Below are positions 1 to 64,000 of a DNA stretch of 64,000 bases, piece by piece. The stretch spans positions 385,711 to 449,710 of the forward strand of contig NZ_SOCA01000002.1 of NCBI RefSeq assembly GCF_004364345.1, in the 5' to 3' direction. The notes below the pieces were generated by a model, which made no database searches, was not told the origin of the DNA, and saw only the letters and a program-made list of their open reading frames with translations. Within the stretch, counting starts at the first letter, position 1; each line of letters opens with the position of its first letter. The DNA is from Prosthecobacter fusiformis (lineage in GTDB: Bacteria > Verrucomicrobiota > Verrucomicrobiia > Verrucomicrobiales > Verrucomicrobiaceae). A program made the translations under genes and the position numbers.

Positions 1-102
1 TTCTGCGTCTGAATACGGTAAGTTTAGACTCGTTTGTGGCCTGTTGACAGTGAATTGCCTAGCTTGGCACGAATCCTGGTGCTTGTTGTCATATCCCCCC
101 AT

Positions 103-408
103 ATGACAGAAGCCGAAATAGCCAAAAAATACACCCGAATTGTAAAGACCAGTCTGGGCCAATGGGTTCAGGCAATGGTTGTGAAGAAACCGATGTCTGA
201 TACACCGGAGATCACATGGAAGGGGGTTGGTAGAATGCTCCCCGTGCGTGCTCTAGATGAAAACGTGGAGATGGCGCGGCTTGCAGTTTTGAAAGACCGC
301 CGTTTTTTCAGGCTGTGCGAAAAATGCAATGAAGCCCGTCCTGCGTCTTTGATCCTGGATTCGGGTGCCTGTCAAGAATGCGTCAGCGAAAGCAAGGCCA
401 TGGCCTGA
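103..408 (+). CDS. Small hypothetical protein with a C-terminal Cys4 zinc-ribbon-like motif
   Basis: I do not recognise this family. The frame is open from position 34, but I chose the ATG at 103 because the protein then begins with a soluble, charged stretch (MTEAEIAKKYTRIVKTS) and the 23 upstream residues look like non-coding translation. The 101-residue product ends in two Cys pairs, CEKC and CQEC, about 15 residues apart, as in a small zinc ribbon; this is the main reason to think it is real. It converges on the beta-strand-repeat gene and ends 25 bp from its stop. A TTGACA hexamer lies at 44-49, but no well-placed -10 box is visible. Function unknown; it may bind zinc or nucleic acid. 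Confidence 0.5.
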   Translation: MTEAEIAKKYTRIVKTSLGQWVQAMVVKKPMSDTPEITWKGVGRMLPVRALDENVEMARLAVLKDRRFFRLCEKCNEARPASLILDSGACQECVSESKAMA

Positions 409-433
409 TTTGACAGGAGCGTTTTTGCTGCGC

Positions 434-3400
434 TTAGCGGTCACGTCTGCGGCGCAGCAATCCCAAGCACAAACCGATGCTGACCAGGAATGCCCGTCCC
501 GGTTCTGGAACGATGGTGACGACTGCGTAAAGGCCTGTCGTATCAAATTCATAAGTCCATTTGAGTTCGGTCGGCAGACTGATGTCTGGAGAATTTATTT
601 GGCTGAAGCTAACTCCAGGGAGTCCTCCCGTAAGGCCGCTCCAATCCACAAGAAGCCAGCGGTCACCCTCGGAGAAGCTTTCGGATGTCAAGGTGCTGCC
701 TTCACCCAGTCCGAGGTGGAGTGTGCCGGTGAGGTTGATCTCGGAAGCTAAAGCATCCGTGATGATGAGACGGTCCGCTGCGGAGGCTATGCCACTATTG
801 TCACCGGCGTTGGTGAAGAGATCAAAGGAAAGGGTGCCCGTGGAGTTTAGGCCACCGGTTGTATCTCCCAAGTCCAGGGTTAAGGCACCTGCGCTGAGGC
901 CTCCTGGTGTGCCCGCTTTTAGAGTGCCTTGATTAACAAGGCCCGCCGTGTTTTGCGGTGCCAGCCTACCGGTGCCTGCCAGCGTGCCATTGGCCAGGAT
1001 CTGAATGCCTCCGTCCCCTGTGGCTGAGCCGGTGCTATTGCCTGCCAAGAGGATGCCTTCCTGAATGGTCGTACGACCGGTATAAGTGCTGGCTGCCAGC
1101 AGATGTAGCGCGCCAGCTCCGGTTTTGGTGAATGCTGCTGGGCCGACTGAACTTCCATCCACCAAGCTGGAATTTACGGTCGCGGTACGTCCGGCTGATA
1201 TCGCGAAACTACGGGTGCCGCTGCCATTGAGCGTCAGGTTGACCCCAGTGATGGTGAGGTTCGTGTCACTGTCATAGTTTTGAATACTGCCGCCGTTCCA
1301 ATTAAAAAGGGCTGCGCCTTTGGGCGCTGCTCCCCGCTGGACGGTTTCAGCCTGCAAAACACCAGCTTCAAGATTGAAGGTGCCATTCGCAAAGCCATTG
1401 CCGCTGCTGGTGCGGTTGGAAAAAGTCAAGGTTTCGACCTTGATGGTGCCTTCTCCGGCAAGAGTCAATGTTCCGGAGGCATTGTAGTTAGGATTGGTTG
1501 AAGTGCTGCTCATCTCTCCCAGGATGATATTCACCGCGTCGAGTGTGCCGGTTCCCATCAGCATGCTGGCGGTCGTGGAAGATGCCTGTGAGCCACTGTT
1601 AGCGTTTTGGCCGATGGTCAGTGTGCTGATCAATGCATCCAGGCTGCCACTGCTGAGGTCCACCAGAGCATTGGTTCCTAATGAACTGCTTTGCCCACGC
1701 CCCACGATTATGTTGGCCCGGCTCGTACCATTGGTCGCCCGAATTTTCAGGCTGCCATTCACGATTCCTGCGTCAAACTCCAACCGCGTTAGACTTTTAA
1801 AGCTCCCGATCGTGATGGTCGTCGCATTGAGGGTGTTAGTTTGTCCCAGATAAACGGTTCCTACGTTTTGCGCAGTGGTGGGACTGGCCGTCACATTGGA
1901 AATGCCAAAACTGCGGGCGGTGATTATGTTGTTTTGTGCCGCCAAATAAACGGTCACAATGTTATTCGCGACGTTACCCTGGGCACCGAAATTGACGTCG
2001 GCTGAACTGCTGTCGAAGGTAAAACTACCGAGTCCGGACATGTCCAGCACGGTGTTGGTATTCGCAGCATCCCCGCCGATAGTCCAATCAGGTCCGCCAG
2101 TGAGAGTGAGACTGCCGCCTGTCCCCAAAATGGTGGCTGTCCTGCCGAGGGTTACATCAAGGGTGGAGATGGTGTCGCTGTTGTTTTGCAGATCCAGAGT
2201 GGTGCTGCCGGTAAAATGGATGCTGGCTCCATCGGAGAGCACATCATTTGCCGTGGTGCGTAAAATGCCTTCCTGAAGATTGATGCTACCTGTATGAGTA
2301 CTGCCAGTTCCGCTGAGCACGAGTGTGCCTGCACCCGTTTTGGTGAAGGCTGATGTTGGGGCCGGAGTGCCTGCGTTATTGATCGGCCCGCTGACAGTGA
2401 TCGTGCGGCCAGTGGCGACGTTAAAAACGCGTTCGGCTGAGCCTACCAGATTAAGGGTGACATCATTGATGGTTAGGTCGGTGCTTGCGTCATAAGTCTC
2501 GATGCTGCCGGCAGTCCAGTTGAGGAGACGACTGACGCCTGCACTGCCTCCGCCACCTTCCAGCGTTTCAGCACGCAACGTTCCGCTGATAAAATTGAAA
2601 ATCCCAGTCACGGTGCCCAGCAGGCCGGTGTCCTTTTTATCCGCGAAAATTAGGCTGCGCACTAGGATGAGGCCTCCGTTCAGATCCAGGGTTCCAGTTG
2701 GACTGGCTCCAAGTCCGCTGGTGGTACCTGCACTGCTGAGACGTTGGCCTAATATGATGGTCGTCGCATCCAGTGTGCCTAATCCCATGCTGAAACGGCC
2801 CAGGCCCGGTCTTCCTCGGTTACTGGTCACACCCAGTGTTAAAGTGCCCACAAGTGCATCCAGTGTGCCTGCTGTGCTGTCGAAGTAACTTTGCTCAACA
2901 ATCACACTGTTGGAGTCATGCATGCCTATGAGAATATCCATCCGTGATTCGGCATTGGTTCCCCGTAGGGTGACGGTCCCTCCGGTGACCCCTGTGTTGA
3001 AACGCACATACCCCTGATTTTTAAAGGCACCCCCAATATTAAAGTTTCCTGCCGTGATGGTGTTGGCCTGCCCAAGAAGCAGTGTTCCACTATTCTCATG
3101 GTTGCCCCCGCCCGCATTGACGTTGCTGACATTGACCGTGGCCGCAGTGATAAAGTTGTTTTGAGCAAGGATCAGCGTGCCACTGTTGAGGCTGGTTCCG
3201 GCGGAGGTGACGAGCGTTCCACCGACGGCCAGCGTATTGGTGGCTCCATCAAAGATAAACGTGCCCAGTCCAGACATATTCAGTGTGGCGCTCGCATTTG
3301 CGGTGGCACCTCCAATCACCAAATTTGTGGCCCCTGTGGTCAGTGTACTTCCCGTGCCGATGATGGTCCCTGTCATGTTATCGGCCACAGTGATCGTGCC

Positions 3401-4543
3401 GACGGTCTGGTCGTAAGTGTTCAGATCCAGAGTTCCGGTGCCGACAAAGCTGACGGTTGTACCCGTGGGCAAGGCATCATCATTGGCGATCTGGAGCACC
3501 CCGGCTTCAATGATGGTACCCCCGCTGTAAGTGCTGGCTGTACCAGATAGAATCAAAGTCCCACTCCCAGCTTTTAAAAGGCGTCCTGCGCCGGTGATGG
3601 CACCTGTAAAACTGCTGGTGTCCGTGCGATCAAAACGCAGGGTCGCACCACTGGAAACCGTTGCTCCTGTAGCGGTTGACATACTTCCTTCCGTGGCTCC
3701 GTTTCCGATTTGCAAGGTGCCGGATGTCACTTGCAAAAGCCCCGTGAAGCCGGTGTTCTCACTGGCGACGATGAGTGTGCCTGTGCCTGCTTGGCGTAAA
3801 ATGCCTTTGTTAGGATCGGAGGTTCCACTCACCAGATTCTGAGTCAGACTCACGGAGTCGCTTCGGTTGAAAGCCAGTACCGTCTGAGCTGTGCCCGGAT
3901 CTGAAGACAAGGTGGAAAAAGTGACATCGCCACTGCCCAGCGTGCCTGTGGTTCCACCATTGCCGATCTGCAAGACACTGCTTGTACCTGACGCGGCATT
4001 GGTGGAAATACTGGTTCCTCCAGACCAGGTGTTGTCTGCGGCCAGGATCACCATGCCGTTGTTAAATTTGGTGATGCCATTGCTGCCTCCATTCACAGAG
4101 ACATTGATGGTTAGCGCAGCGGCTGCACTGGTGTTGTTATTGCCAAAGCCAGCCGTGGCTCCGGTCAGTGTCAGCGTGTAACCGGCTCCCGGATCGATAA
4201 TGTAGGCTCCGGCACGGCTACTTTTGTCGATCCGATAAGCCGTGATGTTTTCTCCCAAAGTGATGGTGCCACCTGTGCCATCATTCGTATAGCCATTGAC
4301 TGATCCAAGATTGGCCGTGTGCTCGCCATTGATCCAGACTGCCTGAGGACTGCCATTGTTACTGGTCCAATTGGCAGTGCCGGCGTCTCCGCCAGCAACC
4401 CAGGTGCCGCTGCCATTTTGGTTGAGGGATGTCGCCGGGTCCGCATCCCAATAGAACGGCGCGGCCTTTGATGGAAAAGACATCAAGCAGGCAAGGGATG
4501 CGCACACGATCATGCGGTAGAGCGGTTGGGGGGAAGCCGTCAT
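434..4543 (-). CDS. Giant secreted autotransporter-type beta-strand-repeat protein with PEP-CTERM anchor
   Basis: The protein has about 1370 residues. A signal peptide (MIVCASLACLMSFPSKA) precedes a Gly/Ser/Thr/Asn-rich body full of beta-helix repeats of the kind TKTGAGTLVLSG and GTLQIGNG, known as autotransporter-associated beta-strand repeats. It ends in VPEPGRAF, a hydrophobic helix and RRRRDR, a PEP-CTERM-type sorting signal, so export and processing by an exosortase system is expected. There is no 12-strand autotransporter barrel. The frame opens at a TTG at 4558; ATGs lie at 4543 and 4513. I list 4543, but 4513 would still leave a full signal peptide. Residues about 345-755 and 755-1170 are tandem homologous copies with a period near 411 residues. 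A surface or matrix structural role is likely; no enzyme motif is visible. Confidence 0.85.
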   Translation of the reverse strand: MTASPQPLYRMIVCASLACLMSFPSKAAPFYWDADPATSLNQNGSGTWVAGGDAGTANWTSNNGSPQAVWINGEHTANLGSVNGYTNDGTGGTITLGENITAYRIDKSSRAGAYIIDPGAGYTLTLTGATAGFGNNNTSAAAALTINVSVNGGSNGITKFNNGMVILAADNTWSGGTSISTNAASGTSSVLQIGNGGTTGTLGSGDVTFSTLSSDPGTAQTVLAFNRSDSVSLTQNLVSGTSDPNKGILRQAGTGTLIVASENTGFTGLLQVTSGTLQIGNGATEGSMSTATGATVSSGATLRFDRTDTSSFTGAITGAGRLLKAGSGTLILSGTASTYSGGTIIEAGVLQIANDDALPTGTTVSFVGTGTLDLNTYDQTVGTITVADNMTGTIIGTGSTLTTGATNLVIGGATANASATLNMSGLGTFIFDGATNTLAVGGTLVTSAGTSLNSGTLILAQNNFITAATVNVSNVNAGGGNHENSGTLLLGQANTITAGNFNIGGAFKNQGYVRFNTGVTGGTVTLRGTNAESRMDILIGMHDSNSVIVEQSYFDSTAGTLDALVGTLTLGVTSNRGRPGLGRFSMGLGTLDATTIILGQRLSSAGTTSGLGASPTGTLDLNGGLILVRSLIFADKKDTGLLGTVTGIFNFISGTLRAETLEGGGGSAGVSRLLNWTAGSIETYDASTDLTINDVTLNLVGSAERVFNVATGRTITVSGPINNAGTPAPTSAFTKTGAGTLVLSGTGSTHTGSINLQEGILRTTANDVLSDGASIHFTGSTTLDLQNNSDTISTLDVTLGRTATILGTGGSLTLTGGPDWTIGGDAANTNTVLDMSGLGSFTFDSSSADVNFGAQGNVANNIVTVYLAAQNNIITARSFGISNVTASPTTAQNVGTVYLGQTNTLNATTITIGSFKSLTRLEFDAGIVNGSLKIRATNGTSRANIIVGRGQSSSLGTNALVDLSSGSLDALISTLTIGQNANSGSQASSTTASMLMGTGTLDAVNIILGEMSSTSTNPNYNASGTLTLAGEGTIKVETLTFSNRTSSGNGFANGTFNLEAGVLQAETVQRGAAPKGAALFNWNGGSIQNYDSDTNLTITGVNLTLNGSGTRSFAISAGRTATVNSSLVDGSSVGPAAFTKTGAGALHLLAASTYTGRTTIQEGILLAGNSTGSATGDGGIQILANGTLAGTGRLAPQNTAGLVNQGTLKAGTPGGLSAGALTLDLGDTTGGLNSTGTLSFDLFTNAGDNSGIASAADRLIITDALASEINLTGTLHLGLGEGSTLTSESFSEGDRWLLVDWSGLTGGLPGVSFSQINSPDISLPTELKWTYEFDTTGLYAVVTIVPEPGRAFLVSIGLCLGLLRRRRDR

Positions 4544-4682
4544 CCTCCCAGCAAACAATTTTGGCGCGTGTATGCAAGCCGTTAGGGGCTAACTGGAAGG
4601 AGATAAAGGTTTTGCTAGGGGGCGGCTTTCCTTCGACTTTTGCCCGATGATGATGGAACGATTTTATCCAGGCCCTAGCGGA

Positions 4683-5879
4683 TCACACGCCAAGCTTTTG
4701 CTTCACTACCTTGAAGGCGTCGATCGCAGCATCCAGCTCAGCCCCAGTATGGGCTGCGCTGATCTGTGTGCGAATGCGCGCCTTGCCCATCGGCACGACC
4801 GGATAGCTGAATCCGACGACGTAAACGCCGTGTTGCAGCATGGCCTCTGCGAACCGGGAGGCGAGTGCTGCGTCTCCCAGCATGATGGGCACGATGGGAT
4901 GCTGACCTGGCAAAAGGTTAAAACCAGTCGCCGTCATGGCTTCTCGGAAATACAAGGTGTTAGACTCCAATGTGTCACGCAATTCGGTGGAATGCTTCAG
5001 CAGTTCAATGGCCGCTAGCGAGGCTCCGGCTATGACGGGAGCCAGGGTGTTGGAAAACAGATAAGGGCGTGAGCGCTGGCGCAGCCATTCGATGATCTCC
5101 TTGCGCCCGCTGGTGTATCCGCCGCTGGCACCTCCGAGTGCTTTGCCAAGGGTGCCGGTGAGGATATCCACACGGTCCATCACTCCGCAGTGCTCATGCG
5201 TCCCGCGTCCTTGCGCGCCCATAAAGCCGACTGCGTGAGAATCATCCACCATGACCAGGGCATTGTACCTGTCTGCGAGATCACAGATGGCTTTGAGATT
5301 GGCGATGTATCCATCCATCGAGAAGACCCCATCGGTGGCGATGAGCTTGTATCGAGCACCTTGTGCAGAGGCTTCCATCAGGCGGGCTTCCAGATCCGCC
5401 ATGTCATTGTTCTTGTATCGATAGCGCTGCGCCTTGCACAAGCGGATGCCGTCAATGATGGAGGCGTGGTTCAGTTCATCACTGATGATGGCATCTTCAG
5501 GGCCTAACAAGGTTTCGAATAATCCACCGTTGGCATCAAAGCAGGAGCCGTAAAGCAGGGTGTCCTCCGTGCCGAGAAAGTCGCTGAGGCTGGCTTCCAA
5601 TGCTTTATGAACACCCTGCGTGCCGCAAATAAAACGCACGCTGGCAAGGCCGTAGCCCCATTGATCCAACGCCTCATGGGCAGCTTGGCGAACTTGCGGA
5701 TGCTGAGCCAGGCCTAGATAGTTGTTCGCGCACAGATTGATCACTTCCCGCCCTCCATCCGCCTTTACCTGGCTGCCCTGGCGTGTGTTGAGGACCCGTT
5801 CATTCTTAAACGTACCGGCTTCCCGAACGCTGGCGAGCTGGGCATTGAGATGGTCTTGAAATGCAGGGTAGGCTTTCAT
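4683..5879 (-). CDS. kbl: Glycine C-acetyltransferase (2-amino-3-ketobutyrate CoA ligase)
   Basis: This cytoplasmic PLP enzyme of the alpha-oxoamine synthase family cleaves 2-amino-3-oxobutyrate with CoA to glycine and acetyl-CoA, the second step of threonine catabolism. At 398 residues it matches the E. coli enzyme in length. The PLP lysine is K246 in GTLGKALGG, the cofactor-binding DDSHAVGF lies near residue 212, and [11 protein letters not shown] near residue 48 is the family N-terminal motif. Its ATG overlaps the last four bases of ald (ATGA), so the two are translationally coupled. It is the third gene of the tdh-ald-kbl operon, and the pairing with tdh separates it from biotin or heme homologues of the family. 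Confidence 0.95.
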
Positions 5880-6979
5880 GGGAACGAGATGGGGGTAAAG
5901 GGCAGTCCATGTGCGTGGGCCACCGCTTCATTGTGAAGAGTACCCCCCATCACGTTAATGCCGCCAATGATGGCGGGCTGGCGCTGGCAGGCTTCAGTTA
6001 GGCCGTGATCAGCCAGCAGCTCGATGTAACGGTGGGTCACATTGATGAGAGCCTGGGTGGCGGTGCGGGCATAGGCACCGGGCATGTTCGCCACGCAGTA
6101 ATGCGTCACTCCTTCCTCCACATAAATGGGATCATGGTGAGTGGTCGGGCGCGTTGTTTCGGCGCAGCCGCCCTGGTCCACCGCGATGTCCACCAGGACA
6201 CTGCCGGGACGCATGCGGCGCAGCATCTCACGGCTGATGAGCTTGGGCGCGCGCGCTCCGGGAACAAGGACGGCACCGATCAGCAGATCCACCTGCGGCA
6301 GTAGCTCCATGAGATGCGTTTCATTGGAGTAAAGTGTGTGGGCGGTGTGCAGGGTGATATCCAGGAAACGCATGCGCTCTAGGTCCACTTCCAGGATGGT
6401 CACATCCGCTCCCAGACCGGTGGCCATGCGGGCGGCATTGATGCCCGCTACGCCGCCGCCAATGACCACGACCTTGCCAGGCAGCACACCCGGAACACCG
6501 CCCAGCAGGGTGCCGCTGCCACCCGCATGTTTCGCCAGGAAGTAGCCACCTACCACGACCGACATACGTCCGGCGATCTCGCTCATCGGTTCCAGCAAGG
6601 GCAGGCGATGATTCACCTCAATGGTCTCATAGGCCAGGGCTGTGGCACCCGACTGCATCAATGCTTCCGTCAGCGGACGATTAGCGGCGAGGTGGAGATA
6701 GGTGAACAGAAGATGATCGGGACGCAGCAGGGCATATTCAGCAGGCAGCGGTTCTTTCACTTTGATGATCAGCTCAGCCTTGGCAAAAACCTCGGCATGA
6801 TCATGGATCAGTGTGGCACCCACCGCTTCATAATCTGAATCTGAAAATCCAGCGCCAGTGCCTGCATTCACTTCCACATGAACCTGATGGCCACGCTTGA
6901 TGAGCTGATAAGCTGCCGAGGGTGTCAAGGCCACCCGGTGTTCCTGCTCTTTGATTTCTTTGGGGACGCCGATGTTCAT
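5876..6979 (-). CDS. ald: Alanine dehydrogenase
   Basis: NAD-dependent L-alanine dehydrogenase interconverts alanine and pyruvate plus ammonia in the cytoplasm. The start at 6979 gives [20 protein letters not shown], the canonical N-terminus of the family; the frame runs 23 residues further upstream but that segment overlaps the end of tdh. The Rossmann motif [16 protein letters not shown] lies mid-protein, preceded by the substrate-site LLFTYLHLA. The 367-residue length is usual. It starts 13 bp after tdh and overlaps kbl by 4 bp. Placement between the two threonine-degrading genes is unusual; some Ald enzymes also act on glycine/glyoxylate, so it could handle the glycine made by Kbl, but that is inference. 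Confidence 0.93.
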
Positions 6980-6992
6980 AAGGGAAGGGGGC

Positions 6993-8021
6993 TCAGGTGT
7001 TCCAATCCAGTACGACCTTGCCACAGTTTCCAGATTCCATGGCGGCAAATCCTTTTTCGAAGTCCGTGTAATGAAAACGATGCGTGATGACCGGTTTTAA
7101 ATTCAGCCCGCATTCCAGCATGACGCTCATCTGATACCAGGTTTCATACATCTCCCGTCCATAGATGCCTTTGATGGTCAGCATGTTGAAGATGACTTTA
7201 TTCCAGTCAATGGCCATGGGTTCTGAGGGAATGCCCAGCATGGCGATCTTGCCGCCGTGGCACATGTTCTCGATCATGCTGTGAAAGGCGGATGCATTGC
7301 CACTCATCTCCAGGCCGACATCGAACCCTTCCTTCATGCCGAGCTGTTTTTGCACGTCGGCTAGATGGTGCGTCTTCACATTCACGGCCAGGGTCGCTCC
7401 CATTTGCCGCGCCAAATCCAGGCGGTATTCATTCACATCGGTGATGACCACATGCCTGGCTCCGGCATGCTTCACCACCGGGATGGCCATGATGCCAATG
7501 GGGCCAGCTCCGGTGATGAGCACATCTTCTCCCAAACATTCAAAGGCCAGTGCCGTATGCACCGCATTGCCGAAAGGATCAAAAATGGACGCTACTTCTT
7601 CATCCACACCTTCGCGATGATGCCAGACATTGGTCATCGGTACGCTGATGTATTCGGCAAAGGCTCCGGTGCGGTTGACGCCGATGCCCACGGTGTCTTT
7701 GCAGAGGTGACGGCGGCCTGCCAGACAGTTTCGACACCGACCACAGACGACATGGCCTTCGGCGCTGACGATTTCACCCGCATGGAAATCACTGACATTG
7801 GAGCCAACGCGGACGACTTCGCCCACAAACTCATGGCCCACCACCATGGGAACGGGAATGGTCTTTTGTGCCCAGGCATCCCATTTGTAGATGTGCAGAT
7901 CGGTCCCGCAGATGCCGGTTTTATGGACTTTGATGAGCACGTCATTGATGCCCACTTCAGGTTCAGGAACATCTTGCAGCCAGAGGCCGCGTTCTGCATG
8001 GGCTTTGACAAGTGCTTTCAT
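6993..8021 (-). CDS. tdh: L-threonine 3-dehydrogenase
   Basis: This zinc-dependent medium-chain dehydrogenase oxidises L-threonine with NAD to 2-amino-3-oxobutyrate, the substrate of Kbl. At 342 residues it is colinear with E. coli Tdh. Visible are the catalytic-zinc Cys in [10 protein letters not shown], the GHEFVGEV motif, the four-Cys structural zinc lobe ([15 protein letters not shown]) and the nucleotide loop [12 protein letters not shown]. It is the first gene of tdh-ald-kbl. The 105-bp upstream region holds a perfect palindrome likely to be the operator of the operon. Confidence 0.95.
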
Positions 8022-8072
8022 GGTTAGAACGGTATATTGGAGGGCTTTCCGTTAAAATGGCAAGGCTTAATC

Positions 8073-8102
8073 CGTTTTAATGGATAATATTCCATTAAAA
8101 CG
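8073..8102. promoter_or_regulatory. Perfect palindrome upstream of tdh-ald-kbl, candidate operator
   Basis: The arms CGTTTTAATGGA (8073-8084) and TCCATTAAAACG (8091-8102) are exact reverse complements around TAATAT. A partial copy, CGTTAAAATGG, lies at 8050-8060, closer to tdh. The site is AT-rich and has no following T-tract, so a protein-binding operator fits better than a terminator of the upstream permease gene. The bound regulator is unknown; no regulator gene is adjacent. Confidence 0.55.
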
Positions 8103-8126
8103 TCGGCCTGAGATTGGAGATATAGT

Positions 8127-10493
8127 TTATTCCCTGGCTTTGAGAACACCCACCATGTCCAGCTTGGTGACCATCCTGCCGACGACCCAAAAGCAGGCTC
8201 CGGCGGCAAATAGCACGACGAGAATGGCGGTGCTGTAAGTCTTGTAGCTGATGAGAAGCGGCATTCGAATGGTCTCCGTACTGATCGCTGCAATGATGAA
8301 AGTGGCGAGTCCGCGACCAAAAAGTAGCCCAACGGGAAGGGCAGTCAGTACCAGGATAGTGAGTTCTCCCAAGAGGACGCTGCCCACTTCACGCTGGGTG
8401 AAGCCGACGACACGGAGAGTCGCCAGATCCCGGCCGCGCTCGGAGAGGGCGATGCGGGCGCTGTTATAAACGACGCCGAACGCAACAATGACGGCGAGGG
8501 TGAGATACAGGCGGCGAATGATGCCGATGCTTTCACCCGTCGTGCTGCGGAAGGCGGCAAGCTGCTCCTTTTTCACCAGGGTGACGGCAATGCGCGGAGT
8601 CTCTTTGACCTGGGTCATGAATTCAGTCCAGCGTGTGGGATCTACGGTCATGTAGGCACCACTCACTGAATCTCCTTCGCGCATGAGGCGGTGAAGCGCC
8701 TGTTTATCCATGTAAGCGGCGACGCCGGCGAAGTCTTCCCGCAGGCCGCTGATGGGGACGGTCAGTAGAGGGCGCTGCCCCTCCAGCACGGCCACCTGGA
8801 TTTCATCGCCCAGTTTAGCCCCGAGAATCTCAGCCAGCTTGGACGACATGACGATGCCATTATCGGGCAGCTCAAGCGTGTTGCCATTTTCGTCGAGCAC
8901 ACGGTTGAGGTCCGCACCTTTTGGCAAGCCTGTGATGGACAACTTGCGCGTGTGGTGTCCATAACGCAGCCGCGCTTGTACAACCCGGACTGGTTCAGCC
9001 CGGATGACACCGGGGAGGTGCTCCAGATCATGAATGGCACTGCTGCTGCCCGGCTCGATGAGAAAAGCGATGACATCCTGGCGCTGGACTTCGTTCCATT
9101 GGTAAGTGAGAAGGTGATCAATGCTGTCCTCCATGCTGCCTGGCAGGACCATCAATCCCGTGGCAAGCGAGAGGCCAAAGACCGTGAATGCTGATTGCCA
9201 GGGACGCCGCTCGATGTTCCGCAAAGCCATGCGAAAAGCTGGGCCTGTGCCCCGGGTGAGGCCGATGCGCTCCAGCAGACTGGGTTTAAAGTCGGCCGGG
9301 GGTTCTGGGCGCATCGCTTCGGCGGGGGGCAGCTTGACGGCCATCCAGACGACACTCAGGACGCCGAGAAAGGAGGCACCTGCACTGACGGTGAGTGCAA
9401 TGCCCAGAGCACTGTAATCCATTTTAAAGTTGAGCTCTGGAAAACGAAAAAAGAGCTCATACATGCTGATGAGGCCATTCCCCATGAAGCGCCCGGCAAT
9501 GCCGCCCATGATAGAGCCGACAACAACGATGACCATGGCAAACCCGAGGTAATGCCTGCCGACCTGCCAGGAGGAATAACCCAGTGCTTTGAGTTGGGCA
9601 ATCTGCTCTCTTTGCAGCCTAACCAGCCGCGCCAGAACGGCATTCACCATGAAGGCAGCGACGCTGAGAAACACGACGGGATAGGCAAAGGAGAGCGCAT
9701 TCAAGACGCGCAGTTCATCCTCCAGCCGTGAGGCGCTGCCGTGATCCCGCCGGGTATAGGCACCCACCGCTCCATAACTCATCAGCAAACGGTCTGCATC
9801 GGCGATGACGGTGCCAGCTTCCACGCCCGGAGCGAGATCGATGACGAAATCATTAAAAGCTCCGTCCATGTTATACGCCACGGCCACGGAGCGGTAGTTC
9901 ATCCAAAAGACGCCAAACCGTTTGTTGTCGGGGAGAGTTTCGCCGGCCCGCGCTTCAAAAACGAACTCGGGAGAAAGGCCGATGCCCGTCACGGTGATGC
10001 GGTCGCGCCGTCCATTGATGATGGCATGCACGCTGTCTCCGAGTTCCAGTTTATTGGCCAGAGCGAAGGCCTCGCTCACCACGGCTTCGCCACGTGCATC
10101 GGCTCTGGGAATGCGGCCTTTGCGAAGAAAGATCTGGTTTAAAAGAGGATCCCGATCTTCCGGCAGAGACACGATGTGGGCCGTGCAAGGCTCCAGCACT
10201 CCTGGCAGGTCCAGGACGGCATCCAGCACCACCCGTGTCTCGATGGCGGTGACGCCTGGTATTTGAGCCATTCTTTCCCGCATGGAAAGGGGCGCTCGTT
10301 TGAGGGAGCCAAACACATCCGCCATCCGGTAGCTCTGATAATAAGCATCGCGTGTGCTCTCCAGGGTGAGGATGAGGCTGCGGGTCATGATCATCATGGC
10401 CAGTCCGCAGGCCATGACCAGGGAGACGGCAATGATCTGCCCTTTCATGCGATTCACATCGCGAAAAAGCTTGAGATCAAGGGGCGTGAGCAT
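8127..10493 (-). CDS. ABC transporter permease with two FtsX domains
   Basis: A 788-residue inner-membrane permease of the FtsX/MacB superfamily. A first span near residues 18-38 is followed by a periplasmic domain, three spans around 260-400, then a second unit with one span near 435, a second periplasmic domain and three C-terminal spans. Both halves carry the FtsX signature in which a charged cytoplasmic loop leads into a helix (LKALGYSSWQVGRHYLGF; LRVVGFTQREVGSVLLG). Such proteins work with a LolD/MacB-like ATPase in lipoprotein or small-molecule export. No ATPase is adjacent; the nearest is at 23.5 kb with its own small permease. The gene is divergent from murI across 76 bp. Substrate unknown. 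Confidence 0.85.
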   Translation of the reverse strand: MLTPLDLKLFRDVNRMKGQIIAVSLVMACGLAMMIMTRSLILTLESTRDAYYQSYRMADVFGSLKRAPLSMRERMAQIPGVTAIETRVVLDAVLDLPGVLEPCTAHIVSLPEDRDPLLNQIFLRKGRIPRADARGEAVVSEAFALANKLELGDSVHAIINGRRDRITVTGIGLSPEFVFEARAGETLPDNKRFGVFWMNYRSVAVAYNMDGAFNDFVIDLAPGVEAGTVIADADRLLMSYGAVGAYTRRDHGSASRLEDELRVLNALSFAYPVVFLSVAAFMVNAVLARLVRLQREQIAQLKALGYSSWQVGRHYLGFAMVIVVVGSIMGGIAGRFMGNGLISMYELFFRFPELNFKMDYSALGIALTVSAGASFLGVLSVVWMAVKLPPAEAMRPEPPADFKPSLLERIGLTRGTGPAFRMALRNIERRPWQSAFTVFGLSLATGLMVLPGSMEDSIDHLLTYQWNEVQRQDVIAFLIEPGSSSAIHDLEHLPGVIRAEPVRVVQARLRYGHHTRKLSITGLPKGADLNRVLDENGNTLELPDNGIVMSSKLAEILGAKLGDEIQVAVLEGQRPLLTVPISGLREDFAGVAAYMDKQALHRLMREGDSVSGAYMTVDPTRWTEFMTQVKETPRIAVTLVKKEQLAAFRSTTGESIGIIRRLYLTLAVIVAFGVVYNSARIALSERGRDLATLRVVGFTQREVGSVLLGELTILVLTALPVGLLFGRGLATFIIAAISTETIRMPLLISYKTYSTAILVVLFAAGACFWVVGRMVTKLDMVGVLKARE

Positions 10494-10569
10494 GGAAGGA
10501 CTTTAAACTGGATTGACCCAATGTGAAGGTAGTCCGAAATCAATGCTGTTCATCCGCCAAATCGTGTGA

Positions 10570-11409
10570 ATGCTTTCCATATCTATCGTTTCTCCCGCCA
10601 TGACTGCTCCTGATTCTTCTGCCCCCCTCGGTGTCTTTGATTCTGGCGTGGGGGGGCTGACGGTGGTGCGTGCGTTGCGCGAGCTTTTGCCGAATGAATC
10701 CATCATCTATCTGGGGGATACGGCACGGGTGCCCTATGGGTCTAAATCACCCGATACCATCCGCCGTTTTTCGGTGGAGGATACCCAGTTCCTGGTCGGC
10801 CATGGGGTGAAGGCGGTGATCGTGGCCTGCAATACGGCCACCGCTCATGCCCTGCCACTTTTGCAGGCGACCTTCAGGGTGCCTGTGATCGGCGTGCTGG
10901 AGCCTGGGGTGGAGGCGACCCTGGCGGGTGGAAATTGCGAGCGGGTGGGGATCATCGGAACCGCCGGCACGATCCGCAGCAGCGCGTATCAATACGCCCT
11001 GGCCATGCGCAAACCCGATCTGCAAATCCATGCGGTGGCTACGCCTTTGCTCGTTCCTTTTGTGGAGGAAGGCTGGACGGATCATCCCGCCCTGAAGTCC
11101 GTTTTGAAAGAATACCTGACGCCGCTGCTGGATAAAGGAGTGGATACACTGGTACTGGGCTGTACACACTATCCGCTGCTGGTGCCGGTGCTGAAGAAGA
11201 TGCTGGGTAAAAAGGTGCGCCTCGTGGACAGTGCCAGCACCTGCGCTGCACATGCCAAGCGAATGCTGGAGGACCGACAGCTGCTGCGTTCCACCAAGGG
11301 GAAACCCACCTTGGAAATCTATCTCACGGATTTGGCTGAACAAGCTGAAGCCCTGGCCAAACGCTTTCTCGGCACTGAATTCGGCAAGGTGAAAAAGGCA
11401 ACGCTATAG
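10570..11409 (+). CDS. murI: Glutamate racemase
   Basis: Racemises L- to D-glutamate for peptidoglycan. The family signatures GVFDSGVGGLTVVRAL and YLGDTARVPYGSKS are near the N-terminus. The two catalytic cysteines are in VACNTATA (about residue 87) and LGCTHYPLL (about residue 198). An ATG at 10600 would remove ten residues and start directly before the conserved core; either start is possible, and no Shine-Dalgarno decides. The gene converges with the iron alcohol dehydrogenase, with 17 bp between the stops. Confidence 0.95.
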   Translation: MLSISIVSPAMTAPDSSAPLGVFDSGVGGLTVVRALRELLPNESIIYLGDTARVPYGSKSPDTIRRFSVEDTQFLVGHGVKAVIVACNTATAHALPLLQATFRVPVIGVLEPGVEATLAGGNCERVGIIGTAGTIRSSAYQYALAMRKPDLQIHAVATPLLVPFVEEGWTDHPALKSVLKEYLTPLLDKGVDTLVLGCTHYPLLVPVLKKMLGKKVRLVDSASTCAAHAKRMLEDRQLLRSTKGKPTLEIYLTDLAEQAEALAKRFLGTEFGKVKKATL

Positions 11410-11426
11410 GGCTACCATTCCTACCT

Positions 11427-12545
11427 TTACATCGCAGAGCGATAAAGGTCAGCAAAGTCGGCGACGGTGAGTGGGCGGGGATTGAATTGTGCGGTCCACT
11501 GTTTCATCGCCATTTCAGCTAGCGAGGACAGATCGGATTCCTGGACGCCATAGCTGGAGATTTTCAGAGGCATTTGGGCCAGGGAAAGAAGCTCTGTGAC
11601 GCGCTGCGCAAGGTCGCCCTCGTAATAGCTGGCGTAAACGGCTGCACACTCGGGTAGGGCGGAATTAAAACGGATGATGTGAGGAAGCATGACGCCCACG
11701 GCTTCGCCATGAACGACATGAAATTTGGCCGTCAAAGGATTGGCGCAGGAGTGTGCTGCACCGAGCATGGAGTTCTCAATGGCGATGCCCGCATAGGCTG
11801 CACCGAGTAGCATCTGGCCCCGAGCTTCGAGATTTTTGGAATCCGCGAGGATGCGGGTAAACCCTTCGTGGCAGAGACGGAACGCCTCTCGGGAAAAGAC
11901 CGTGGACCACGCATTGCCTTTGTTGGTGACTGCCGTTTCCAGCGCATGGGAAAGCGCATCCACACCGGTACAGACCGTCACCCGATGGGGTTGTGAAACG
12001 GTTAGCTCAGGATCAAGAATGGCGACTTTGGCGGCGGCTTTGACATCCCCACACGCCATTTTCACATGAGTTTCCGCGTCAGAGATGAGGGCGTAGCTTT
12101 GGCACTCGCTACCCGTGCCTGCTGTGGTGGGAATGGCGATCATCGGCAGCATGGGCTGCGTGGCTTTCCCGGTCCCCCAGTAGTCCTGCATCCGGCCGCC
12201 GTTGGTCAGAATGAAGTTGCAGCCCTTGGCTGTATCCATGCTGCTACCGCCGCCCAGACCGATGATAAAGTCTGTCTGGAATTCACGGGCGATTTCCACA
12301 CACCGGTCCACATCTTCCGTGCTGGGATTCTCGCGTACATCTCCATAGACACGTGTCTGCACGCCCGCCGTCAAAAGATAGGATGCCGCGCGGGTCACGT
12401 AGCCAGCTTTGACAATGCCAGGATCACTGACGATCAACGCCCGCCTGCCTCCCAGTTCCCGGGTCAGTTCGCCGATTTGGGAGAGCGTACCGTTTCCAAA
12501 AATGAGTCGGGTGCGGGGATGATGGTCAAAGGGGGAAAAAGGCAT
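11427..12545 (-). CDS. Iron-containing alcohol dehydrogenase
   Basis: A 372-residue group III NAD(P)-dependent alcohol dehydrogenase. The cofactor motif IIGLGGGSSMDTAKG lies near residue 95. Iron ligands sit in TGVDALSHALE and in the His-rich segment GAAHSCANPLTAKFHVVHGEA. It lies 65 bp downstream of an aldehyde dehydrogenase on the same strand, so the pair may interconvert an alcohol, its aldehyde and an acid or acyl product. The substrate cannot be told from sequence. It ends close to, and converges with, murI. Confidence 0.9.
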   Translation of the reverse strand: MPFSPFDHHPRTRLIFGNGTLSQIGELTRELGGRRALIVSDPGIVKAGYVTRAASYLLTAGVQTRVYGDVRENPSTEDVDRCVEIAREFQTDFIIGLGGGSSMDTAKGCNFILTNGGRMQDYWGTGKATQPMLPMIAIPTTAGTGSECQSYALISDAETHVKMACGDVKAAAKVAILDPELTVSQPHRVTVCTGVDALSHALETAVTNKGNAWSTVFSREAFRLCHEGFTRILADSKNLEARGQMLLGAAYAGIAIENSMLGAAHSCANPLTAKFHVVHGEAVGVMLPHIIRFNSALPECAAVYASYYEGDLAQRVTELLSLAQMPLKISSYGVQESDLSSLAEMAMKQWTAQFNPRPLTVADFADLYRSAM

Positions 12546-12610
12546 GATGAAGAAACGGGGGCAGACCCAGGATGACGGGCGGAGACATGGGGTGCAATCC
12601 CCGTGCCACT

Positions 12611-14047
12611 TCAGGCGCGGTCGATCGAACGGCGCTTGTAGAGGAACTCGAACATGTTTCCTTCATGCGGCTGGTCCCAACTGATCTTCATCGTGCTGAT
12701 CGGTCCGAGGTTGAGGCGGTCAATGGTCGGACATTCGAGCAATTCGTCCGTGAAGGCTGGGTCTTCAGTGATTGCTGTGACAATCAGGGAATAACCAATT
12801 TTGCTCAATACCTCGGATTGCTTCACCTCGACGACACTGGCGTAGGGGCAAAGGAATTCCCGGTTGGCCAGCGGATGATCCCAACTGTTGCAATGAATGA
12901 TCGTCGGACGCAAAAAGGTGCCTCCCTGGAACTCCACTTTCCGTGGACCATTGCGATATTTGGCGGTGACGTCCTCTGCACCGGGTTTGTCGGCGAGATC
13001 GGCATCAATGACGCCATCAATGTAATCAGCCATCTTGGTGTTGGCAAAGCCGGACAGACGCGCGTTTTCATCATCGGCTGGCAGAGGCTCCACAGGGCCG
13101 AGGCGCTGGGCGATGGCATCTGCGATTTCCTTGCCATACTTCGGCACGATCACGGCCGAAGCATTGATGCAGGAGCGACCACCGTTGTCACTGATGGAAC
13201 TGACGATGACATCAATGTAGTCTTTCCAGTCTTCGATCTTGTCTTCGCCGATGATGATCTTGCTCCAGCCTGGGCCGTGGACCTGGACGGAAGGATTGCC
13301 TTCGTACATCTTCGCCATGGCGACATCACCGAAGACGAGATTACGGCCACTGAGTTTCACCACTTCGCCGCTGCCTTCATGGTCAGTGGGATAAAAACCG
13401 AAGGCTTCAGGGGGTGCTCCGGCGGCGATGAAAGCCTGGATAAGGCGGAAGGGGGTCCAGGGTTCCTCACGCCCCGGTTTGATGACCACTGGGATCTTCA
13501 GGGCGATGGCTGGCAGCCAGAGGGAGTTGACCGCTGGCGAGTTACTCGGCATCACGAGTCCCAAAGAATTCGTGGTGGGAAAATACGAGACGGGGCAATT
13601 GGCCTGGGTGCCGAATCCCAGGTCAATGACGCTCATATCGAGCCCACGGGAAAGACCATTGAGGATCTCATCCATGTGGGTCAGCGCATAGTGCAGCTTG
13701 GCCATGTTCCGCTTCACCATGATGTGGGGAAGGCCGCTGGTGCGGGAGAGAGTGGCGATGTATTCTTCGGGGCTTTGTGTATGCCCCTTGTCACCCAGTG
13801 GCAGTGTGCCGTTCAGGAAAAGGTCACCTGCTTTGGCTGTGATCTCGACCAACTGGGCCACCGTGAATTTTTTCAGGGCTTTGCGGGCCTCGCCGATCTT
13901 TCCCAGATCCTTGCGCACAATCCCTGCATTCACCTGGCTGACTTCCGCGCATACCTCGCCAGTTTTGTGATCTTTGACCGGTACTTTGTCGAGCGATTCG
14001 TAGGGACGGCCTTTGCGCAGAGCGGGGAGGTGGGGAATGGATGACAT
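12611..14047 (-). CDS. Aldehyde dehydrogenase family protein with atypical active-site motifs
   Basis: A 478-residue member of the aldehyde dehydrogenase superfamily, taking the ATG at 14047 (MSSIPHLPALRKGRPYESLD) over the frame opening at 14092. The nucleophile Cys293 is in NGGRSCINAS. The oxyanion Asn region reads MPSNSP rather than PWNFP. The usual Glu-containing ELGG motif is replaced by VQVHGPGWSK (about residues 254-263), closer to the GPGN/GAGN loop of CoA-acylating enzymes such as EutE and PduP. It may therefore be an acylating aldehyde dehydrogenase, or a divergent hydrolytic one. It is followed by the iron alcohol dehydrogenase, which suggests a shared alcohol-aldehyde route. Confidence 0.82.
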   Translation of the reverse strand: MSSIPHLPALRKGRPYESLDKVPVKDHKTGEVCAEVSQVNAGIVRKDLGKIGEARKALKKFTVAQLVEITAKAGDLFLNGTLPLGDKGHTQSPEEYIATLSRTSGLPHIMVKRNMAKLHYALTHMDEILNGLSRGLDMSVIDLGFGTQANCPVSYFPTTNSLGLVMPSNSPAVNSLWLPAIALKIPVVIKPGREEPWTPFRLIQAFIAAGAPPEAFGFYPTDHEGSGEVVKLSGRNLVFGDVAMAKMYEGNPSVQVHGPGWSKIIIGEDKIEDWKDYIDVIVSSISDNGGRSCINASAVIVPKYGKEIADAIAQRLGPVEPLPADDENARLSGFANTKMADYIDGVIDADLADKPGAEDVTAKYRNGPRKVEFQGGTFLRPTIIHCNSWDHPLANREFLCPYASVVEVKQSEVLSKIGYSLIVTAITEDPAFTDELLECPTIDRLNLGPISTMKISWDQPHEGNMFEFLYKRRSIDRA

Positions 14048-14283
14048 GGGAGAATGATTGGCGGGCGTGAGGGTTACGAGTGACCTCCACAAGGGGCAAC
14101 GGAAAAACAGGCTTCAGAGGCCCGGTCTTTCAGTGAACCTGAAGACATCTCCTCAAAGAATAACCAGGGCTTCATCTCAATGATGAAGACAGAATATGTG
14201 CAATAAAGGTGATTCAACACCCACGGCATCCATCGCAAAACAGCCTCTATTTCAGACAAGTTGCTCAGAGCATGGCTTTGTTA

Positions 14284-14313
14284 GTTCCCATGACCCGGCA
14301 GGATCATGGTAAC
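14284..14313 (-). terminator. Hairpin downstream of the proton-channel operon
   Basis: An inverted repeat, GTTcCCATGA at 14284-14293 and TCATGGtAAC at 14304-14313, has one mismatched pair and a 10-base loop, 19 bp beyond the stop of the last operon gene. No T-tract follows, so it may be a weak terminator or an mRNA 3' stabiliser. The rest of 14048-14332 holds only a second small inverted repeat (CTTCATC/GATGAAG at 14170-14188) and no supportable gene. Confidence 0.35.
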
Positions 14314-14332
14314 TCAAATGCATCAAAGGGTT

Positions 14333-15883
14333 TTAGTCCAAAGAACGTTTTGGAGCAGCAATCCGCACAGGATCTCCGGCCCCTGGTTTTTTGGGAGCAG
14401 GTGGTGTCGGTAAATTGAATCGCTGCACTTCATAACCAGTCACATTCACCGAAAGGTCCAATTGCGCGAGGAATTCCCAGGTAGCGGATACACCAATGTC
14501 ATCGGCAATTTTGCGTGCTTCCAAATAGGTGTCAAAGGCATCCGCCATGACCTGGAATACAGCCACACCTTGGGTATCCCCTTTGATCTGGCGCATGAGA
14601 CGCTGATAATTGGAGCCTTCCGCACGCATTTGATCCAGTGTTTCTCCACCGCCAGCTCTCGGTGTGAGGGCCAATTGAATGGCTGTACTTCCAGGGCGGA
14701 TGGTTGGCTTGATGGTGTAAGAACCGCTCAGAGTGGGGCTTGAAGCTGCACGCTCTAGCATGGCCTGGAGCTTAAATGCGTCGTAAATCACTTTGCTGCG
14801 GCTTTTGTTTTTGATGCTGTCCAGTCCGGCCAGATCCTTCACAAAATAACTGAGCACCTCTTTAGCACCTGCTTTGACTTCCACGGATTTAGATCCGTAA
14901 CTAAAGTTGATTTTGCCTCCGGCCATGGCCGCTTTGATCGTCGGTTTGGTGGGGTCCTTGGATGGATCAAGAGCAGTCCATTTACTCAGGTCGGCCTTCG
15001 TGGCTGCAATCACTGCGGTGGTAACAGCAGGCAGACTGGATTTGAGGGTCACCGCGATGTCGCCAAGCGCTCCTAAAACAGCTTTGTTTGGCTGCAAACC
15101 TGCCGCAGCGAGGTCTTTGTAAGCGACAGCGACTTGATCCATTTGGAAATTGCCTGCCAGAGGCGAAATTTCAGGCCAGGCCTGCTGGGCGGCAGGGGCC
15201 GTGCCGAAGACTTTAGTCAGCATCGGCAGAAATGGGTCAATCCTGACCTCTTTATACTCCAACTGACTTTTTACTTTTTCCAAGCCATCAATAATCGGTT
15301 TGATGAAAGCTTCGTCATTGAGGAAAAGTACGCCTTGCCTGGCCACCAGCACACGAGTTTCGTTAGGCTCCGCAGGATAGGGACGGGGATTGGGCAAGCG
15401 TACAAAGGTTGGCGCAGGCGGAGTATAGACCGGGGTTTCGTCTAACAGGCTTTTAAGACGTTCAAGCTCAGCCAGCATGGCATCTGTCTTGGCCTTTTCC
15501 TCTTCCCGTTTCTTTTTAGCCTCATCCAGTTTCTTGCGGAAACTGTCGAGATCCATGAACTCCATCTGCTTGGCTACCGACGTGGTGTCAATTTTGCTCA
15601 GTTCTTCGGTGACTTTCTGGAGTTCGATCTCGGCTATCTTTTGGTCTTCCTCCAGCTTTTTCGGATCTTGTGGCAATGGCGGCAGTTGCTTGATTTTTTC
15701 CACCATTTCTTTATGCTGCTCCTCGGTCACCGGGGGCAGGTCTGAAAGGATTTTATTAACGGCAGCAGCGAGGCTGATACCGACCATCACCATCACGATA
15801 ATGAGAACACCCACGACGTTCGTCATGGTGTCCATCAAAGCGACGAAGGGCAGTTCCTGCTCCTCATGTTTGTGTTTGGACAT
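14333..15883 (-). CDS. ExbD/MotB-like single-span subunit B with long periplasmic domain
   Basis: A 516-residue inner-membrane protein. The N-terminus has the ExbD/TolR/MotB architecture: a short cytoplasmic tail, then one span (about residues 11-36) with the key Asp18 in LPFVALMDTMTNVVGVLI, the position that carries protons in this family. Residues about 55-150 are charged coiled coil; a Pro-rich linker (TPPAPTFVRLPNPRPYP) leads to a large periplasmic region of about 340 residues that I do not recognise and that has no OmpA-like peptidoglycan motif. It is the third gene of the operon, 15 bp after the first ExbD-like gene. It probably forms part of the rod of a proton-driven motor with the ExbB-like protein. 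Much longer than ExbD (about 140 residues). Confidence 0.7.
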   Translation of the reverse strand: MSKHKHEEQELPFVALMDTMTNVVGVLIIVMVMVGISLAAAVNKILSDLPPVTEEQHKEMVEKIKQLPPLPQDPKKLEEDQKIAEIELQKVTEELSKIDTTSVAKQMEFMDLDSFRKKLDEAKKKREEEKAKTDAMLAELERLKSLLDETPVYTPPAPTFVRLPNPRPYPAEPNETRVLVARQGVLFLNDEAFIKPIIDGLEKVKSQLEYKEVRIDPFLPMLTKVFGTAPAAQQAWPEISPLAGNFQMDQVAVAYKDLAAAGLQPNKAVLGALGDIAVTLKSSLPAVTTAVIAATKADLSKWTALDPSKDPTKPTIKAAMAGGKINFSYGSKSVEVKAGAKEVLSYFVKDLAGLDSIKNKSRSKVIYDAFKLQAMLERAASSPTLSGSYTIKPTIRPGSTAIQLALTPRAGGGETLDQMRAEGSNYQRLMRQIKGDTQGVAVFQVMADAFDTYLEARKIADDIGVSATWEFLAQLDLSVNVTGYEVQRFNLPTPPAPKKPGAGDPVRIAAPKRSLD

Positions 15884-15898
15884 AGGGTAAAAGAGACT

Positions 15899-16798
15899 TT
15901 AAGATTTGGTTCCCGCAGGGGGCGTAGGAGCGGGAGCACCTGCTGCAGGTGCCGGAATTTTCCCTCGAAATTTATCGAAAAGTGCAAGATCAAGCTGACC
16001 GCGGCCCGGGATGGGGAGTTTCCCCACACGGACTTTATAGTCTGCCTCTGCACGTCCAGCACCAGCATTGAATGCCGTCTGGCCGTCGTCGCGAATCAGG
16101 AAAAGAATGAGCGAGTTCTTGTCCTTTGATACTTCAGTGAGAAAATGATTGTATGCGACATCGGCGACCACCACGCTGGCGCTGGCACTGAGCCGATAAT
16201 CCTGGTCATCCCAGGCTCCCAAAACTTTAAGTGAGCCTGAAGAGCATTCCACAAAATAGACTTTAGTCGTCTCAGGCATGCCGGAACCGGAAGGTTGTAC
16301 CACTACCGGAGGCAGCTTTTTACTTTCTGGAATCTTCCGCTTCTCCAGTTCGGCTGTTAAAGCAGCAATTTCCTTCTTTGTCTCTTTCTCCTGACGGGTC
16401 ATGCCATCAATTTCCGTCATCAAATCATCAAGCTCCTTCTGGAGCTTCATGCTGATCTCTTTATTTTGTTCCTGAAGTTCCTTGGAGGAGCTGAGCAATT
16501 TGCGGAGATTAACGAACCTCTGCTGCTTGTCCTCCAGGTTTTTTTGGACTTCCTGAAGCTTGACCAGCATTTGCTCCACTTTAACCTTCTGCTCCTCCCT
16601 CTCTTTGAGTTCCTTGAGCATGTCCTTATGCTCCTGGGCCATCCTGACTTCCTCCGCTGTCCTGCCCTGCGTTTGTTGCGACTGGGCAACGCAGAGCACG
16701 ACAATGATAAGAATGAGGACGCCGATCAGAGAACACAGAATGTCCAAGAAGGGAATGAGAAGAATCTCATCCGTTCCTTTATGACGTCGTTTAGCCAT
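15899..16798 (-). CDS. ExbD/TolR-like single-span subunit A with coiled coil
   Basis: A 299-residue protein with a basic cytoplasmic start (MAKRRHKGTDE) and one span (residues 12-37) holding Asp19 in LIPFLDILCSLIGVLIL, the conserved proton-carrying position of ExbD/TolR. Residues about 45-155 form a strongly charged coiled coil, followed by a Pro-rich hinge and a compact periplasmic domain (about 175-275) with VYFVECSSG and ILFLIRDDG segments that I cannot assign. The C-terminus is Pro/Ala-rich. It lies between the ExbB-like gene (56 bp upstream) and the second ExbD-like gene (15 bp downstream). Its coiled coil and domain differ from the neighbour's, so the two are not recent duplicates. Confidence 0.7.
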   Translation of the reverse strand: MAKRRHKGTDEILLIPFLDILCSLIGVLILIIVVLCVAQSQQTQGRTAEEVRMAQEHKDMLKELKEREEQKVKVEQMLVKLQEVQKNLEDKQQRFVNLRKLLSSSKELQEQNKEISMKLQKELDDLMTEIDGMTRQEKETKKEIAALTAELEKRKIPESKKLPPVVVQPSGSGMPETTKVYFVECSSGSLKVLGAWDDQDYRLSASASVVVADVAYNHFLTEVSKDKNSLILFLIRDDGQTAFNAGAGRAEADYKVRVGKLPIPGRGQLDLALFDKFRGKIPAPAAGAPAPTPPAGTKS

Positions 16799-16854
16799 GG
16801 AAAATCAAAAAGAGTGAAGACGTAGCTGAAGAGGAGGCTGAAGGAAAAACCGGA

Positions 16855-18276
16855 TCAGTCGTGCTTGCTGAACCAGCCTTTCTTTTTGACCTGATGAATA
16901 AGGATCTGTTTGCCACCCAATTCGGTGAGAACATTGTTGAGACCCTGAATGCCAGTAGCGAGTGCACGCGTATAGTCCGTCGTGGTCTTGACGCTGTCTT
17001 TGATGGCACCCGTCATGTCTTCGCGCATGCGATTCACGGCAATGGCGAACTCGGCATCCACACGTTCCTGATGAGCGGTTGCGCGTTTGTCAAGGTTTGC
17101 CGCCTGCTCATTGATGCGAGCGGAAAGTGCATTGAGATCCACCAGGAATTCTTTCTGTGCCAGGGCAACCGCACGCACCAGTGTTTCCATGACGCCGTTG
17201 GTGTCACCGCCGGCAATGCTGCCTCCATCATTAAGGCGTGGAAGCAAGATTTCGTTACAGAAAGCGTCGATGTCATTCAAGCAGTCGTCCTCACTCTTCA
17301 TCATGGAGTTCATGGGGAAGTTGAGAAGCATGGCGAGAACGAGGCCGAGGAGCGTGGCATCAAAGGCTGTGCCCAGACCGCTGGTCACTGCGTTGATCGA
17401 TTTCATGATCGCCGTCACGTCTTCGACGTTGGCAAAGTTCATGCCGCCGATAGCGTGGGAGAGACCAAGCACCGTGCCGATGAATCCGAGAATCGGAATG
17501 GCCCAGAGGAAGGCTTTCAGCAAGGTGAACGAACCACCGATACGCATGCTGTCGATATCCGACTGGCTAGAAAGCATGTTGGTGACATCACCGACATTTT
17601 GCTTCACTTCGAAGAGCTCCAGCGCTTTACGAATCCGGTTGACCATCATGCTGTCACGAAGGCGAACTGGAAGTTTGTAGAGGTTGTCAATGAAAGTGCT
17701 GACGTTTTGAGCATTAATTTCAGAGCCAAGTTCCCATGGCAGCACGTCCAGCAGAAGGGCCTCACGCTGATGGCGAAGCTTTTTGAACTTCAAATACAAG
17801 ATGGCCATCGCCCATGTGAAGAACAAGGTGTTGGTGAAGCTCACCAGCATGTGCTTGTAAAACAGCGATGCAATGAACTGCATCCCTGTATAGTCGGCAG
17901 GTGAAGTGCCTTCGGGTGCCTGGAATGGGTAAAGAATACCCACCCATGCGAGGAAGAGAACAAAGCCAATGCCAAAACTCAGCAAGGGATTCGGATTGGT
18001 AGGATCGGTCTCCTCCCAACCGCCTCGCTCCTGACGATGCTGCTCGAGCTCGGCGGGATTGGGCTGCTCAGTTCCTGAAAACTCTTCAGAACCGCTGCTG
18101 GTTTCCGCAGGCGGGGTAAAGCCGGAAGGGGAAGGAAGTCCCGATGGTGGCGGCAGATCCCCCAGGGTGGCAGGGATCGAAAGTTTGCTATTGCAGCCTG
18201 GGCAACGGACGACTTTCCCGGCCATGTCTGGCTCGGCCTTCAACTGCATGTCACAAGACGGGCACTTAAATTTCAC
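16855..18276 (-). CDS. MotA/TolQ/ExbB-like proton channel with N-terminal zinc ribbon
   Basis: A 473-residue inner-membrane protein. It opens with a zinc ribbon (C5, C8, C25, C28 in CPSC and CPGC pairs), then a Pro/Ser/Gly-rich linker to residue 95. Spans lie near 98-117, 143-163, 252-275 and 299-322. The last two carry the MotA/TolQ/ExbB signature (IPILGFIGTVLGLSHAIGGM; VTSGLGTAFDATLLGL). A charged helical C-terminal tail (360-473) is predicted coiled coil. The start is GTG at 18276 with GGAG about 8 bases upstream. ExbB is about 240 residues, so ribbon and tail are additions. First gene of the operon with two ExbD-like partners; no TonB, Pal or flagellar gene is nearby. Confidence 0.8.
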   Translation of the reverse strand: MKFKCPSCDMQLKAEPDMAGKVVRCPGCNSKLSIPATLGDLPPPSGLPSPSGFTPPAETSSGSEEFSGTEQPNPAELEQHRQERGGWEETDPTNPNPLLSFGIGFVLFLAWVGILYPFQAPEGTSPADYTGMQFIASLFYKHMLVSFTNTLFFTWAMAILYLKFKKLRHQREALLLDVLPWELGSEINAQNVSTFIDNLYKLPVRLRDSMMVNRIRKALELFEVKQNVGDVTNMLSSQSDIDSMRIGGSFTLLKAFLWAIPILGFIGTVLGLSHAIGGMNFANVEDVTAIMKSINAVTSGLGTAFDATLLGLVLAMLLNFPMNSMMKSEDDCLNDIDAFCNEILLPRLNDGGSIAGGDTNGVMETLVRAVALAQKEFLVDLNALSARINEQAANLDKRATAHQERVDAEFAIAVNRMREDMTGAIKDSVKTTTDYTRALATGIQGLNNVLTELGGKQILIHQVKKKGWFSKHD

Positions 18277-18441
18277 AGATTGTTTCTCCTTCGTTCCTGA
18301 TTGATTTTTTGGGTAGGCAAGTGGGACGTTATCAAAGCGGTTGTCAGCGCATCAACAAGTTATTTTCATTAATGATGACACTGATTTCAAACTTTTACCG
18401 CTATTTGGCCATTTCCAGACCACATTCAGCGCCAAAAGCAC

Positions 18442-18470
18442 CCTCAATCGAGCTGCCAATCGGATTGAGG
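18442..18470 (-). terminator. Probable terminator hairpin after nusB
   Basis: CCTCAATC (18442-18449) pairs with GATTGAGG (18463-18470) across a 13-base loop. On the minus strand it is followed by GGTGCTTTTGG, a short T-run. It lies 26 bp past the nusB stop and about 165 bp before the ExbB-like GTG, so it probably separates the rib-nusB operon from the proton-channel operon, whose promoter must lie in 18277-18441. Confidence 0.45.
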
Positions 18471-18495
18471 TGGTAGAATGGACCTGATATTTTGC

Positions 18496-18915
18496 TCAAG
18501 CGTTCGATTTCGGGCGAACTTTTTGAGCGATTTTATGCAGGATGCCGTTCACGAATGAACCCGACTCTCCAGCCCCCAGGGATTTGGCGATTTCGATAGC
18601 TTCGTTGATCACGACGGCTGCGGGTACATCCGGCACATGGGCCAGTTCATAAACGGCCAGCCGCAGGACGTTCCTGTCCACCGCAGCGAGGCGCTGGATG
18701 CGGAAGTTTTCCAGGACAGGCTCGATCAAGGCATCCAGCTCAGGGGTGCGTTCCATCACTCCATGGATCAATGTCTCGGCATAGGCCCGGACGGATGTTT
18801 TGGCGTTATGAATGGTCCAGAAAGCTTCCTGCTCCTCCGGTGTGTGTTCACCATGGAGCTCATTGGCAAAAAGGAACTGGACGGCGGCTTCGCGTCCTTC
18901 GCGGCGTTTTCCCAT
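18496..18915 (-). CDS. nusB: Transcription antitermination protein NusB
   Basis: NusB binds boxA RNA with S10 (NusE) and supports processive rRNA transcription. The 139-residue protein starts MGKRREGREAAVQFLF, the canonical helix 1, and carries the C-terminal signature DVPAAVVINEAIEIAKSLG followed by SGSFVNGILHKIA. It follows ribH by 5 bp, the common bacterial ribH-nusB arrangement, and is the last gene of the ribBA-ribH-nusB unit. Confidence 0.95.
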   Translation of the reverse strand: MGKRREGREAAVQFLFANELHGEHTPEEQEAFWTIHNAKTSVRAYAETLIHGVMERTPELDALIEPVLENFRIQRLAAVDRNVLRLAVYELAHVPDVPAAVVINEAIEIAKSLGAGESGSFVNGILHKIAQKVRPKSNA

Positions 18916-18920
18916 ATAGA

Positions 18921-19427
18921 TTAGGCGGTCTCCAGTTCAGGTTGACCGGCAAAGCTGGCGCGCATTTTACGAAACAGGGCCATCATGTTCACGGCCACCT
19001 GGGCAGCCTCGGTGCCACGATTGATTTTCACGCCCAGGCAGCGCTCTTCCGCCTGTTCCTCGGAGCTGACCAGCAGCACTTCATGGACCACGGGGGTGGT
19101 GTGGCGCACGGCCATCTGTTGAAGCGCATCGGTGACGGAGGCACCCACCAAATCTGCATGCTCGGTGGAGCCGCGAATGATCACACCAAAGGCGATCACG
19201 ACGTCAGGCCGTGTGTTTTTGATGACAAGCTCAGCGCAGACAGGGATCTCAAAGGCGCCCGGCACCCGATAGACGGTGATGGTGGCATTGGGAGCCAGTT
19301 CTTCCAGCTCTTCACGGCCGGCATCCAGCAGGCCCTGGACAAACTGGTTGTTGTAAAGACTGGCCACGATCGCGATGGAGACGCGATCCTGGATAGGGCG
19401 GGGACGACTGGGACCGTATTGGGACAT
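18921..19427 (-). CDS. ribH: 6,7-dimethyl-8-ribityllumazine synthase
   Basis: Condenses the RibA pyrimidine product with 3,4-dihydroxy-2-butanone 4-phosphate to lumazine, the penultimate step of riboflavin synthesis. The 168-residue protein has the family blocks VASLYNNQFVQGLLDGA-like near residue 21, VPGAFEIPVCAE near 54 and GVIIRGSTEHADLV near 82, which line the active site. It lies between ribBA (32 bp upstream) and nusB (5 bp downstream). Confidence 0.95.
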   Translation of the reverse strand: MSQYGPSRPRPIQDRVSIAIVASLYNNQFVQGLLDAGREELEELAPNATITVYRVPGAFEIPVCAELVIKNTRPDVVIAFGVIIRGSTEHADLVGASVTDALQQMAVRHTTPVVHEVLLVSSEEQAEERCLGVKINRGTEAAQVAVNMMALFRKMRASFAGQPELETA

Positions 19428-19459
19428 GAGAAAAGGAAAATGAGGCCGGGTGCGTGATC

Positions 19460-20674
19460 TTAGAGCTTGTGACCGAGCTTCTTCTTTTTGGTTTCGAGAT
19501 ACTTTTTGTTATGCGGATTCGGTTCGGAGATGACGGGTACCTGCTCCACGATCTCCAGTTTGTGGCCTTCCAGGCCCACCACCTTGCGCGGATTGTTAGT
19601 CATCAGGCGGATTTTACGCACCCCCAGGTCGGAGATGATCTGGGCACCGATGCCGTAGTCCCGCAGGTCCATGGCAAAGCCAAGTTGCAGATTGGCCTCG
19701 ACGGTGTCCAGCCCCTGCTCCTGCAGTTTATAAGCCATGATCTTGCCATGCAGACCGATGCCGCGTCCCTCATGGCCGCGCATGTAAATGATGATGCCGC
19801 GTCCCGCCTCGGCCACCTTGCTCATGGCTGCATGGAGCTGGCTGCCACAGTCACAGCGGCGGGAGGCAAAGATATCCCCCGTCAGGCACTCGCTATGCAC
19901 ACGGACCAGTGTCGGTGTCTTGGCATCAATGTCACCCATCACCAGGGCGATGTGATGCACGCCATCCAGGCTGCTTTTATAAAGGTGGAGTTTGAAAACT
20001 CCGAAGTCGGTGGGCATGTCCACTTCTTCGATTTTCTCCACCAGCTTTTCACTCCGGCGGCGGAAAGCGATGAGGTCGGCAATGGAGCAGATCTTGAGCT
20101 TGTGTTTTTTGGCAAATTTCTGCAGATCAGGCATCCGGGCCATGGTGCCATCATGATTCATGATCTCGATGAGCACGCCGGCCTCACGCAAGCCTGCGAG
20201 GCGGCACAGATCGACGGCGGCCTCCGTGTGTCCGGCGCGGCGCAGTACACCGCCGGGTTTGGCCACCAGGGGATTGATATGACCAGGCTGGACGAAATCT
20301 GCCTTGGTGCTGTTGCCATCGGCCAGCAGGCGGATGGTGCGGGCGCGGTCAGCGGAGCTGATGCCCGTCGTGATGCCTAGTGCGGCATCCACGGTCACGG
20401 TGAAATCGGTACGAAAGGCTTCCCGGTTCTCCGGCACCATGCTTTCCAGGCTGAGCTGTTGCGCGATGGGGAGGGAGACGGGGACGCAGAGCATGCCGCC
20501 ACCTTCACGTACCATGAAGGTGACCATTTCTGGCGTGATGGCCTCCGCTGCGCAGATGAGATCACCCTCATTTTCGCGGTCTTCATCATCAGTCACGATC
20601 ACCATGCGTCCGGCACGGATGTCCGCGATGACGGATTCGACAGAGTCGCAAACGTGGGTCTTTTTGCTGGGCAT
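19460..20674 (-). CDS. ribBA: Bifunctional 3,4-DHBP synthase / GTP cyclohydrolase II
   Basis: Carries both committed steps of riboflavin synthesis. The N-terminal half (about 1-205) is the RibB synthase, with the acidic metal motif DDEDRENEGDL near residue 29. The C-terminal half is the RibA cyclohydrolase, with the zinc Cys set in ECLTGDIFASRRCDCGS and the RGHEGRGIGL active-site loop. Both halves keep their motifs, so both activities are expected; the 404-residue length is typical. It leads ribBA-ribH-nusB. The leader can form a hairpin followed by T4, but I do not find the conserved FMN-riboswitch blocks. Confidence 0.95.
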   Translation of the reverse strand: MPSKKTHVCDSVESVIADIRAGRMVIVTDDEDRENEGDLICAAEAITPEMVTFMVREGGGMLCVPVSLPIAQQLSLESMVPENREAFRTDFTVTVDAALGITTGISSADRARTIRLLADGNSTKADFVQPGHINPLVAKPGGVLRRAGHTEAAVDLCRLAGLREAGVLIEIMNHDGTMARMPDLQKFAKKHKLKICSIADLIAFRRRSEKLVEKIEEVDMPTDFGVFKLHLYKSSLDGVHHIALVMGDIDAKTPTLVRVHSECLTGDIFASRRCDCGSQLHAAMSKVAEAGRGIIIYMRGHEGRGIGLHGKIMAYKLQEQGLDTVEANLQLGFAMDLRDYGIGAQIISDLGVRKIRLMTNNPRKVVGLEGHKLEIVEQVPVISEPNPHNKKYLETKKKKLGHKL

Positions 20675-20685
20675 AGGGAGATGGG

Positions 20686-20741
20686 AAAAGAACCGCGCTG
20701 GGGTAGCTCCAGCGGCTGGGGAGATACGATTCTAGCGGTTC
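20686..20741 (-). terminator. Terminator or attenuator-like hairpin in the ribBA leader
   Basis: On the minus strand GAACCGC (20741-20735) pairs with GCGGTTC (20696-20690), enclosing an inner hairpin CGCTGG/CCAGCG (20696-20714, 7-base loop), and is followed by TTTT (20689-20686), only 12 bp before the ribBA start. It may terminate transcription from the upstream glycosyltransferase gene, which ends at 20774, or act as an attenuator of ribBA. Confidence 0.4.
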
Positions 20742-20773
20742 CTTGGGTCAATTCCAGCGCCGATTTGATCTTT

Positions 20774-22036
20774 TCAGGCAGTAACTGTCACTTTTAGGTG
20801 ACGGCTCCAGACCTGGGCAATGCCCAGCCAGAGGATGGGGATCATTAGCACAAAGTAACGTGGCAGGCTGGGGGCCAGGGTACTGCCTCCCAGGTAAAAA
20901 GCGGCGAAACCCATCAAAATCCACACTTCCACCGGCACCGTCCGCCAATACCAAGCCCCCATCACCCCTGCGATGATGGCCATGAAAATCACAGGTCCGT
21001 TAAACCCGATGAGAAGGATGGTCCGCAGTTCTTCCGGCTGATGAGAGCGGGGAAAGCCAAAGGCCAGTCGGCTAAGATTGCAGACCCAGTTGTAACCCAC
21101 TCGTGCCGGATTGGCTTTAAAATTGGCCAGTGCGGCTGCCTTCAGCATCTCTTCACGCTCCAGGATCGGGTGCTTTAGGACGTCCTGATAAAAGGCATCA
21201 TGCAGGGGAGCCACCTCCGGCAGGCTGCGTACATCGGCTTTGCCAAACCAATGTCCGTTTTCCCCCTCGTGATGGCTGCTCATCCAATAAAGCAGTTCGC
21301 CACTGTTGGTGGACCAGCATAAAAACTGTCCCGTTTTAGCTTGGGTATAGGCCAGGTACGGTGTGCAGAAAAGAAATGCGCCCGCCAGAATAACCAATGC
21401 GCGGCCCAACGCAGGCCGCCATTCCTTGATGATTAGCAGCGCCAGGCACAGTACCGCTGTGGCCATGAGCACATGACCAAAAAAGACCCGGGTCAGGATC
21501 AGCCAGCCTAAAAACAAGACCGCTGCCAGTGTCCAGCTCCAGCGTCTGTCCCGGAGGGCGTGGGCAAAACTCCAGACAAAACCGGTCAGGGTGAAGGTGG
21601 ACATGGGCTCGCTCATCAGGGCAAATCCCATCCAGAGCAACGTCGGGTGAAATCCGGTCAGTGCTGCGCCAGCAAAAGCCCACGCTGCCCCGGCGTAATG
21701 GCGGACAGTCAGCCAGACAAACCCCACGGCCCCTGCCATGAAAAAAGCATTCAGCAGCCTGGCGCCCAGGGCTGCCGAGGCACTTTCACAAAAGGGCATC
21801 AGTACAATCGGATAGCCTGGGCCGTTGACGAAATTAGGCTCTTCATCCGTCACATAAAAACCGTGGGTCAGATTTCGTGCGTATTCCAGATACCGGGCTT
21901 CATCCCAGATGGGCTGGTCCGAATGACGGAGTATGGAAAGCACTCCATAAATCAGAAGCGTGGCCAAGACCAAAAGAATACCCGGGCGATGAATGGAAGA
22001 TGGCGTGGCTGACAACGATGACATTCGGGTACTCAA
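20774..22036 (-). CDS. ArnT/PMT-type membrane glycosyltransferase (GT39-like)
   Basis: A 420-residue polytopic protein with about ten hydrophobic spans. The acidic motif WDEARYLEYARN follows the first span, as the catalytic Asp/Glu does in the first periplasmic loop of ArnT, PglB-like and PMT enzymes. Such proteins move a sugar from a polyprenyl-phosphate donor to lipid, protein or glycan on the periplasmic side. Acceptor and donor cannot be read from sequence. The gene is divergent from fabV across 165 bp and is followed by ribBA on the same strand. The start may be MSSLSATPSS, five residues in. Confidence 0.75.
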   Translation of the reverse strand: MSTRMSSLSATPSSIHRPGILLVLATLLIYGVLSILRHSDQPIWDEARYLEYARNLTHGFYVTDEEPNFVNGPGYPIVLMPFCESASAALGARLLNAFFMAGAVGFVWLTVRHYAGAAWAFAGAALTGFHPTLLWMGFALMSEPMSTFTLTGFVWSFAHALRDRRWSWTLAAVLFLGWLILTRVFFGHVLMATAVLCLALLIIKEWRPALGRALVILAGAFLFCTPYLAYTQAKTGQFLCWSTNSGELLYWMSSHHEGENGHWFGKADVRSLPEVAPLHDAFYQDVLKHPILEREEMLKAAALANFKANPARVGYNWVCNLSRLAFGFPRSHQPEELRTILLIGFNGPVIFMAIIAGVMGAWYWRTVPVEVWILMGFAAFYLGGSTLAPSLPRYFVLMIPILWLGIAQVWSRHLKVTVTA

Positions 22037-22201
22037 CGGGCAGTTGTCAAAATGCGCCAGTAAACTTTTGCACCGTTCCGGTAAACCAGGACAAGCCGTG
22101 AGGCAGGGGGGAGCGTTATGGAATTTCAGGCCCCCACTCGGCAGTCAGGGCAGGGGAGACTGAATAAAATCAGTTGCCAGCGGCCCTGACCACATTACCC
22201 G

Positions 22202-23404
22202 ATGAGCCTGACTATGATCGTAGCACCCAAGATCCGAGGTTTCATCTGTACCACCGCCCACCCTGAGGGCTGCGCCAAGCATGTGGCTGAACAGATCACC
22301 GTTGTTAAAAACCGTGGACTGATTGCCAATGGCCCCAAGAAGGTTCTGGTCATCGGCTCCTCCACCGGGTATGGCCTTTCATCCCGCATTGCGGCGGCCT
22401 TTGGCTCCAATGCGTCCACCATCGGGGTCTTTTTTGAGCGTCCCGGAGAGGATGACCGCACAGCCACGGCAGGCTGGTACAATTCGGCCGCTTTTGAAAA
22501 AGAAGCCAAGTCCGCAGGTCTGTATGCACGCTCTTTCAACGGCGACGCTTATTCCGATGCGGTCAAAACAGAAGTCATCGATGCGGTCAAGGCTGATCTG
22601 GGGCAGGTGGACTGCGTGATTTATAGCCTGGCATCCCCCCGGCGCACCCATCCTAAAACGGGCGAGGTCTTCAAATCCGTGCTCAAGCCGATTGGTGAGA
22701 CTTATACCAACAAGAATCTGAATACCACCACCGGCGTGGTGAATGAGATTTCCATCGAGCCTGCTCAAGGGGATGACATCGCCCAAACGGTGGCCGTGAT
22801 GGGTGGTGAAGACTGGGAAATGTGGATTGATGCCCTGATGGCGGCGGACGTGCTGGCTCCGGGTGTGCAGACGGTTTCTTATTCCTACATCGGGCCTGAA
22901 GTGACCTGGCCGATCTATAAAAACGGTACCATCGGTCGTGCGAAGGAGGATCTGGAAAAAGTGCAGCAGTCTCTGGATGCCAAGCTGGCTCCGCTGAATG
23001 GCAAAGCCTGGGTCTCTGTGAATAAAGCGCTGGTCACTCAGGCCAGCTCCGCCATCCCTGTTGTGCCTCTTTATATCTCCCTGCTGTATAAGGCGATGAA
23101 AGCCGAGGGCACCCATGAGGATACCATTGAGCAGATGGACCGTCTTTTCCGGGATCGCCTTTATAGCGGTGAACCTCAGCCGGATGAAGCGGGCCGTATC
23201 CGCGTGGACGACTGGGAAATGAAGCCTGAATTGCAGGCTCTCGTTGGTCAGCGTTGGACGGAAGTGAATACTGAAAACCTCACCGAATACGGAGACTTCG
23301 CAGGCTATCAGGCCAGCTTCCTGCGCCTGTTCGGCTTCGGACTTGAAGGGGTGGACTACGCCGCTGAGACGAATCCGAACGTGCCTGTTCCATCCCTGGC
23401 TTGA
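22202..23404 (+). CDS. fabV: Trans-2-enoyl-ACP/CoA reductase FabV
   Basis: NADH-dependent enoyl reductase of the FabV/TER type, the last step of fatty-acid elongation (or crotonyl-CoA reduction). The 400-residue length and N-terminus (MIVAPKIRGFICTTAHPEGC) match the family. The cofactor loop VLVIGSSTGYGLSSRIAAAF and the active-site Tyr-x8-Lys pair in YIGPEVTWPIYKNGTIGRAK are present. An internal ATG at 22214 fits the usual family start better than 22202. A TAAAAT hexamer at 22165-22170 could be the -10 box. It is insensitive to triclosan in studied members. Convergent with the ABC ATPase gene. Confidence 0.93.
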   Translation: MSLTMIVAPKIRGFICTTAHPEGCAKHVAEQITVVKNRGLIANGPKKVLVIGSSTGYGLSSRIAAAFGSNASTIGVFFERPGEDDRTATAGWYNSAAFEKEAKSAGLYARSFNGDAYSDAVKTEVIDAVKADLGQVDCVIYSLASPRRTHPKTGEVFKSVLKPIGETYTNKNLNTTTGVVNEISIEPAQGDDIAQTVAVMGGEDWEMWIDALMAADVLAPGVQTVSYSYIGPEVTWPIYKNGTIGRAKEDLEKVQQSLDAKLAPLNGKAWVSVNKALVTQASSAIPVVPLYISLLYKAMKAEGTHEDTIEQMDRLFRDRLYSGEPQPDEAGRIRVDDWEMKPELQALVGQRWTEVNTENLTEYGDFAGYQASFLRLFGFGLEGVDYAAETNPNVPVPSLA

Positions 23405-23416
23405 TCTTCAATCTGG

Positions 23417-23448
23417 CCCTCTCACTTTCAGTAGCGGAAGTGAGGGGG
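23417..23448. terminator. Hairpin between convergent fabV and ABC ATPase genes
   Basis: CCCTCTCACTT (23417-23427) pairs with AAGTGAGGGGG (23438-23448) over 11 base pairs with one G-T pair and a 10-base loop, in the 73-bp gap between two converging stops. T-tracts are poor on both sides, so it is a likely but imperfect shared terminator. Confidence 0.5.
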
Positions 23449-23477
23449 ATGGCAGATCGCGCCTTTAAAAAGCAGCG

Positions 23478-24233
23478 TCATTGGTGAAAACCATGACGAA
23501 GGTTTTCCGGCAACGGATGGCCTTCATCAATGTCATGCACCTCGACGATGCGGCCATCATCCATGGCTGCGATGCGGTCCGCATGGGGAAAAATGCGGTT
23601 GTCATGAGTGACGATGAGCACGGCTCGGTCAGGGCTGCGTGCGACGTTTCCAAAAAGCTCCATGATCACCTGGCCATTCTTGGCATCCAGGGCCGCCGTC
23701 GGCTCATCACAAATGATCAGGCGCGGCTCATGAATGAGGGCGCGTGCGATGGCCACGCGTTGCTGCTGGCCGCCTGAGAGCATATTGGGGCGGCTTTTAG
23801 CGCGGTCACCCAGACCTACTTGCTCCAGCACATCCCGGGCTTTTTTCTCCGCTGTGCGGGCACCCACTCCCTGGATTAAAAGAGGTACGCTGACGTTTTC
23901 CGCCAGGGAAAGGGTGGGGATGAGGTTAAAGGCCTGAAAGATGAAGCCGATGTTTTGGGCACGGAATCGGGTGACCGCTGCCGTGCTCAGCTTTTGCAGG
24001 TCCTGCTCCAGCACCGTCAGATCCTGCGTTCCTGGATCCGGCTTCAGTGTCCCGGCCAGGATGCTGATGAGAGTCGTTTTTCCGCAGCCGGAAGGGCCGA
24101 TAAGCATGGTGATATCTCCCAGCCGGACGTCCATATCGACATCCTTCAGCACATGCAGGCGTGATGAACCGTCGCCAAAAGACTTATTCAATCCGCGCAC
24201 ACGCGCAGCAAATGGGGAGGCAGCGTCAGACAT
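23478..24233 (-). CDS. ABC transporter ATP-binding protein (LolD/MacB/DevA-like)
   Basis: A 251-residue ATPase with Walker A GPSGCGKTT (about residue 48), Q-loop FIFQAFNL, signature LSGGQQQRVAIARAL, Walker B LIICDEPTAALD and switch-His THDNR. All catalytic motifs are intact. The FQAFNL-type Q-loop and sequence style are those of ATPases pairing with FtsX-type permeases. It is 5 bp downstream of such a permease, so the two form one exporter. No HlyD-type adaptor is next to them. Substrate unknown. Confidence 0.92.
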   Translation of the reverse strand: MSDAASPFAARVRGLNKSFGDGSSRLHVLKDVDMDVRLGDITMLIGPSGCGKTTLISILAGTLKPDPGTQDLTVLEQDLQKLSTAAVTRFRAQNIGFIFQAFNLIPTLSLAENVSVPLLIQGVGARTAEKKARDVLEQVGLGDRAKSRPNMLSGGQQQRVAIARALIHEPRLIICDEPTAALDAKNGQVIMELFGNVARSPDRAVLIVTHDNRIFPHADRIAAMDDGRIVEVHDIDEGHPLPENLRHGFHQ

Positions 24234-24238
24234 GGGAA

Positions 24239-25426
24239 TTAACCACGGAAGACCATTGCAGGCTCCAGCCTGGAAACACGCCAGATACCCAGGAGCGCAG
24301 ACAAACTACAGATGACCAGGATCACCCCCAGGACCACGAGCGGCACGGCTTCAGGCATGTAAAAAGGAGGCTGTTCATTGGCCAGAGCACCTTTGGCAAA
24401 ACCTGCCGTGAAAAACAGGCCGATGCCGTACCCGATGAGTCCCACCGTGAAGGCTTGCGTGAGCAGCATCAGGCACAGAGTCCAGGTGGAGGCCCCCATC
24501 GCTTTCAGGGCTCCCAGGTGTTTCATGTTTTCTAGCACGAAGGAGTAAAAAGTCTGGCAGGAGATGGCCGTGCCGACAATGAAACCGACGATGACGGTGA
24601 TGCCAAAGCTGATGGGGATCCCCGTATTGCGGATGTACCAGGCCACCGTTGTGGTATTGAAATCCTGAATGGAAGGCGGCGTTTCAGCTGTGAAATCAGC
24701 CCAACTGAAACCCTTGTTCAAGTATCCCTTCAGTCCTGTTTCGCGTTCGATGTCAGCCACGCACTGGGCCTCGCTGATGCCCGGGCGCGGGGCGGCAATG
24801 ACGGCAGAGAGCATCTTGCGCTGCGGGGGGGTATATTGCAGGGCACGCTCATAAGTGGTCCACACATACGGACCTCCCGTGAAGCTCTGCATCGTATCGG
24901 CGATGCCGACCACGCGGGCCTCCTGGTCATTGATCTCAAAGGTATCCCCCAGTTTAACTTCGCCACCGCTCTCTTTCGCCAGGCGCTTCATCCCCAAGTC
25001 ATCAATGATCACCGCATGGGGCAGGCGCAAATCTTCCAGCCGCCCTTGTAGCAGCTTCACCGGTGCACCCGCCAGTGTGGTGGCATCAATGCCGATGAGC
25101 TGGATGATTTTGAAATTGCCGTTTTCAAGTCGCACGCGCTGGATGCCGGAATAAAGCGGAGCTGCCCAGGCCACGCTATCCACACTGCGCACCCGTGCCA
25201 CGTCGGTATCCAGCAGGGGATTGGTTTCATTGACCTGCTCCACCTTTTTCTCCACCACCCAGATGGGAGCAGGCACGTTTTTCAAGGTGGCGGTGGTCCA
25301 GCTCATCAAGCCACAAAAGACCGCTGTCTGCTGAGCCATCAGAAAGGTGGCAAAAACCAGCCCGGCCACCAACATCAGGTATTTGCCGGTGTCACCAAAA
25401 AGCATCTTGAGGGCGAGGCGCAGCAT
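24239..25426 (-). CDS. FtsX-type ABC permease (DevC-like)
   Basis: A 395-residue permease with a first span at about residues 12-35, a periplasmic MacB-type domain to about residue 265, then three C-terminal spans; the FtsX-domain signature MKHLGALKAMGAST sits between spans 2 and 3. Length and layout match the DevC/half-MacB group, which works as a dimer with a DevA-like ATPase and usually a membrane-fusion protein in glycolipid or antimicrobial export. The ATPase follows 5 bp downstream. The N-terminus MLRLALKMLFGDTGKYL has no signal peptide, as expected. Confidence 0.85.
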   Translation of the reverse strand: MLRLALKMLFGDTGKYLMLVAGLVFATFLMAQQTAVFCGLMSWTTATLKNVPAPIWVVEKKVEQVNETNPLLDTDVARVRSVDSVAWAAPLYSGIQRVRLENGNFKIIQLIGIDATTLAGAPVKLLQGRLEDLRLPHAVIIDDLGMKRLAKESGGEVKLGDTFEINDQEARVVGIADTMQSFTGGPYVWTTYERALQYTPPQRKMLSAVIAAPRPGISEAQCVADIERETGLKGYLNKGFSWADFTAETPPSIQDFNTTTVAWYIRNTGIPISFGITVIVGFIVGTAISCQTFYSFVLENMKHLGALKAMGASTWTLCLMLLTQAFTVGLIGYGIGLFFTAGFAKGALANEQPPFYMPEAVPLVVLGVILVICSLSALLGIWRVSRLEPAMVFRG

Positions 25427-25538
25427 GTCAGCGATGGGCGGATGGAGAAGTCATGACAGTCATCTTGCGTGACTCTACGCCTGGGTGAGGAAAGAAGCGG
25501 CAGAAGACATGCCAAGGGTGCATCTTTCCACTTTTTCA

Positions 25539-25970
25539 TCAAGAACGTCCGCCGAACAGCCCGCCTAAACCGCTTTTCATCACTCCAGAAAGCACTTCCT
25601 GCAGCTTCTCAGTGGATGGATGGGTGTCATCAATGACTCCGTTGGGGGTGAGCCGGTCAATGATCTGCGGCAGAAACTGGGACATGAGCGGCAGTACCAT
25701 TTTGGCGTCAAAACCCAGCTTGGCTGCCAGATCCTGGACGGCCTGGCTACCAAGCGCTGCTTCCAGTTGGTCCGGCTGTACAGGCAAATTTTTGTCTGCG
25801 GATACCCACGAAGCAAACGTCTCACCCAAGCCTGCCTGCTGGAACTGCTGCATCAGCCCACCCAGGCCACCGGCCTGATTCATCAGGCTAGTGAGCATAT
25901 CGCCCTGCTTACTGCCGCCGCCGAAAATCCCGCCGAGTGCCTGCTTGGCCAATGAATCAAAAAGTCCCAT
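25539..25970 (-). CDS. YidB/DUF937 family protein
   Basis: A 143-residue Gly/Gln-rich protein. The start MGLFDSLAKQALGGIFGGG, the central GETFASWVS, the stretch LPVQPDQLEAALGSQAVQDLA and the C-terminal LPQIIDRLTPNGV are characteristic of the YidB (DUF937) family, whose biochemical role is not established. It stands alone between the ABC permease and the NPYAPP membrane protein. Cytoplasmic by sequence, no signal peptide. Confidence 0.85.
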   Translation of the reverse strand: MGLFDSLAKQALGGIFGGGSKQGDMLTSLMNQAGGLGGLMQQFQQAGLGETFASWVSADKNLPVQPDQLEAALGSQAVQDLAAKLGFDAKMVLPLMSQFLPQIIDRLTPNGVIDDTHPSTEKLQEVLSGVMKSGLGGLFGGRS

Positions 25971-26039
25971 AGAAGGTCAGGATGCCGGACGAGCCGGGTG
26001 AAGTCAATTAAGAGTGGGGATTCGACCTGCTTGGTATGT

Positions 26040-26597
26040 TCAATTTCCACTGGAAAACAGCCTTATAATGTTGGCGAAAAACACCAAAATCAGAAAGAGC
26101 CCAATAAGCACACCTAGCACGATTATGAGCTTCCGATTGATCTTACGCTTCACATGCGGGGTCTCAGAAATGATCAGTTGGTATTCGGGAGTCATGACAA
26201 ACTTCCCTCGGCGACCAGCTATTTTGGAAATGATATAACCGTTAATGAGAGTGCCGATGGGAAATGCAATGAGACCCACGATCGAAAAGAGGAGTGTCGG
26301 AATCCGTGTCCAAGAGCGAAGTCTGCGTAATCCATAGGCTATAAACAATTGGGCAATGCCCAAAACAAAAAACACTCCGCCTTCGATAACGACGGCTGAT
26401 CTGTCATTGTCTATTCCTTCTAACAGCAAAACAAGTCCACCCACAATCGCCAAGAATCCGCCTAAGTAATAAAGCAAGCCGACTGATTTGATGGTTGCTT
26501 CATTGTCCAAATGCTCTCGCCGGAGTTTTTCCGCAGAAGTTTCAACCTGTGGGATGTAAAGATCAGACTGCGGCGGCGCGTAGGGGTTAGCTTCCAT
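26040..26597 (-). CDS. NPYAPP-type integral membrane protein, function unknown
   Basis: A 185-residue protein starting MEANPYAPPQSDL, an N-terminal motif common in membrane proteins of the Planctomycetes-Verrucomicrobia group. Four hydrophobic spans follow, near residues 38-60, 68-90, 98-122 and 158-180, with a cytoplasmic GRRGKFVMTPEYQ segment before the last. No enzymatic motif. The palindrome 26598-26614 abuts its start codon. AT content is a little higher than in neighbours. I do not assign a function. Confidence 0.65.
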   Translation of the reverse strand: MEANPYAPPQSDLYIPQVETSAEKLRREHLDNEATIKSVGLLYYLGGFLAIVGGLVLLLEGIDNDRSAVVIEGGVFFVLGIAQLFIAYGLRRLRSWTRIPTLLFSIVGLIAFPIGTLINGYIISKIAGRRGKFVMTPEYQLIISETPHVKRKINRKLIIVLGVLIGLFLILVFFANIIRLFSSGN

Positions 26598-26614
26598 GAA
26601 TGACTAGGTCATTC
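26598..26614. promoter_or_regulatory. Palindrome abutting the start codon of the NPYAPP gene
   Basis: GAATGAC (26598-26604) and GTCATTC (26608-26614) are exact reverse complements around TAG, directly before the ATG. It could be an operator or a leader hairpin occluding the start. Confidence 0.35.
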
Positions 26615-26692
26615 CATGCTCTAATCGGATAGTCAAGAGCGTTGCAACCCAGCCTTTTTAAAGGGGGGCGTGGAATCTTACGCACTAAATTC

Positions 26693-27943
26693 TCAATAAA
26701 TCATCGTATTGTCGGGTGCGGTCGTTTCTTCCACACCCGTCACTTTGATCACGGGAACCGTCTGATCACCTTCCTTTTCGTAGCTCATGGTGCCGGAGAT
26801 TTTAACCCAGGTCATCTCTTTGAGATCCGGGGCTTTTTCACCGAAGTCCACCGGGACGGAGTAAGGCCGGGCATCAGCCGCGCAGCATTGGACGAGCATG
26901 CGGAAAATGCGCAGGCGGTGACCGTCGGCATTGTTCACTTTTTCCGGCAGGATCTGGGCGGTGGTCTCGATGGCCTGACCGGTGATGACTCTTTGCACCT
27001 CCAGATCGCCGCCGGTGTAATAGATTTCAGGTACTTCCAGGACGAATTCACCTTTGCTGTTCTGCGGCACCTGCTGTTTCAAATCTTCCAGGGTGAAGCT
27101 GCCATAGCTCTGTGCCTCTTTGGCCGGGGCGGAGGCGGCCTTGGTGACGGCTTCGGGATCATTGAATTTATCCGGTGGCGGCAGCGGAGTGTCCGGCATG
27201 GGCACGGGTTTGGGGAGTGCCCGGCTCGGCTTGTTACCATCACCACGCAGGGTGAACTCGTCCGCACGGGCGGTGGAGGCATAGTTTTGGTTATACACGC
27301 CTTTATTCATGACCCAGTGCTCACTGGGCCTATCAGGTGTCAAAAAAGCCGCGACAGTGATGGGAAGGGCGAGGATGAGGATCGCGACGATGCGTCCTGT
27401 CCAGGTGCTTTCTTCCAAGATCCCGTGACCGTGGTTCTCATGGGCATGCGCGTGTCCGTGGCCGCAGCAACCGGCCTCATGTGAATGATCGTGCCCGGGT
27501 GCCTTGGTAAATACATGATCATGCGAGTGATCGTGACCACAACCTTCATGATGAGCGTGACCATGATCATGGCCACAGTCTTTAGTGTGAACGTGGGCAT
27601 GCCCACAGGCTTCAGTGTGGACGTGCTCATGCTTGTGACCATGCCCACACGCTTCTGTATGCACGTGGCCATGTCCATGACTGTGGCCGTGGTCATCATC
27701 CTCCTCCGGCAGGCTGTGGTCATGGCCATCACAAGCGGCATCTTCGGCCCCCATGGTCAGCAGGTTAAAAAGGCCCATGACGGCCAGCCCGATGCCGGTG
27801 ACGAGAACCATCGGACGAAAAATCCCGTCCCCGGGCAAATACTGGTTTACCCGGCCAGTGTAGTAAAAATAAAGCAACACGGCACTCCAGACAAACAGGA
27901 GGGAAATGCTGATCAGGTGGACGAGAGTACGTGTTCCGCTCAT
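26693..27943 (-). CDS. TIGR03943-type permease partner with His/Cys-rich metal-binding loop
   Basis: A 416-residue membrane protein. Two spans (about residues 8-27 and 43-63) and a third (about 185-203) flank a loop of roughly 100 residues built of HVHTEACGH-like units, rich in His with regularly spaced Cys and Asp. The C-terminal part ends in a soluble domain with FRMLVQCCAADARP and YSVPVDF, as in the YcgQ/TIGR03943 family, whose members are found beside UPF0718 permeases. That is exactly the context here: the permease gene ends 16 bp upstream. The loop looks able to bind several Zn, Ni or Cu ions, so metal handling is likely; direction and metal are unproven. The loop is far longer than family members need. 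Confidence 0.75.
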   Translation of the reverse strand: MSGTRTLVHLISISLLFVWSAVLLYFYYTGRVNQYLPGDGIFRPMVLVTGIGLAVMGLFNLLTMGAEDAACDGHDHSLPEEDDDHGHSHGHGHVHTEACGHGHKHEHVHTEACGHAHVHTKDCGHDHGHAHHEGCGHDHSHDHVFTKAPGHDHSHEAGCCGHGHAHAHENHGHGILEESTWTGRIVAILILALPITVAAFLTPDRPSEHWVMNKGVYNQNYASTARADEFTLRGDGNKPSRALPKPVPMPDTPLPPPDKFNDPEAVTKAASAPAKEAQSYGSFTLEDLKQQVPQNSKGEFVLEVPEIYYTGGDLEVQRVITGQAIETTAQILPEKVNNADGHRLRIFRMLVQCCAADARPYSVPVDFGEKAPDLKEMTWVKISGTMSYEKEGDQTVPVIKVTGVEETTAPDNTMIY

Positions 27944-27959
27944 GGCTTGGACGTCGTGG

Positions 27960-28982
27960 TTAAAAGGTGAAAAGTGCGCTGAGGGCGTTCCAGAAGTTTT
28001 CGGGGAAGTTTCGTGGATCTGTGACCAGGAGCATCATGGGTCCCGAAAGGAGGGCGATCAAAAGGAAGGTGCCGATGAGCATGCCGATGACCATGCGGCG
28101 CTTGAACACGGCCGCATACATGAACATGAGTTTGATATCCATCATCGGGCCGAAGACCAGGAAGGCCAGCTTGGCTGCCATGGAAAAGGAAGCCATGGGC
28201 GCGGCGATAAAGGCATCCGACGTACTGCATAGCGACAATACGAATGCGAGGCCCATGATGGACGGGATGGCTAGGAAACCGTTTCCGGCGACGGAATCCA
28301 GGATGTTCTGGTCCACCTGGGTGTTGAAAAGGGAAGTGATGATGACGCCGACGGTGAAGTACATCCCGGTATCCAGGAAGTCTCCCATGGCTGTGCGGAA
28401 GGCATGCACCAGTTTGGCGTTAAAACTGGTCTTGGGTGCATGGCCGTGTGCGGCTTCGGCGGCCGAATGCTCAATGCTATCTGCCACGCTCGCTTTTAAG
28501 AGCTGAGCCGGTTTAAAACGGAGGACAATCAGACCCACCGTCACCGCCACGATATAACCAAGAGACAGACGGGCGATGGTCATGCTGGCATTGCCCAGAG
28601 TTGCCCAGCCAGTGATTTTTTCGAACTCCTTGAAGGCTGTGAGCGTGCTCACTGCCACGATCGGGTTCATGATCGGTGCTGCGAGCATGTAGGAAAGTGC
28701 GCAGGAAAGTGGCAATCCCTTTTTCACCAGACGGCGGATGACCGGTACCACCGCACATTCACAAACCGGAAAGATGAGGCCGAGGAAACCCGCCATCAGG
28801 GTGGAGAGCACCTTGTTCTTTGGCAGCACGCGGTCCAGGAGTTTGGCCGGGAGAAAGGCATCGATCAGCCCTGAAAGGAGGGTGCCGATCATGATGTAGG
28901 GAGCACCTTCGAAAAGGATGCTCAAAAAGGCCATCAGGACATCACCAAAGGCGCTGGGTTCGGGCAGGGCGGCTAAAATCAT
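27960..28982 (-). CDS. UPF0718 (DUF318/YraQ-type) permease
   Basis: A 340-residue polytopic protein with about eight spans. The family hallmark Cys-containing motif FPVCECAVVPVIRRLVKKGLP lies near residue 72, followed by SYMLAAPIMNPIV; in the second half LSLCSTSDAFIAAP is the matching repeat. Members are implicated in metal or small-anion export in several bacteria. A His-containing loop lies in the middle. Together with the His/Cys-rich partner 16 bp downstream it probably forms a metal-related transporter. The start follows LPEPSAF without a Shine-Dalgarno sequence. Confidence 0.85.
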   Translation of the reverse strand: MILAALPEPSAFGDVLMAFLSILFEGAPYIMIGTLLSGLIDAFLPAKLLDRVLPKNKVLSTLMAGFLGLIFPVCECAVVPVIRRLVKKGLPLSCALSYMLAAPIMNPIVAVSTLTAFKEFEKITGWATLGNASMTIARLSLGYIVAVTVGLIVLRFKPAQLLKASVADSIEHSAAEAAHGHAPKTSFNAKLVHAFRTAMGDFLDTGMYFTVGVIITSLFNTQVDQNILDSVAGNGFLAIPSIMGLAFVLSLCSTSDAFIAAPMASFSMAAKLAFLVFGPMMDIKLMFMYAAVFKRRMVIGMLIGTFLLIALLSGPMMLLVTDPRNFPENFWNALSALFTF

Positions 28983-29154
28983 GGATTCGGTCTGCTTTAA
29001 ACGTACAGGCGGGATGGATTCAAGCGGTAAACCTTCAGCCTGAACAATTCACGCAACAGAATACGCAGGGTGAGAGCACCAAGCTTCATCCTTGTTCCCA
29101 ACCTTTTTAATTTCCTCCACCAGCCTCTGTCTGAACAGAGAAATCGAACCTTTT

Positions 29155-30024
29155 TCAGTCCACCTTGCCCAGTCCGGCATCCGGATCAGGCTCCAGGAAA
29201 CCGAGTTCGACGAAGAACTCGTCCATCGCCATGAGGGTGGCTTCATACATTTCAAAGGAGAGATTGAAATTGAAGAAGCCGTGGCCCTGGCCCTCAAATT
29301 CAATGAGGCGGCAGAAGTTCTTTTTCTTGGAGGACTTCTTGGCAAACTCGTACGTTCCGCCAAAAGGCACCACGCGGTCAGCCGTGCCGTGCATGATCAG
29401 CATCGGAGGCAAACCCGGACGAATGGCGCGGATGAGATTGGCATCCTTGGCCACACCGGCATCAGGGAAACGTTCCAGGCCAAAGCCCTTCTTGGAGGTA
29501 TCCAGGACGGGATTGAAAAGCACGATGGCATTCGGTGCCGGGCTGCTGTCCAGGATATCCGCAGGATCATCAAAGCCATTGAGCATGGCCGAGGAGGTGA
29601 TGGCGTGACCGCCGCCACTGCCGCCAATGCCGACGATCTTGCCCGGATTGATGCCCAGTTCCACAGCATTGAGTCGGATCCAGCGAATGGCGGAGCGCGC
29701 ATCGGCGATGGCTTCCAGGGGGCCGCCCTTGTTACGGTTGGTGATGCGATAATCGAACGCCATCGTCATCATTCCGCGTGAGGCAAAGTAAACGCAGTGA
29801 GGGGCAAACTGGGCTACCTGGCCATTGTCCCAGCCACTGCTGAAGAAAAAGGCGGCCACAGACTTTGGATAGGGCGGTGCTTTGTCAGCCTCCGGTTCCC
29901 AAATGTACACGGGCAGGCGGACATCTCCGACGGTCTTGTAGATCTCCTCGCGAGCCGTCTTGAGAAGTTCCCGATTTCGGTCGAGTGGGAGTGTGCGTTG
30001 ATGACCTTCGCCGAGAGATTCCAT
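29155..30024 (-). CDS. Alpha/beta hydrolase, esterase/lipase type
   Basis: A 289-residue soluble enzyme. The nucleophile elbow GIGGSGGGHAI (Ser about residue 155), the acid in MHGTADRVVPFGG and the His in GQGHGFFNF form a complete triad, and FFFSSGWDNG supplies the oxyanion-hole region. No signal peptide is visible, so it is cytoplasmic or unconventional. Relatives include BD-FAE and acetylxylan or carbohydrate esterases, so a sugar-ester substrate is possible. It is divergent from the secreted protein at 30153. The 172-bp gap on its 3' side holds a short hairpin (CTCTGT/ACAGAG) and nothing else I can support. Confidence 0.82.
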   Translation of the reverse strand: MESLGEGHQRTLPLDRNRELLKTAREEIYKTVGDVRLPVYIWEPEADKAPPYPKSVAAFFFSSGWDNGQVAQFAPHCVYFASRGMMTMAFDYRITNRNKGGPLEAIADARSAIRWIRLNAVELGINPGKIVGIGGSGGGHAITSSAMLNGFDDPADILDSSPAPNAIVLFNPVLDTSKKGFGLERFPDAGVAKDANLIRAIRPGLPPMLIMHGTADRVVPFGGTYEFAKKSSKKKNFCRLIEFEGQGHGFFNFNLSFEMYEATLMAMDEFFVELGFLEPDPDAGLGKVD

Positions 30025-30152
30025 GTTTGCGTGTGGCAGAATTGTGACTCTTGCGAAAAACCTCGCTCCAGCAACATCTTTTCCTGGTCTAGAGGCCTCA
30101 ATCAGGATGTATTTATGTTTAACACCGGAATTCAGCCCCCACTTTACTGTCC

Positions 30153-31043
30153 GTGAAAACTTTTGTGCCCCTTATCTGCTTTTTTGCATGGTTATTGTTC
30201 CATTCATCTCTGTCCGCACAGGATCCTGCTTTGAGGGTAAATCTGGACCGTGCCTATGAGCAATGGCGTGCAGCCATCCTGGCCCAGGATGCCCGTGCCT
30301 GGGCCGCCGCCATCACCCAATATCGTCAGGTGGTGACGAGAAATCTCATTGTCAGCCAGCGCCAGCCATTTCCGCAGGCGGTCTTTGCGGTGCCGCTGGA
30401 TCCACCGGAAATTTCGGGCCTGCGTTTGCTGGAAGCCCAAGCCGTGGGTGAGACGGCGCACCTTCTTTATTTTGGCAAAGTCAACATGGGGGGCGATCCT
30501 GGCCAGATCCCGGAGAGCGTCTTGATGCTCAAATTTTTCTATGAGCGCGGTGCGTGGCGTTTTGACAGCAGCAAGATCCTAAAGATTTTAGAACAGCCGG
30601 AAATCGTCCAGCAGATCAAGTCGGGAGGTCGTCTTGAGTTTCTGGATTATCCTGAATTCACTCCGCCGGGCACGGCCCCCACGGTGCCTCCTCTCTGTGG
30701 CATACCGGAAAATATGGCCGGTTGTACGCTCCAGTCCTACGGTTATGAAACCAAGATGCGCATCAATGGTTTTGATTGCCCAGTGATGGCGGACCACGCT
30801 GAGAAGTTTTTCGTGATCGGTGGATTGAAGAACGGGGCCAATGATGTGACCCTGACGGTCAAACCGACCGATATTCCAGCAGGTGAGGAACGGCTTCTCC
30901 AAGTGGATTTCTTTGTGCTCGCTGGCAAAGCGCAGAAAGCTCCTGTGCGGGTCTTCCATTACGAATCCAAAGATGCGGCGACGAGCAGTCCGTTAAAACT
31001 GCCCGTCATTATCAACGAGGACGTTTTGAGCAAGGGCCGCTGA
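30153..31043 (+). CDS. Secreted protein of unknown function
   Basis: A 296-residue protein with a clear signal peptide (FVPLICFFAWLLFHSSLSAQ). The mature part begins with a helical segment (LRVNLDRAYEQWRAAILAQD) and continues as a mixed domain with LLYFGKVNMGG and a second, beta-rich part near residues 190-280. Two cysteines (CGIPENMAGC) lie close together and may form a disulfide. I do not recognise the family; the first half resembles SnoaL/NTF2-like folds in outline only. Its stop is 9 bp from that of the photolyase gene, which runs the other way. Confidence 0.7.
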   Translation: MKTFVPLICFFAWLLFHSSLSAQDPALRVNLDRAYEQWRAAILAQDARAWAAAITQYRQVVTRNLIVSQRQPFPQAVFAVPLDPPEISGLRLLEAQAVGETAHLLYFGKVNMGGDPGQIPESVLMLKFFYERGAWRFDSSKILKILEQPEIVQQIKSGGRLEFLDYPEFTPPGTAPTVPPLCGIPENMAGCTLQSYGYETKMRINGFDCPVMADHAEKFFVIGGLKNGANDVTLTVKPTDIPAGEERLLQVDFFVLAGKAQKAPVRVFHYESKDAATSSPLKLPVIINEDVLSKGR

Positions 31044-31052
31044 CGCCAGCGA

Positions 31053-32474
31053 TCACTTACCCCGATGCTTGGCAAAGATGGCCAGGGTGCGGTCTCTCTC
31101 GGTGGAATGATCGACGATGGGCAGGGGATAGCCGGGGGCAATGGCGCGATTGTCCTTGGGCGGGTCCATGAATCGCTCGGCTGAAACGTTTTTGAGTTCC
31201 GGCACCCACGTGCGGATGTAGCTGCCATCAGGGTCGTAGCGTTTGGTTTGAGTCCAGGGATTTTGGATGCGAAAATACGGGGCTGCATCCGCTCCTGTGC
31301 CTGCGCTCCACTGCCAGCCGCCATTGTTGCTGGCGTTTTCACCATCCAGAAGATGCTGCATGAAGTGGCTTTCCCCCAGTCGCCAATGACAGTGCAGGTC
31401 CTTGGTGAGAAACATGGAGACGATCATGCGCACCCGGTTGTGGACAAAACCGGTGGCCAGAAGTTCGCGCATGCCAGCATCCACAATCGGAAACCCCGTC
31501 CGGCCTTGAGTCCAGGTTTGGAAATCCTCGTCACTCCCCGGCCACGGCATGCCTCGAAATTCAGGGGCAAACTCCTCGTCGAACACCTCTGGGTAGTGCC
31601 ACAAAATGGCCAGGTAAAATTCCCGCCATGCCAGTTCCTTAATGTAGGTCTCAATGGAGGTGCGAGCATCCGGCGTCGTGGCAAGCGCAGCGGCTGCCAT
31701 GCATCTTTCGTGTAACTCGCGGATGGAGATCAGGCCAAAACGCAGGTCCTGACCCAGCCTGGAGGTCGTGACCCCGGCCGGGATGTTACGCTTTTGTGCA
31801 TAGGCATGCAGCGTACGGTTCTCGATGAATGTTTTCATCCGTTCTCTCGCCGCACGTTCACCTGCTGCGGGGAGGATGGCCGTTGCTTCGGGCAATTGCC
31901 AGTGTTCCAATGTGGGAACGGGTAAGCTTTTGATGGCCGGGTCAGGCGCTTGGCCCAGAGTGGTCAATTTCCCCAAAGAAGCCGTTTTATTCAAGCCCAG
32001 CCAGTTACGTGAATACGGAGTATAAACGCGGTAGGGGCCTCCGCTTCCTGTCAATACTTCATCGGCTTCATGCAGAACCCGGTCTTTATAGGAGTGGCAG
32101 GGAATGCCGATACGGTTGCATACCTCCTGGAGTTTCTTTTCCATCTCCCGGCCGTAGGGATCATAATCGCGATTGTAATACACGGCTTCAGCCTGGGTCT
32201 CATGGATCAGCCTTTCGAGCTCCACATCGGCCTGGCCACAGCGCAGGATCAGGCGGCTACTGAGAGTCTCCAGATTTTTGCTGAGCGAATCCAGACAACC
32301 GCAGAGGAACTGCTGGCGTGTCGATCCTGTCCACCCATGCTGGCTTTTCCAATCACTTAAAACATAGGCCGGGATCACCTGAGCGGCCTCTTTGGCCGCG
32401 TGATGAAGGGCGGTATTGTCCATCAACCGCAAGTCGCGGCGAAACCAGTGAATGACAGTCTTATACTGAGGCAT
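31053..32474 (-). CDS. phrB: Deoxyribodipyrimidine photolyase
   Basis: Light-dependent repair of cyclobutane pyrimidine dimers in cytoplasmic DNA. The 473-residue protein has the N-terminal antenna domain (IHWFRRDLRLMDNTALHHA) and the FAD domain with WREFYLAILW, TGFPIVDAGMREL, VRMIVSMFLTKDL and NNGGWQWSAGTGADAAPYF, typical of class I photolyases. The Asn and Trp residues of the FAD site are intact. A cryptochrome of the same family cannot be excluded, but the dimer-binding tryptophans appear present. An inverted repeat lies just upstream of its start. Confidence 0.93.
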   Translation of the reverse strand: MPQYKTVIHWFRRDLRLMDNTALHHAAKEAAQVIPAYVLSDWKSQHGWTGSTRQQFLCGCLDSLSKNLETLSSRLILRCGQADVELERLIHETQAEAVYYNRDYDPYGREMEKKLQEVCNRIGIPCHSYKDRVLHEADEVLTGSGGPYRVYTPYSRNWLGLNKTASLGKLTTLGQAPDPAIKSLPVPTLEHWQLPEATAILPAAGERAARERMKTFIENRTLHAYAQKRNIPAGVTTSRLGQDLRFGLISIRELHERCMAAAALATTPDARTSIETYIKELAWREFYLAILWHYPEVFDEEFAPEFRGMPWPGSDEDFQTWTQGRTGFPIVDAGMRELLATGFVHNRVRMIVSMFLTKDLHCHWRLGESHFMQHLLDGENASNNGGWQWSAGTGADAAPYFRIQNPWTQTKRYDPDGSYIRTWVPELKNVSAERFMDPPKDNRAIAPGYPLPIVDHSTERDRTLAIFAKHRGK

Positions 32475-32478
32475 GGCC

Positions 32479-32526
32479 CTTTTTTACGCCTGTAACCGCA
32501 GTCCGGTGGCCCGGATTGTAAAAAAG
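32479..32526 (-). promoter_or_regulatory. Inverted repeat in the photolyase leader
   Basis: CTTTTTTAC (32479-32487) and GTAAAAAAG (32518-32526) are exact complements, enclosing a second pair AGTCCGG/CCGGATT (32500-32517). The outer arm ends 4 bp before the ATG, so in the transcript it could hide the start; it may also bind a regulator. Not a convincing terminator. Confidence 0.3.
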
Positions 32527-32599
32527 AGCTGCCTCAATGAAGCACCTGGGAAATGCGGCATCCCAGGTGCTTATTTCTCATCCTTTGAAGGGCTGTCTT

Positions 32600-33127
32600 T
32601 TACTTCGCCGGGAAAGGGCTGGTGGAGAGCTTTTTAAAGTCCTCGGTGATTTTGGCCACGGCGTCTTTAGGGCCGGTGAGCTTGATGAAAACGGGGGCGT
32701 CAGGTCCTGGGATGATGGCACCCAGCAGGGTATAGTCTGCCTTGGCTGTCTTGGGGCCAAACATCGCGCCATCCATGTAAGTGCCGGTGGCGGTGACGAG
32801 GCTGACCTTGGTGCCGTTGGCATCCAGTTCTTCGGTTTTGGAAACGGGTGGGCTTTCGAACTGGCCCAGCCAACGGTCGATGTTCGCCTGGGTATCCCCG
32901 CCCTGGCCGCTGCCGAAGTAATAAAAGATGGCTTCAAGAGGTTGCTCGGCACCTTCCACGGTGATCTTCAGGGTGGCGGCACGCATCGGGCTGCTGGTCG
33001 GGACGGAGGTCCAGCCGGTGGCAGGCAGGGTGAAATTGAGGTTTCCGGCGGTGACTTTGCCCTCTTCAGCGAGGAGGCTGGTGGTGGCGATGGAGATGAG
33101 GGCCAGGGTGGTGAGTAAAAGTTTCAT
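32600..33127 (-). CDS. Secreted protein of unknown function
   Basis: A 175-residue protein with a signal peptide (MKLLLTTLALISIATTSLLA) and a mature domain beginning GKVTAGNLNFTLPATGWTSVP. Segments AIFYYFGSGQGG and NIDRWLGQF and the late VFIKLTGPKDAVAKITEDFKK recall small verrucomicrobial/planctomycete periplasmic proteins annotated only as hypothetical. It is 73 bp downstream of the azurin-like gene on the same strand, separated by a strong hairpin. No catalytic motif. A long hairpin (AAGCACCTGGG/CCCAGGTGCTT, 32540-32572) follows its stop. Confidence 0.7.
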   Translation of the reverse strand: MKLLLTTLALISIATTSLLAEEGKVTAGNLNFTLPATGWTSVPTSSPMRAATLKITVEGAEQPLEAIFYYFGSGQGGDTQANIDRWLGQFESPPVSKTEELDANGTKVSLVTATGTYMDGAMFGPKTAKADYTLLGAIIPGPDAPVFIKLTGPKDAVAKITEDFKKLSTSPFPAK

Positions 33128-33161
33128 GGTGGTTGGAGGCTGGGTTGGTTTCAGATATGGA

Positions 33162-33187
33162 AAGGGCGGACCCGTGGGCCCGCCCTT
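33162..33187 (-). terminator. Terminator after the azurin-like gene
   Basis: AAGGGCGG (33162-33169) pairs with CCGCCCTT (33180-33187), with an inner CCC/GGG pair giving a very stable stem, followed on the minus strand by TTTCC. It lies 13 bp beyond the stop of the cupredoxin gene. Confidence 0.6.
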
Positions 33188-33200
33188 GGAAATTAAAAAC

Positions 33201-33665
33201 TTACTTGGTGACGTGCATCACGCCCTTCATCAGCAGCCAGTGGCCGGGGAAGGTGCACATGTAAGGATAGTCACCGGCTTCAGCAGGTGCGGTGAATTCG
33301 ATGGTCTCGGTAGCCCCTGGCATGACCAGCTTTGTGTGAGCCAGGATGTCATCTTTGGAGGCATCCGGCACATAGCTCTTGGCCATCGCTTGCGGGTCCG
33401 TCATCATGGCATTGGCTTGTGCGCCCACCGCCATTTCTTTGCCGGTCTTGATGAGCAGGAAATTGTGCGGCTGGGGGGCCACACTGCCGGTGTTGTTAAG
33501 GGTCAGTTTGACTTTCTGGCCAGCCTTCACGCTGAGGTCGGTCTTGTCATAGCCGAGTGGATTGCTGGCGTGTGGTTTCAACTCAAGGGTGGCGACGTCG
33601 GCTTCCTGGGCGGAGAGTTGCAGTGAGAACAGGGCGATGGCAGTAAGGGCAGCTAGTTTCTTCAT
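33201..33665 (-). CDS. Azurin-like type 1 copper protein
   Basis: A 154-residue secreted cupredoxin (signal peptide MKKLAALTAIALFSLQLSAQ). Ligands of the type 1 copper site are visible: His in PQPHNFLL and Cys, His and axial Met in YMCTFPGHWLLMKG, with the same C-x4-H-x3-M spacing as azurin and auracyanin. It should shuttle electrons in the periplasm, probably between membrane complexes and cytochromes c or a nitrite/oxygen reductase. No partner reductase is adjacent. The name azurin/auracyanin is by motif; the exact redox partner is unknown. Confidence 0.9.
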   Translation of the reverse strand: MKKLAALTAIALFSLQLSAQEADVATLELKPHASNPLGYDKTDLSVKAGQKVKLTLNNTGSVAPQPHNFLLIKTGKEMAVGAQANAMMTDPQAMAKSYVPDASKDDILAHTKLVMPGATETIEFTAPAEAGDYPYMCTFPGHWLLMKGVMHVTK

Positions 33666-33808
33666 GGATGTGGGTTGGCGGGGGTAGTACGTTTAATCGG
33701 GAGTGGAAGGGCCAGATTTTCAACCAATTTCGTGTGTAGGACGTGAAGTTTGCAATTTGCGTCAAGGAAAGTTTGGGCGACGTATCTCCGTATAGAGTTC
33801 TATCCCCC

Positions 33809-35176
33809 ATGAATCCTTTTCACGAAACAGCCGCCGCCGCTCATCAGATGAGCCGTCGCCATGTCCTGCGCGGACTTGGAACGATGATGTCTCTACCCTT
33901 CCTGGAGTCCCTGGGGGGGCGGGCATTTGCGGCTGCCGCTAAGGCTCCAGCGACCCCGCCGATGCGCGCGGCCTGGCTTTACATTCCTAATGGGGTGAAC
34001 CCCAAGCAGTGGTTCCCAACTGGGGAAGGCACGAATTATGAACTGAGCGCCACGCTGAAAGAGATCGAGCGTCATCGCAATGATTTTATGGTCGTTTCCG
34101 GTTTGGCTCAGGATAAAGCCCGCTCCCATGGCAATGGCGGCGGAGATCATGCCCGTGCGACTTCCACTTTCCTCACGGGCTGCATGCCGAAAAAGACGGC
34201 AGGATCCGATATCCAGCTAGGCGTTTCTGTGGACCAGATTGCTGCCCAAAAGATCGGCCACCTGACCCGTCTGCCATCGCTGGAACTCAGCACCGACGGT
34301 CAGCGCAGTTCTGGCCGTTGCGATAGTGGTTACTCCTGCGCTTATCAGTTCAACCTGGCCTGGAAGAATGAAACCATGCCGATGGCTCCAGAGATGGATC
34401 CTCGTTTGGTGTTCGAACGTCTTTTCGGTTATGGCGCAGCCGGAGGCAAAGGTGCTGAAGGTGCCCGCCGTCAGCGTCTCCAGAAAAGCATTCTCGATAC
34501 CGTCCTTGGCGAGGCTAAATCCCTTCAGGGAAAAGTCAGCGGTAACGACAAGCGCAAGCTGGATGAATATTACAGCAGTGTGCGTGACATTGAGCTGCGC
34601 ATTGAGCGTGCTGAGAAATTCACCACCACTTTGCCCAAAGATTACCCAGTGCCAGAGGGCATCCCTGAATCTTATGAGGATCACATCCGCATGATGTTCG
34701 ATCTCCTCACCCTGGCTTTCCAGACGGATACCACCCGTCTTTGCACCTTCATGCTAGCGCATGACGGCAGCAATCGCAGCTTCCCACAGATCGGCGTGCC
34801 GGATTCCCACCACTATCTCTCCCACCATGAGAATGATGAAGAGAAATTGGCCAAAATCGCAAAGATTGACCAGTTTTACATGCGTCAGTTCGGCTACTTC
34901 CTGGATAAGCTGAAAGGTACCAAGGAAGGTGATGGCAACCTCCTGGACAACAGCATGATCGTCTTTGGTGGCGGCATCGGTGATGGCAACCGCCACAACC
35001 ATGACAACCTGCCGATCCTTCTTGCTGGCCGTGCTGGCAAGACCTGGACACCAGGCAAGCGCATCGTCCTGCCAGGTGAGACACCGATGACTAACCTGTA
35101 TCTTTCCATGCTCGACCGCCTGGGCGTCCGTGCCGAAAAAATCGGCGATAGCTCCGGTGTCCTCGAAGTGAGTTAA
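33809..35176 (+). CDS. Tat-exported DUF1552 protein
   Basis: A 455-residue protein; I chose the ATG at 33809 so that the twin-arginine signal (SRRHVLRGLGTMMSLPFLESLGG) sits at the N-terminus, rather than the frame opening at 33743. The body matches the DUF1552 family, widespread in Planctomycetes and Verrucomicrobia: AAWLYIPNGVNPKQWFPTG, VVSGLAQDKARSHGNGGGDHARATS and DSHHYLSHHEN with conserved His/Asp, suggesting an alkaline-phosphatase-like or sulfatase-like fold. DUF1552 genes usually sit next to a DUF1592 cytochrome-type gene, which is absent here. Function not established. It has its own terminator. Confidence 0.88.
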   Translation: MNPFHETAAAAHQMSRRHVLRGLGTMMSLPFLESLGGRAFAAAAKAPATPPMRAAWLYIPNGVNPKQWFPTGEGTNYELSATLKEIERHRNDFMVVSGLAQDKARSHGNGGGDHARATSTFLTGCMPKKTAGSDIQLGVSVDQIAAQKIGHLTRLPSLELSTDGQRSSGRCDSGYSCAYQFNLAWKNETMPMAPEMDPRLVFERLFGYGAAGGKGAEGARRQRLQKSILDTVLGEAKSLQGKVSGNDKRKLDEYYSSVRDIELRIERAEKFTTTLPKDYPVPEGIPESYEDHIRMMFDLLTLAFQTDTTRLCTFMLAHDGSNRSFPQIGVPDSHHYLSHHENDEEKLAKIAKIDQFYMRQFGYFLDKLKGTKEGDGNLLDNSMIVFGGGIGDGNRHNHDNLPILLAGRAGKTWTPGKRIVLPGETPMTNLYLSMLDRLGVRAEKIGDSSGVLEVS

Positions 35177-35215
35177 GGCAAGGCGACGCGGATTGAACTG
35201 AATTGTTCCTCCAAC

Positions 35216-35254
35216 AAAAAACGCCCTCGTTCCAACCGGAAGGAGGGCGTTTTT
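35216..35254. terminator. Bidirectional rho-independent terminator
   Basis: ACGCCCTC (35221-35228) pairs with GAGGGCGT (35243-35250), extended by an inner TTCC/GGAA and flanked by A5 and T5 runs, so it can work on both strands for the converging DUF1552 and TIM-barrel genes. It lies 40 bp after one stop and 15 bp after the other. Confidence 0.9.
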
Positions 35255-35268
35255 GTATTTGAGAGAGC

Positions 35269-36186
35269 TTAGCCCAGCTTGGCACCCTGCTTCTTCAGCA
35301 TGGCTTCCAGCATGCGGCCATACTTCACGTAGCTGTCATACTGCTCCTTGGCCTTCTGCTCTGGGGAGAGATCATCGGCAGCGCCGGCACCGTGGAAGAC
35401 GACGGCGACATGCGGTTCAATGCTGATGTAACCTTCGTATCCAGTGTCCACCAGGTCCTTCATGATGCGCTCGATCTGGCCTTCGCCCTCACCTGGGTAG
35501 GTGTAGGTGGCGTCATTCTTGGCTGTGTCCCAGATGCCGTCTTTCACGTGCACATGAGCCATGAATGGCTTGATGGCTTGGTACATTTCCCAGGCGTCCT
35601 GCTTTTGGCCAGGGCGGTCACGGTCATCGATGAAGACAGGGTTGCCAGTATCAAAGACCCACTTCATGCCTGGGACAGCTTCAGCCATGCGTTGAACATA
35701 AGTGGGGCTCATGCCGCCCCAGTTCATGCAGTTCTCATGGACTACAACGAGACCGGCATCGTCGAAACGCTGGTGAATATTCTTCATCCGCTTGATGCGC
35801 TCCGGGGCGAACTGCTCCTCCAGGTCTTTTCCGCTTTCGTCTTTGCAGACAGCATAGGACATGACGCGAACGAGCTTGGTGCCGAGGCGCTGCATGCGCG
35901 GGATAGCACGGCTGATTTCAGCTTCGGTGACGCTGAAATCGTCAGTGATTTTCTTGGCCCAGTTGCCGATGAGGGAACCGAATCCGCTGATCTTCATGTT
36001 CTTTTCAGCCAGGTGAGCGACCACCTTTTCAAACACGGCCTCAGGAATCTCATGCAGGTTGCCTTTGACGCCGTCGAACTCGACCCCACGGCATTCAATG
36101 CTGTCCCAGCCGAGTTCCTGGTGGGCCTGGATCTGCACGTCGAGGGGTGCGCCTGCTTCATCTGCAATGCCGGTAAGTTTGATCAT
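35269..36186 (-). CDS. Sugar phosphate isomerase/epimerase-like TIM-barrel protein
   Basis: A 305-residue member of the xylose isomerase-like TIM-barrel family (AP_endonuc_2). Metal ligands are likely in VVVHENCMNWG (Glu), WVFDTGNPVF (Asp), AHVHVKDGIW (His-x-His) and GYISIEPHV (Glu). No signal peptide, so cytoplasmic. Homologues act on keto-sugars, inositols or hydroxypyruvate; the substrate here is open. It faces the DUF1552 gene and is divergent from the response regulator across 196 bp. Confidence 0.85.
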   Translation of the reverse strand: MIKLTGIADEAGAPLDVQIQAHQELGWDSIECRGVEFDGVKGNLHEIPEAVFEKVVAHLAEKNMKISGFGSLIGNWAKKITDDFSVTEAEISRAIPRMQRLGTKLVRVMSYAVCKDESGKDLEEQFAPERIKRMKNIHQRFDDAGLVVVHENCMNWGGMSPTYVQRMAEAVPGMKWVFDTGNPVFIDDRDRPGQKQDAWEMYQAIKPFMAHVHVKDGIWDTAKNDATYTYPGEGEGQIERIMKDLVDTGYEGYISIEPHVAVVFHGAGAADDLSPEQKAKEQYDSYVKYGRMLEAMLKKQGAKLG

Positions 36187-36323
36187 GGTCAGTTTAAGAA
36201 AAGGGGATGTACGGTTTGGGAATCCGTTCTTTAAAGGAAGATACGCCCGGTGGCAAGCGGGCGTGACAGTACAGAAGTGGCTTCGATGTCTGGTTTGATG
36301 CGGGGCGGTCCAATGAATAATTT

Positions 36324-36374
36324 TGTTAAGATCTTGTAAATGTGTTCTCGCTTAACGGATTACACCTTTACAAT
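36324..36374 (+). promoter_or_regulatory. Repeat-rich promoter of the two-component operon
   Basis: GTTAAG (36325-36330) and TGTAAA (36335-36340) start 10 bp apart, one helical turn; their complements CTTAAC (36351-36356) and TTTACA (36367-36372) follow. A TACAAT -10 box sits at 36369-36374, 8 bp before the ATG, leaving little or no leader. The layout fits OmpR/CpxR-family autoregulation, but the box is not exactly GTAAA-N5-GTAAA. Confidence 0.45.
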
Positions 36375-36382
36375 TGAATTAG

Positions 36383-37120
36383 ATGTCACTCGATAAACAT
36401 GCCTTCACGGATGGTCAGACGCAGATTCTGGTGATTGATGATGACCGTAAGCTGTGTGGGCTGATCCGTGATTATCTGGAGCCCCTGGGTTATACGGTGG
36501 CGATGGAGCATAACGGGCCTGAGGGGGCGGCTCGGGCGATGGCTGAGCCCTGGCATGCGGTCATTTTGGATCTGATGCTGCCGGGCTGCGATGGGTATGA
36601 AGTCCTGCGCAGGGTGCGGGCGAAGTCTGCCGTGCCGATCCTGATGCTGACCGCACGGGGTGATGAAGCGGACCGGATCGTGGGGCTGGAGAGCGGTGCG
36701 GATGATTACTTGCCGAAGACCTTTTCCGCACGGGAGCTGCTGGCCCGGCTGCGTGCGGTGACCCGTCGGGCGACTTTAAGCCAAGCCTCTGCGGATGCCG
36801 TACCACCGATGAAAGAACTGGTGGTGGGGCCGGTGCGGCTGAACCTGGATGCACGGGTGGCGACATTAAGTGAGCAGACACTGAGCCTGACCCCCGTGGA
36901 ATTTGACATCCTGGCAGCACTGATGAAATCACGCGGACGTGTGCGAAGCCGCGAGGCGCTGATCGAATCCCTGCGTGATCGCGAGTATGAGGTGTATGAC
37001 CGGAGCATTGATGTGCACATCGCCGCCTTGAGAAGAAAGCTGCGTGACGACGCCCATGAACCCCGCTTTATCCGCACGGTGAGGAGTGCGGGGTACATGT
37101 TTATCCATCCGGTGGGGTGA
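36383..37120 (+). CDS. OmpR/CpxR-family response regulator
   Basis: A 245-residue DNA-binding regulator. The receiver domain has the acidic pair DD (about residues 19-20), phospho-acceptor Asp63 in VILDLMLPGCDG, the Thr in MLTARGDEAD and Lys in DDYLPKTF. The C-terminal winged helix (from about 145) ends RKLRDDAHEPRFIRTVRSAGYMF, the OmpR family signature. Its stop is 40 bp before the ATG of the cognate kinase. The upstream repeats suggest autoregulation. Envelope stress is a guess from CpxAR-like organisation. Confidence 0.93.
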   Translation: MSLDKHAFTDGQTQILVIDDDRKLCGLIRDYLEPLGYTVAMEHNGPEGAARAMAEPWHAVILDLMLPGCDGYEVLRRVRAKSAVPILMLTARGDEADRIVGLESGADDYLPKTFSARELLARLRAVTRRATLSQASADAVPPMKELVVGPVRLNLDARVATLSEQTLSLTPVEFDILAALMKSRGRVRSREALIESLRDREYEVYDRSIDVHIAALRRKLRDDAHEPRFIRTVRSAGYMFIHPVG

Positions 37121-37160
37121 GCCTGCTCGTGTTTTAAAATCCATTCGGCTGTCCCATCTT

Positions 37161-38699
37161 ATGAAACTCCGCTCTTTAAACTTATATACCCGCATCCTGC
37201 TGTGGCTGCTGGTGAATGTGGCGGTGCTAGGAGGGGTGTTTTTACTGGTGCTGAAGTGGCAGTTCAGGGAGGGGCTGCAAGGAGCACTGGGTGGAATAGC
37301 CGGGGACCGATTGCAGGTCATCGGGCAGGAAATGCATGATACCCTGAGTGCCAATGCCGAAGCTGAGTGGGCGGGCATTTTAAAAGAGCTGGCTGACGAG
37401 TATGCGGTGCAGGTGGCACTGGTGACACCTCCAGATCGTGTGATTTGTGGGGACGCCATTGATTTTCCGGCCAAGCTTAAAGAACAACTCGTCGACATGA
37501 GTCCAGGTGGGCCGCCGAGAGACTGGGGGAGACCGCCACGTGAAGGTGGACGCCCTCCTCCACCGAGGGATGAACTGGAGGCTTTTTTGTTAGGCGATGA
37601 TTTTCTTGGCGAGGGTTTTCCCCCGCCCCCACCCTGGCCGGAAAGAGCGGGAAGAGGAGTGCCCTCGCGGTTTGGTACTTTTCTGCTGCATGCAGGGGAT
37701 CCGCCGCTTTATTATGCCGGGGTACGTTTGCCTCCGCCATCAACGCTGACCCGCCGGGATGGGCCGTTGACGTTGATCATCGCCACCCGCTCCATGACGG
37801 GAGGGGGACTGTTTTTTGATACCAGCCCTTGGTTGCTGACCACCTTTGGGGCGATGGCGATCTCGGCGCTTCTCTGGCTGCCTTTTGTGAAAAACATGAC
37901 GAGCAGCATCCGGGCAAATATGAAGGTGACGGAACAGATCTCCAAAGGCCGCTTCGATGTCCGGGTGCCGGAGGGCAGGGGAGATGAGCTGGGCAGGTTG
38001 GCGCACGGCATTAACCAGATGGCTGTGCAATTGGACGGACTGGTGAATGGACAAAAACGTTTCCTGGGAGATGTGGCTCATGAGTTATGCGGACCCATCT
38101 CACGGATGGAAATGGGGCTGGAAATCCTGGAGCCACGGCTTGATGGCGGGGAGGCTTTTCGGCTGGCTGAAGTGAGAGATGAGCTGCGCCAGATCTCTGC
38201 GCTGGTGGATGAATTGCTGTCTTTTTCTAAAGCGACGCTGGGCCAGAAGAGGCTGACCTCTGAGCCAGTCACTCTGCTGCCTTTGATCGAAGGGGCCATA
38301 CACCTGGAGGGACTGCCGGAGGAGCTTTGTCTGCTCCTGATTCCAGAGGATCTGAAGGTGAATGTGGTGCCGGATCTGCTTCGCCGTGCGGTGAGTAATC
38401 TGCTGCGCAATGCGCACTTGCATGCTCGAGGGGCCCGCATCGAAGTGACAGCGACTCGGTCCAAGGAGATCGTGACACTGACGGTGGCGGATGAAGGACC
38501 GGGAGTGCCCGAGGAGAGCCTGCCGCGTTTGTTTGAGCCGTTCTATCGGGTGGATGTGGCCCGTGCGCGGGAGACGGGCGGCACTGGACTGGGGCTTGCC
38601 ATCGTTAAGACCTGTGTGGAATCCTGTGGCGGCAATGTCACGGCCCGAAATCGTGAACCCCATGGACTCATTGTGCTGATTGAGCTTCCTTGTGCTTGA
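37161..38699 (+). CDS. CpxA-like sensor histidine kinase with Pro/Gly-rich sensor loop
   Basis: A 512-residue kinase, starting at the ATG at 37161 (MKLRSLNLYTRILLWLLVN) rather than the earlier in-frame 37086. Spans lie at about 11-32 and 223-243 around a periplasmic sensor that contains a Pro/Gly/Arg-rich segment (residues 115-165). A HAMP domain (about 244-295) precedes the phospho-acceptor His307 in DVAHELCGPISRM; N-box (SNLLRNA), G1 (DEGPGVP) and G2 (GGTGLGLAI) are intact, so it should be active. HELC instead of HELR is a variant I associate with this phylum. It partners with the regulator just upstream. Confidence 0.92.
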   Translation: MKLRSLNLYTRILLWLLVNVAVLGGVFLLVLKWQFREGLQGALGGIAGDRLQVIGQEMHDTLSANAEAEWAGILKELADEYAVQVALVTPPDRVICGDAIDFPAKLKEQLVDMSPGGPPRDWGRPPREGGRPPPPRDELEAFLLGDDFLGEGFPPPPPWPERAGRGVPSRFGTFLLHAGDPPLYYAGVRLPPPSTLTRRDGPLTLIIATRSMTGGGLFFDTSPWLLTTFGAMAISALLWLPFVKNMTSSIRANMKVTEQISKGRFDVRVPEGRGDELGRLAHGINQMAVQLDGLVNGQKRFLGDVAHELCGPISRMEMGLEILEPRLDGGEAFRLAEVRDELRQISALVDELLSFSKATLGQKRLTSEPVTLLPLIEGAIHLEGLPEELCLLLIPEDLKVNVVPDLLRRAVSNLLRNAHLHARGARIEVTATRSKEIVTLTVADEGPGVPEESLPRLFEPFYRVDVARARETGGTGLGLAIVKTCVESCGGNVTARNREPHGLIVLIELPCA

Positions 38700-38739
38700 C
38701 CTATCGAAGCAAAACGCTCAGATTTAGCGTTACCACCCC

Positions 38740-39159
38740 ATGAATACCAAGCACATCCTTGCTGTTATTGCCGCTGCTCTTGCTGTTAACACTGCCTCCG
38801 CTCAAGACGGTGCGGTGGACTTTGAAAAGCAGATCCTGCCGATCCTGAAAGAAAAATGCTTCAAGTGCCATGTGAAAGAGCACGAAGAAGACGGCAAGCT
38901 GAAGAAGCCAAAAGGCGGTCTGCGCCTGGATGGTGCGGCTGTCATCATGAAAGGTGGCAAAGAATATCCGGATGAAAACGTGGTCGCAGGCAAGCCGGAC
39001 GCAAGCTGGCTGCTGAAGACCATGGCACTGCCAGAATCCGATGAATACGCGATGCCTCCAGAGGGCAAAGGTGATCGGGTGACTGCGGAAGAGCAGGCTC
39101 TGGTGAAGAAATGGATCGAGGCCGGTGCTTCCTTTGGTGCCTGGAAGGGTGAGGAATAA
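38740..39159 (+). CDS. Secreted single-heme cytochrome c (planctomycete type)
   Basis: A 139-residue protein with a signal peptide (ILAVIAAALAVNTASA) and a mature domain with the heme motif CFKCH, the typical start VDFEKQILPILKEKC and the late MPPEGKGDRVTAEEQALVKKWIEAGA, as in the PSCyt1 domain common in Planctomycetes and Verrucomicrobia. The axial Met is probably in YAMPPEG. It probably carries electrons in the periplasm. It follows the kinase by 40 bp and ends just before a strong terminator, so it may be co-transcribed with the two-component genes or have its own promoter. Confidence 0.88.
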   Translation: MNTKHILAVIAAALAVNTASAQDGAVDFEKQILPILKEKCFKCHVKEHEEDGKLKKPKGGLRLDGAAVIMKGGKEYPDENVVAGKPDASWLLKTMALPESDEYAMPPEGKGDRVTAEEQALVKKWIEAGASFGAWKGEE

Positions 39160-39197
39160 TTCCTCCTTTAGATCCCTGATTTTTCAGTGAATCATCG

Positions 39198-39230
39198 AGC
39201 GGCGGAACCCCTGGTTCCGCCGCTTTGTTT
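39198..39230 (+). terminator. Rho-independent terminator after the cytochrome gene
   Basis: A perfect 12-bp stem, AGCGGCGGAACC (39198-39209) with GGTTCCGCCGCT (39213-39224) and a 3-base loop, followed by TTGTTTTT. It is 38 bp past the cytochrome stop. Confidence 0.92.
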
Positions 39231-39297
39231 TTGGGGAAAAGTGCCGTCCCGGCAGTGCAGGCTTGCATGGCCAGCGTGCATGGGGCTTTCTTTTTCC

Positions 39298-40383
39298 ATG
39301 CCGCTTCCGCCATTCGTCAATGACCCTCATCCGCTGCTGCCGACGATTGATCGCACCTATAAAGCGGAGGAGATCAATGCGTTTGGAAAGGACCGAGGAC
39401 CTGCTTTTTACGAGACCTGCCATCTGTATGCGCAGAGTCTTTGGCAGATTGGGTTTCCCGCCAAATGCATCCTGCTGCTGAACCGGGCGCTATCCTCACC
39501 GATGCCGGGCACGGAGCCCCTCTTTCAAAGGTTGCCTCTGCCTTATCAGGCGATGGCCTGGCTGCTCATTCACCGGCCTGCGGATCAGTTCATTGGCAAT
39601 CCACGGCGGCATTGGCAGCATCTGGCCACCCGGATGGTGGAGCCTAACAAAGAGTTGCGCGCTTGGCGGGCCTGGGCGTGCTGGTATCTGGCTAAGGAAA
39701 TCCTTCCTGAGGCCGACTTCCCGGCGGATCTCGAGCAGCTCCGGGAGGAAGGCGTGGTGGAGCCCACCCAGGGTGACATCGCAGATCACCTCCAGGATTT
39801 ATCCCCCGCAGATGACCTGGCCCAGTGGCAGGCTGCGCTGGCATGGGCGGATGAACAAACAGGCCAGGGACGACGGCCGCCGCTGCAGGTCCGGGTGCGA
39901 CGGATTGCAGAAGATGAACTCCCCGTGGTGCAGCGCCTCGGGCGGGAAATCTGGCGGCAATATTACCCTGGCATCATTTCCAATGAGCAGATCGAATACA
40001 TGCTCAGCGTGTGGTATCAGCCGGATGCCATGGCACGCGAGATGCGTTCACGGGGAACATGGTTTGCACTCATCGAAGTGGCTGCGCATGGACCCGTGGG
40101 ATACCTTTCATTTGAACGATACCCGGAAGGGGTGCTGTTCATCAACAAGCTGTATGTCCAGGCTGCGATGCATGGCCATGGTGTGGGGGCTGCTGCGTTA
40201 AGGTGGACTCAGGAGCGCGCCGTGGAGCTGGGCTGCCAAAGCGTGCAACTGCGGGTCAACAAAAGGAATGTCACCGCCATCCGGGCCTATCAGCGCGCAG
40301 GATTTCGTTTTGCAGAGGATGTGTGCAGCGATATCGGCAGCGGCTTTGTGATGGACGATTACCGGATGGAAAAGCGGCTATAA
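39298..40383 (+). CDS. GNAT-family acetyltransferase with long uncharacterised N-terminal region
   Basis: A 361-residue protein; the start at 39298 (MPLPPFVNDPHPLLPTIDRT) is chosen because the upstream frame runs through the terminator. The last ~140 residues form a GNAT domain: acceptor-side IGREIWRQYYPGI-like start, then the acetyl-CoA loop KLYVQAAMHGHGVGAAALRW (V-x-x-x-x-x-G-x-G/A class) and the NKRNVTAIRAYQRAGFR C-terminal motif. The first ~200 residues are helical, rich in Trp, and unrelated to any domain I know. Substrate unknown. It converges with the large cytochrome gene. Confidence 0.8.
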   Translation: MPLPPFVNDPHPLLPTIDRTYKAEEINAFGKDRGPAFYETCHLYAQSLWQIGFPAKCILLLNRALSSPMPGTEPLFQRLPLPYQAMAWLLIHRPADQFIGNPRRHWQHLATRMVEPNKELRAWRAWACWYLAKEILPEADFPADLEQLREEGVVEPTQGDIADHLQDLSPADDLAQWQAALAWADEQTGQGRRPPLQVRVRRIAEDELPVVQRLGREIWRQYYPGIISNEQIEYMLSVWYQPDAMAREMRSRGTWFALIEVAAHGPVGYLSFERYPEGVLFINKLYVQAAMHGHGVGAAALRWTQERAVELGCQSVQLRVNKRNVTAIRAYQRAGFRFAEDVCSDIGSGFVMDDYRMEKRL

Positions 40384-40457
40384 TATGACAATGGCCTAAC
40401 CAAGGATGAAAATAAAACCGGCCTGCGCATGCAGGTCGACGAACAGGGAAGCTGAAC

Positions 40458-43190
40458 TTACTTCAAACTTTTGATGTACAAGACCAGGCTTTCGATCTGC
40501 GATTCATTCAAAATCCCGGCATAGATGGGCATGCCGGTATCGAATTTTTCGAACCCTTTCACGACCTTGGCACTGGGATTGGTGATGGATTCGCGCAGGT
40601 AGGCTTCATCGGCCAGGGCGGACTTGCCGCCTTTGCCCAGGATGCGCTCACTGCCGTAAATGCCTTTCCAGCTCGGGCCGACTTTGCCGACGGTGCTGCC
40701 ATCAATGCTGTGGCAGGCCATGCAGCCGATCATTTGATAAAGCTTGGCCCCTTCTTCGACGGTGGGTTTGGCCAAGGCGGTTGTCTCCATTTTTCGTGGG
40801 GTCAGATCCACCGTGAGGTCGGCGAAACCTTCTTTGGCCGGGTCGAATTTCCCCAGCTCCCAAGGGCTGAAGTAAGCGGTGTTGGCGGCTTCCAGGCCGT
40901 CGGCACTTTTGAGCCCCCAGCCGATGCGCATCTGGTGCACACCTGCCTGCATGTCTGGAAAACCGACAAGGACACTCATGCCGTCCTTGCTCAGGTAAGC
41001 GCTGCTGGCAGTCAGCCACTCCTGGCCCGTGCTGCCGTCCAGTTTCAGGTGCGGAGAGCCGTAGTCAAAAGTGCGTTTGTAGTTCCAGCGTTCAGCACTG
41101 TAGCTGGCGGGATCTGTGGCCAGTTTTGCATCCATGGGCGTATTGAAACGCAGCAGCAATCCCTTGTCCGTGGGGGTCATTTCCTTGAGCAGGACGCGCG
41201 GCTGGTCTGTGTAACGCACACGGACGAGACCGCTCAGCTTTTTGGCCGTGGTGCCCCAGACCTGAAAACCGGCGACGTAGAGCTGGCCGTCCGCCGGATT
41301 CACCTGGGCATTGAGTGGCCCAAAATCGAAGTCTCGTTCAAAGCTCATCACGGTGGCCTGGGGGCGCTCGAAGCGGGTGTTGATGAGCACACGGAAAAGC
41401 TCGGGGCGGTTATACCCCACGTGGATCAGTTCATCATTCAGCGGACCCATTTTGGCATCGGTCAGCCAGGTCTGCGTGGCTCCGCTGGGATTCACTGGAT
41501 GCGGCAGCCAGACCATCGGTTCGGCAATCGGTGCAGGATAGACTTCTTTGGGAGCGATGGTGGGAAGATGACCGTAAAATTGGTTATCCTTGATGATGTG
41601 GATGGGGGTGGAGGGGACGTAATTACCCTGTTGGTCGCTGGCTGTCACCATCCCGGTTTTGGGATTCACGCCGATGAATGGCTGACGCAGCCCATAGGCG
41701 ATCACCTCGAAGGATTTTCCATCGGGGGCCACCTTGATGACGGTGCCGTTATGCTTACCAAAGGTGGTGCCTTCCTGGCCGCCTTTGGCGATGTAGAGGG
41801 AGCCGTCCGGCCCCAGTTTCATTGAGTTGGGAAATTCCCGTGTCTCCGCTGTCTGGGCAAAGAGATTGCAGAACATTTCATAACGGTCTGCCTCTTTGTC
41901 CCCATTGGTATCCACCAGTTTCCAGATGCCGCTGCGGTCAAAGACAAACAGTTCCCCCTGGCGGGCGACGATGCTCATCGGCTCATGCAAGCCGGAGGCG
42001 AAACGCTTCCAGGTCACTTTTTCCAAGTCACCTTTCAGGCCGGAAATCAGCCACACATCGCCATCAAAGGTCACACCTGCGGCATCGCCCTGGTCATTGA
42101 GGAAAGCGAGGTCCGCCAGGCGCACATTGCGCTTCCAGGGATTTGGAACGGGCAGGGGAATCTCGTCCAGCACATAGGCATCCGGGGATTTGGAGAGGAT
42201 GCCTTGGGTGGCGACGGTTTCAGGCCAGTGGGTGAGTTTGGCTTGGGATTCGGGCATCTCCGCAGGGATCGTGCCGGTGACCATAAGGTCTAGAATCTGG
42301 CCTTGTTCAGAGGGCGGGATGACAATCCAGGTATGTCCTGAATCATCGTGCTGGAGATGTATCCCGGAGGTCTCAGAGGCCTCGATGACAATCCCAAAGT
42401 ATGCGTCTTCTTTTTCCTGTTTACCCAGGGTGATAGATTCAATTTTTTTGGGATTGAACGTCAGGTTTTTGATTTTTGGCAGAACCCCAACAACCAATGT
42501 CAGAGGTTCTTCATGGGGTGGGATGTCCCAATTTTGGGAAAAGCATTTGTTTCCCATTCCTAACAAAATGAGACTCGTGAGATCCAGATCATGAACTCTC
42601 ACGTTGAGTTCAATATGAGAACTGTCGTGCAATTTCAGGGCTTTAAAGGCTGCATGTCTTGGATCTAAAGCCCCCCGCCCCACCTCTTCCGGGCTAGGTC
42701 CTGGCTCACGGGGATCAGTGAAGCTTGGTTTCTCACCCACCTGCCAGCCGGGGTAGATGCCATTCGCCAGCCAGACTTTGCCCACCGGTTTTGGCAGGTA
42801 CTCCTGACCGTCTTTGGTTTTTTGTCCGGCGACGTGGTAAGAGCCGGAGGCCAGTGCATCGGGGGTCACGGGCGCTTTTCCTTCCTCACCTTCCCAGATG
42901 GCGGAAATGCGCAGGAGGTCGGTATCGAAGCATGCCCAGAAATTATGGCCAAGATTGAGAATCAGACCTCGGGGGGTCAGATTGTCCTTCGGAAAACCTT
43001 CGCCGAGGTCGCGACAGTCCAAAACGCTGCTGAAAAACGGAAAATCTTTTTCCACGAAATCACCCCAGGGAGTATCCGCGGGGATGACGGGAGGCTTCGG
43101 CGCTGCAGACGGCTTTTTGGCCTTTTGCTGGGCAAAGGCTGGGGAGAGAAAGCAGAATAATAGGCACGCCAGGGTGGAAAAACGCATCAT
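40458..43190 (-). CDS. Secreted DUF6797-like / beta-propeller / cytochrome c protein
   Basis: A 910-residue protein, starting at ATG 43190 so that FSTLACLLFCFLSPAFAQ is the signal peptide. After a Lys/Pro-rich linker comes an N-terminal domain (TPWGDFVEKDFPFF, a verrucomicrobial DUF6797-like region), a beta-propeller of the glucose/sorbosone dehydrogenase kind (NSMKLGPDGSLYIAKGG), and a C-terminal cytochrome c with CMACH (about residue 820) and axial Met in DTGMPIYAG. This architecture is typical of Verrucomicrobia/Planctomycetes and may oxidise sugars or other substrates at the periplasm; the enzyme substrate is unproven. Divergent from the amidase gene. Confidence 0.87.
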   Translation of the reverse strand: MMRFSTLACLLFCFLSPAFAQQKAKKPSAAPKPPVIPADTPWGDFVEKDFPFFSSVLDCRDLGEGFPKDNLTPRGLILNLGHNFWACFDTDLLRISAIWEGEEGKAPVTPDALASGSYHVAGQKTKDGQEYLPKPVGKVWLANGIYPGWQVGEKPSFTDPREPGPSPEEVGRGALDPRHAAFKALKLHDSSHIELNVRVHDLDLTSLILLGMGNKCFSQNWDIPPHEEPLTLVVGVLPKIKNLTFNPKKIESITLGKQEKEDAYFGIVIEASETSGIHLQHDDSGHTWIVIPPSEQGQILDLMVTGTIPAEMPESQAKLTHWPETVATQGILSKSPDAYVLDEIPLPVPNPWKRNVRLADLAFLNDQGDAAGVTFDGDVWLISGLKGDLEKVTWKRFASGLHEPMSIVARQGELFVFDRSGIWKLVDTNGDKEADRYEMFCNLFAQTAETREFPNSMKLGPDGSLYIAKGGQEGTTFGKHNGTVIKVAPDGKSFEVIAYGLRQPFIGVNPKTGMVTASDQQGNYVPSTPIHIIKDNQFYGHLPTIAPKEVYPAPIAEPMVWLPHPVNPSGATQTWLTDAKMGPLNDELIHVGYNRPELFRVLINTRFERPQATVMSFERDFDFGPLNAQVNPADGQLYVAGFQVWGTTAKKLSGLVRVRYTDQPRVLLKEMTPTDKGLLLRFNTPMDAKLATDPASYSAERWNYKRTFDYGSPHLKLDGSTGQEWLTASSAYLSKDGMSVLVGFPDMQAGVHQMRIGWGLKSADGLEAANTAYFSPWELGKFDPAKEGFADLTVDLTPRKMETTALAKPTVEEGAKLYQMIGCMACHSIDGSTVGKVGPSWKGIYGSERILGKGGKSALADEAYLRESITNPSAKVVKGFEKFDTGMPIYAGILNESQIESLVLYIKSLK

Positions 43191-43354
43191 GAAAGAACAC
43201 ACCGAAGGGACCGTCTCTGTCAATACTTGAGCATCAAGTTCAGGTGCGGAGGGTGGCTTGTCTGACATCCAATTTGCCAAATCACCGAAAATGCCTAATC
43301 TCATTCACTTATTTGGCGGCCCAGCCGCGTATATTTAACGCTGTTTTGCTTTCC

Positions 43355-44755
43355 ATGAGATCCGTTATGCCTGTTCTTTTCCGAAGCGTATGCCCTTTGA
43401 TTGTGGCGCTGCTGTCCTTCTCTTTTACCTCAGCCCAGGCTGATGTAACGCAGGCTGAGGGAGACAAGCCGGGCATTATGGGTCGCGTTTTTGGATTTGG
43501 TAAAAAGAAGGAAGAGGCCCCGCCTCCAGCCCCGGTGGTGGAGGCAAAACCGAAGCCTACGACTCCCGGCCCTCCGCCGAAGGTGACGACCATCAAGCCG
43601 AAATCCGGCAGTTCCACACCCGCGAAGAAGTCCTCCTCCACGCCGACCACGGCTAAAAAATCCACTCCCCCCGCCCCTAAGCCGACGGCTCCCGCCAAAC
43701 CGGCTCCACCAAAATCCACCGGAAGCGATGGAGAATTCAGCCAGTCCAAGGAAGCTGAGAAACCGGTGGTCAAATCGGTCACTGTTTCTACCCCCAGTGC
43801 AGCCGATATTCCCACGAAGCTGCCCGCCAACGCTGGCTGGCAGATCGTTAAGGTCGGTGGCCGCGATTACATCACCGGGGAGAGCATGCATCAGTTCTAT
43901 CGTTTCAGCTCTTATAAAGTTGAAGGCAAGCATGTCTGGTTCCGCTCGAATAACCTGATTCTCAAAGCCACCATCGGCAGTCAGGAACTCCTCATCAACA
44001 ACATCAAATTCATTCTCAGCTATCCAGTCCAGGAATCCTCCGGACGTGCCTTGTTTTCCCGCATCGACCTTTGCAAGCTCATCGATCCAGTTTTGCGGCC
44101 TACTTACATCACGGATGCCGAGCCCTTTGATACGGTCGTGATCGATGCGGGCCATGGCGGCCATGATGCTGGTGCCCGTGGCGTTTACGGATATGAAAAA
44201 GACTTTGCTCTGAAAATGGCCAATGTGCTGAAAACGGAGCTCACACGGCGTGGTTTTAAAGTCATCATGACCCGCACCACGGATACCTTCATCACTCTCA
44301 GCGGACGTGTCGCCGTGGCGAATGCGACGCCTAACAGCATCTTCTTGAGCCTGCACTTCAACTCGGGATCCAGTAGCGCTGCCAGTGGTATTGAAACCTT
44401 CGCTCTGACTCCCCAGGGCAGCTCCGCCAGCCTGGAGCGTGGCGGCGGCTACAATGCCAGCGGCCTAACCGGAAATTCTCACGATTCGGCCAACATCGCC
44501 TTGGCCACGGCTGTGCATGCCATGGTCATCAGCAAATTCAAGTTTGTGGACCGTGGCATCAAGCGTGCGCAGTGGAGCGTGCTGACAGGTTGCAAGCGGC
44601 CGGGGATTCTCTTCGAAGGTGGCTTTGTGACCAACGGTAACGAGTGCCGCCTCATCGCCTCCGATACCTACCGTCAGTCCGTCACCAGCGCCATTGCGGA
44701 TGCGGTGGTGAATTATCGCACGGCATTGCGCGGCGCGATGACTCGCACCCGGTAA
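43355..44755 (+). CDS. N-acetylmuramoyl-L-alanine amidase (Amidase_3)
   Basis: A 466-residue secreted cell-wall hydrolase. I start at the ATG at 43355 (or 43367), which puts the signal peptide VLFRSVCPLIVALLSFSFTSAQA at the N-terminus; the frame from 43244 is unlikely. A Pro/Lys/Ser-rich linker (about 45-150) precedes a pseudo-AMIN-type region and the zinc Amidase_3 domain: VVIDAGHGGHDAGARG, YEKDFALKMA, SLHFNSGSS and LFEGGFVTNGNE hold the zinc and catalytic residues. It splits the Mur-NAc/L-Ala bond, probably in cell division. The linker suggests wall binding. A TATATT hexamer is at 43330-43335, 20 bp before the ATG. Confidence 0.9.
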   Translation: MRSVMPVLFRSVCPLIVALLSFSFTSAQADVTQAEGDKPGIMGRVFGFGKKKEEAPPPAPVVEAKPKPTTPGPPPKVTTIKPKSGSSTPAKKSSSTPTTAKKSTPPAPKPTAPAKPAPPKSTGSDGEFSQSKEAEKPVVKSVTVSTPSAADIPTKLPANAGWQIVKVGGRDYITGESMHQFYRFSSYKVEGKHVWFRSNNLILKATIGSQELLINNIKFILSYPVQESSGRALFSRIDLCKLIDPVLRPTYITDAEPFDTVVIDAGHGGHDAGARGVYGYEKDFALKMANVLKTELTRRGFKVIMTRTTDTFITLSGRVAVANATPNSIFLSLHFNSGSSSAASGIETFALTPQGSSASLERGGGYNASGLTGNSHDSANIALATAVHAMVISKFKFVDRGIKRAQWSVLTGCKRPGILFEGGFVTNGNECRLIASDTYRQSVTSAIADAVVNYRTALRGAMTRTR

Positions 44756-44856
44756 TGCTGGAGTGTGATGAGGTCACGGCTTCCATTTTAAGCTGGATTG
44801 TGTAACCGCACGCTTGAGGGCTTGCCCTGTCTGTCTGCCGCCGCTACGGTCAATGC

Positions 44857-45879
44857 ATGGCCGCTTCACGACCTCCCAGCCTCCCGTTTCCTGATCCGTC
44901 CAATTTCAAGATCAATCCCGGCCGTATTCTTATGGCCGTGCTTGCCCTGCTTGTGGTCATCGGGGTTCTTTCCAGCTTTTACCAGGTGCCTGCCAACTCC
45001 GTTGGGGTCGTTCAGCGCTTTGGTAAATATTTGGATACCACTCAGCCAGGGTTGAATTTTAAACTGCCTTTCGGGCTGGACAAAGTCACTCAGGTGGAAG
45101 TGCGCCGTCAGTTGAAACTGGAGTTTGGTTATGGCACCGCCGGTGCCACCAACGAGTACCAGTACAATGAAGACTACTCCGAAATGGAGAAGGAAAAGAA
45201 CATGGTCACGGGGGACCTCAATGCCGCTGTGGTGGAATGGGTGGTGCAGTTTCACATCGAGGAAGCTCGGGATTATGTCTTCAATTTCCTGGAGCCTCAG
45301 GACACCATGCGGGACATGTCTGAAGCGGTGATGCGGGAGGTCATTGGCGACCGCTCCATTGACGAGGTGCTGACCGTCGGCCGTCAGGAGATTGAGGTGA
45401 AGGCGCTGGAGCGGATGCAACTCATCGTCCATGCCTTGAAGATGGGCGTCCGCATTGACCAGATCCAGCTTGGCAACGTGAATCCGCCGGCGGAAGTGAA
45501 AGACAGCTTCGATGAAGTGAACCGTGCTCAGCAGCAGAAGGAATCCTCCATCAACCAAGCCAACGGCGAATACAACCGGGTCATTCCTGAAGCGCGAGGC
45601 AAGGCCGAGCAGAGCATCAGCCAGGCTGAAGGGTATGCCACTCAGCGTGTGAATCAGGCCCAGGGTGACGCCTCCCGTTTTACCGCCTTGCTCACTGAAT
45701 ATCAGAAAGCTCCCGAAGTGACCAAAAAACGCATCTATCTGGAAACCCTGACCGAAGTGCTGCCTTCCATTCCTGGTAAAATCATCGTGGATGACCGCGT
45801 GCCGCAGTTTCTCCCGATGATGCATCTTCAGCAGAAAGCGACCACTCCTGCCACAACCCCTCTCCGTCCTGCCCGATGA
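44857..45879 (+). CDS. hflK: FtsH protease regulator HflK
   Basis: A 340-residue SPFH/prohibitin-type protein. A short N-terminus leads into one span (about residues 25-45: LMAVLALLVVIGVLSSFYQV), then the SPFH domain (SVGVVQRFGKYLDTTQPGLNFKLPFG) and a coiled-coil region rich in Ala/Glu/Gln (QQQKESSINQANGEYNRVIPEARGKAEQS). HflK forms a large membrane ring with HflC around FtsH. Its stop overlaps the hflC start (ATGA), as expected for the hflKC pair. Confidence 0.95.
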   Translation: MAASRPPSLPFPDPSNFKINPGRILMAVLALLVVIGVLSSFYQVPANSVGVVQRFGKYLDTTQPGLNFKLPFGLDKVTQVEVRRQLKLEFGYGTAGATNEYQYNEDYSEMEKEKNMVTGDLNAAVVEWVVQFHIEEARDYVFNFLEPQDTMRDMSEAVMREVIGDRSIDEVLTVGRQEIEVKALERMQLIVHALKMGVRIDQIQLGNVNPPAEVKDSFDEVNRAQQQKESSINQANGEYNRVIPEARGKAEQSISQAEGYATQRVNQAQGDASRFTALLTEYQKAPEVTKKRIYLETLTEVLPSIPGKIIVDDRVPQFLPMMHLQQKATTPATTPLRPAR

Positions 45880-46919
45880 AACCTGCGCTCTCTCTCCTCG
45901 TTCTAATTGCCAGTTTTGCCCTGTACGTGTTGGCAACCGCCAGTCTCTACACCGTCAGTGAAACGGAGCAGGTGATCATCACCCAGTTTGGTAAACCGGT
46001 GGGTGATGCCGTCAGCGATGCCGGACTGCACGTGAAGGTTCCTTTTATTCAAAAGGTGAACCGTTTCGAAAAACGCATCATCGAATGGGACGGTCCTCCC
46101 GCCAATATGCCTACACGCGACAAGGTTTACATCGTCGTGGATAACTTCGCCCGTTGGCGCATCACCGATCCGCGCAAGTTTTTTGTGAATCTGCGGGATG
46201 AGCGCGGTGCCCAGTCACGATTGACAGACATCCTGGGCAGTGAAACGCGTAACGTCATCGCCAAGCATGATTTCATTGAGGCCGTGCGCACGACGAAGGA
46301 CCGCAAAGTGGCTCGTGATGCCAACATCGGTACCTCCATCGCTGATGCACGCATTGGCAACCTGCCGCCCATTATCAAGGGACGCTCGGAACTGGAAAAA
46401 GAAATCTTTGCCAACGCAGCACCCAAGATGGAGGGCTTCGGCATTGAGCTGATGGACCTGCGTTTCAAGCGCATCAATTACAACGTCTCTGTCAGCCAGA
46501 CCATCTATCAACGCATGGTCAGCGAGCGCACCCAGATCGCCGAACGCTTCAAGTCCGAAGGGGCAGGGGAGGCGGCCAAGATCCTGGGCCAGCGTGAGCG
46601 CGACTTGAAATTGATCGAGTCCGAGGCTTATCGGAAAGTGCAGGAAATCGAAGGCGCGGCGGATGCCAAGGCCACCGAGATTTATGCCAATGCCTACAAC
46701 GGCAGTGTGCAGGCCCGTGAATTCTTCGAATTTACCAAAACGATGGAGGCTTATAAAAAAGTGCTCACGGCCGATACCAATCTCATCCTCAGCACGGACA
46801 GTGACTTCCTGCATTATTTGAAGTCGGACGAGAAAAAGGCAGTGATGCCGAGTGTCTCGTCGGGTGACCCGGTTGAGGGACTGCCATCCCTGCTGGACCT
46901 GGCCAGGCCTACCGAATAA
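45876..46919 (+). CDS. hflC: FtsH protease regulator HflC
   Basis: A 347-residue partner of HflK, with one N-terminal span (SLLVLIASFALYVLATASLYTV), the SPFH domain (TEQVIITQFGKPVGDAV; GLHVKVPFIQKVNRFEKR) and a coiled-coil arm (RERDLKLIESEAYRKVQEIEGAADAKA). It ends in a short charged tail. It overlaps hflK by four bases and is followed after 11 bp by the AddB-like gene on the same strand, so these three may share a transcript. Confidence 0.94.
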   Translation: MKPALSLLVLIASFALYVLATASLYTVSETEQVIITQFGKPVGDAVSDAGLHVKVPFIQKVNRFEKRIIEWDGPPANMPTRDKVYIVVDNFARWRITDPRKFFVNLRDERGAQSRLTDILGSETRNVIAKHDFIEAVRTTKDRKVARDANIGTSIADARIGNLPPIIKGRSELEKEIFANAAPKMEGFGIELMDLRFKRINYNVSVSQTIYQRMVSERTQIAERFKSEGAGEAAKILGQRERDLKLIESEAYRKVQEIEGAADAKATEIYANAYNGSVQAREFFEFTKTMEAYKKVLTADTNLILSTDSDFLHYLKSDEKKAVMPSVSSGDPVEGLPSLLDLARPTE

Positions 46920-46930
46920 CAGCGTGCTGT

Positions 46931-49738
46931 ATGGCGACCTTGAACCGCCACTTTTGGGGATGGGATGCACCGGTGTTGAAAAACGCGGTGCGGCATCTCA
47001 TGCATGGCTACTCGGGCCCGGCTGCGCTCGACTTGACGGATACCCTGCTCATCGTTTCCACGGCTGAGGCGGGGCGCCGGCTGAAGGAAGCGCTGGCGCG
47101 TGCCCATGCTCCCGGGGCCCTGGTGCCCTGGGTATGGACGGCGGAACAAGCCCTGCTACCCGCGGCAGTGCGTAAAGAGGCGGCAACACGTTTGCAATCC
47201 CAAATGGCCTGGCAGCAGGCGCTGCAAAAGGTGGCTGTGGAAAAGCTGACGGCGCTTTTCCCAGTCCTGCCTGAGGAGCGTGGCTGGACCTGGCAGCTTG
47301 AGCTGGCACGTGTGCTGGATGATTTAAACTCTTTGTTAGGTGCGGGCGGGCTTACCTTTGCTGATGTGGCTATGCAGTCCACTCATGATGCCGCCCGCTG
47401 GCATGATCTGGCCATCATTGAGGATGCCTATACGCAGGAGCTGAACCTGGCCGGTCTCTGCGATGCACAGGCCCTTAAACTGCGCACAGCCATACAGCCC
47501 GTGTTGCCGGAGGACATCAAGCGGGTGATCGTCCTCGCCGCTCCAGATTTGCCCCCCTTGTTTCAGCGTTGGTTGTTAGGCTGCGCTGCGGAAGTGACCG
47601 TGGCCATTCAGGCTCCGCAGGAAATGGAACACACCTTTGATGAGATCGGCAGGCCTTTGCCGGGATACTGGGGGGAGAACGCGGATGTCATGGTGCCATT
47701 GCCGGATGCCCACATGCATCTGCATCATGATGCCTCCACCCAGGCGGAGCGCACCATCACTCTTTTGAGGGAGCTGGCCCCGAAGGCGCGTGTGGCCGTC
47801 GGCGTTGGCGATCCAGAAGTGGGTGCCGTTTTGCAAGAAAAACTGGCTCTGGAAAATGTGCGTGTCTTTGAGCCCGGAGGCGTGTCTCCCACGGAGGTGG
47901 GGCTGTGGCATGTTCTCAATCAAATGCGTGCCCTGCTGGCGGGTAGTACCTGGAAAGCCTTTGCCGTTCTCTTGCGGGTGCCGGAAGTGCGTGCTGCCTG
48001 GATGGGGGGAGGGCAGAACGGCGGATTAAAGGTTCTGAAAGAGGCGGATGACTTCGCCATGGAGCACATGCCGGTCACGCTGGAGCATGCACTGGAGCTT
48101 TCTGCCAGGGCAGAGCCGGGGTCTCTGTTGCCCACGGTATTGGTGGCCGCCCGCACCTTCGTCCAGGAATTAAAAAGTCTGCCTCTGACCCTGACGGCGC
48201 GGACTCTACTGACCCAGCTCTATGGCGAGCGCAAGTTCAGCCCGAACACACCTTCGGATCAGCTCACCACTTCTTTGGCAGATGCTTGGTTAGGCTGCTG
48301 CCGTGAAATTGAAGCTGAACTTGCCCGCTTTGGTCTGACCCCGAAGCCTGAGGAAATCTTCGCTCTATCCCTGGAGGCTCTGGCCCGGACTGCGCTGACC
48401 GAGCCGCGTGGGGAAATCGATCTCGTTTTGCAAGGCTGGCTGGAACTTCTCTGGGAGCCTGCGCCGAATTTAGTCGTGGCTGGGCTGAATGAGGAGCACG
48501 TGCCCGGCATCCTCATCGCCCATCCTTTTTTACCTGACCAGGTGCGCCAGCAGCTCAGTCTGCCTAGCCAGGCCACACGCTTCGCCCGTGATGCCTATAC
48601 CCTGGCAGCCTTGGCGGCACAGCGACTCCACCACGGGGCCTTGCATGTCCTGTGCGGCCAGTGGAGTGAGCGCGGGGATGCCCTGCGTCCGTCACGGCTG
48701 TTGTTTCTTTGTGATGATGAAACGCTACCCCAGCGGGTGAAGCATCTTTTTCCCAAAGAGGAATCCGGCAGCATGCGTGCCCAGGAGCCTGCCCGCACCC
48801 TGGCCTGGCAACTGCGCCCCCGCATCCGGCTGCCCAAGGTGGAATTCATCTCTCCCTCACGCATCCGTTCTTACCTGGAGTGCCCCTTCCGTGATTACCT
48901 GAGCCAGGAACTGCGCATGGAGGCCATTGATGCATCCAAGCGTGAACTGGCCCCCAGTGAATTCGGTACCTTGGCACATCATGCATTGCAAAAGCTGGCT
49001 GAACACCCGCAGATGAAAGCGAGCAAGGATGCCAAAGAGATTGCCGATTTCCTGGTCGGCATGGCGATGGAACAAGCGCACCTGCGATACGGGCGCAAGC
49101 CAGCACCGCTGATCCGCCTCCAGCTTGAAAGCCTGAAACAACGGCTCACGCATGCGGCGGATACGGAGGCTGCGGAACGCGAAAACGGATGGGCGATTTA
49201 CGCTTCCGAATGGTCGCCGGGCGAGAAACCATTGATCATCGAAGGTGCTCTTCTCAAATGCAAAGTGGACCGCATCGACCGCCATGAGCACTCGGGACAG
49301 TTTCGTGTGCTCGATTTTAAAACGGCGGATAAAATCACGGATCCTCTCGCCGCCCATGTCCGCAAGGTGACCGGCCGCACGCACATCGCCGAGCCCGATG
49401 AATGGAAGTGCTTTCAGTTAAGCGATGGCTCCTCTTATCAATGGAAGGATCTCCAGCTTCCTCTGTATGCGGCGGCTCTGCGGGAGCATGGATTGCGTCC
49501 AGATGCGGTCGGTTATTTTACACTGCCTAAAAATGTGCAGGATACCAAGGTGCTGACCTGGTCTGGCTTTAGCGATGAATGGGCGGACCGTGCCCTGGAA
49601 TGTGCGGCGGAAGTGGTCCGCCGCCTGCGGGAGGGACGATTTTGGCCACCTTCACCGAAAGCCTATGACCGGGGCTTCGATGAACTTTTTCTGGGGGATC
49701 TTACCGCAGCGACATTGTGGGAAGGTCCCACTGTCTGA
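46931..49738 (+). CDS. AddB/RecB-like PD-(D/E)xK nuclease protein
   Basis: A 935-residue protein of the AddB / PD-(D/E)xK family. The N-terminal ~600 residues resemble the inactive helicase-like part of AddB without clear Walker motifs. The C-terminal nuclease starts at IRSYLECPFRDYL (about 643), with His in GTLAHHALQKL, the catalytic Asp in CKVDRIDRHE, D-x-K in VLDFKTADK (about 795) and the QLPLYAAAL helix (about 843). It should process DNA ends, usually with an AddA helicase; no addA is adjacent. It keeps one of the four Fe-S cysteines of AddB (YLECPF) but the closing CxxC-x5-C is missing, replaced by PPSPKAYDRGFD. Confidence 0.82.
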   Translation: MATLNRHFWGWDAPVLKNAVRHLMHGYSGPAALDLTDTLLIVSTAEAGRRLKEALARAHAPGALVPWVWTAEQALLPAAVRKEAATRLQSQMAWQQALQKVAVEKLTALFPVLPEERGWTWQLELARVLDDLNSLLGAGGLTFADVAMQSTHDAARWHDLAIIEDAYTQELNLAGLCDAQALKLRTAIQPVLPEDIKRVIVLAAPDLPPLFQRWLLGCAAEVTVAIQAPQEMEHTFDEIGRPLPGYWGENADVMVPLPDAHMHLHHDASTQAERTITLLRELAPKARVAVGVGDPEVGAVLQEKLALENVRVFEPGGVSPTEVGLWHVLNQMRALLAGSTWKAFAVLLRVPEVRAAWMGGGQNGGLKVLKEADDFAMEHMPVTLEHALELSARAEPGSLLPTVLVAARTFVQELKSLPLTLTARTLLTQLYGERKFSPNTPSDQLTTSLADAWLGCCREIEAELARFGLTPKPEEIFALSLEALARTALTEPRGEIDLVLQGWLELLWEPAPNLVVAGLNEEHVPGILIAHPFLPDQVRQQLSLPSQATRFARDAYTLAALAAQRLHHGALHVLCGQWSERGDALRPSRLLFLCDDETLPQRVKHLFPKEESGSMRAQEPARTLAWQLRPRIRLPKVEFISPSRIRSYLECPFRDYLSQELRMEAIDASKRELAPSEFGTLAHHALQKLAEHPQMKASKDAKEIADFLVGMAMEQAHLRYGRKPAPLIRLQLESLKQRLTHAADTEAAERENGWAIYASEWSPGEKPLIIEGALLKCKVDRIDRHEHSGQFRVLDFKTADKITDPLAAHVRKVTGRTHIAEPDEWKCFQLSDGSSYQWKDLQLPLYAAALREHGLRPDAVGYFTLPKNVQDTKVLTWSGFSDEWADRALECAAEVVRRLREGRFWPPSPKAYDRGFDELFLGDLTAATLWEGPTV

Positions 49739-49757
49739 CATCATTCCCCAGGGCCGT

Positions 49758-50420
49758 TTACATGAACGGATTCTCTCTCTTCTCCCGTCCAATCGTGGTG
49801 CCTGGACCATGGCCTGGATAAACCCGTGTGATTTCAGGCAGAGGCCACAGTTTCTCCTCAATGCCGGCCACGAGTTGCTTGAACGAGCCGCCAGGGAAAT
49901 CACAGCGGCCCAGGCTGCCGTAAAAAATCACATCCCCGCTCATGAGTATCTGCTGGTCATTTTGCCAAAAGCAGACGCTGTCTGCGGAGTGACCAGGCAC
50001 ATGAAAAAGCTGCCATTCCACGCCGGCGATGGATACCTGGTTAGCGCTCCCTTCCAGGACATGATCCACGGTGTATTCCGGCACAGAAAAGGAGCTGCCA
50101 GTCGCCGCACCAAAAAACTTTTCCAGCGTCAGTGCCCGGCTGAAGGGCGACCACGCATAGATGGGGCAGCCGTGCTCGCTCTTTACCAGAGCCGCGTCCA
50201 GGACATGGTCGAAGTGTTGATGAGTCAGCAGCAGCGCGTCCACGCGAATGTTTTGTGCGCGCAGCCAGGCGGCGACGCCCTCGGGCGCATCCACCAGCAG
50301 AGTGCCGCCAGGCAGGCGTAAAACATGACCATTTGTCTCCACAATGCCGCCTGTATAGGTCTCGGGTTCCAACATAAGCTGCTGTTGATGTAGGAAACCT
50401 GTGGACATTTCAAGCAGCAA
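49758..50420 (-). CDS. MBL-fold metallo-hydrolase (glyoxalase II-like)
   Basis: A 220-residue hydrolase of the metallo-beta-lactamase fold. The dinuclear metal motif LLTHQHFDHVLD is followed by the third His in HVPGHSADSVCF, the bridging Asp in LMSGDVIFYGSLGR and the last His in VYPGHGPGTTIGREK, all as in glyoxalase II-type enzymes. The start could be MSTGFLHQQ or MLEPETYTGG (the latter is the usual N-terminus of this group). Substrate may be a thioester such as S-lactoylglutathione or an unrelated ester. It is divergent from the protease gene. Confidence 0.88.
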   Translation of the reverse strand: MLLEMSTGFLHQQQLMLEPETYTGGIVETNGHVLRLPGGTLLVDAPEGVAAWLRAQNIRVDALLLTHQHFDHVLDAALVKSEHGCPIYAWSPFSRALTLEKFFGAATGSSFSVPEYTVDHVLEGSANQVSIAGVEWQLFHVPGHSADSVCFWQNDQQILMSGDVIFYGSLGRCDFPGGSFKQLVAGIEEKLWPLPEITRVYPGHGPGTTIGREKRENPFM

Positions 50421-50478
50421 ACGGCAAAATTAGTGACCATTTCTGGCGTTTGTACGCGTATTTAGAGATCAAACCCCC

Positions 50479-52812
50479 ATGACTCGTAACCCCTTGTCCC
50501 TCGTGGCCGCCGGTGTGGCGTCCATCTCTCTGGCTTTCATGCCTGCTGCCCGGTCCGAGACCAACTATGGTCAGGTAGCTATGCATGTGGCCTACATGCT
50601 GCAAAGCCAGCATTACTCGCATCAGGACTTTGATGATGCGATCTCAGCCAAGCTGCTGCAAAATTACCTCAACATGCTGGACTTCCGCCATGTGTTTTTC
50701 ACCCAGGAAGATGTGGACGGATTCAAAAGCAAATACGACACCACGCTGGATGACCATGTGCTGATGCGTAACATCAGCCCCGCCATCGAAATCTACGATG
50801 TGTATAAACAGCGGGTGAAGGAGCGGATCGAATTCACCAAAAACTCACTCAAGGATCATCAGTTCACCTTCGATTCCGATCGCACTATTGAACTGAAGCG
50901 CGACAAGGCTCCATACCCCAAAAATAAGGCTGAGCAGGACAAGATCTGGCTGGATATCCTGGAGGACAACTTGCTCCAGGAAAAACTTTCTGACGAAGCC
51001 AAGGCTGAAGACGCCAAAAAGAAAGAGGAGAAAGCCGCAGAAAAAGCCAAAAAAGACGCTGAAAGCAACGAGGCGTCCGCCAAAAAAGACACGGGCGACA
51101 AAACCGTGGCGAAGACTGAATCCGCTAAAGAAGAAAAGCCCCTCACTCCTGAAGCCCGCGTCCTGAAGGATTATGAGCGCCTTTTGGAGAGCATTGAGGA
51201 GAACGACCAGGAAGACGTAGTGGATTTTTTCCTCTCCAGTCTTTCCGCCGCCTATGATCCGCATACGGAATACATGAGCGTCAATGAGACGGACAATTTC
51301 AACATCCAGATGAAGCATAAGCTGGTGGGCATCGGTGCCCTTCTTGGCCTGGTGGATGATGTCGCCCAGATTCAGGGCATCGTCGTCGGCGGTCCTGCTG
51401 ACAAGCAGGGTGAGCTCAAGCTCAACGATAAGATTACCGGCGTGGCCCAAGGGGATGCGGAGTTTGTCGAAACCAAGTACATGAAGCTGCAAAAGATCGT
51501 GGACATGATCCGCGGCACGGATGGCAGCACCGTCCGCCTGCGGGTCAATCCAGCAGACGCCCCTTCTGATACCAAGATCATCACCATCATTCGTGGTGCT
51601 GTGGAACTGAAAGAAAAACTGGCCAATGCCGAACTCCTCCAAACCCCCTCCGAAATGGGGCCTCCGCTGAAGATTGGCTGGATCAACCTGTCTTCCTTTT
51701 ATGCGGACATGGAAGAAGGCACCGTCAGCACGACCGATGACGTGCAGCGCCTGCTCACACGCCTCATGAAAGAGAAAATTGACGGCCTGGTGCTCGACTT
51801 GCGCGGCAACGGCGGCGGCTCTCTGGAAGAGGCCATTCGCCTCACCGGCCTCTTTGTACCCTCCGGCCCCGTCGTGCAGGCTAAAGACTGGCGTGGCAAC
51901 ATCTCCTGGCGCGAATGCGAGACCCCCAAGGCCTTTTATGACGGCCCGATGATCGTCCTCACCGACAAAACCAGCGCCTCTGCCTCCGAGATTTTAGCCG
52001 CTGCCCTTCAGGACTATCGCCGGGCTTTGATCGTGGGGGACAAGTCCACCTTCGGCAAAGGCACCGTGCAGACCATCCTGCCTGTGGAGCGGTTCATGCC
52101 TTTCTTTGCCAACAAAGATCGCGCTGGAAACCTGAAGGTGACCATCCAGAAATTCTACCGCATCGCGGGTGGTTCCACCCAGCTTAAAGGAGTGGAGCCA
52201 GACTTGGTGCTGCCTTCCATTCGTGACGTCCTGGACATCGGCGAAGCCTCGGCAGACAATCCGCTGCCCTATGACACCATCCCGGCCCGCCGTTATGGTC
52301 TGGTGACTGATAAGCCGTATCCTCTCGAGGAACTGCGTAATCGCGTGAATGGTCGTCTTGCCGAAAACCCAGAGTTCCAGTACGTCCTGGATGAATCGAA
52401 GCGCCTCAAGGAGCGCATTGACCGTAACGTCGCCACACTCAGCTTGGTTGAGCGCCAAAAGGAAACCGCCGAAACCAAAGCTCGCCGTGAGAAGCAGGAA
52501 TCCGAGCGCGCCGACCGAGTGAAAGTGCTGAATGAGAAGCTCAAGGAAGACGGCTTCAAGACTTACCACCTGACACTGGATAACGTCGATGCAACAGAAC
52601 TCGTCCCTGAGTCCGCTTTCACCCGCGAGCAAAGCACCGGCATGAAAATGGCCGCCAAAGAGGACGGTGAAGACGCTGCATCTGAGCTGGCTAAATTCCC
52701 CTACGGCCTTGAGCCCGTGAAACTGGAGACCGTGAACATCATGCGCGATTTCCTCGACCTAACCACCAAGCGCCCAACGACCGCCAAGGCAGAAGAAAAA
52801 GCAGCCAAGTAA
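50479..52812 (+). CDS. prc: Carboxy-terminal processing (tail-specific) protease
   Basis: A 777-residue periplasmic serine protease of the Prc/CtpA group (S41). Signal peptide (LVAAGVASISLAFMPAARS), an N-terminal helical domain, a PDZ domain (about 270-355, starting at GALLGLVDDVAQIQGIVVGG), and the catalytic core with LVLDLRGNGGGSLEEAI, Ser in TSASASEILAAALQDY and Lys in STFGKGTVQ, about 25 residues later. The C-terminal part resembles DUF3340. It degrades tagged or misfolded envelope proteins and may trim murein hydrolases. A Lys/Glu/Ala-rich insert (about residues 165-225) lies before the core. A strong terminator follows. Confidence 0.93.
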   Translation: MTRNPLSLVAAGVASISLAFMPAARSETNYGQVAMHVAYMLQSQHYSHQDFDDAISAKLLQNYLNMLDFRHVFFTQEDVDGFKSKYDTTLDDHVLMRNISPAIEIYDVYKQRVKERIEFTKNSLKDHQFTFDSDRTIELKRDKAPYPKNKAEQDKIWLDILEDNLLQEKLSDEAKAEDAKKKEEKAAEKAKKDAESNEASAKKDTGDKTVAKTESAKEEKPLTPEARVLKDYERLLESIEENDQEDVVDFFLSSLSAAYDPHTEYMSVNETDNFNIQMKHKLVGIGALLGLVDDVAQIQGIVVGGPADKQGELKLNDKITGVAQGDAEFVETKYMKLQKIVDMIRGTDGSTVRLRVNPADAPSDTKIITIIRGAVELKEKLANAELLQTPSEMGPPLKIGWINLSSFYADMEEGTVSTTDDVQRLLTRLMKEKIDGLVLDLRGNGGGSLEEAIRLTGLFVPSGPVVQAKDWRGNISWRECETPKAFYDGPMIVLTDKTSASASEILAAALQDYRRALIVGDKSTFGKGTVQTILPVERFMPFFANKDRAGNLKVTIQKFYRIAGGSTQLKGVEPDLVLPSIRDVLDIGEASADNPLPYDTIPARRYGLVTDKPYPLEELRNRVNGRLAENPEFQYVLDESKRLKERIDRNVATLSLVERQKETAETKARREKQESERADRVKVLNEKLKEDGFKTYHLTLDNVDATELVPESAFTREQSTGMKMAAKEDGEDAASELAKFPYGLEPVKLETVNIMRDFLDLTTKRPTTAKAEEKAAK

Positions 52813-52840
52813 CGGCTGCCGCCTGACAGGTGTCATTCCC

Positions 52841-52876
52841 AAAAAAGCCGGAACCCCCCAAGGTTCCGGCTTTTTT
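52841..52876 (+). terminator. Rho-independent terminator after prc
   Basis: AAAAAAGCCGGAACC (52841-52855) and GGTTCCGGCTTTTTT (52862-52876) are exact complements with a 6-base loop and T6 tail, 28 bp after the protease stop. The A-run on the other side makes it bidirectional. Confidence 0.95.
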
Positions 52877-52983
52877 ATGATCTGCGATTAATCCTTGTTA
52901 GGAATCCCGTCTGGACACAAGCAGCATTGCTGTTAAACTATTGGTTAGAACACTGAAGCAGGCATTCAGTGGATTCTGTCGCA

Positions 52984-53056
52984 GGGGCTATAGCTCACTT
53001 GGTAGAGCGTCTCGTTCGCAATGAGAAGGTCAGGGGTTCGATTCCCCTTAGCTCCA
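52984..53056 (+). tRNA. tRNA-Ala (anticodon CGC)
   Basis: A 73-nt cloverleaf without an encoded CCA. The acceptor stem GGGGCTA/TAGCTCC contains the G3-U70 pair that marks alanine tRNAs; the D arm is GCTC..GAGC; the anticodon stem TCTCG/TGAGA frames the loop TTCGCAA, anticodon CGC (codon GCG); the T arm is AGGGG TTCGATT CCCCT; discriminator A. No tRNA neighbours are visible. Confidence 0.95.
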
Positions 53057-53095
53057 CGGCGGGTTTGGGGTTTTTAAACCCATCAACGGCTAAAG

Positions 53096-53269
53096 CTATT
53101 CTGCCGTCTTTTTGGCCTGGGCGCGGTCATGGCGCTGAATGTCTTTTGCGATGAGATGCTCCACATAAGACGAGAAAGATCGGCGGTCCAGCTTGGCCAG
53201 CTTCTTACCCTCTTTCATGAGTTTTTTGTCCACAGTGATGCAGGCTTGGTCTTTGGTCGTGAGTGCCAT
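53096..53269 (-). CDS. Small ribbon-helix-helix-like protein (57 aa)
   Basis: A 57-residue ORF, MALTTKDQACITVDKKL..., ending at a TAG 40 bp from the 3' end of the tRNA. The pattern of a short beta strand (ACITVDKKLM), Lys-rich turn and two helices (DRRSFSSYVEHLIAKDIQRH) resembles CopG/Arc-type ribbon-helix-helix DNA-binding proteins. No toxin gene lies beside it: the next gene downstream on its strand is beyond the tRNA, and the next upstream is a TPR protein. It may be an orphan antitoxin or a small repressor. The family is not certain; evidence is composition and length only. Confidence 0.5.
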   Translation of the reverse strand: MALTTKDQACITVDKKLMKEGKKLAKLDRRSFSSYVEHLIAKDIQRHDRAQAKKTAE

Positions 53270-53377
53270 TGCAAAATGATGTGTGACGATGTATAGAGTG
53301 CAAGTGTATTTTTCCAGATCGCCGCATAAATTTTTCCCGGACTGGGGGTAGGTATGTCAGGGCCCAGGGCTAACTAT

Positions 53378-55915
53378 TTATTTGGCGTCCCACAGGAAGT
53401 GCTCCAGCCGGATTCGTGTGGCCAGCTCTTTTGCCTCAGTTGCTCTTTCTCCAGATGAAAGGGCGAGCTTTTCGGCCAAGCGAGCAGCAGATTCCCATTC
53501 TTTATTCGCTTCCAGGAGCTCGATGCCAAAGAAGCCAGCGCGGTAAAACCAGCGATGCTCCGCTGGATTGGATGGTCCGGTATAACCACTGGCCTGTACG
53601 GCGTCATAACAGGCCTCCAGGGCTTCGGTCGTACGTCCCGCTGCCTTCAATACAGCGGCGAGCGTATATCCGGCACGGGCACTCCATAGATAGGTAAGAT
53701 TATTCTCCTTCAACATTTCCCGGAGAGTCGTCACGGCCTTGTCCAGTTGAGCAGGATCTGTCTTGCCAAGAAGCATCAAGATTTCAGCACGCTCACAGAG
53801 CAGGGAGCGCCGCATATCTTCGGAAAGGTCTTTTTCTGTGAGCAGACTGTCGAGCAATTTCAGCGCTTCAGGTTCCTGACCTGCACGGCGTTTGGCCATG
53901 GCCTGCTGCTGGCGGGCTGGGATGCTAAGAGGGCCTCCGCGCTCAGCCAGTTCCTGCCAGAGATTGATGGCGGTTTCGCGTCCTTCATCACTCATCATGG
54001 AGATGGCTGCCATGCCAGCGAAATAGAGGGCCGTATCCGCATAGGGGGAGCTGGCGTAATCCTTGGCCACCAGCTCAAACTCCGTGCGGGCGCTGGCGAA
54101 GTTTTCCTGACGATAGTAAGCATCAGCGATCTTCATGCGCACACTCGCTGAATGGGATGATTCAGGCCAGGTCAGGAGGAATTCGTTCCCAGCATCGGTG
54201 AGGGCTTTGATCTGGCCCTGCTTGTCCAGCATCCACATGCGGGTGATGGCTGCCTGTTGACGCTGCCGTTCGCTCAGGCCCGGCAGGGCGGAAAGCGTTT
54301 TTAAAGTCTCTTCAATGGCCGGGAAATCCGTGGGGATTTGGGCGAGTAACGTCTCTGCCAGCGCCAGATGTGCCTGGGCGAGCCGTGGATGCCCGCTGTT
54401 TTTCTGGATGAAGGAGCGTAATTCATCAGTGGCGCTAGGGTCACCTTTGGCAGCTAGATCCAGCACCCGGTCCAGCTCAAGGTCGCTGGCTGCATCTCCC
54501 GCTGGAACATTGGAGTTGGTCCCGGCGCTGACGATTTCCAACTGGCCCAGGATGCTTTGGTAAAGCACCAACTCACCAGCCCGGAGCGCTGCCACGCCGG
54601 CATTGTAGAGAGCCGCACGCCTTTCTGCTAGGGTGGTGGCCACATTGGCCGCTGCCTGGAACAGTGAAATGGCCTGAGTATATTCATTGCGGGCATACGC
54701 CGTGCCGCCAGTGACGAAATCCACCATCGCGGACTGGCCTGCTCCATAGCGCAAACGCCATTCATTGGCCAGGGTGGTGACCCTGCGGTCAGCTTTCAGG
54801 GTTCCATAAGTCTCCAGGGCCAGCCGCATAGCTTCCGCGCCTTGAGGGTGCCCGTGATGCAATTGAACCATGGCCTCAAGCAATCCCAGACTTTCCAGCG
54901 TGCGTTTTTGGTTCAGTAGCCAGCGTGCCATCAGCAGGATGGCGTGCCCTTGCAGTTTTTCAACGGAAGGCGGGCTCTGGAGGGCTTGCCGCTGGACGGT
55001 ATTGCCCTCCGTCATCCATCGCAAAACGGCATCTGGCGGCAGAATGTTCCGGGGCTCTTTTTCCAGGGTTTTGGCTAAAAGTTCAAAAGCCTCATTCCAG
55101 AGCAGGCTTTCAGAGGTGTTATCAAGAAACTGCACCAGTGTCTCCAGGCATTCGGACGTTTTATCCTGCCGCAGCAATGTATCAGCCAGCAATACTGAGG
55201 CGGAATGATGTACCCTTTCGCCTCCGCCCGTGGAGGAAATCAAGTGGCGTAAAAGGCTTTCGGCCTCCGCATAGCGCCCCAGTTCCACGAGACCACGTGC
55301 CCGTAAAAGTTCGGACATGGAGCTGCCTGTTTTTTGGGAAAGCTTGTCCAGGTCCTGCACAGCCGGTTGGTAATTGCCGCTGTTTAGGTCCAGTTCATCC
55401 AGCATGAGCCGCGCGCTTTTGGAGGTGAGTTCCAGTGGCGACTTCTTCAGCGACATCAGCAATTCACGCGCCAGAGATGTCTGGTTGGTCGCCAGCCAGA
55501 CCTGGGCAAGTAAAAGCTTTTCCTGGCTGGTTGCTTCGTTAGCCTGGTAGCGTGATTCCAGGGAAAGCCGCGCTGCATCCAGATCCCCAGCCAGTAACTG
55601 CGCCTGAGCTTCCCAAAAAGGCTGGTTGGGCACCTGCTCTCTGGACAATACCGCCAGGGCTGCACGCCCGTCTTTGGCCCGCACCCAGGATTCCACCGCC
55701 AGTCCTGCCAGGCTTAGGCGGTCCGTGCTGCTCCAGGTATTTTGTTCCAGCAGACGGTTAGCCTTGGTTGCTGCCACCCCAGGCAGGCCATCGCTCAAGG
55801 CTTGTTTGGCCAGCCGGAAGTCATGATTCTCCTCCAGGCCTTCTGCGTGCAGGGTCAGCGTGCCGAGCCCGAAAAGGACCTGGAGGCAAAGAATGGTTCG
55901 TCTGGCTCGGCACAT
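53378..55915 (-). CDS. Secreted tetratricopeptide-repeat protein
   Basis: An 845-residue protein with a signal peptide (TILCLQVLFGLGTLTLHA) and helical repeats over its whole length, with Ala/Leu/Glu-rich 34-residue units such as SVRMKIADAYYRQENFASARTEFELVAKDY and YADTALYFAGMAA. The repeats are TPR-like, in the style of periplasmic YbgF/BamD-type adaptors that gather envelope partners. No enzyme motif is seen. It is 57 bp from the SAICAR synthase gene and transcribed the same way. Role: probably protein-protein scaffolding in the periplasm. Confidence 0.8.
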   Translation of the reverse strand: MCRARRTILCLQVLFGLGTLTLHAEGLEENHDFRLAKQALSDGLPGVAATKANRLLEQNTWSSTDRLSLAGLAVESWVRAKDGRAALAVLSREQVPNQPFWEAQAQLLAGDLDAARLSLESRYQANEATSQEKLLLAQVWLATNQTSLARELLMSLKKSPLELTSKSARLMLDELDLNSGNYQPAVQDLDKLSQKTGSSMSELLRARGLVELGRYAEAESLLRHLISSTGGGERVHHSASVLLADTLLRQDKTSECLETLVQFLDNTSESLLWNEAFELLAKTLEKEPRNILPPDAVLRWMTEGNTVQRQALQSPPSVEKLQGHAILLMARWLLNQKRTLESLGLLEAMVQLHHGHPQGAEAMRLALETYGTLKADRRVTTLANEWRLRYGAGQSAMVDFVTGGTAYARNEYTQAISLFQAAANVATTLAERRAALYNAGVAALRAGELVLYQSILGQLEIVSAGTNSNVPAGDAASDLELDRVLDLAAKGDPSATDELRSFIQKNSGHPRLAQAHLALAETLLAQIPTDFPAIEETLKTLSALPGLSERQRQQAAITRMWMLDKQGQIKALTDAGNEFLLTWPESSHSASVRMKIADAYYRQENFASARTEFELVAKDYASSPYADTALYFAGMAAISMMSDEGRETAINLWQELAERGGPLSIPARQQQAMAKRRAGQEPEALKLLDSLLTEKDLSEDMRRSLLCERAEILMLLGKTDPAQLDKAVTTLREMLKENNLTYLWSARAGYTLAAVLKAAGRTTEALEACYDAVQASGYTGPSNPAEHRWFYRAGFFGIELLEANKEWESAARLAEKLALSSGERATEAKELATRIRLEHFLWDAK

Positions 55916-55972
55916 GAAGAGGTGATGCTAAAGCAAATGTGGTGCTTTTGCCAATGCGTTCCGTCGTCCGGC

Positions 55973-57283
55973 TCACATCCCGTTCAGTTTCAGCAAATCT
56001 TCCAGCAGACCGTGTTCACGATAAAACTCCGCCTCGGCAAGCCCGGTTTCCTGAAGCCCTGCCCGGATAGCCGCAGCGTCCTTTTCCCCAAGCACATGAG
56101 CTTTGATGAGCGCCGTCTTGCGGGATTGCAGATCCAGGAAATTTGTATCCACTTCCGGGGTGGCTGGATAGAGACCCGTAGCCTGTCCTTCTTTGAGGAC
56201 TTGTTTAAAGGCGGTGCCTGTCTTTTGGGCCTCGGCCTTGGCGGCGTTGATCCCGGCATACCAGTCTGCACAGACCAGACGATAATAATCACGCATGGCC
56301 TGTTTGTTATAGTGAATGATGAGATTTCGCCCATCCACGGGGACCGTGCTGGTGGCGCGGAAGCTGTCCGCATCAATGGTGTCCACAAACAACAGTGCCT
56401 CGCGGTCCACGGCGAATTCCCATTTAAGATCCCAAAGCTGCAGGCCGATCTCGTCCAGCAGATCACGCACTGCCCACGCTCCTAGCAGGGCCATTTTAAT
56501 GGTATCGGTGAAGTGTTGGGTGCTGAGGCCGGACATGAGCAGAGCTTCCTGTTTGCTCACGGCCCGATCCTCCGGCTCATACTTGCTAGTCAGGTCATAG
56601 ATAGGCCGGTCCAGCATCTGCCAGGCCTGCATCGGCCCCGTGAGGCCCAGCTCCTGCTCGAAAGCACGACGCTCTTTTTCGCTCAGTCCTTCGTATTTAC
56701 GCAGGACCGAGCTGCCGCTGGTCACGCCAAATCTCACAATATACTCCAGGGGCACCACATAAGTATCGCTCTGGTGAAACTGGGCATAATCAAAGACAAA
56801 ATTACCCATCACATTGCGCTGTGGTGGCTTCATCACCGGGAAACGCCGCACAATGTTGTAGCAGCTCGGCGTCGTGGGCATGCCTTGGGTGACCACTTCG
56901 CCCGTTTCGCCGTCCAGCATTCCCACATGATGGGTGTGCGCACCGCTTTCCAGCATGTTTTGCAGCGGGCCATCCATCAATTGATCTCGCCAAGTCACAC
57001 CCAGGGAGTCTGCCTTTTCCAAGGCTGCCTGCACACGCATCCAAGTGGCTGGCTGAGTGAGGCGTGAATACATGGCATGGCGGAAGATGGCCCGGTTCAG
57101 GTCATTGCCCGCGATGCTGAAAATGCTGCCCACATCAAAGACAGATCCTGCTGGCGTGGTCTCGCAGACAATATAGGAAGGATGGTCCGGCACCGCATAG
57201 AGATGCTGCACGGAGCCAAGATACACGGGCTCTCCAAGCTGGGACAAATCAAGGCGGGTTGGGGCGGGGGCAGGGTAGGACAT
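55973..57283 (-). CDS. Phosphoribosylaminoimidazole-succinocarboxamide synthase-like protein, long form
   Basis: A 436-residue protein, with the ATG at 57283 (MSYPAPAPTRLDLSQLGEPV) preferred to the frame start at 57355. SAICAR-synthase features: VYLGSVQHLYAVPDH-type ATP loop start, VCETTPAGSVFDVGSI, the PLEYIVRFGVTSGSSVLRKY segment (family P-x-E-x-V-x-R), and LLDEIGLQLWDLKWEFAVD (family DxKxEFG). This would ligate CAIR and Asp in purine synthesis. Usual PurC is 230-300 residues, so this protein has about 140 extra residues, mostly in the middle and C-terminus. The C-terminus has no PurE domain. It is divergent from nuoH. Confidence 0.72.
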   Translation of the reverse strand: MSYPAPAPTRLDLSQLGEPVYLGSVQHLYAVPDHPSYIVCETTPAGSVFDVGSIFSIAGNDLNRAIFRHAMYSRLTQPATWMRVQAALEKADSLGVTWRDQLMDGPLQNMLESGAHTHHVGMLDGETGEVVTQGMPTTPSCYNIVRRFPVMKPPQRNVMGNFVFDYAQFHQSDTYVVPLEYIVRFGVTSGSSVLRKYEGLSEKERRAFEQELGLTGPMQAWQMLDRPIYDLTSKYEPEDRAVSKQEALLMSGLSTQHFTDTIKMALLGAWAVRDLLDEIGLQLWDLKWEFAVDREALLFVDTIDADSFRATSTVPVDGRNLIIHYNKQAMRDYYRLVCADWYAGINAAKAEAQKTGTAFKQVLKEGQATGLYPATPEVDTNFLDLQSRKTALIKAHVLGEKDAAAIRAGLQETGLAEAEFYREHGLLEDLLKLNGM

Positions 57284-57476
57284 GAGCGTTACGCATTCAG
57301 TTTTCAGTGCGACCGGACCAGTTTGCAAGAGGTGGCTGCACAGTCTTGATCGCATGAAACATGGTGGAAAATAAAGCCGATGAATCCGTTTGACCTTCGG
57401 CCTGCCTCGGGCGGGGCCTTACAAGTCGGAAATTTGGCAGTCACAGGCCTCCTTTTTTCTCCTTCCGGGGGTGAGC

Positions 57477-57494
57477 TTGTGAAATTTTTCACAA
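57477..57494. promoter_or_regulatory. CRP/FNR-family-type palindrome upstream of nuoH
   Basis: TTGTGAAATTTTTCACAA is an exact palindrome that contains TGTGA-N6-TCACA (57478-57493), identical to the core CRP consensus of enterobacteria. It lies 48 bp before the nuoH ATG. A candidate -35 TTGCCC (57502-57507) and -10 GATAAT (57524-57529), 16 bp apart, follow. It may also affect the divergent purC-like gene. Confidence 0.6.
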
Positions 57495-57541
57495 ATTCGG
57501 GTTGCCCCTTTTAAAGCCTTCCTGATAATGGCCCTGCCCCC

Positions 57542-58756
57542 ATGGCAGCACATCTCGCCAGCTTTGACTTAGCCTTCCTCATCACATCTGTGGTGAAGAT
57601 CGTTTTCCTGACCTTTTTGGTCATCTTGCCCCTCGTCGCCTACTCGGTGTATGCGGAGCGAAGATTCTCCGCCATCATCCAGGACCGCGTGGGACCCAAC
57701 CGCACCGGCATTCCGCTGACGCTGTTTGGTTTCAAGAAGGATATTCAGATCTTCGGCATCGGCGGTCTCGTTCAGCCCCTGGCGGACGGATTGAAGTTTT
57801 TGCTCAAAGAAGATTTCACCCCCAAGTCGGTCAATACCTTCTATTACTGGCTGGCCCCTGCTCTGACCATGGTGCCTGCGCTGATGACCTGCGCTGTGCT
57901 TCCTTTCGGTAGTGAGCTGGATCTCAGCTTTCTCAATCCTCTCATTACTTCACTGGGCGGAGACGGCTTTACGGCACCGATCAAATCCGTCATTGCTGAC
58001 CTCAACGTCGGCCCTCTGTTTGTCTTCGCCATTGCCTCCCTCGGTGTTTACGGAATTGTCCTCGCGGGCTGGTCATCCAATTCGAAGTATCCTTTCCTGG
58101 GCAGCATCCGCTCATCGGCGCAGATGATTTCGTATGAACTATCTCTGGGTCTTTCCATCGTCCCTGTGCTGATGGTTTTTGGAGAATTGAACCTTTCTAA
58201 AATGGCAGCCTTCCAGGATGCCAACGGCTGGTTGCTCCTGCCGCTCTGGGGTGAGGGACTGACTGTCGCCCGCTGGGTGCTCTGGGTGCCGATGCTCATC
58301 TCCTTCTGCATCTTCACCGTCGCCATGTTTGCGGAGACAAACCGTCTGCCTTTCGATCTTGCTGAGTGTGAAACGGAACTTGTGGCCGGTTATCACACCG
58401 AATACAGCTCCATGAAATTCGCCCTCTTCTTCATGGGTGAATACGCAGCCATGATCATTGGATCAGGCATTGCCGTCACTCTTTTCCTGGGTGGCTGGAG
58501 CATTCCTTTCGCTCCATTGATCGGCCTTGACTACGTCGCCGGGGCCACTCCCTTCTGGCTGGGTCTCCTGCACATCGGCACCTTCTTTGCCAAAGTCATT
58601 GTCTTCATTCTTTTCTTCATCCTCATCCGTTGGTCACTTCCGCGTTTCCGCTTCGATCAGCTCATGAAACTCGGCTGGCTGTATATGTTTGAACTCGCAC
58701 TGGCTAACGTCTTCCTGACGGCTGTGCTCATGATCATCTGCTACCCGGTGAAGTAA
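57542..58756 (+). CDS. nuoH: NADH-quinone oxidoreductase subunit H
   Basis: The 404-residue membrane subunit at the junction of the two arms of complex I, near the quinone site. Eight spans, and the family motifs AERRFSAIIQDRVGPNRTGIP, GLVQPLADGLKFLLKED, AQMISYELSLGLS and AETNRLPFDLAECETELVAGYHTEYS are present. It starts a run nuoHIJKLMN; nuoA-G are not upstream, where a purC-like gene diverges. No Shine-Dalgarno sequence precedes the ATG. Confidence 0.97.
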   Translation: MAAHLASFDLAFLITSVVKIVFLTFLVILPLVAYSVYAERRFSAIIQDRVGPNRTGIPLTLFGFKKDIQIFGIGGLVQPLADGLKFLLKEDFTPKSVNTFYYWLAPALTMVPALMTCAVLPFGSELDLSFLNPLITSLGGDGFTAPIKSVIADLNVGPLFVFAIASLGVYGIVLAGWSSNSKYPFLGSIRSSAQMISYELSLGLSIVPVLMVFGELNLSKMAAFQDANGWLLLPLWGEGLTVARWVLWVPMLISFCIFTVAMFAETNRLPFDLAECETELVAGYHTEYSSMKFALFFMGEYAAMIIGSGIAVTLFLGGWSIPFAPLIGLDYVAGATPFWLGLLHIGTFFAKVIVFILFFILIRWSLPRFRFDQLMKLGWLYMFELALANVFLTAVLMIICYPVK

Positions 58757-58768
58757 ACCCCCGCTCCG

Positions 58769-59314
58769 ATGGCAACAATTATCGTCCAACGCCCCAAGCT
58801 CGCCTGGCATGAGAGATGGTTTATTTCCACTCTCGCCAAAGGCCTGAAAATCACCCTGGGCCATGCCTTGAAAACCTTCCGCGAAATTACTGGCGGCAAG
58901 GCAAAGGTGACCATGGAGTATCCTGAGGAAAAATGGGACTCCAATCTGCCTTCCTATTATCGTGGTGCACCGGCGCTGGTCACCGATGAGCATGACCGTG
59001 AGCGTTGCGTGAGCTGCCAGCTCTGCGAATTCATCTGTCCGCCAAAGGCCATCAAAATCATCCCGAGCGAGATCCCAAGTGACGATCCTTGGGCCAAGGT
59101 TGAAAAGCGCCCCAAAGAATTCGATATCGACATGATCCGCTGCATTTACTGCGGCATGTGTGAGGAAGTCTGCCCTGAACAGGCCATCTTCCTTCGCAAG
59201 GACTACGCCATCACGGGAGAGTCCCGTGCCGAGATGGTGCACGACAAAAAGAAGCTCTACGAGATCGGCGGCAAACGTGTGGGTCTCGTGAACAAGTGGA
59301 ACGAATTGAAGTAG
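58769..59314 (+). CDS. nuoI: NADH-quinone oxidoreductase subunit I
   Basis: The 181-residue peripheral subunit with two 4Fe-4S clusters (N6a/N6b) that pass electrons towards the quinone. Both Cys motifs are complete: CVSCQLCEFICPPKAI and CIYCGMCEEVCPEQAI. An amphipathic N-terminus (KGLKITLGHALKTF) is the family membrane contact. It follows nuoH by 12 bp and precedes nuoJ by 4 bp. Confidence 0.97.
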   Translation: MATIIVQRPKLAWHERWFISTLAKGLKITLGHALKTFREITGGKAKVTMEYPEEKWDSNLPSYYRGAPALVTDEHDRERCVSCQLCEFICPPKAIKIIPSEIPSDDPWAKVEKRPKEFDIDMIRCIYCGMCEEVCPEQAIFLRKDYAITGESRAEMVHDKKKLYEIGGKRVGLVNKWNELK

Positions 59315-59318
59315 CCCC

Positions 59319-59894
59319 ATGCCGTCCATTCTCTTTTATTTCTTTAGCGCTATGACCCTGGGCTTCGGCCTCCTGGTCGTCACTGCGCGCAATCCGGTCA
59401 CCAGCGCCCTTTCTCTGGCAGCCAGCTTTGTCGGCCTCGCTGCTCTTTTTCTGAGCCTGGATGCCTACTTCATCGGTACCATTCAGATCCTCGTTTACGC
59501 CGGTGCCGTGATGGTGCTCTTCCTTTTCATCATCATGCTTTTGGACATCAAGGCGGAGGAGGGTAAAAAGCCCAACCTGCCAGCAGTCATCGGCGGAATT
59601 ACCCTCGCGGTCCTTCTCGCCCTGCAGATTACGACCATTTGCAGCAGCTTTGACAGCGCAGGTGTGCAGCTCAAAAATGCTCCTCTCGCACTCACTCAGG
59701 CCGGAGAAAAAGCCGAGCTGCCGACCATCGCGAATGATTTGAAAGCGGGCGTCCTGCCGGATGCCAAGCTTATGGGTTTGACCCTGTTTCAAAAATACGG
59801 CTTTCACCTCCAGGTGGTCGGCTTGCTGCTCCTGGTGGGCACTGTCGGCGTGGTGGTGCTGAGCAAGCGTGAGAAAGGAGTCAAGGACGCCTGA
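59319..59894 (+). CDS. nuoJ: NADH-quinone oxidoreductase subunit J
   Basis: The 191-residue subunit with five spans. The family features are visible: ARNPVTSALSLAASFVGLAALFLSLDAYFIG with the pi-helix region of TMH3 (VYAGAVMVLFLFIIMLLD). It takes part in coupling. Its stop TGA shares its last A with the nuoK ATG, a 1-base overlap (TGATG), indicating coupled translation. Confidence 0.95.
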   Translation: MPSILFYFFSAMTLGFGLLVVTARNPVTSALSLAASFVGLAALFLSLDAYFIGTIQILVYAGAVMVLFLFIIMLLDIKAEEGKKPNLPAVIGGITLAVLLALQITTICSSFDSAGVQLKNAPLALTQAGEKAELPTIANDLKAGVLPDAKLMGLTLFQKYGFHLQVVGLLLLVGTVGVVVLSKREKGVKDA

Positions 59895-60211
59895 TGATCA
59901 CCCTCAGTCATTACCTCATTGTCAGCGGCATGATGTTTGCCCTCGGTCTCGCGGGTGTCATTGCCCGGCGTAATATTCTCATCATCTACATGTGCTTGGA
60001 GATGATGTTGAGCGCGGCCAACCTGACCCTCGTCGCCTTTTCCCGTTTCCGTGTGACGGACGGCCTGCCGGATTATGCCGCGCAGTCGCTGGTGTTTTTC
60101 ACCATTACCGTGGCTGCCGCTGAGGTGGCCGTCGGCCTTGCCATCATCGTCGCGCTCTACCGTGCCAAGCAGAGCGTTGAAACTGAATCCGTCACCAAGC
60201 TGCAAGGCTAA
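59894..60211 (+). CDS. nuoK: NADH-quinone oxidoreductase subunit K
   Basis: The 105-residue, three-span subunit of the proton path. Conserved Glu residues are in IYMCLEMMLSAANL (span 2) and in AAEVAVGLAIIVALYR (span 3), both key for proton pumping. It overlaps nuoJ by one base and precedes nuoL by 21 bp. Confidence 0.96.
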   Translation: MITLSHYLIVSGMMFALGLAGVIARRNILIIYMCLEMMLSAANLTLVAFSRFRVTDGLPDYAAQSLVFFTITVAAAEVAVGLAIIVALYRAKQSVETESVTKLQG

Positions 60212-60232
60212 GCGCAACCGAATCTCCCGCTC

Positions 60233-62119
60233 ATGCCCGCCCAGGAAGCCGCCCCATTACCCACCCTGCTGCTGCTGTTGCCGCTCTTCACGGCACTCAC
60301 GATTCTGCTTGGTCACAAAGTTCTGAAAGGAGCCAGTGTGTTCCTTTCGGTCGCCTCTGCGGCCATCTGTTTTGCCATCAGCCTGATGCTGTTGCATTCG
60401 GAAAATTCGAGCCCCGTGCTGCTGCCGTTCCTTAGTGTTGGAAACTTCAGACTCACGCTGGATGCGCTCATTGATCAGCAGAGCAGGGGGATGATGCTCA
60501 TCGTCACCTCCATCGGCTTGCTCGTGCATATTTTCTCCCTCGGTTACATGAAGGAGGATCAGGGAAAAGTCCGCTTCTTTGGTGCCCTGTCTTTGTTCAT
60601 GTTCTCCATGACCGGCATCGTGCTGGCTGGAAACTTGGTCATGATGTTCATCTTCTGGGAACTCGTCGGTCTCAGTTCTTATCTGCTCATCGGGCACTGG
60701 TTCAACAAGGCCTCTGCCGCTGAAGCTTCGAAGAAGGCATTCCTCACCAACCGCATCGGTGATTTCGGTTTCATGATCGGCATCCTCATGCTGTTCTCGG
60801 CCAATTTTGGAGATGTAAGTTTCGTGGGGCTTAAAGACAGCTTTGCCTCCGGTTCACTGCACCAGATTGCAGCCACCCAGCCGACTTTCATGGCCTTTGC
60901 CGCCATTTGTATCTTCATGGGTGCCGTGGGCAAGTCCGCCCAGTTTCCTCTCCATGTCTGGCTTCCTGACGCGATGGAAGGCCCGACGCCTGTTTCCGCT
61001 CTCATTCACGCAGCGACCATGGTCGCTGCCGGCGTCTTCATGCTGGTCCGCTGTGCGTTTGTAATTGAGGCCTCCCCAGATGCCGCTTTGATCATCGCCT
61101 GGATCGGCGGCATCACCGCCCTGATGGCGGCCCTGATGGCCACTCAGCAAGACGACATCAAGCGTGTGCTGGCTTACTCCACTCTCTCCCAGCTTGGTTA
61201 CATGGTGATGGCCGTCGGTCTCCTGGCAATGCAGGTGGGCAATCATCTTCATGAAGCAGGGCCGGGCCATCCCGCCATGTTCCATCTTTACACGCATGCC
61301 TTCTTCAAAGCCATGCTCTTCCTCGGATCTGGGGCCATCATTTATGCCTGCCACCATGAGCAGGACATGTGGAAAATGGGTGGCCTAATGAAGCACATGC
61401 CCGTGACCTTTGTCACCTTTGCCATCGGCACCGCCTCCCTCATGGGTGTTCCTTTCATCACCAGCGGTTTCTGGAGTAAGGAAGCTATTCTTGGAGTCGC
61501 CTTCGAAGTCAAAGGCGGCAGCCCGCTCTTTTGGATCGGTGTCATGACCGCCATGTTGACTGCCTTTTACATGACCCGGCTTTTTATTGTCGTGTTCCTT
61601 GGCAAAGCCCGCACTCATTCAGCCCAGCACTCCGTGGAAGCACCGATCATCATGGTCATTCCATTGATTATCCTGGCTGGATTAACGGTTTTCTCCGTGC
61701 CGCTTGCCAAGCTGTTCGAGGCCATGAAGCCTAATCATGCGGAAACACACATGACTGTCATGGTGGCTTCCATCGTGGCGTTGTTGATCGGAGTCACTGC
61801 TGGTTTCATCCTTTACAAAGGCAAAGACAAAGACCCACTGAACATCAAGCTCTTCGCCAACAAGTTCTATTTCGACGAGATTTATGCGGTCATTGTTAAA
61901 GTTTTTCAGGACAGTCTGGCCTGGATTGTTGCCGGTCTTGAGCGTCTCATTGTGGACGGCATCATGGCCCGTCTGCCAGCTTATCTTGCCGCGCGTGTCG
62001 GTTCTGCCGCGCGGATTCTTCAGGGTGGCCACTTGCAGGGATATACCTTCCTGCTCGGTCTCGGCGTCCTGCTTGTTATTTATGTGGTCGTTTTTGTCCT
62101 GCCCTCTGTGGGCCATTAA
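60233..62119 (+). CDS. nuoL: NADH-quinone oxidoreductase subunit L
   Basis: The 628-residue antiporter-like distal subunit, with about 16 spans and the long lateral helix near the C-terminus. Landmarks: WELVGLSSYLLIGHWF (Glu of span 5), LPDAMEGPTPVSALIHAATMVAAGVF (Lys/His region of spans 7-8) and QQDDIKRVLAYSTLSQLGYM. The C-terminal helix HL segment is DKDPLNIKLFANKFYFDEIYAV. It is in the H-I-J-K-L-M-N order of standard operons. Confidence 0.97.
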   Translation: MPAQEAAPLPTLLLLLPLFTALTILLGHKVLKGASVFLSVASAAICFAISLMLLHSENSSPVLLPFLSVGNFRLTLDALIDQQSRGMMLIVTSIGLLVHIFSLGYMKEDQGKVRFFGALSLFMFSMTGIVLAGNLVMMFIFWELVGLSSYLLIGHWFNKASAAEASKKAFLTNRIGDFGFMIGILMLFSANFGDVSFVGLKDSFASGSLHQIAATQPTFMAFAAICIFMGAVGKSAQFPLHVWLPDAMEGPTPVSALIHAATMVAAGVFMLVRCAFVIEASPDAALIIAWIGGITALMAALMATQQDDIKRVLAYSTLSQLGYMVMAVGLLAMQVGNHLHEAGPGHPAMFHLYTHAFFKAMLFLGSGAIIYACHHEQDMWKMGGLMKHMPVTFVTFAIGTASLMGVPFITSGFWSKEAILGVAFEVKGGSPLFWIGVMTAMLTAFYMTRLFIVVFLGKARTHSAQHSVEAPIIMVIPLIILAGLTVFSVPLAKLFEAMKPNHAETHMTVMVASIVALLIGVTAGFILYKGKDKDPLNIKLFANKFYFDEIYAVIVKVFQDSLAWIVAGLERLIVDGIMARLPAYLAARVGSAARILQGGHLQGYTFLLGLGVLLVIYVVVFVLPSVGH

Positions 62120-62131
62120 TGGAGGAATGGA

Positions 62132-63628
62132 ATGAGCGTTCTCGAAATCGTCATCCTGCTGCCAATCGTCGCTGCCTTAGCCATCTGGCTCGGGGCACCG
62201 GTCCGTGCCACCTCGGTGGGTGCGGCCATCATCAATCTGCTCATTGTCTTGGGGCTTTTGTTCCAGTTCAAGTCCGCCTCAGTCGAGGCTGGCGGCATGG
62301 CTTTCACCAAGGCCCGTGTGGTGCTGGAAAATCCGGCCATCACCTTTGGTGTGGGTGCAGACGGCATGTCACTGATCCTGGTGTTGCTGACCGCACTCGT
62401 CACTTTGGCGGCTGTCTGGCAGATCGCCAAAGACAAGCCCGCGATCTACCACATCGCTTCCTTGCTGATTGCCGGTGGCGGTTTGGGGGCCTTCCTTTCG
62501 ACCGATGTCTTTTTCATCTATGCCTTCCATGAGCTGGCTCTGATTCCGACCTTTCTTATGATCGGTCTTTATGGCCATGGCGAAGATTCGCATCGTAAAG
62601 CCGTTGCCTGGAAAACCACTATCTACCTTGGTGCCGGCAGTTTGATTCTGCTGGCTGGCTTGGCCTGGCTGGTCCTGGAATACAGTGGCGGGCAGAAGTT
62701 GACCTTTGATCTGAATGCTCTTCGTGCCCAGGCTGCTAGCACACCGCTGCCTGTGGAAAAGCAGGGCATGATTTTCTTCGTCCTCTTGCTTGGATTTGGC
62801 ACCCTCGTCAGTCTCTTTCCTCTCCATAGCTGGGCCGCTCCTGCGTATGCCACAGCACCGACACCAGTCGCCATGCTGCATGCCGGCGTTTTGAAAAAAT
62901 TCGGCCTTTATGGTCTCATTCGGATCGCTCTTCCGCTTCTCCCGCAAGGAGCACAAGTGGAGTGGGTACAGCAGGCCCTGCTTTTCATGCTGCTGGGGAA
63001 CATCCTCATCATGGGTTTTGTCACCATTGCCCAGCGTTCTCTGGACCAGATTTTGGGCAATTCTTCCGTCATGCACATGGGATATATCTTCCTCGGCATC
63101 GCAGCCGGAACGGAAATCGCCCTTCAAGGTGCGGTCCTGCTGATGTTCGCTCATGGCATCTCCATCGCTCTTTTGTTTGCCCTGGCAGGCCGGATGCGGA
63201 ACCAACTCGGCACGCTTGAGCTTAGTAAACTGGGCGGTCTCGCCTCTCATGCCCCAGTCTTCACCGTTCTATTCGCGTTTGGTACCTTTGCTTCCATTGG
63301 TCTGCCAGGTCTGGCCAATTTCGCGGGTGAACTGATGGTCTTCCTCGGAGCTTTCGGTGGTGGCGGCAGCAGCACGATCGGTCCCCTTCAATGGACCGTT
63401 ATTTTTGCCCTCTGGGGTGTTGTGATGTCTGCTGTTTACATGCTGCGTGCTTACCGTTCCATTTTTCAGGGCACTGCCAGTGCAGGCCTGTTCATGAATG
63501 ACCCGGCTCTCAGCCAGCGCATCCCTTTGATCCTCCTCGCCGCAGCCCTGCTCATCGTCGGCTGCTGTCCCTGGCTTCTGCTCGGTCTGCTGAAGTCCCT
63601 GGCTGCCGCTCCGGTGGCTGCGATGTAG
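62132..63628 (+). CDS. nuoM: NADH-quinone oxidoreductase subunit M
   Basis: The 498-residue antiporter-like subunit, with about 14 spans. Motifs: FYAFHELALIPTFLMIGLYG-like Glu segment (FIYAFHELALIPTFLM), HSWAAPAYATAPTPVAMLHAGVLKKFGLYG and the Lys-containing helices typical of NuoM. A good Shine-Dalgarno GGAGG lies at 62121-62125, 6 bases before the ATG. It is followed by nuoN at 63650. Confidence 0.96.
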   Translation: MSVLEIVILLPIVAALAIWLGAPVRATSVGAAIINLLIVLGLLFQFKSASVEAGGMAFTKARVVLENPAITFGVGADGMSLILVLLTALVTLAAVWQIAKDKPAIYHIASLLIAGGGLGAFLSTDVFFIYAFHELALIPTFLMIGLYGHGEDSHRKAVAWKTTIYLGAGSLILLAGLAWLVLEYSGGQKLTFDLNALRAQAASTPLPVEKQGMIFFVLLLGFGTLVSLFPLHSWAAPAYATAPTPVAMLHAGVLKKFGLYGLIRIALPLLPQGAQVEWVQQALLFMLLGNILIMGFVTIAQRSLDQILGNSSVMHMGYIFLGIAAGTEIALQGAVLLMFAHGISIALLFALAGRMRNQLGTLELSKLGGLASHAPVFTVLFAFGTFASIGLPGLANFAGELMVFLGAFGGGGSSTIGPLQWTVIFALWGVVMSAVYMLRAYRSIFQGTASAGLFMNDPALSQRIPLILLAAALLIVGCCPWLLLGLLKSLAAAPVAAM

Positions 63629-63649
63629 AAACCGAAGTTCTTCCGATCC

Positions 63650-64000
63650 ATGTCCGTTTTCTCCGTCGAAATCTTCCTGGTTGTTTTAGGCCTAGCACTT
63701 CTGTGCCTTGAAGCCCTCGTCCCCACCATCAAGCGTCACACGCTTGCTACGCTCAGCATCAGCGGTGTCGCGCTGGCTTTCGTTCTGTTTCTCTTTGCCT
63801 CAAAGTCTGCGGCGGACCTGCCAGCGTTTGTGCAGCCCTTTCATCAACTGGATACCCTGGCGGTATTCTACAAAGGCTTTGCTCTGGTCATCACCTTGCT
63901 GGTGCTCTGGCTCACCGTGGAAAGCTCGGCCTACCTGACCAAATTCACACCCGGTGGCAATTACAGTGAACTCTTCAGTCTGCCAATCATTGTTTGCGCA
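63650..64000 (+). CDS. nuoN: NADH-quinone oxidoreductase subunit N, truncated by the window
   Basis: The first 117 codons of the third antiporter-like subunit, starting MSVFSVEIFLVVLGLALLCLEALVP, with the amphipathic loop SAYLTKFTPGGNYSELFSLPIIV, typical of NuoN. It follows nuoM by 21 bp and is cut by the end of the window, so the frame is open to 64000. Identity rests on order and on this N-terminal pattern. Confidence 0.88.
   Translation, partial: MSVFSVEIFLVVLGLALLCLEALVPTIKRHTLATLSISGVALAFVLFLFASKSAADLPAFVQPFHQLDTLAVFYKGFALVITLLVLWLTVESSAYLTKFTPGGNYSELFSLPIIVCA

Follow-up and report, generated by a model that had tools for sequence, protein, structure and literature searches.

Sets in which one channel gene is accompanied by two rod genes are already known. 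ExbB-ExbD1-ExbD2 sets combine one channel with two ExbD-type genes and are linked to TonB and nutrient uptake. In the AglRQS gliding motor of Myxococcus xanthus, AglR occurs with both AglQ and AglS (PMC3169522, PMC9389320), which are 162 and 194 aa long and matched by PF02472 (PMC3169522). Each reportedly carries the membrane Asp, and whether they form homo- or heterodimers is stated as unknown (PMC9389320). 'Heterologous tolR-like' pairs have also been described in PVC bacteria, where TPH-vWA rod pairs are proposed to sit in a pentamer, with one Asp per monomer (PMC12204202). The initial annotation was overstated on this point. Because such precedents exist, the set described here varies a known theme and is no new kind.

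The window, a stretch of 64,000 nucleotides from Prosthecobacter fusiformis, encodes a minus-strand trio in the order B, rod 1, rod 2 (positions 18276 to 14333, coordinates checked). As initially annotated in number, place and order, the genes encode a MotA/TolQ/ExbB-like channel subunit (B, 473 aa, GTG start, 16855..18276), conserved 5' of both rods, and two single-span proteins, rod 1 (299 aa, 15899..16798) and rod 2 (516 aa, 14333..15883). As in the AglRQS motor, two rod genes accompany a single MotA/TolQ/ExbB-type channel gene. The genome has seven further ExbB-type loci, judged by eye to have short ExbD-type genes adjoining. B matches PF01618 (MotA/TolQ/ExbB) at 43.5 bits, above the curated cut-off of 22.9 (E 3.1e-11), which bears out its assignment to the ExbB/TolQ/MotA group. 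Its N terminus (residues 1-36, 18169..18276, minus strand) is zinc-ribbon-like, with a CxxC...CxxC pattern. The four Cys are invariant in 29 aligned family members (an alignment without L047 and L048, which have long N-terminal frame extensions and are retained in the 31-row B sets), and the pattern was flagged in many distant B relatives, with exceptions.

Both rods have the membrane Asp where it was first placed, D19 (LIPFLDILC) in rod 1 and D18 (ALMDTMTN) in rod 2. All rod features lie on the minus strand. The membrane segments comprise residues 1-45 of rod 1 (16664..16798, D19 codon 16742-16744) and residues 1-48 of rod 2 (15740..15883, D18 codon 15830-15832). Rod 1 residues 48-154 (16337..16657) are predicted by AlphaFold2 to form a single unbroken helix (coiled coil), with pLDDT 93-96 in most blocks, and residues 168-277 (15968..16297) a beta-beta-alpha-beta-alpha-beta end domain that structure comparison of the model places near TolR and ExbD. 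Rod 2 likewise has a coiled coil, and its modelled end domain is interrupted: the first strands (residues 156-190, 15314..15418) and the remainder (residues 416-486, 14426..14638) flank an insert delimited by alignment and model (residues 191-415, 14639..15313). About 160 residues of this insert (roughly 206-364) are absent from shorter versions of 364-391 aa in several genera.

The rods had been described as unrelated outside the span. This is wrong, as they are full-length homologues: their profiles align over 254 columns (hhalign, probability 99.4, E 1.6e-21), and both models appear to end in a TolR/ExbD-like domain. In the structure alignments, rod 1 is represented by 63 of 76 available rows and rod 2 by 50 of 63, counting the window. 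What was first described as a 'large unknown domain' in rod 2 is the insert within its end domain. The structure-database search proposed for the periplasmic domains gave middling scores, with other folds close by. The rod 1 end-domain model has TolR 5by4 as its top match (Z 7.0) and matches ExbD 8p9r at Z 5.6 (2.4 A over 71 of 74 residues). The rod 2 model, in the range 156-473, matches TolR 5by4 at Z 8.2 (3.2 A over 93 of 105), ranked below coiled-coil rows. Foldseek alone was non-significant for the two end domains (best E 1.3e-2 and 9e-2). The balance leans towards both rods ending in a predicted TolR/ExbD-like domain.

By sequence, neither window rod came near the cut-off of any family in Pfam, NCBIfam or PADLOC, and PDB sequence searches with the rods returned mostly coiled-coil proteins. 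NCBIfam ExbD_2 matches rod 1 very weakly (E 0.079, 13.4 bits against a cut-off of 123). PF02472 (ExbD) is unmatched by either window rod at E up to 1 and is absent from the 25 Pfam families matched most often by the 63 rod 1 and by the 50 rod 2 proteins. The label 'ExbD-like' holds for the single span with its Asp and probably for the modelled end domains, but not for PF02472. In contrast to the short, PF02472-matched AglQ and AglS, the rods here are long, coiled-coil proteins that PF02472 does not match. They resemble the published PVC pairs in occurring in the PVC group and in being heterologous, and differ from the TPH-vWA pairs in that most rod 1 proteins of distant loci lack the Asp and no vWA domain was seen in the rods; none was found in the window rods, the 25 most-matched families of their relatives or ten scanned neighbour genes. 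The pair in Fig. 4a of PMC12204202, compared by its text, may or may not be the same as the window's family. Identity with Zorya was considered and rejected. B weakly matches ZorA models and the rods weakly match ZorB, but the best NCBIfam score is 26.5 bits against a cut-off of 100, and no other Zorya gene lies among the scanned neighbours.

Several phyla retain the channel gene and the two homologous rod genes as a set. Rod 2 was matched in 55 of 59 genomes of the window's taxonomic family, and the operon is therefore no chance arrangement. The two rods are adjacent in 31 of 32 fetched family loci, with B ahead in 30; one of the 31 paired loci (L043) is cut at a contig end and lacks B. The remaining locus, L070, holds an additional, broken piece of rod 2 from a genome whose operon lies elsewhere. 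From the 55 matching genomes, 47 operons were used (seven of the other eight were unread, and L027 was too short for rod 1); the L070 fragment was left out of trees, and L156 was retained despite short rods. Among 85 distant loci (L085 and L119 counted separately, though on the same contig), 74 have both rods readable beside B, 64 by strict motif and 10 by a looser reading. The remaining 11 comprise six cut by contig ends and five, all planctomycetes, with rod 2 elsewhere. The unlinked rod 2 was located in all five of these genomes, with E-values of about 1e-100 or better, and the stretches read around it contain neither B nor rod 1. Two genomes that have the genes on one large contig place rod 2 at distances of about 0.66 and 1.4 Mb from the B-rod 1 pair. 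The three-gene set thus extends well beyond the family, and the expectation that homologues might routinely encode one rod did not hold.

Genomes also tend to have both rods or neither. In the family of genome G442, strong matches to both rods occur in 15 of 61 genomes and to neither in 45; none has rod 2 alone, and the one with rod 1 alone has a contig that stops at rod 1. 'Strong' here means E below 1e-45, a threshold chosen after gaps in the E-values were seen (2e-50 to 1e-25 for rod 1, 2e-61 to 1e-23 for rod 2). At E 1e-15 the picture is less clean (rod 1 in 24 genomes, rod 2 in 16, both in 15), and we take the weak matches (E 1e-26 to 1e-16), sequences unread, for other coiled-coil or rod proteins. 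A phylum-wide rod 1 search around G442 at E 1e-25, which scored at most 17 candidates per genome and whose absences therefore carry no weight here, matched at least five of 149 genomes, all five also with rod 2, and rod 2 was absent at E 1e-15 from the 20 genomes searched out of the 144 without a rod 1 match.

The rods differ in their membrane Asp. At the rod 1 site, 56 of 64 distant loci have Ser and eight have Asp, the ExbD/MotB state, whereas AglQ and AglS are both said to have Asp, as the window rods do. Ser is also the type b state within the window's family (types are defined below). No Asp-less rod 2 was met among the sequences read. Rod 2 residue 14 is Val in the window and Asp in type b and most distant relatives. 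In the accessible text of the literature searched, mostly open papers, neither an Asp-less rod nor the present B/rod 1/rod 2 family turned up. Since rod 1 has Asp in the window and in eight of the 64 distant loci, one Asp per motor is no rule. The window, with Asp in both rods, represents the less asymmetric state; in most distant relatives only rod 2 has the canonical Asp.

Without the Asp, a homodimer of rod 1 would be expected to be inert in most distant relatives, where the functional axle should then combine rod 1 with rod 2. Two motors could instead share one channel, B turning with rod 1 homodimers for one job and with rod 2 homodimers for another. The Asp in both rods of the window's lineage fits this arrangement, and the homo- or heterodimer question is left open for AglRQ/S (PMC9389320). 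We nevertheless consider it the least probable alternative, as rod 1 is retained in the 56 loci where its homodimer would have no canonical ion-binding Asp, and the two rods co-occur across genomes.

Further evidence for a mixed axle of rod 1 and rod 2 comes from the membrane cores. In the window's family, the cores of B, rod 1 and rod 2 occur in two states, a and b. The type-specific part of the B core (residues 95-325, 17302..17994, minus strand) has H142, N149, A255, H274 and A307 in the window, the type a residues. The types of rod 1 and rod 2 are the same in 47 of 47 operons, and that of B agrees in 31 of 31. At least eight changes of type fall on the soluble-part tree and seven on each 43-row tree. 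AU tests on 43 of the 47 rows (long branches L057, L058, L066 and L067 left out) rejected type b as one clade for the soluble parts of rod 1 (p 1.3e-5) and rod 2 (p 2e-54), and the membrane-core tree has a single a/b split (SH-aLRT 100). The soluble rod parts, by these trees, have a history other than that of the membrane cores. Loci L061 and L068 illustrate this, with rod 2 end domains 92% identical against 54-58% for the rod spans and 54% for the B core. All seven independent starred pairs agree; the agreement of B with the rods covers only five such pairs (p 0.06). The window's ribBA is 95.8% identical to that of L041 (type b) and 95.5% identical to that of L039 (type a).

The joint change may have come about by repeated parallel evolution, for instance towards a new coupling ion, with no exchange of ready-made cores. 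At four-fold sites, members of one type are not clearly more identical to each other, and an exchange with multiple breakpoints that spared the parts between the cores is awkward. However, 18 B columns and many positions in both rod spans would have had to converge at least 7-8 times on identical states, and the single split of the core tree has a support of 100. nqrF, a rough sodium-economy marker, was over its cut-off in none of the 47 genomes, and so gives no correlate for sodium economy as the cause. We regard parallel change as somewhat unlikely. The four-fold sites are saturated, and recombination and parallel change are therefore not separable by them; an attempt to date the switch from these sites was dropped for the same reason.

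It is also conceivable, and in our judgement unlikely, that the motor consists of B and a rod 2 homodimer, with rod 1 an accessory (plug, assembly factor or transducer) touching the core. Rod 2 alone had the Asp wherever it was seen, the large variable insert of the window's family is in rod 2 alone, and some planctomycetes encode rod 2 elsewhere while rod 1 remains beside B. On the other hand, rod 1 is a full-length rod 2 homologue with the same pore-type helix, none of the 61 genomes matches rod 2 strongly without rod 1, several separate lineages have Asp at the exact rod position of rod 1, and the rod 1 span switches along with the B and rod 2 cores. Joint switching as such would also fit a core-touching accessory.

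The surroundings of the operon do not point to a client. The three nearest scanned neighbours in the window are NusB, an aldehyde dehydrogenase and an Fe-ADH, and TonB, TolA and Pal were found neither among these and seven genes of relatives (HMM scans) nor among the neighbour clusters (by eye); such partners may be encoded elsewhere in the genome. The initial observation that no TonB, Pal, OmpA-like or Zorya gene lies beside the operon is upheld for the neighbours seen, and the locus differs here from ExbB-ExbD1-ExbD2 sets, with which it shares one channel and two rods. When the neighbours at 116 loci were clustered, no families spanned the whole set except B (99 loci), rod 1 (85) and rod 2 (81); that these counts fall short of 116 is due in part to antisense frames taking the place of genes. 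Clusters of the next size, with 8-21 loci, are, judged by eye, antisense frames, synteny confined to one lineage, or PVC families of common kinds (oxidoreductase-, PQQ- and sulfatase-like) whose position and strand vary. This clustering revealed no client shared across lineages. Six loci, L121 among them, have a UvrD-like helicase close to the operon. The TolR/ExbD-like end domains and the membership of B in PF01618 would suit an ordinary, merely divergent TonB- or Tol-type energiser, but we think this very unlikely given that no adjoining TonB, TolA or Pal gene was seen and no fourth gene recurs across lineages, and given the seven other ExbB-type loci with short ExbD-type genes in the same genome.

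We therefore favour, with a probability of about 70%, a motor in which B, rod 1 and rod 2 are all obligate and the axle is mixed, carrying in most cases one canonical Asp and in the window's lineage two. The heterodimeric, asymmetric rod first suggested for this locus gains indirect but strong support from the conserved pairing, the co-occurrence when unlinked and the joint core switching; the window itself, with two Asp, does not fit the asymmetry as well. The complex would belong, as a divergent branch, to the superfamily of ion-driven 'pentamer round a dimer' motors. B would form the inner-membrane pentamer, its zinc ribbon on the cytoplasmic side, and the helices of rod 1 and rod 2 would lie side by side in its pore. 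Ions would pass via D18 of rod 2 and, in the window's lineage, also via the gained D19 of rod 1, and their flow would turn the B ring round the rod pair. The long coiled coils would hold both end domains out in the periplasm, where these may anchor to, or pull on, a putative envelope partner. Tentatively, and at somewhat less than even odds, we propose a widespread 5:1:1 motor with an obligate heterodimer axle and ancestrally one canonical ion-binding Asp, in which relatives exchanged the ion path of all three proteins as a unit, switching between one-Asp and two-Asp states, while the periplasmic parts stayed put.

Current models of the motor superfamily have two equivalent Asp, one per rod, that take turns. 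If the reading given here is true, a motor with one canonical Asp, kept over several phyla, would be a direct test of the alternating-Asp model: either a single Asp suffices, or another residue (e.g., rod 2 D14) substitutes. The natural one- and two-Asp states and the matching B residues 142, 149, 255, 274 and 307 would provide candidate mutations, and the family would bear on the homodimer versus heterodimer question in AglRQS.

In the window, B, a PF01618 channel protein of the MotA/TolQ/ExbB type, is encoded on the minus strand (18276-16855) and is followed on that strand by two single-span axle proteins, rod 1 (16798-15899) after a gap of 56 bases and rod 2 (15883-14333) after a further 15. 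The operon is flanked by nusB upstream and by genes for an aldehyde dehydrogenase and an Fe-ADH downstream. The N terminus of B has a zinc-ribbon-like CxxC...CxxC pattern, the cysteines of which are invariant in all 29 aligned family members. Family-model scans of both rods gave no match near a cut-off. The genome encodes nine PF01618 loci above the cut-off, counting the B operon. By eye, short ExbD-type genes adjoin seven of the others. L007 (1117-2961) has an ExbB-type gene and then two short ExbD-type genes, and the short ExbD-type gene adjoining an ExbB-type gene in L001 (2026-2442) has the span TPLLNAILLLL, with Asn at the expected Asp site (both read by eye). The ninth locus, on another contig (L199:4656-11032), is a second channel and two-rod set (proteins of 304, 273 and 312 aa) in which each rod has an Asp (FQDI; LLLDTLCNVFG). 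Next to it are genes for a 216 aa protein, GYF-like by eye, and for a protein of 1010 aa. L200 has this gene order too, and L202 has a similar set.

Profile comparison shows the rods to be old paralogues: a 63-row profile of rod 1 and a 50-row profile of rod 2 share 254 aligned columns (prob 99.4, E 1.6e-21), and profiles restricted to family members share 146 (prob 96.8, E 2.8e-10). In the rod 1 model (mean pLDDT 85), a span helix (15-45) is followed by a second helix (48-154) and then by an end domain with the order beta-beta-alpha-beta-alpha-beta. The rod 2 model (mean pLDDT 71) has a similar end domain, split by an insert. Foldseek alone found no significant match for either model. A second-look aligner placed TolR (5by4) first for rod 1 (Z 7.0, 3.0 A, 86 residues); ExbD chains scored Z 5.0-5.6 (e.g., 71/74 residues at 2.4 A). 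For rod 2, residues 156-473 matched TolR at Z 8.2 (3.2 A, 93/105 residues; rank 20, with coiled-coil matches ahead) and ExbD 8pek at Z 6.9. These Z values are middling and the scores of other folds are close; given the place of the rods in the operon, the TolR/ExbD reading of the modelled end domains would be the sensible one. One segment of rod 2 (window 14792-15268), mostly of low confidence in the model, is absent in several genera.

The gene trio is widely conserved. Rod 2 was matched in 55 of 59 genomes of the window's family, and rod 1 is adjacent to it in 31 of the 32 family loci fetched, 30 of which also have B ahead of the rods; in L043 the contig stops short of B, and L070 has only a fragment of rod 2. 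A scan of species genomes with the B alignment gave at least 558 relatives, the best 80 of which belong, according to their record titles, to Planctomycetota, Verrucomicrobiota, Kiritimatiellae, Lentisphaerae, Myxococcota or 'Deltaproteobacteria', and a few others. These 80 were kept, and with five further distant loci they make a set of 85. Next to B, 74 of these loci have both rods, recognised by strict motifs in 64 and by a looser reading in 10; six are interrupted by contig ends, and five have B and rod 1 with no rod 2 nearby. Short two-rod versions with one Asp-less rod occur at L087 (3008-9414) and L088 (6629-10655), where the downstream genes are fabZ- and lpxA-like by eye. Six loci (L120, L121, L123, L134, L180, L193) have a gene of one UvrD-like helicase family close to the operon; at L121 (9079-11166) it comes after rod 2.

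The five loci with no rod 2 nearby (L127, L129, L130, L132, L135) are all from planctomycetes and continue for 5 kb beyond rod 1 without it; in the B tree four form one clade with Gimesia and L129 is separate. A rod 2 profile search found the gene elsewhere in all five genomes (E 1.6e-100 or better); the stretches read around it (only about 3 kb in the genome of L132) contain neither B nor rod 1. The distance to B and rod 1 is about 0.66 and about 1.4 Mb in two genomes that have these genes together on a contig of more than 7 Mb. Among 61 genomes of the family of genome G442, strong matches (E below 1e-45) were found to both rods in 15, to neither in 45, to rod 2 alone in none and to rod 1 alone in one (G642), the contig of which ends at rod 1 (Fisher p 2e-13, uncorrected for kinship). 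At the looser cut-off of 1e-15, rod 1 is matched in 24, rod 2 in 16 and both in 15, the extra matches being weak. Thus, the rod pair is retained even after linkage is lost. Two lone rod 2 genes, distant from the channel gene, have a neighbour that is bioD-like by eye (L212:4364-5470, L213:4039-5136).

The membrane Asp is kept differently in the two rods. At the rod 1 site, left free in the motif, the 64 strict-motif loci have Ser in 56 and Asp in 8; the ten looser-read loci have Ala (L086), Cys (L088), Asp (L197) and otherwise Ser. Distant loci with rod 1 Asp occupy three separate parts of the B tree (L156; L158/L179/L182; L187/L191/L194/L198), and at least six Ser/Asp changes are needed on this quick tree, which has some long branches, counting the sample from the window's family. 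The strict rod 2 motif required both Asp, so the invariance of D18 in the alignment drawn from it (A8, 50 rows) is partly built in. A looser D/N/S pattern and a profile search recovered D18 in all ten further loci and the five unlinked cases, and thus no locus with enough sequence has a rod 2 without D18.

Within the window's family, the membrane cores of the three proteins occur in two states. Type a, that of the window, has D19 in rod 1, V14 in rod 2 and H142/N149/A255/H274/A307 in B. Type b has S19, D14 and R142/E149/V255/Q274 (V once)/T307. Type a is likely derived, because type b looks like the distant relatives; with few exceptions, distant channels have R142, V255 and F-D-T-T at 305-308. 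The rods agree in type in 47 of 47 family operons (34 a, 13 b) and B agrees with them in 31 of 31. The tree of the soluble parts (47 rows) requires at least eight type changes, and, with 43 rows per rod, 10 of them of type b, a single type b clade is rejected for the soluble parts of rod 1 (p 1.3e-5) and of rod 2 (p 2e-54), whereas a quick tree of the three membrane cores (31 rows) has one a/b split (SH-aLRT 100). For independent pairs on starred branches, the rods agree in 7 of 7 (p 0.016); the five pairs for B (p 0.06) are too few to tell. Among operons of one type, the rods are most conserved in their spans (82-92% vs 60-73%). Across types this is reversed in close pairs: L061 and L068 are 92% identical in the rod 2 end domain and 54-58% in the spans, and L053 and L052 are at 84 and 81% in rod 2 and 46-51% in the spans.

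The type signal is spread unevenly over B at about 85-336, rod 1 at 1-60 and rod 2 at 1-48; outside these regions it is close to zero. Between two cores in the DNA lies the soluble part of rod 1, yet its history differs from theirs, and the C-terminal part of B has almost no type signal. Linkage alone thus does not explain the joint travel of the cores; selection for parts that fit does. Silent sites are saturated; tentatively, the likelier course is that the cores were exchanged ready-made, and not that they changed in parallel again and again.

The one-channel, two-rod arrangement is already known, ExbB-ExbD1-ExbD2 being one precedent. Another is AglRQS, both rods of which are reported to have the Asp and may pair as homo- or heterodimers (PMC9389320, PMC3169522); here, in contrast, rod 1 has mostly Ser in distant loci. 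In the homology searches of PMC12505986, ExbD and TolR are reported to have typically been below the detection limit. The literature searched gave no description of an Asp-less rod, joint switching or unlinked rod pairs.

The pairing of the rods, their co-occurrence, the Asp-less partner and the joint switching are most simply explained by an ion motor of three obligate parts with a mixed axle. In such a motor, all of whose stoichiometry we infer, rod 1 would lie within the pore of B, the drive ion would be the proton, and the end domains of the rods may attach to the wall or to another part of the envelope.
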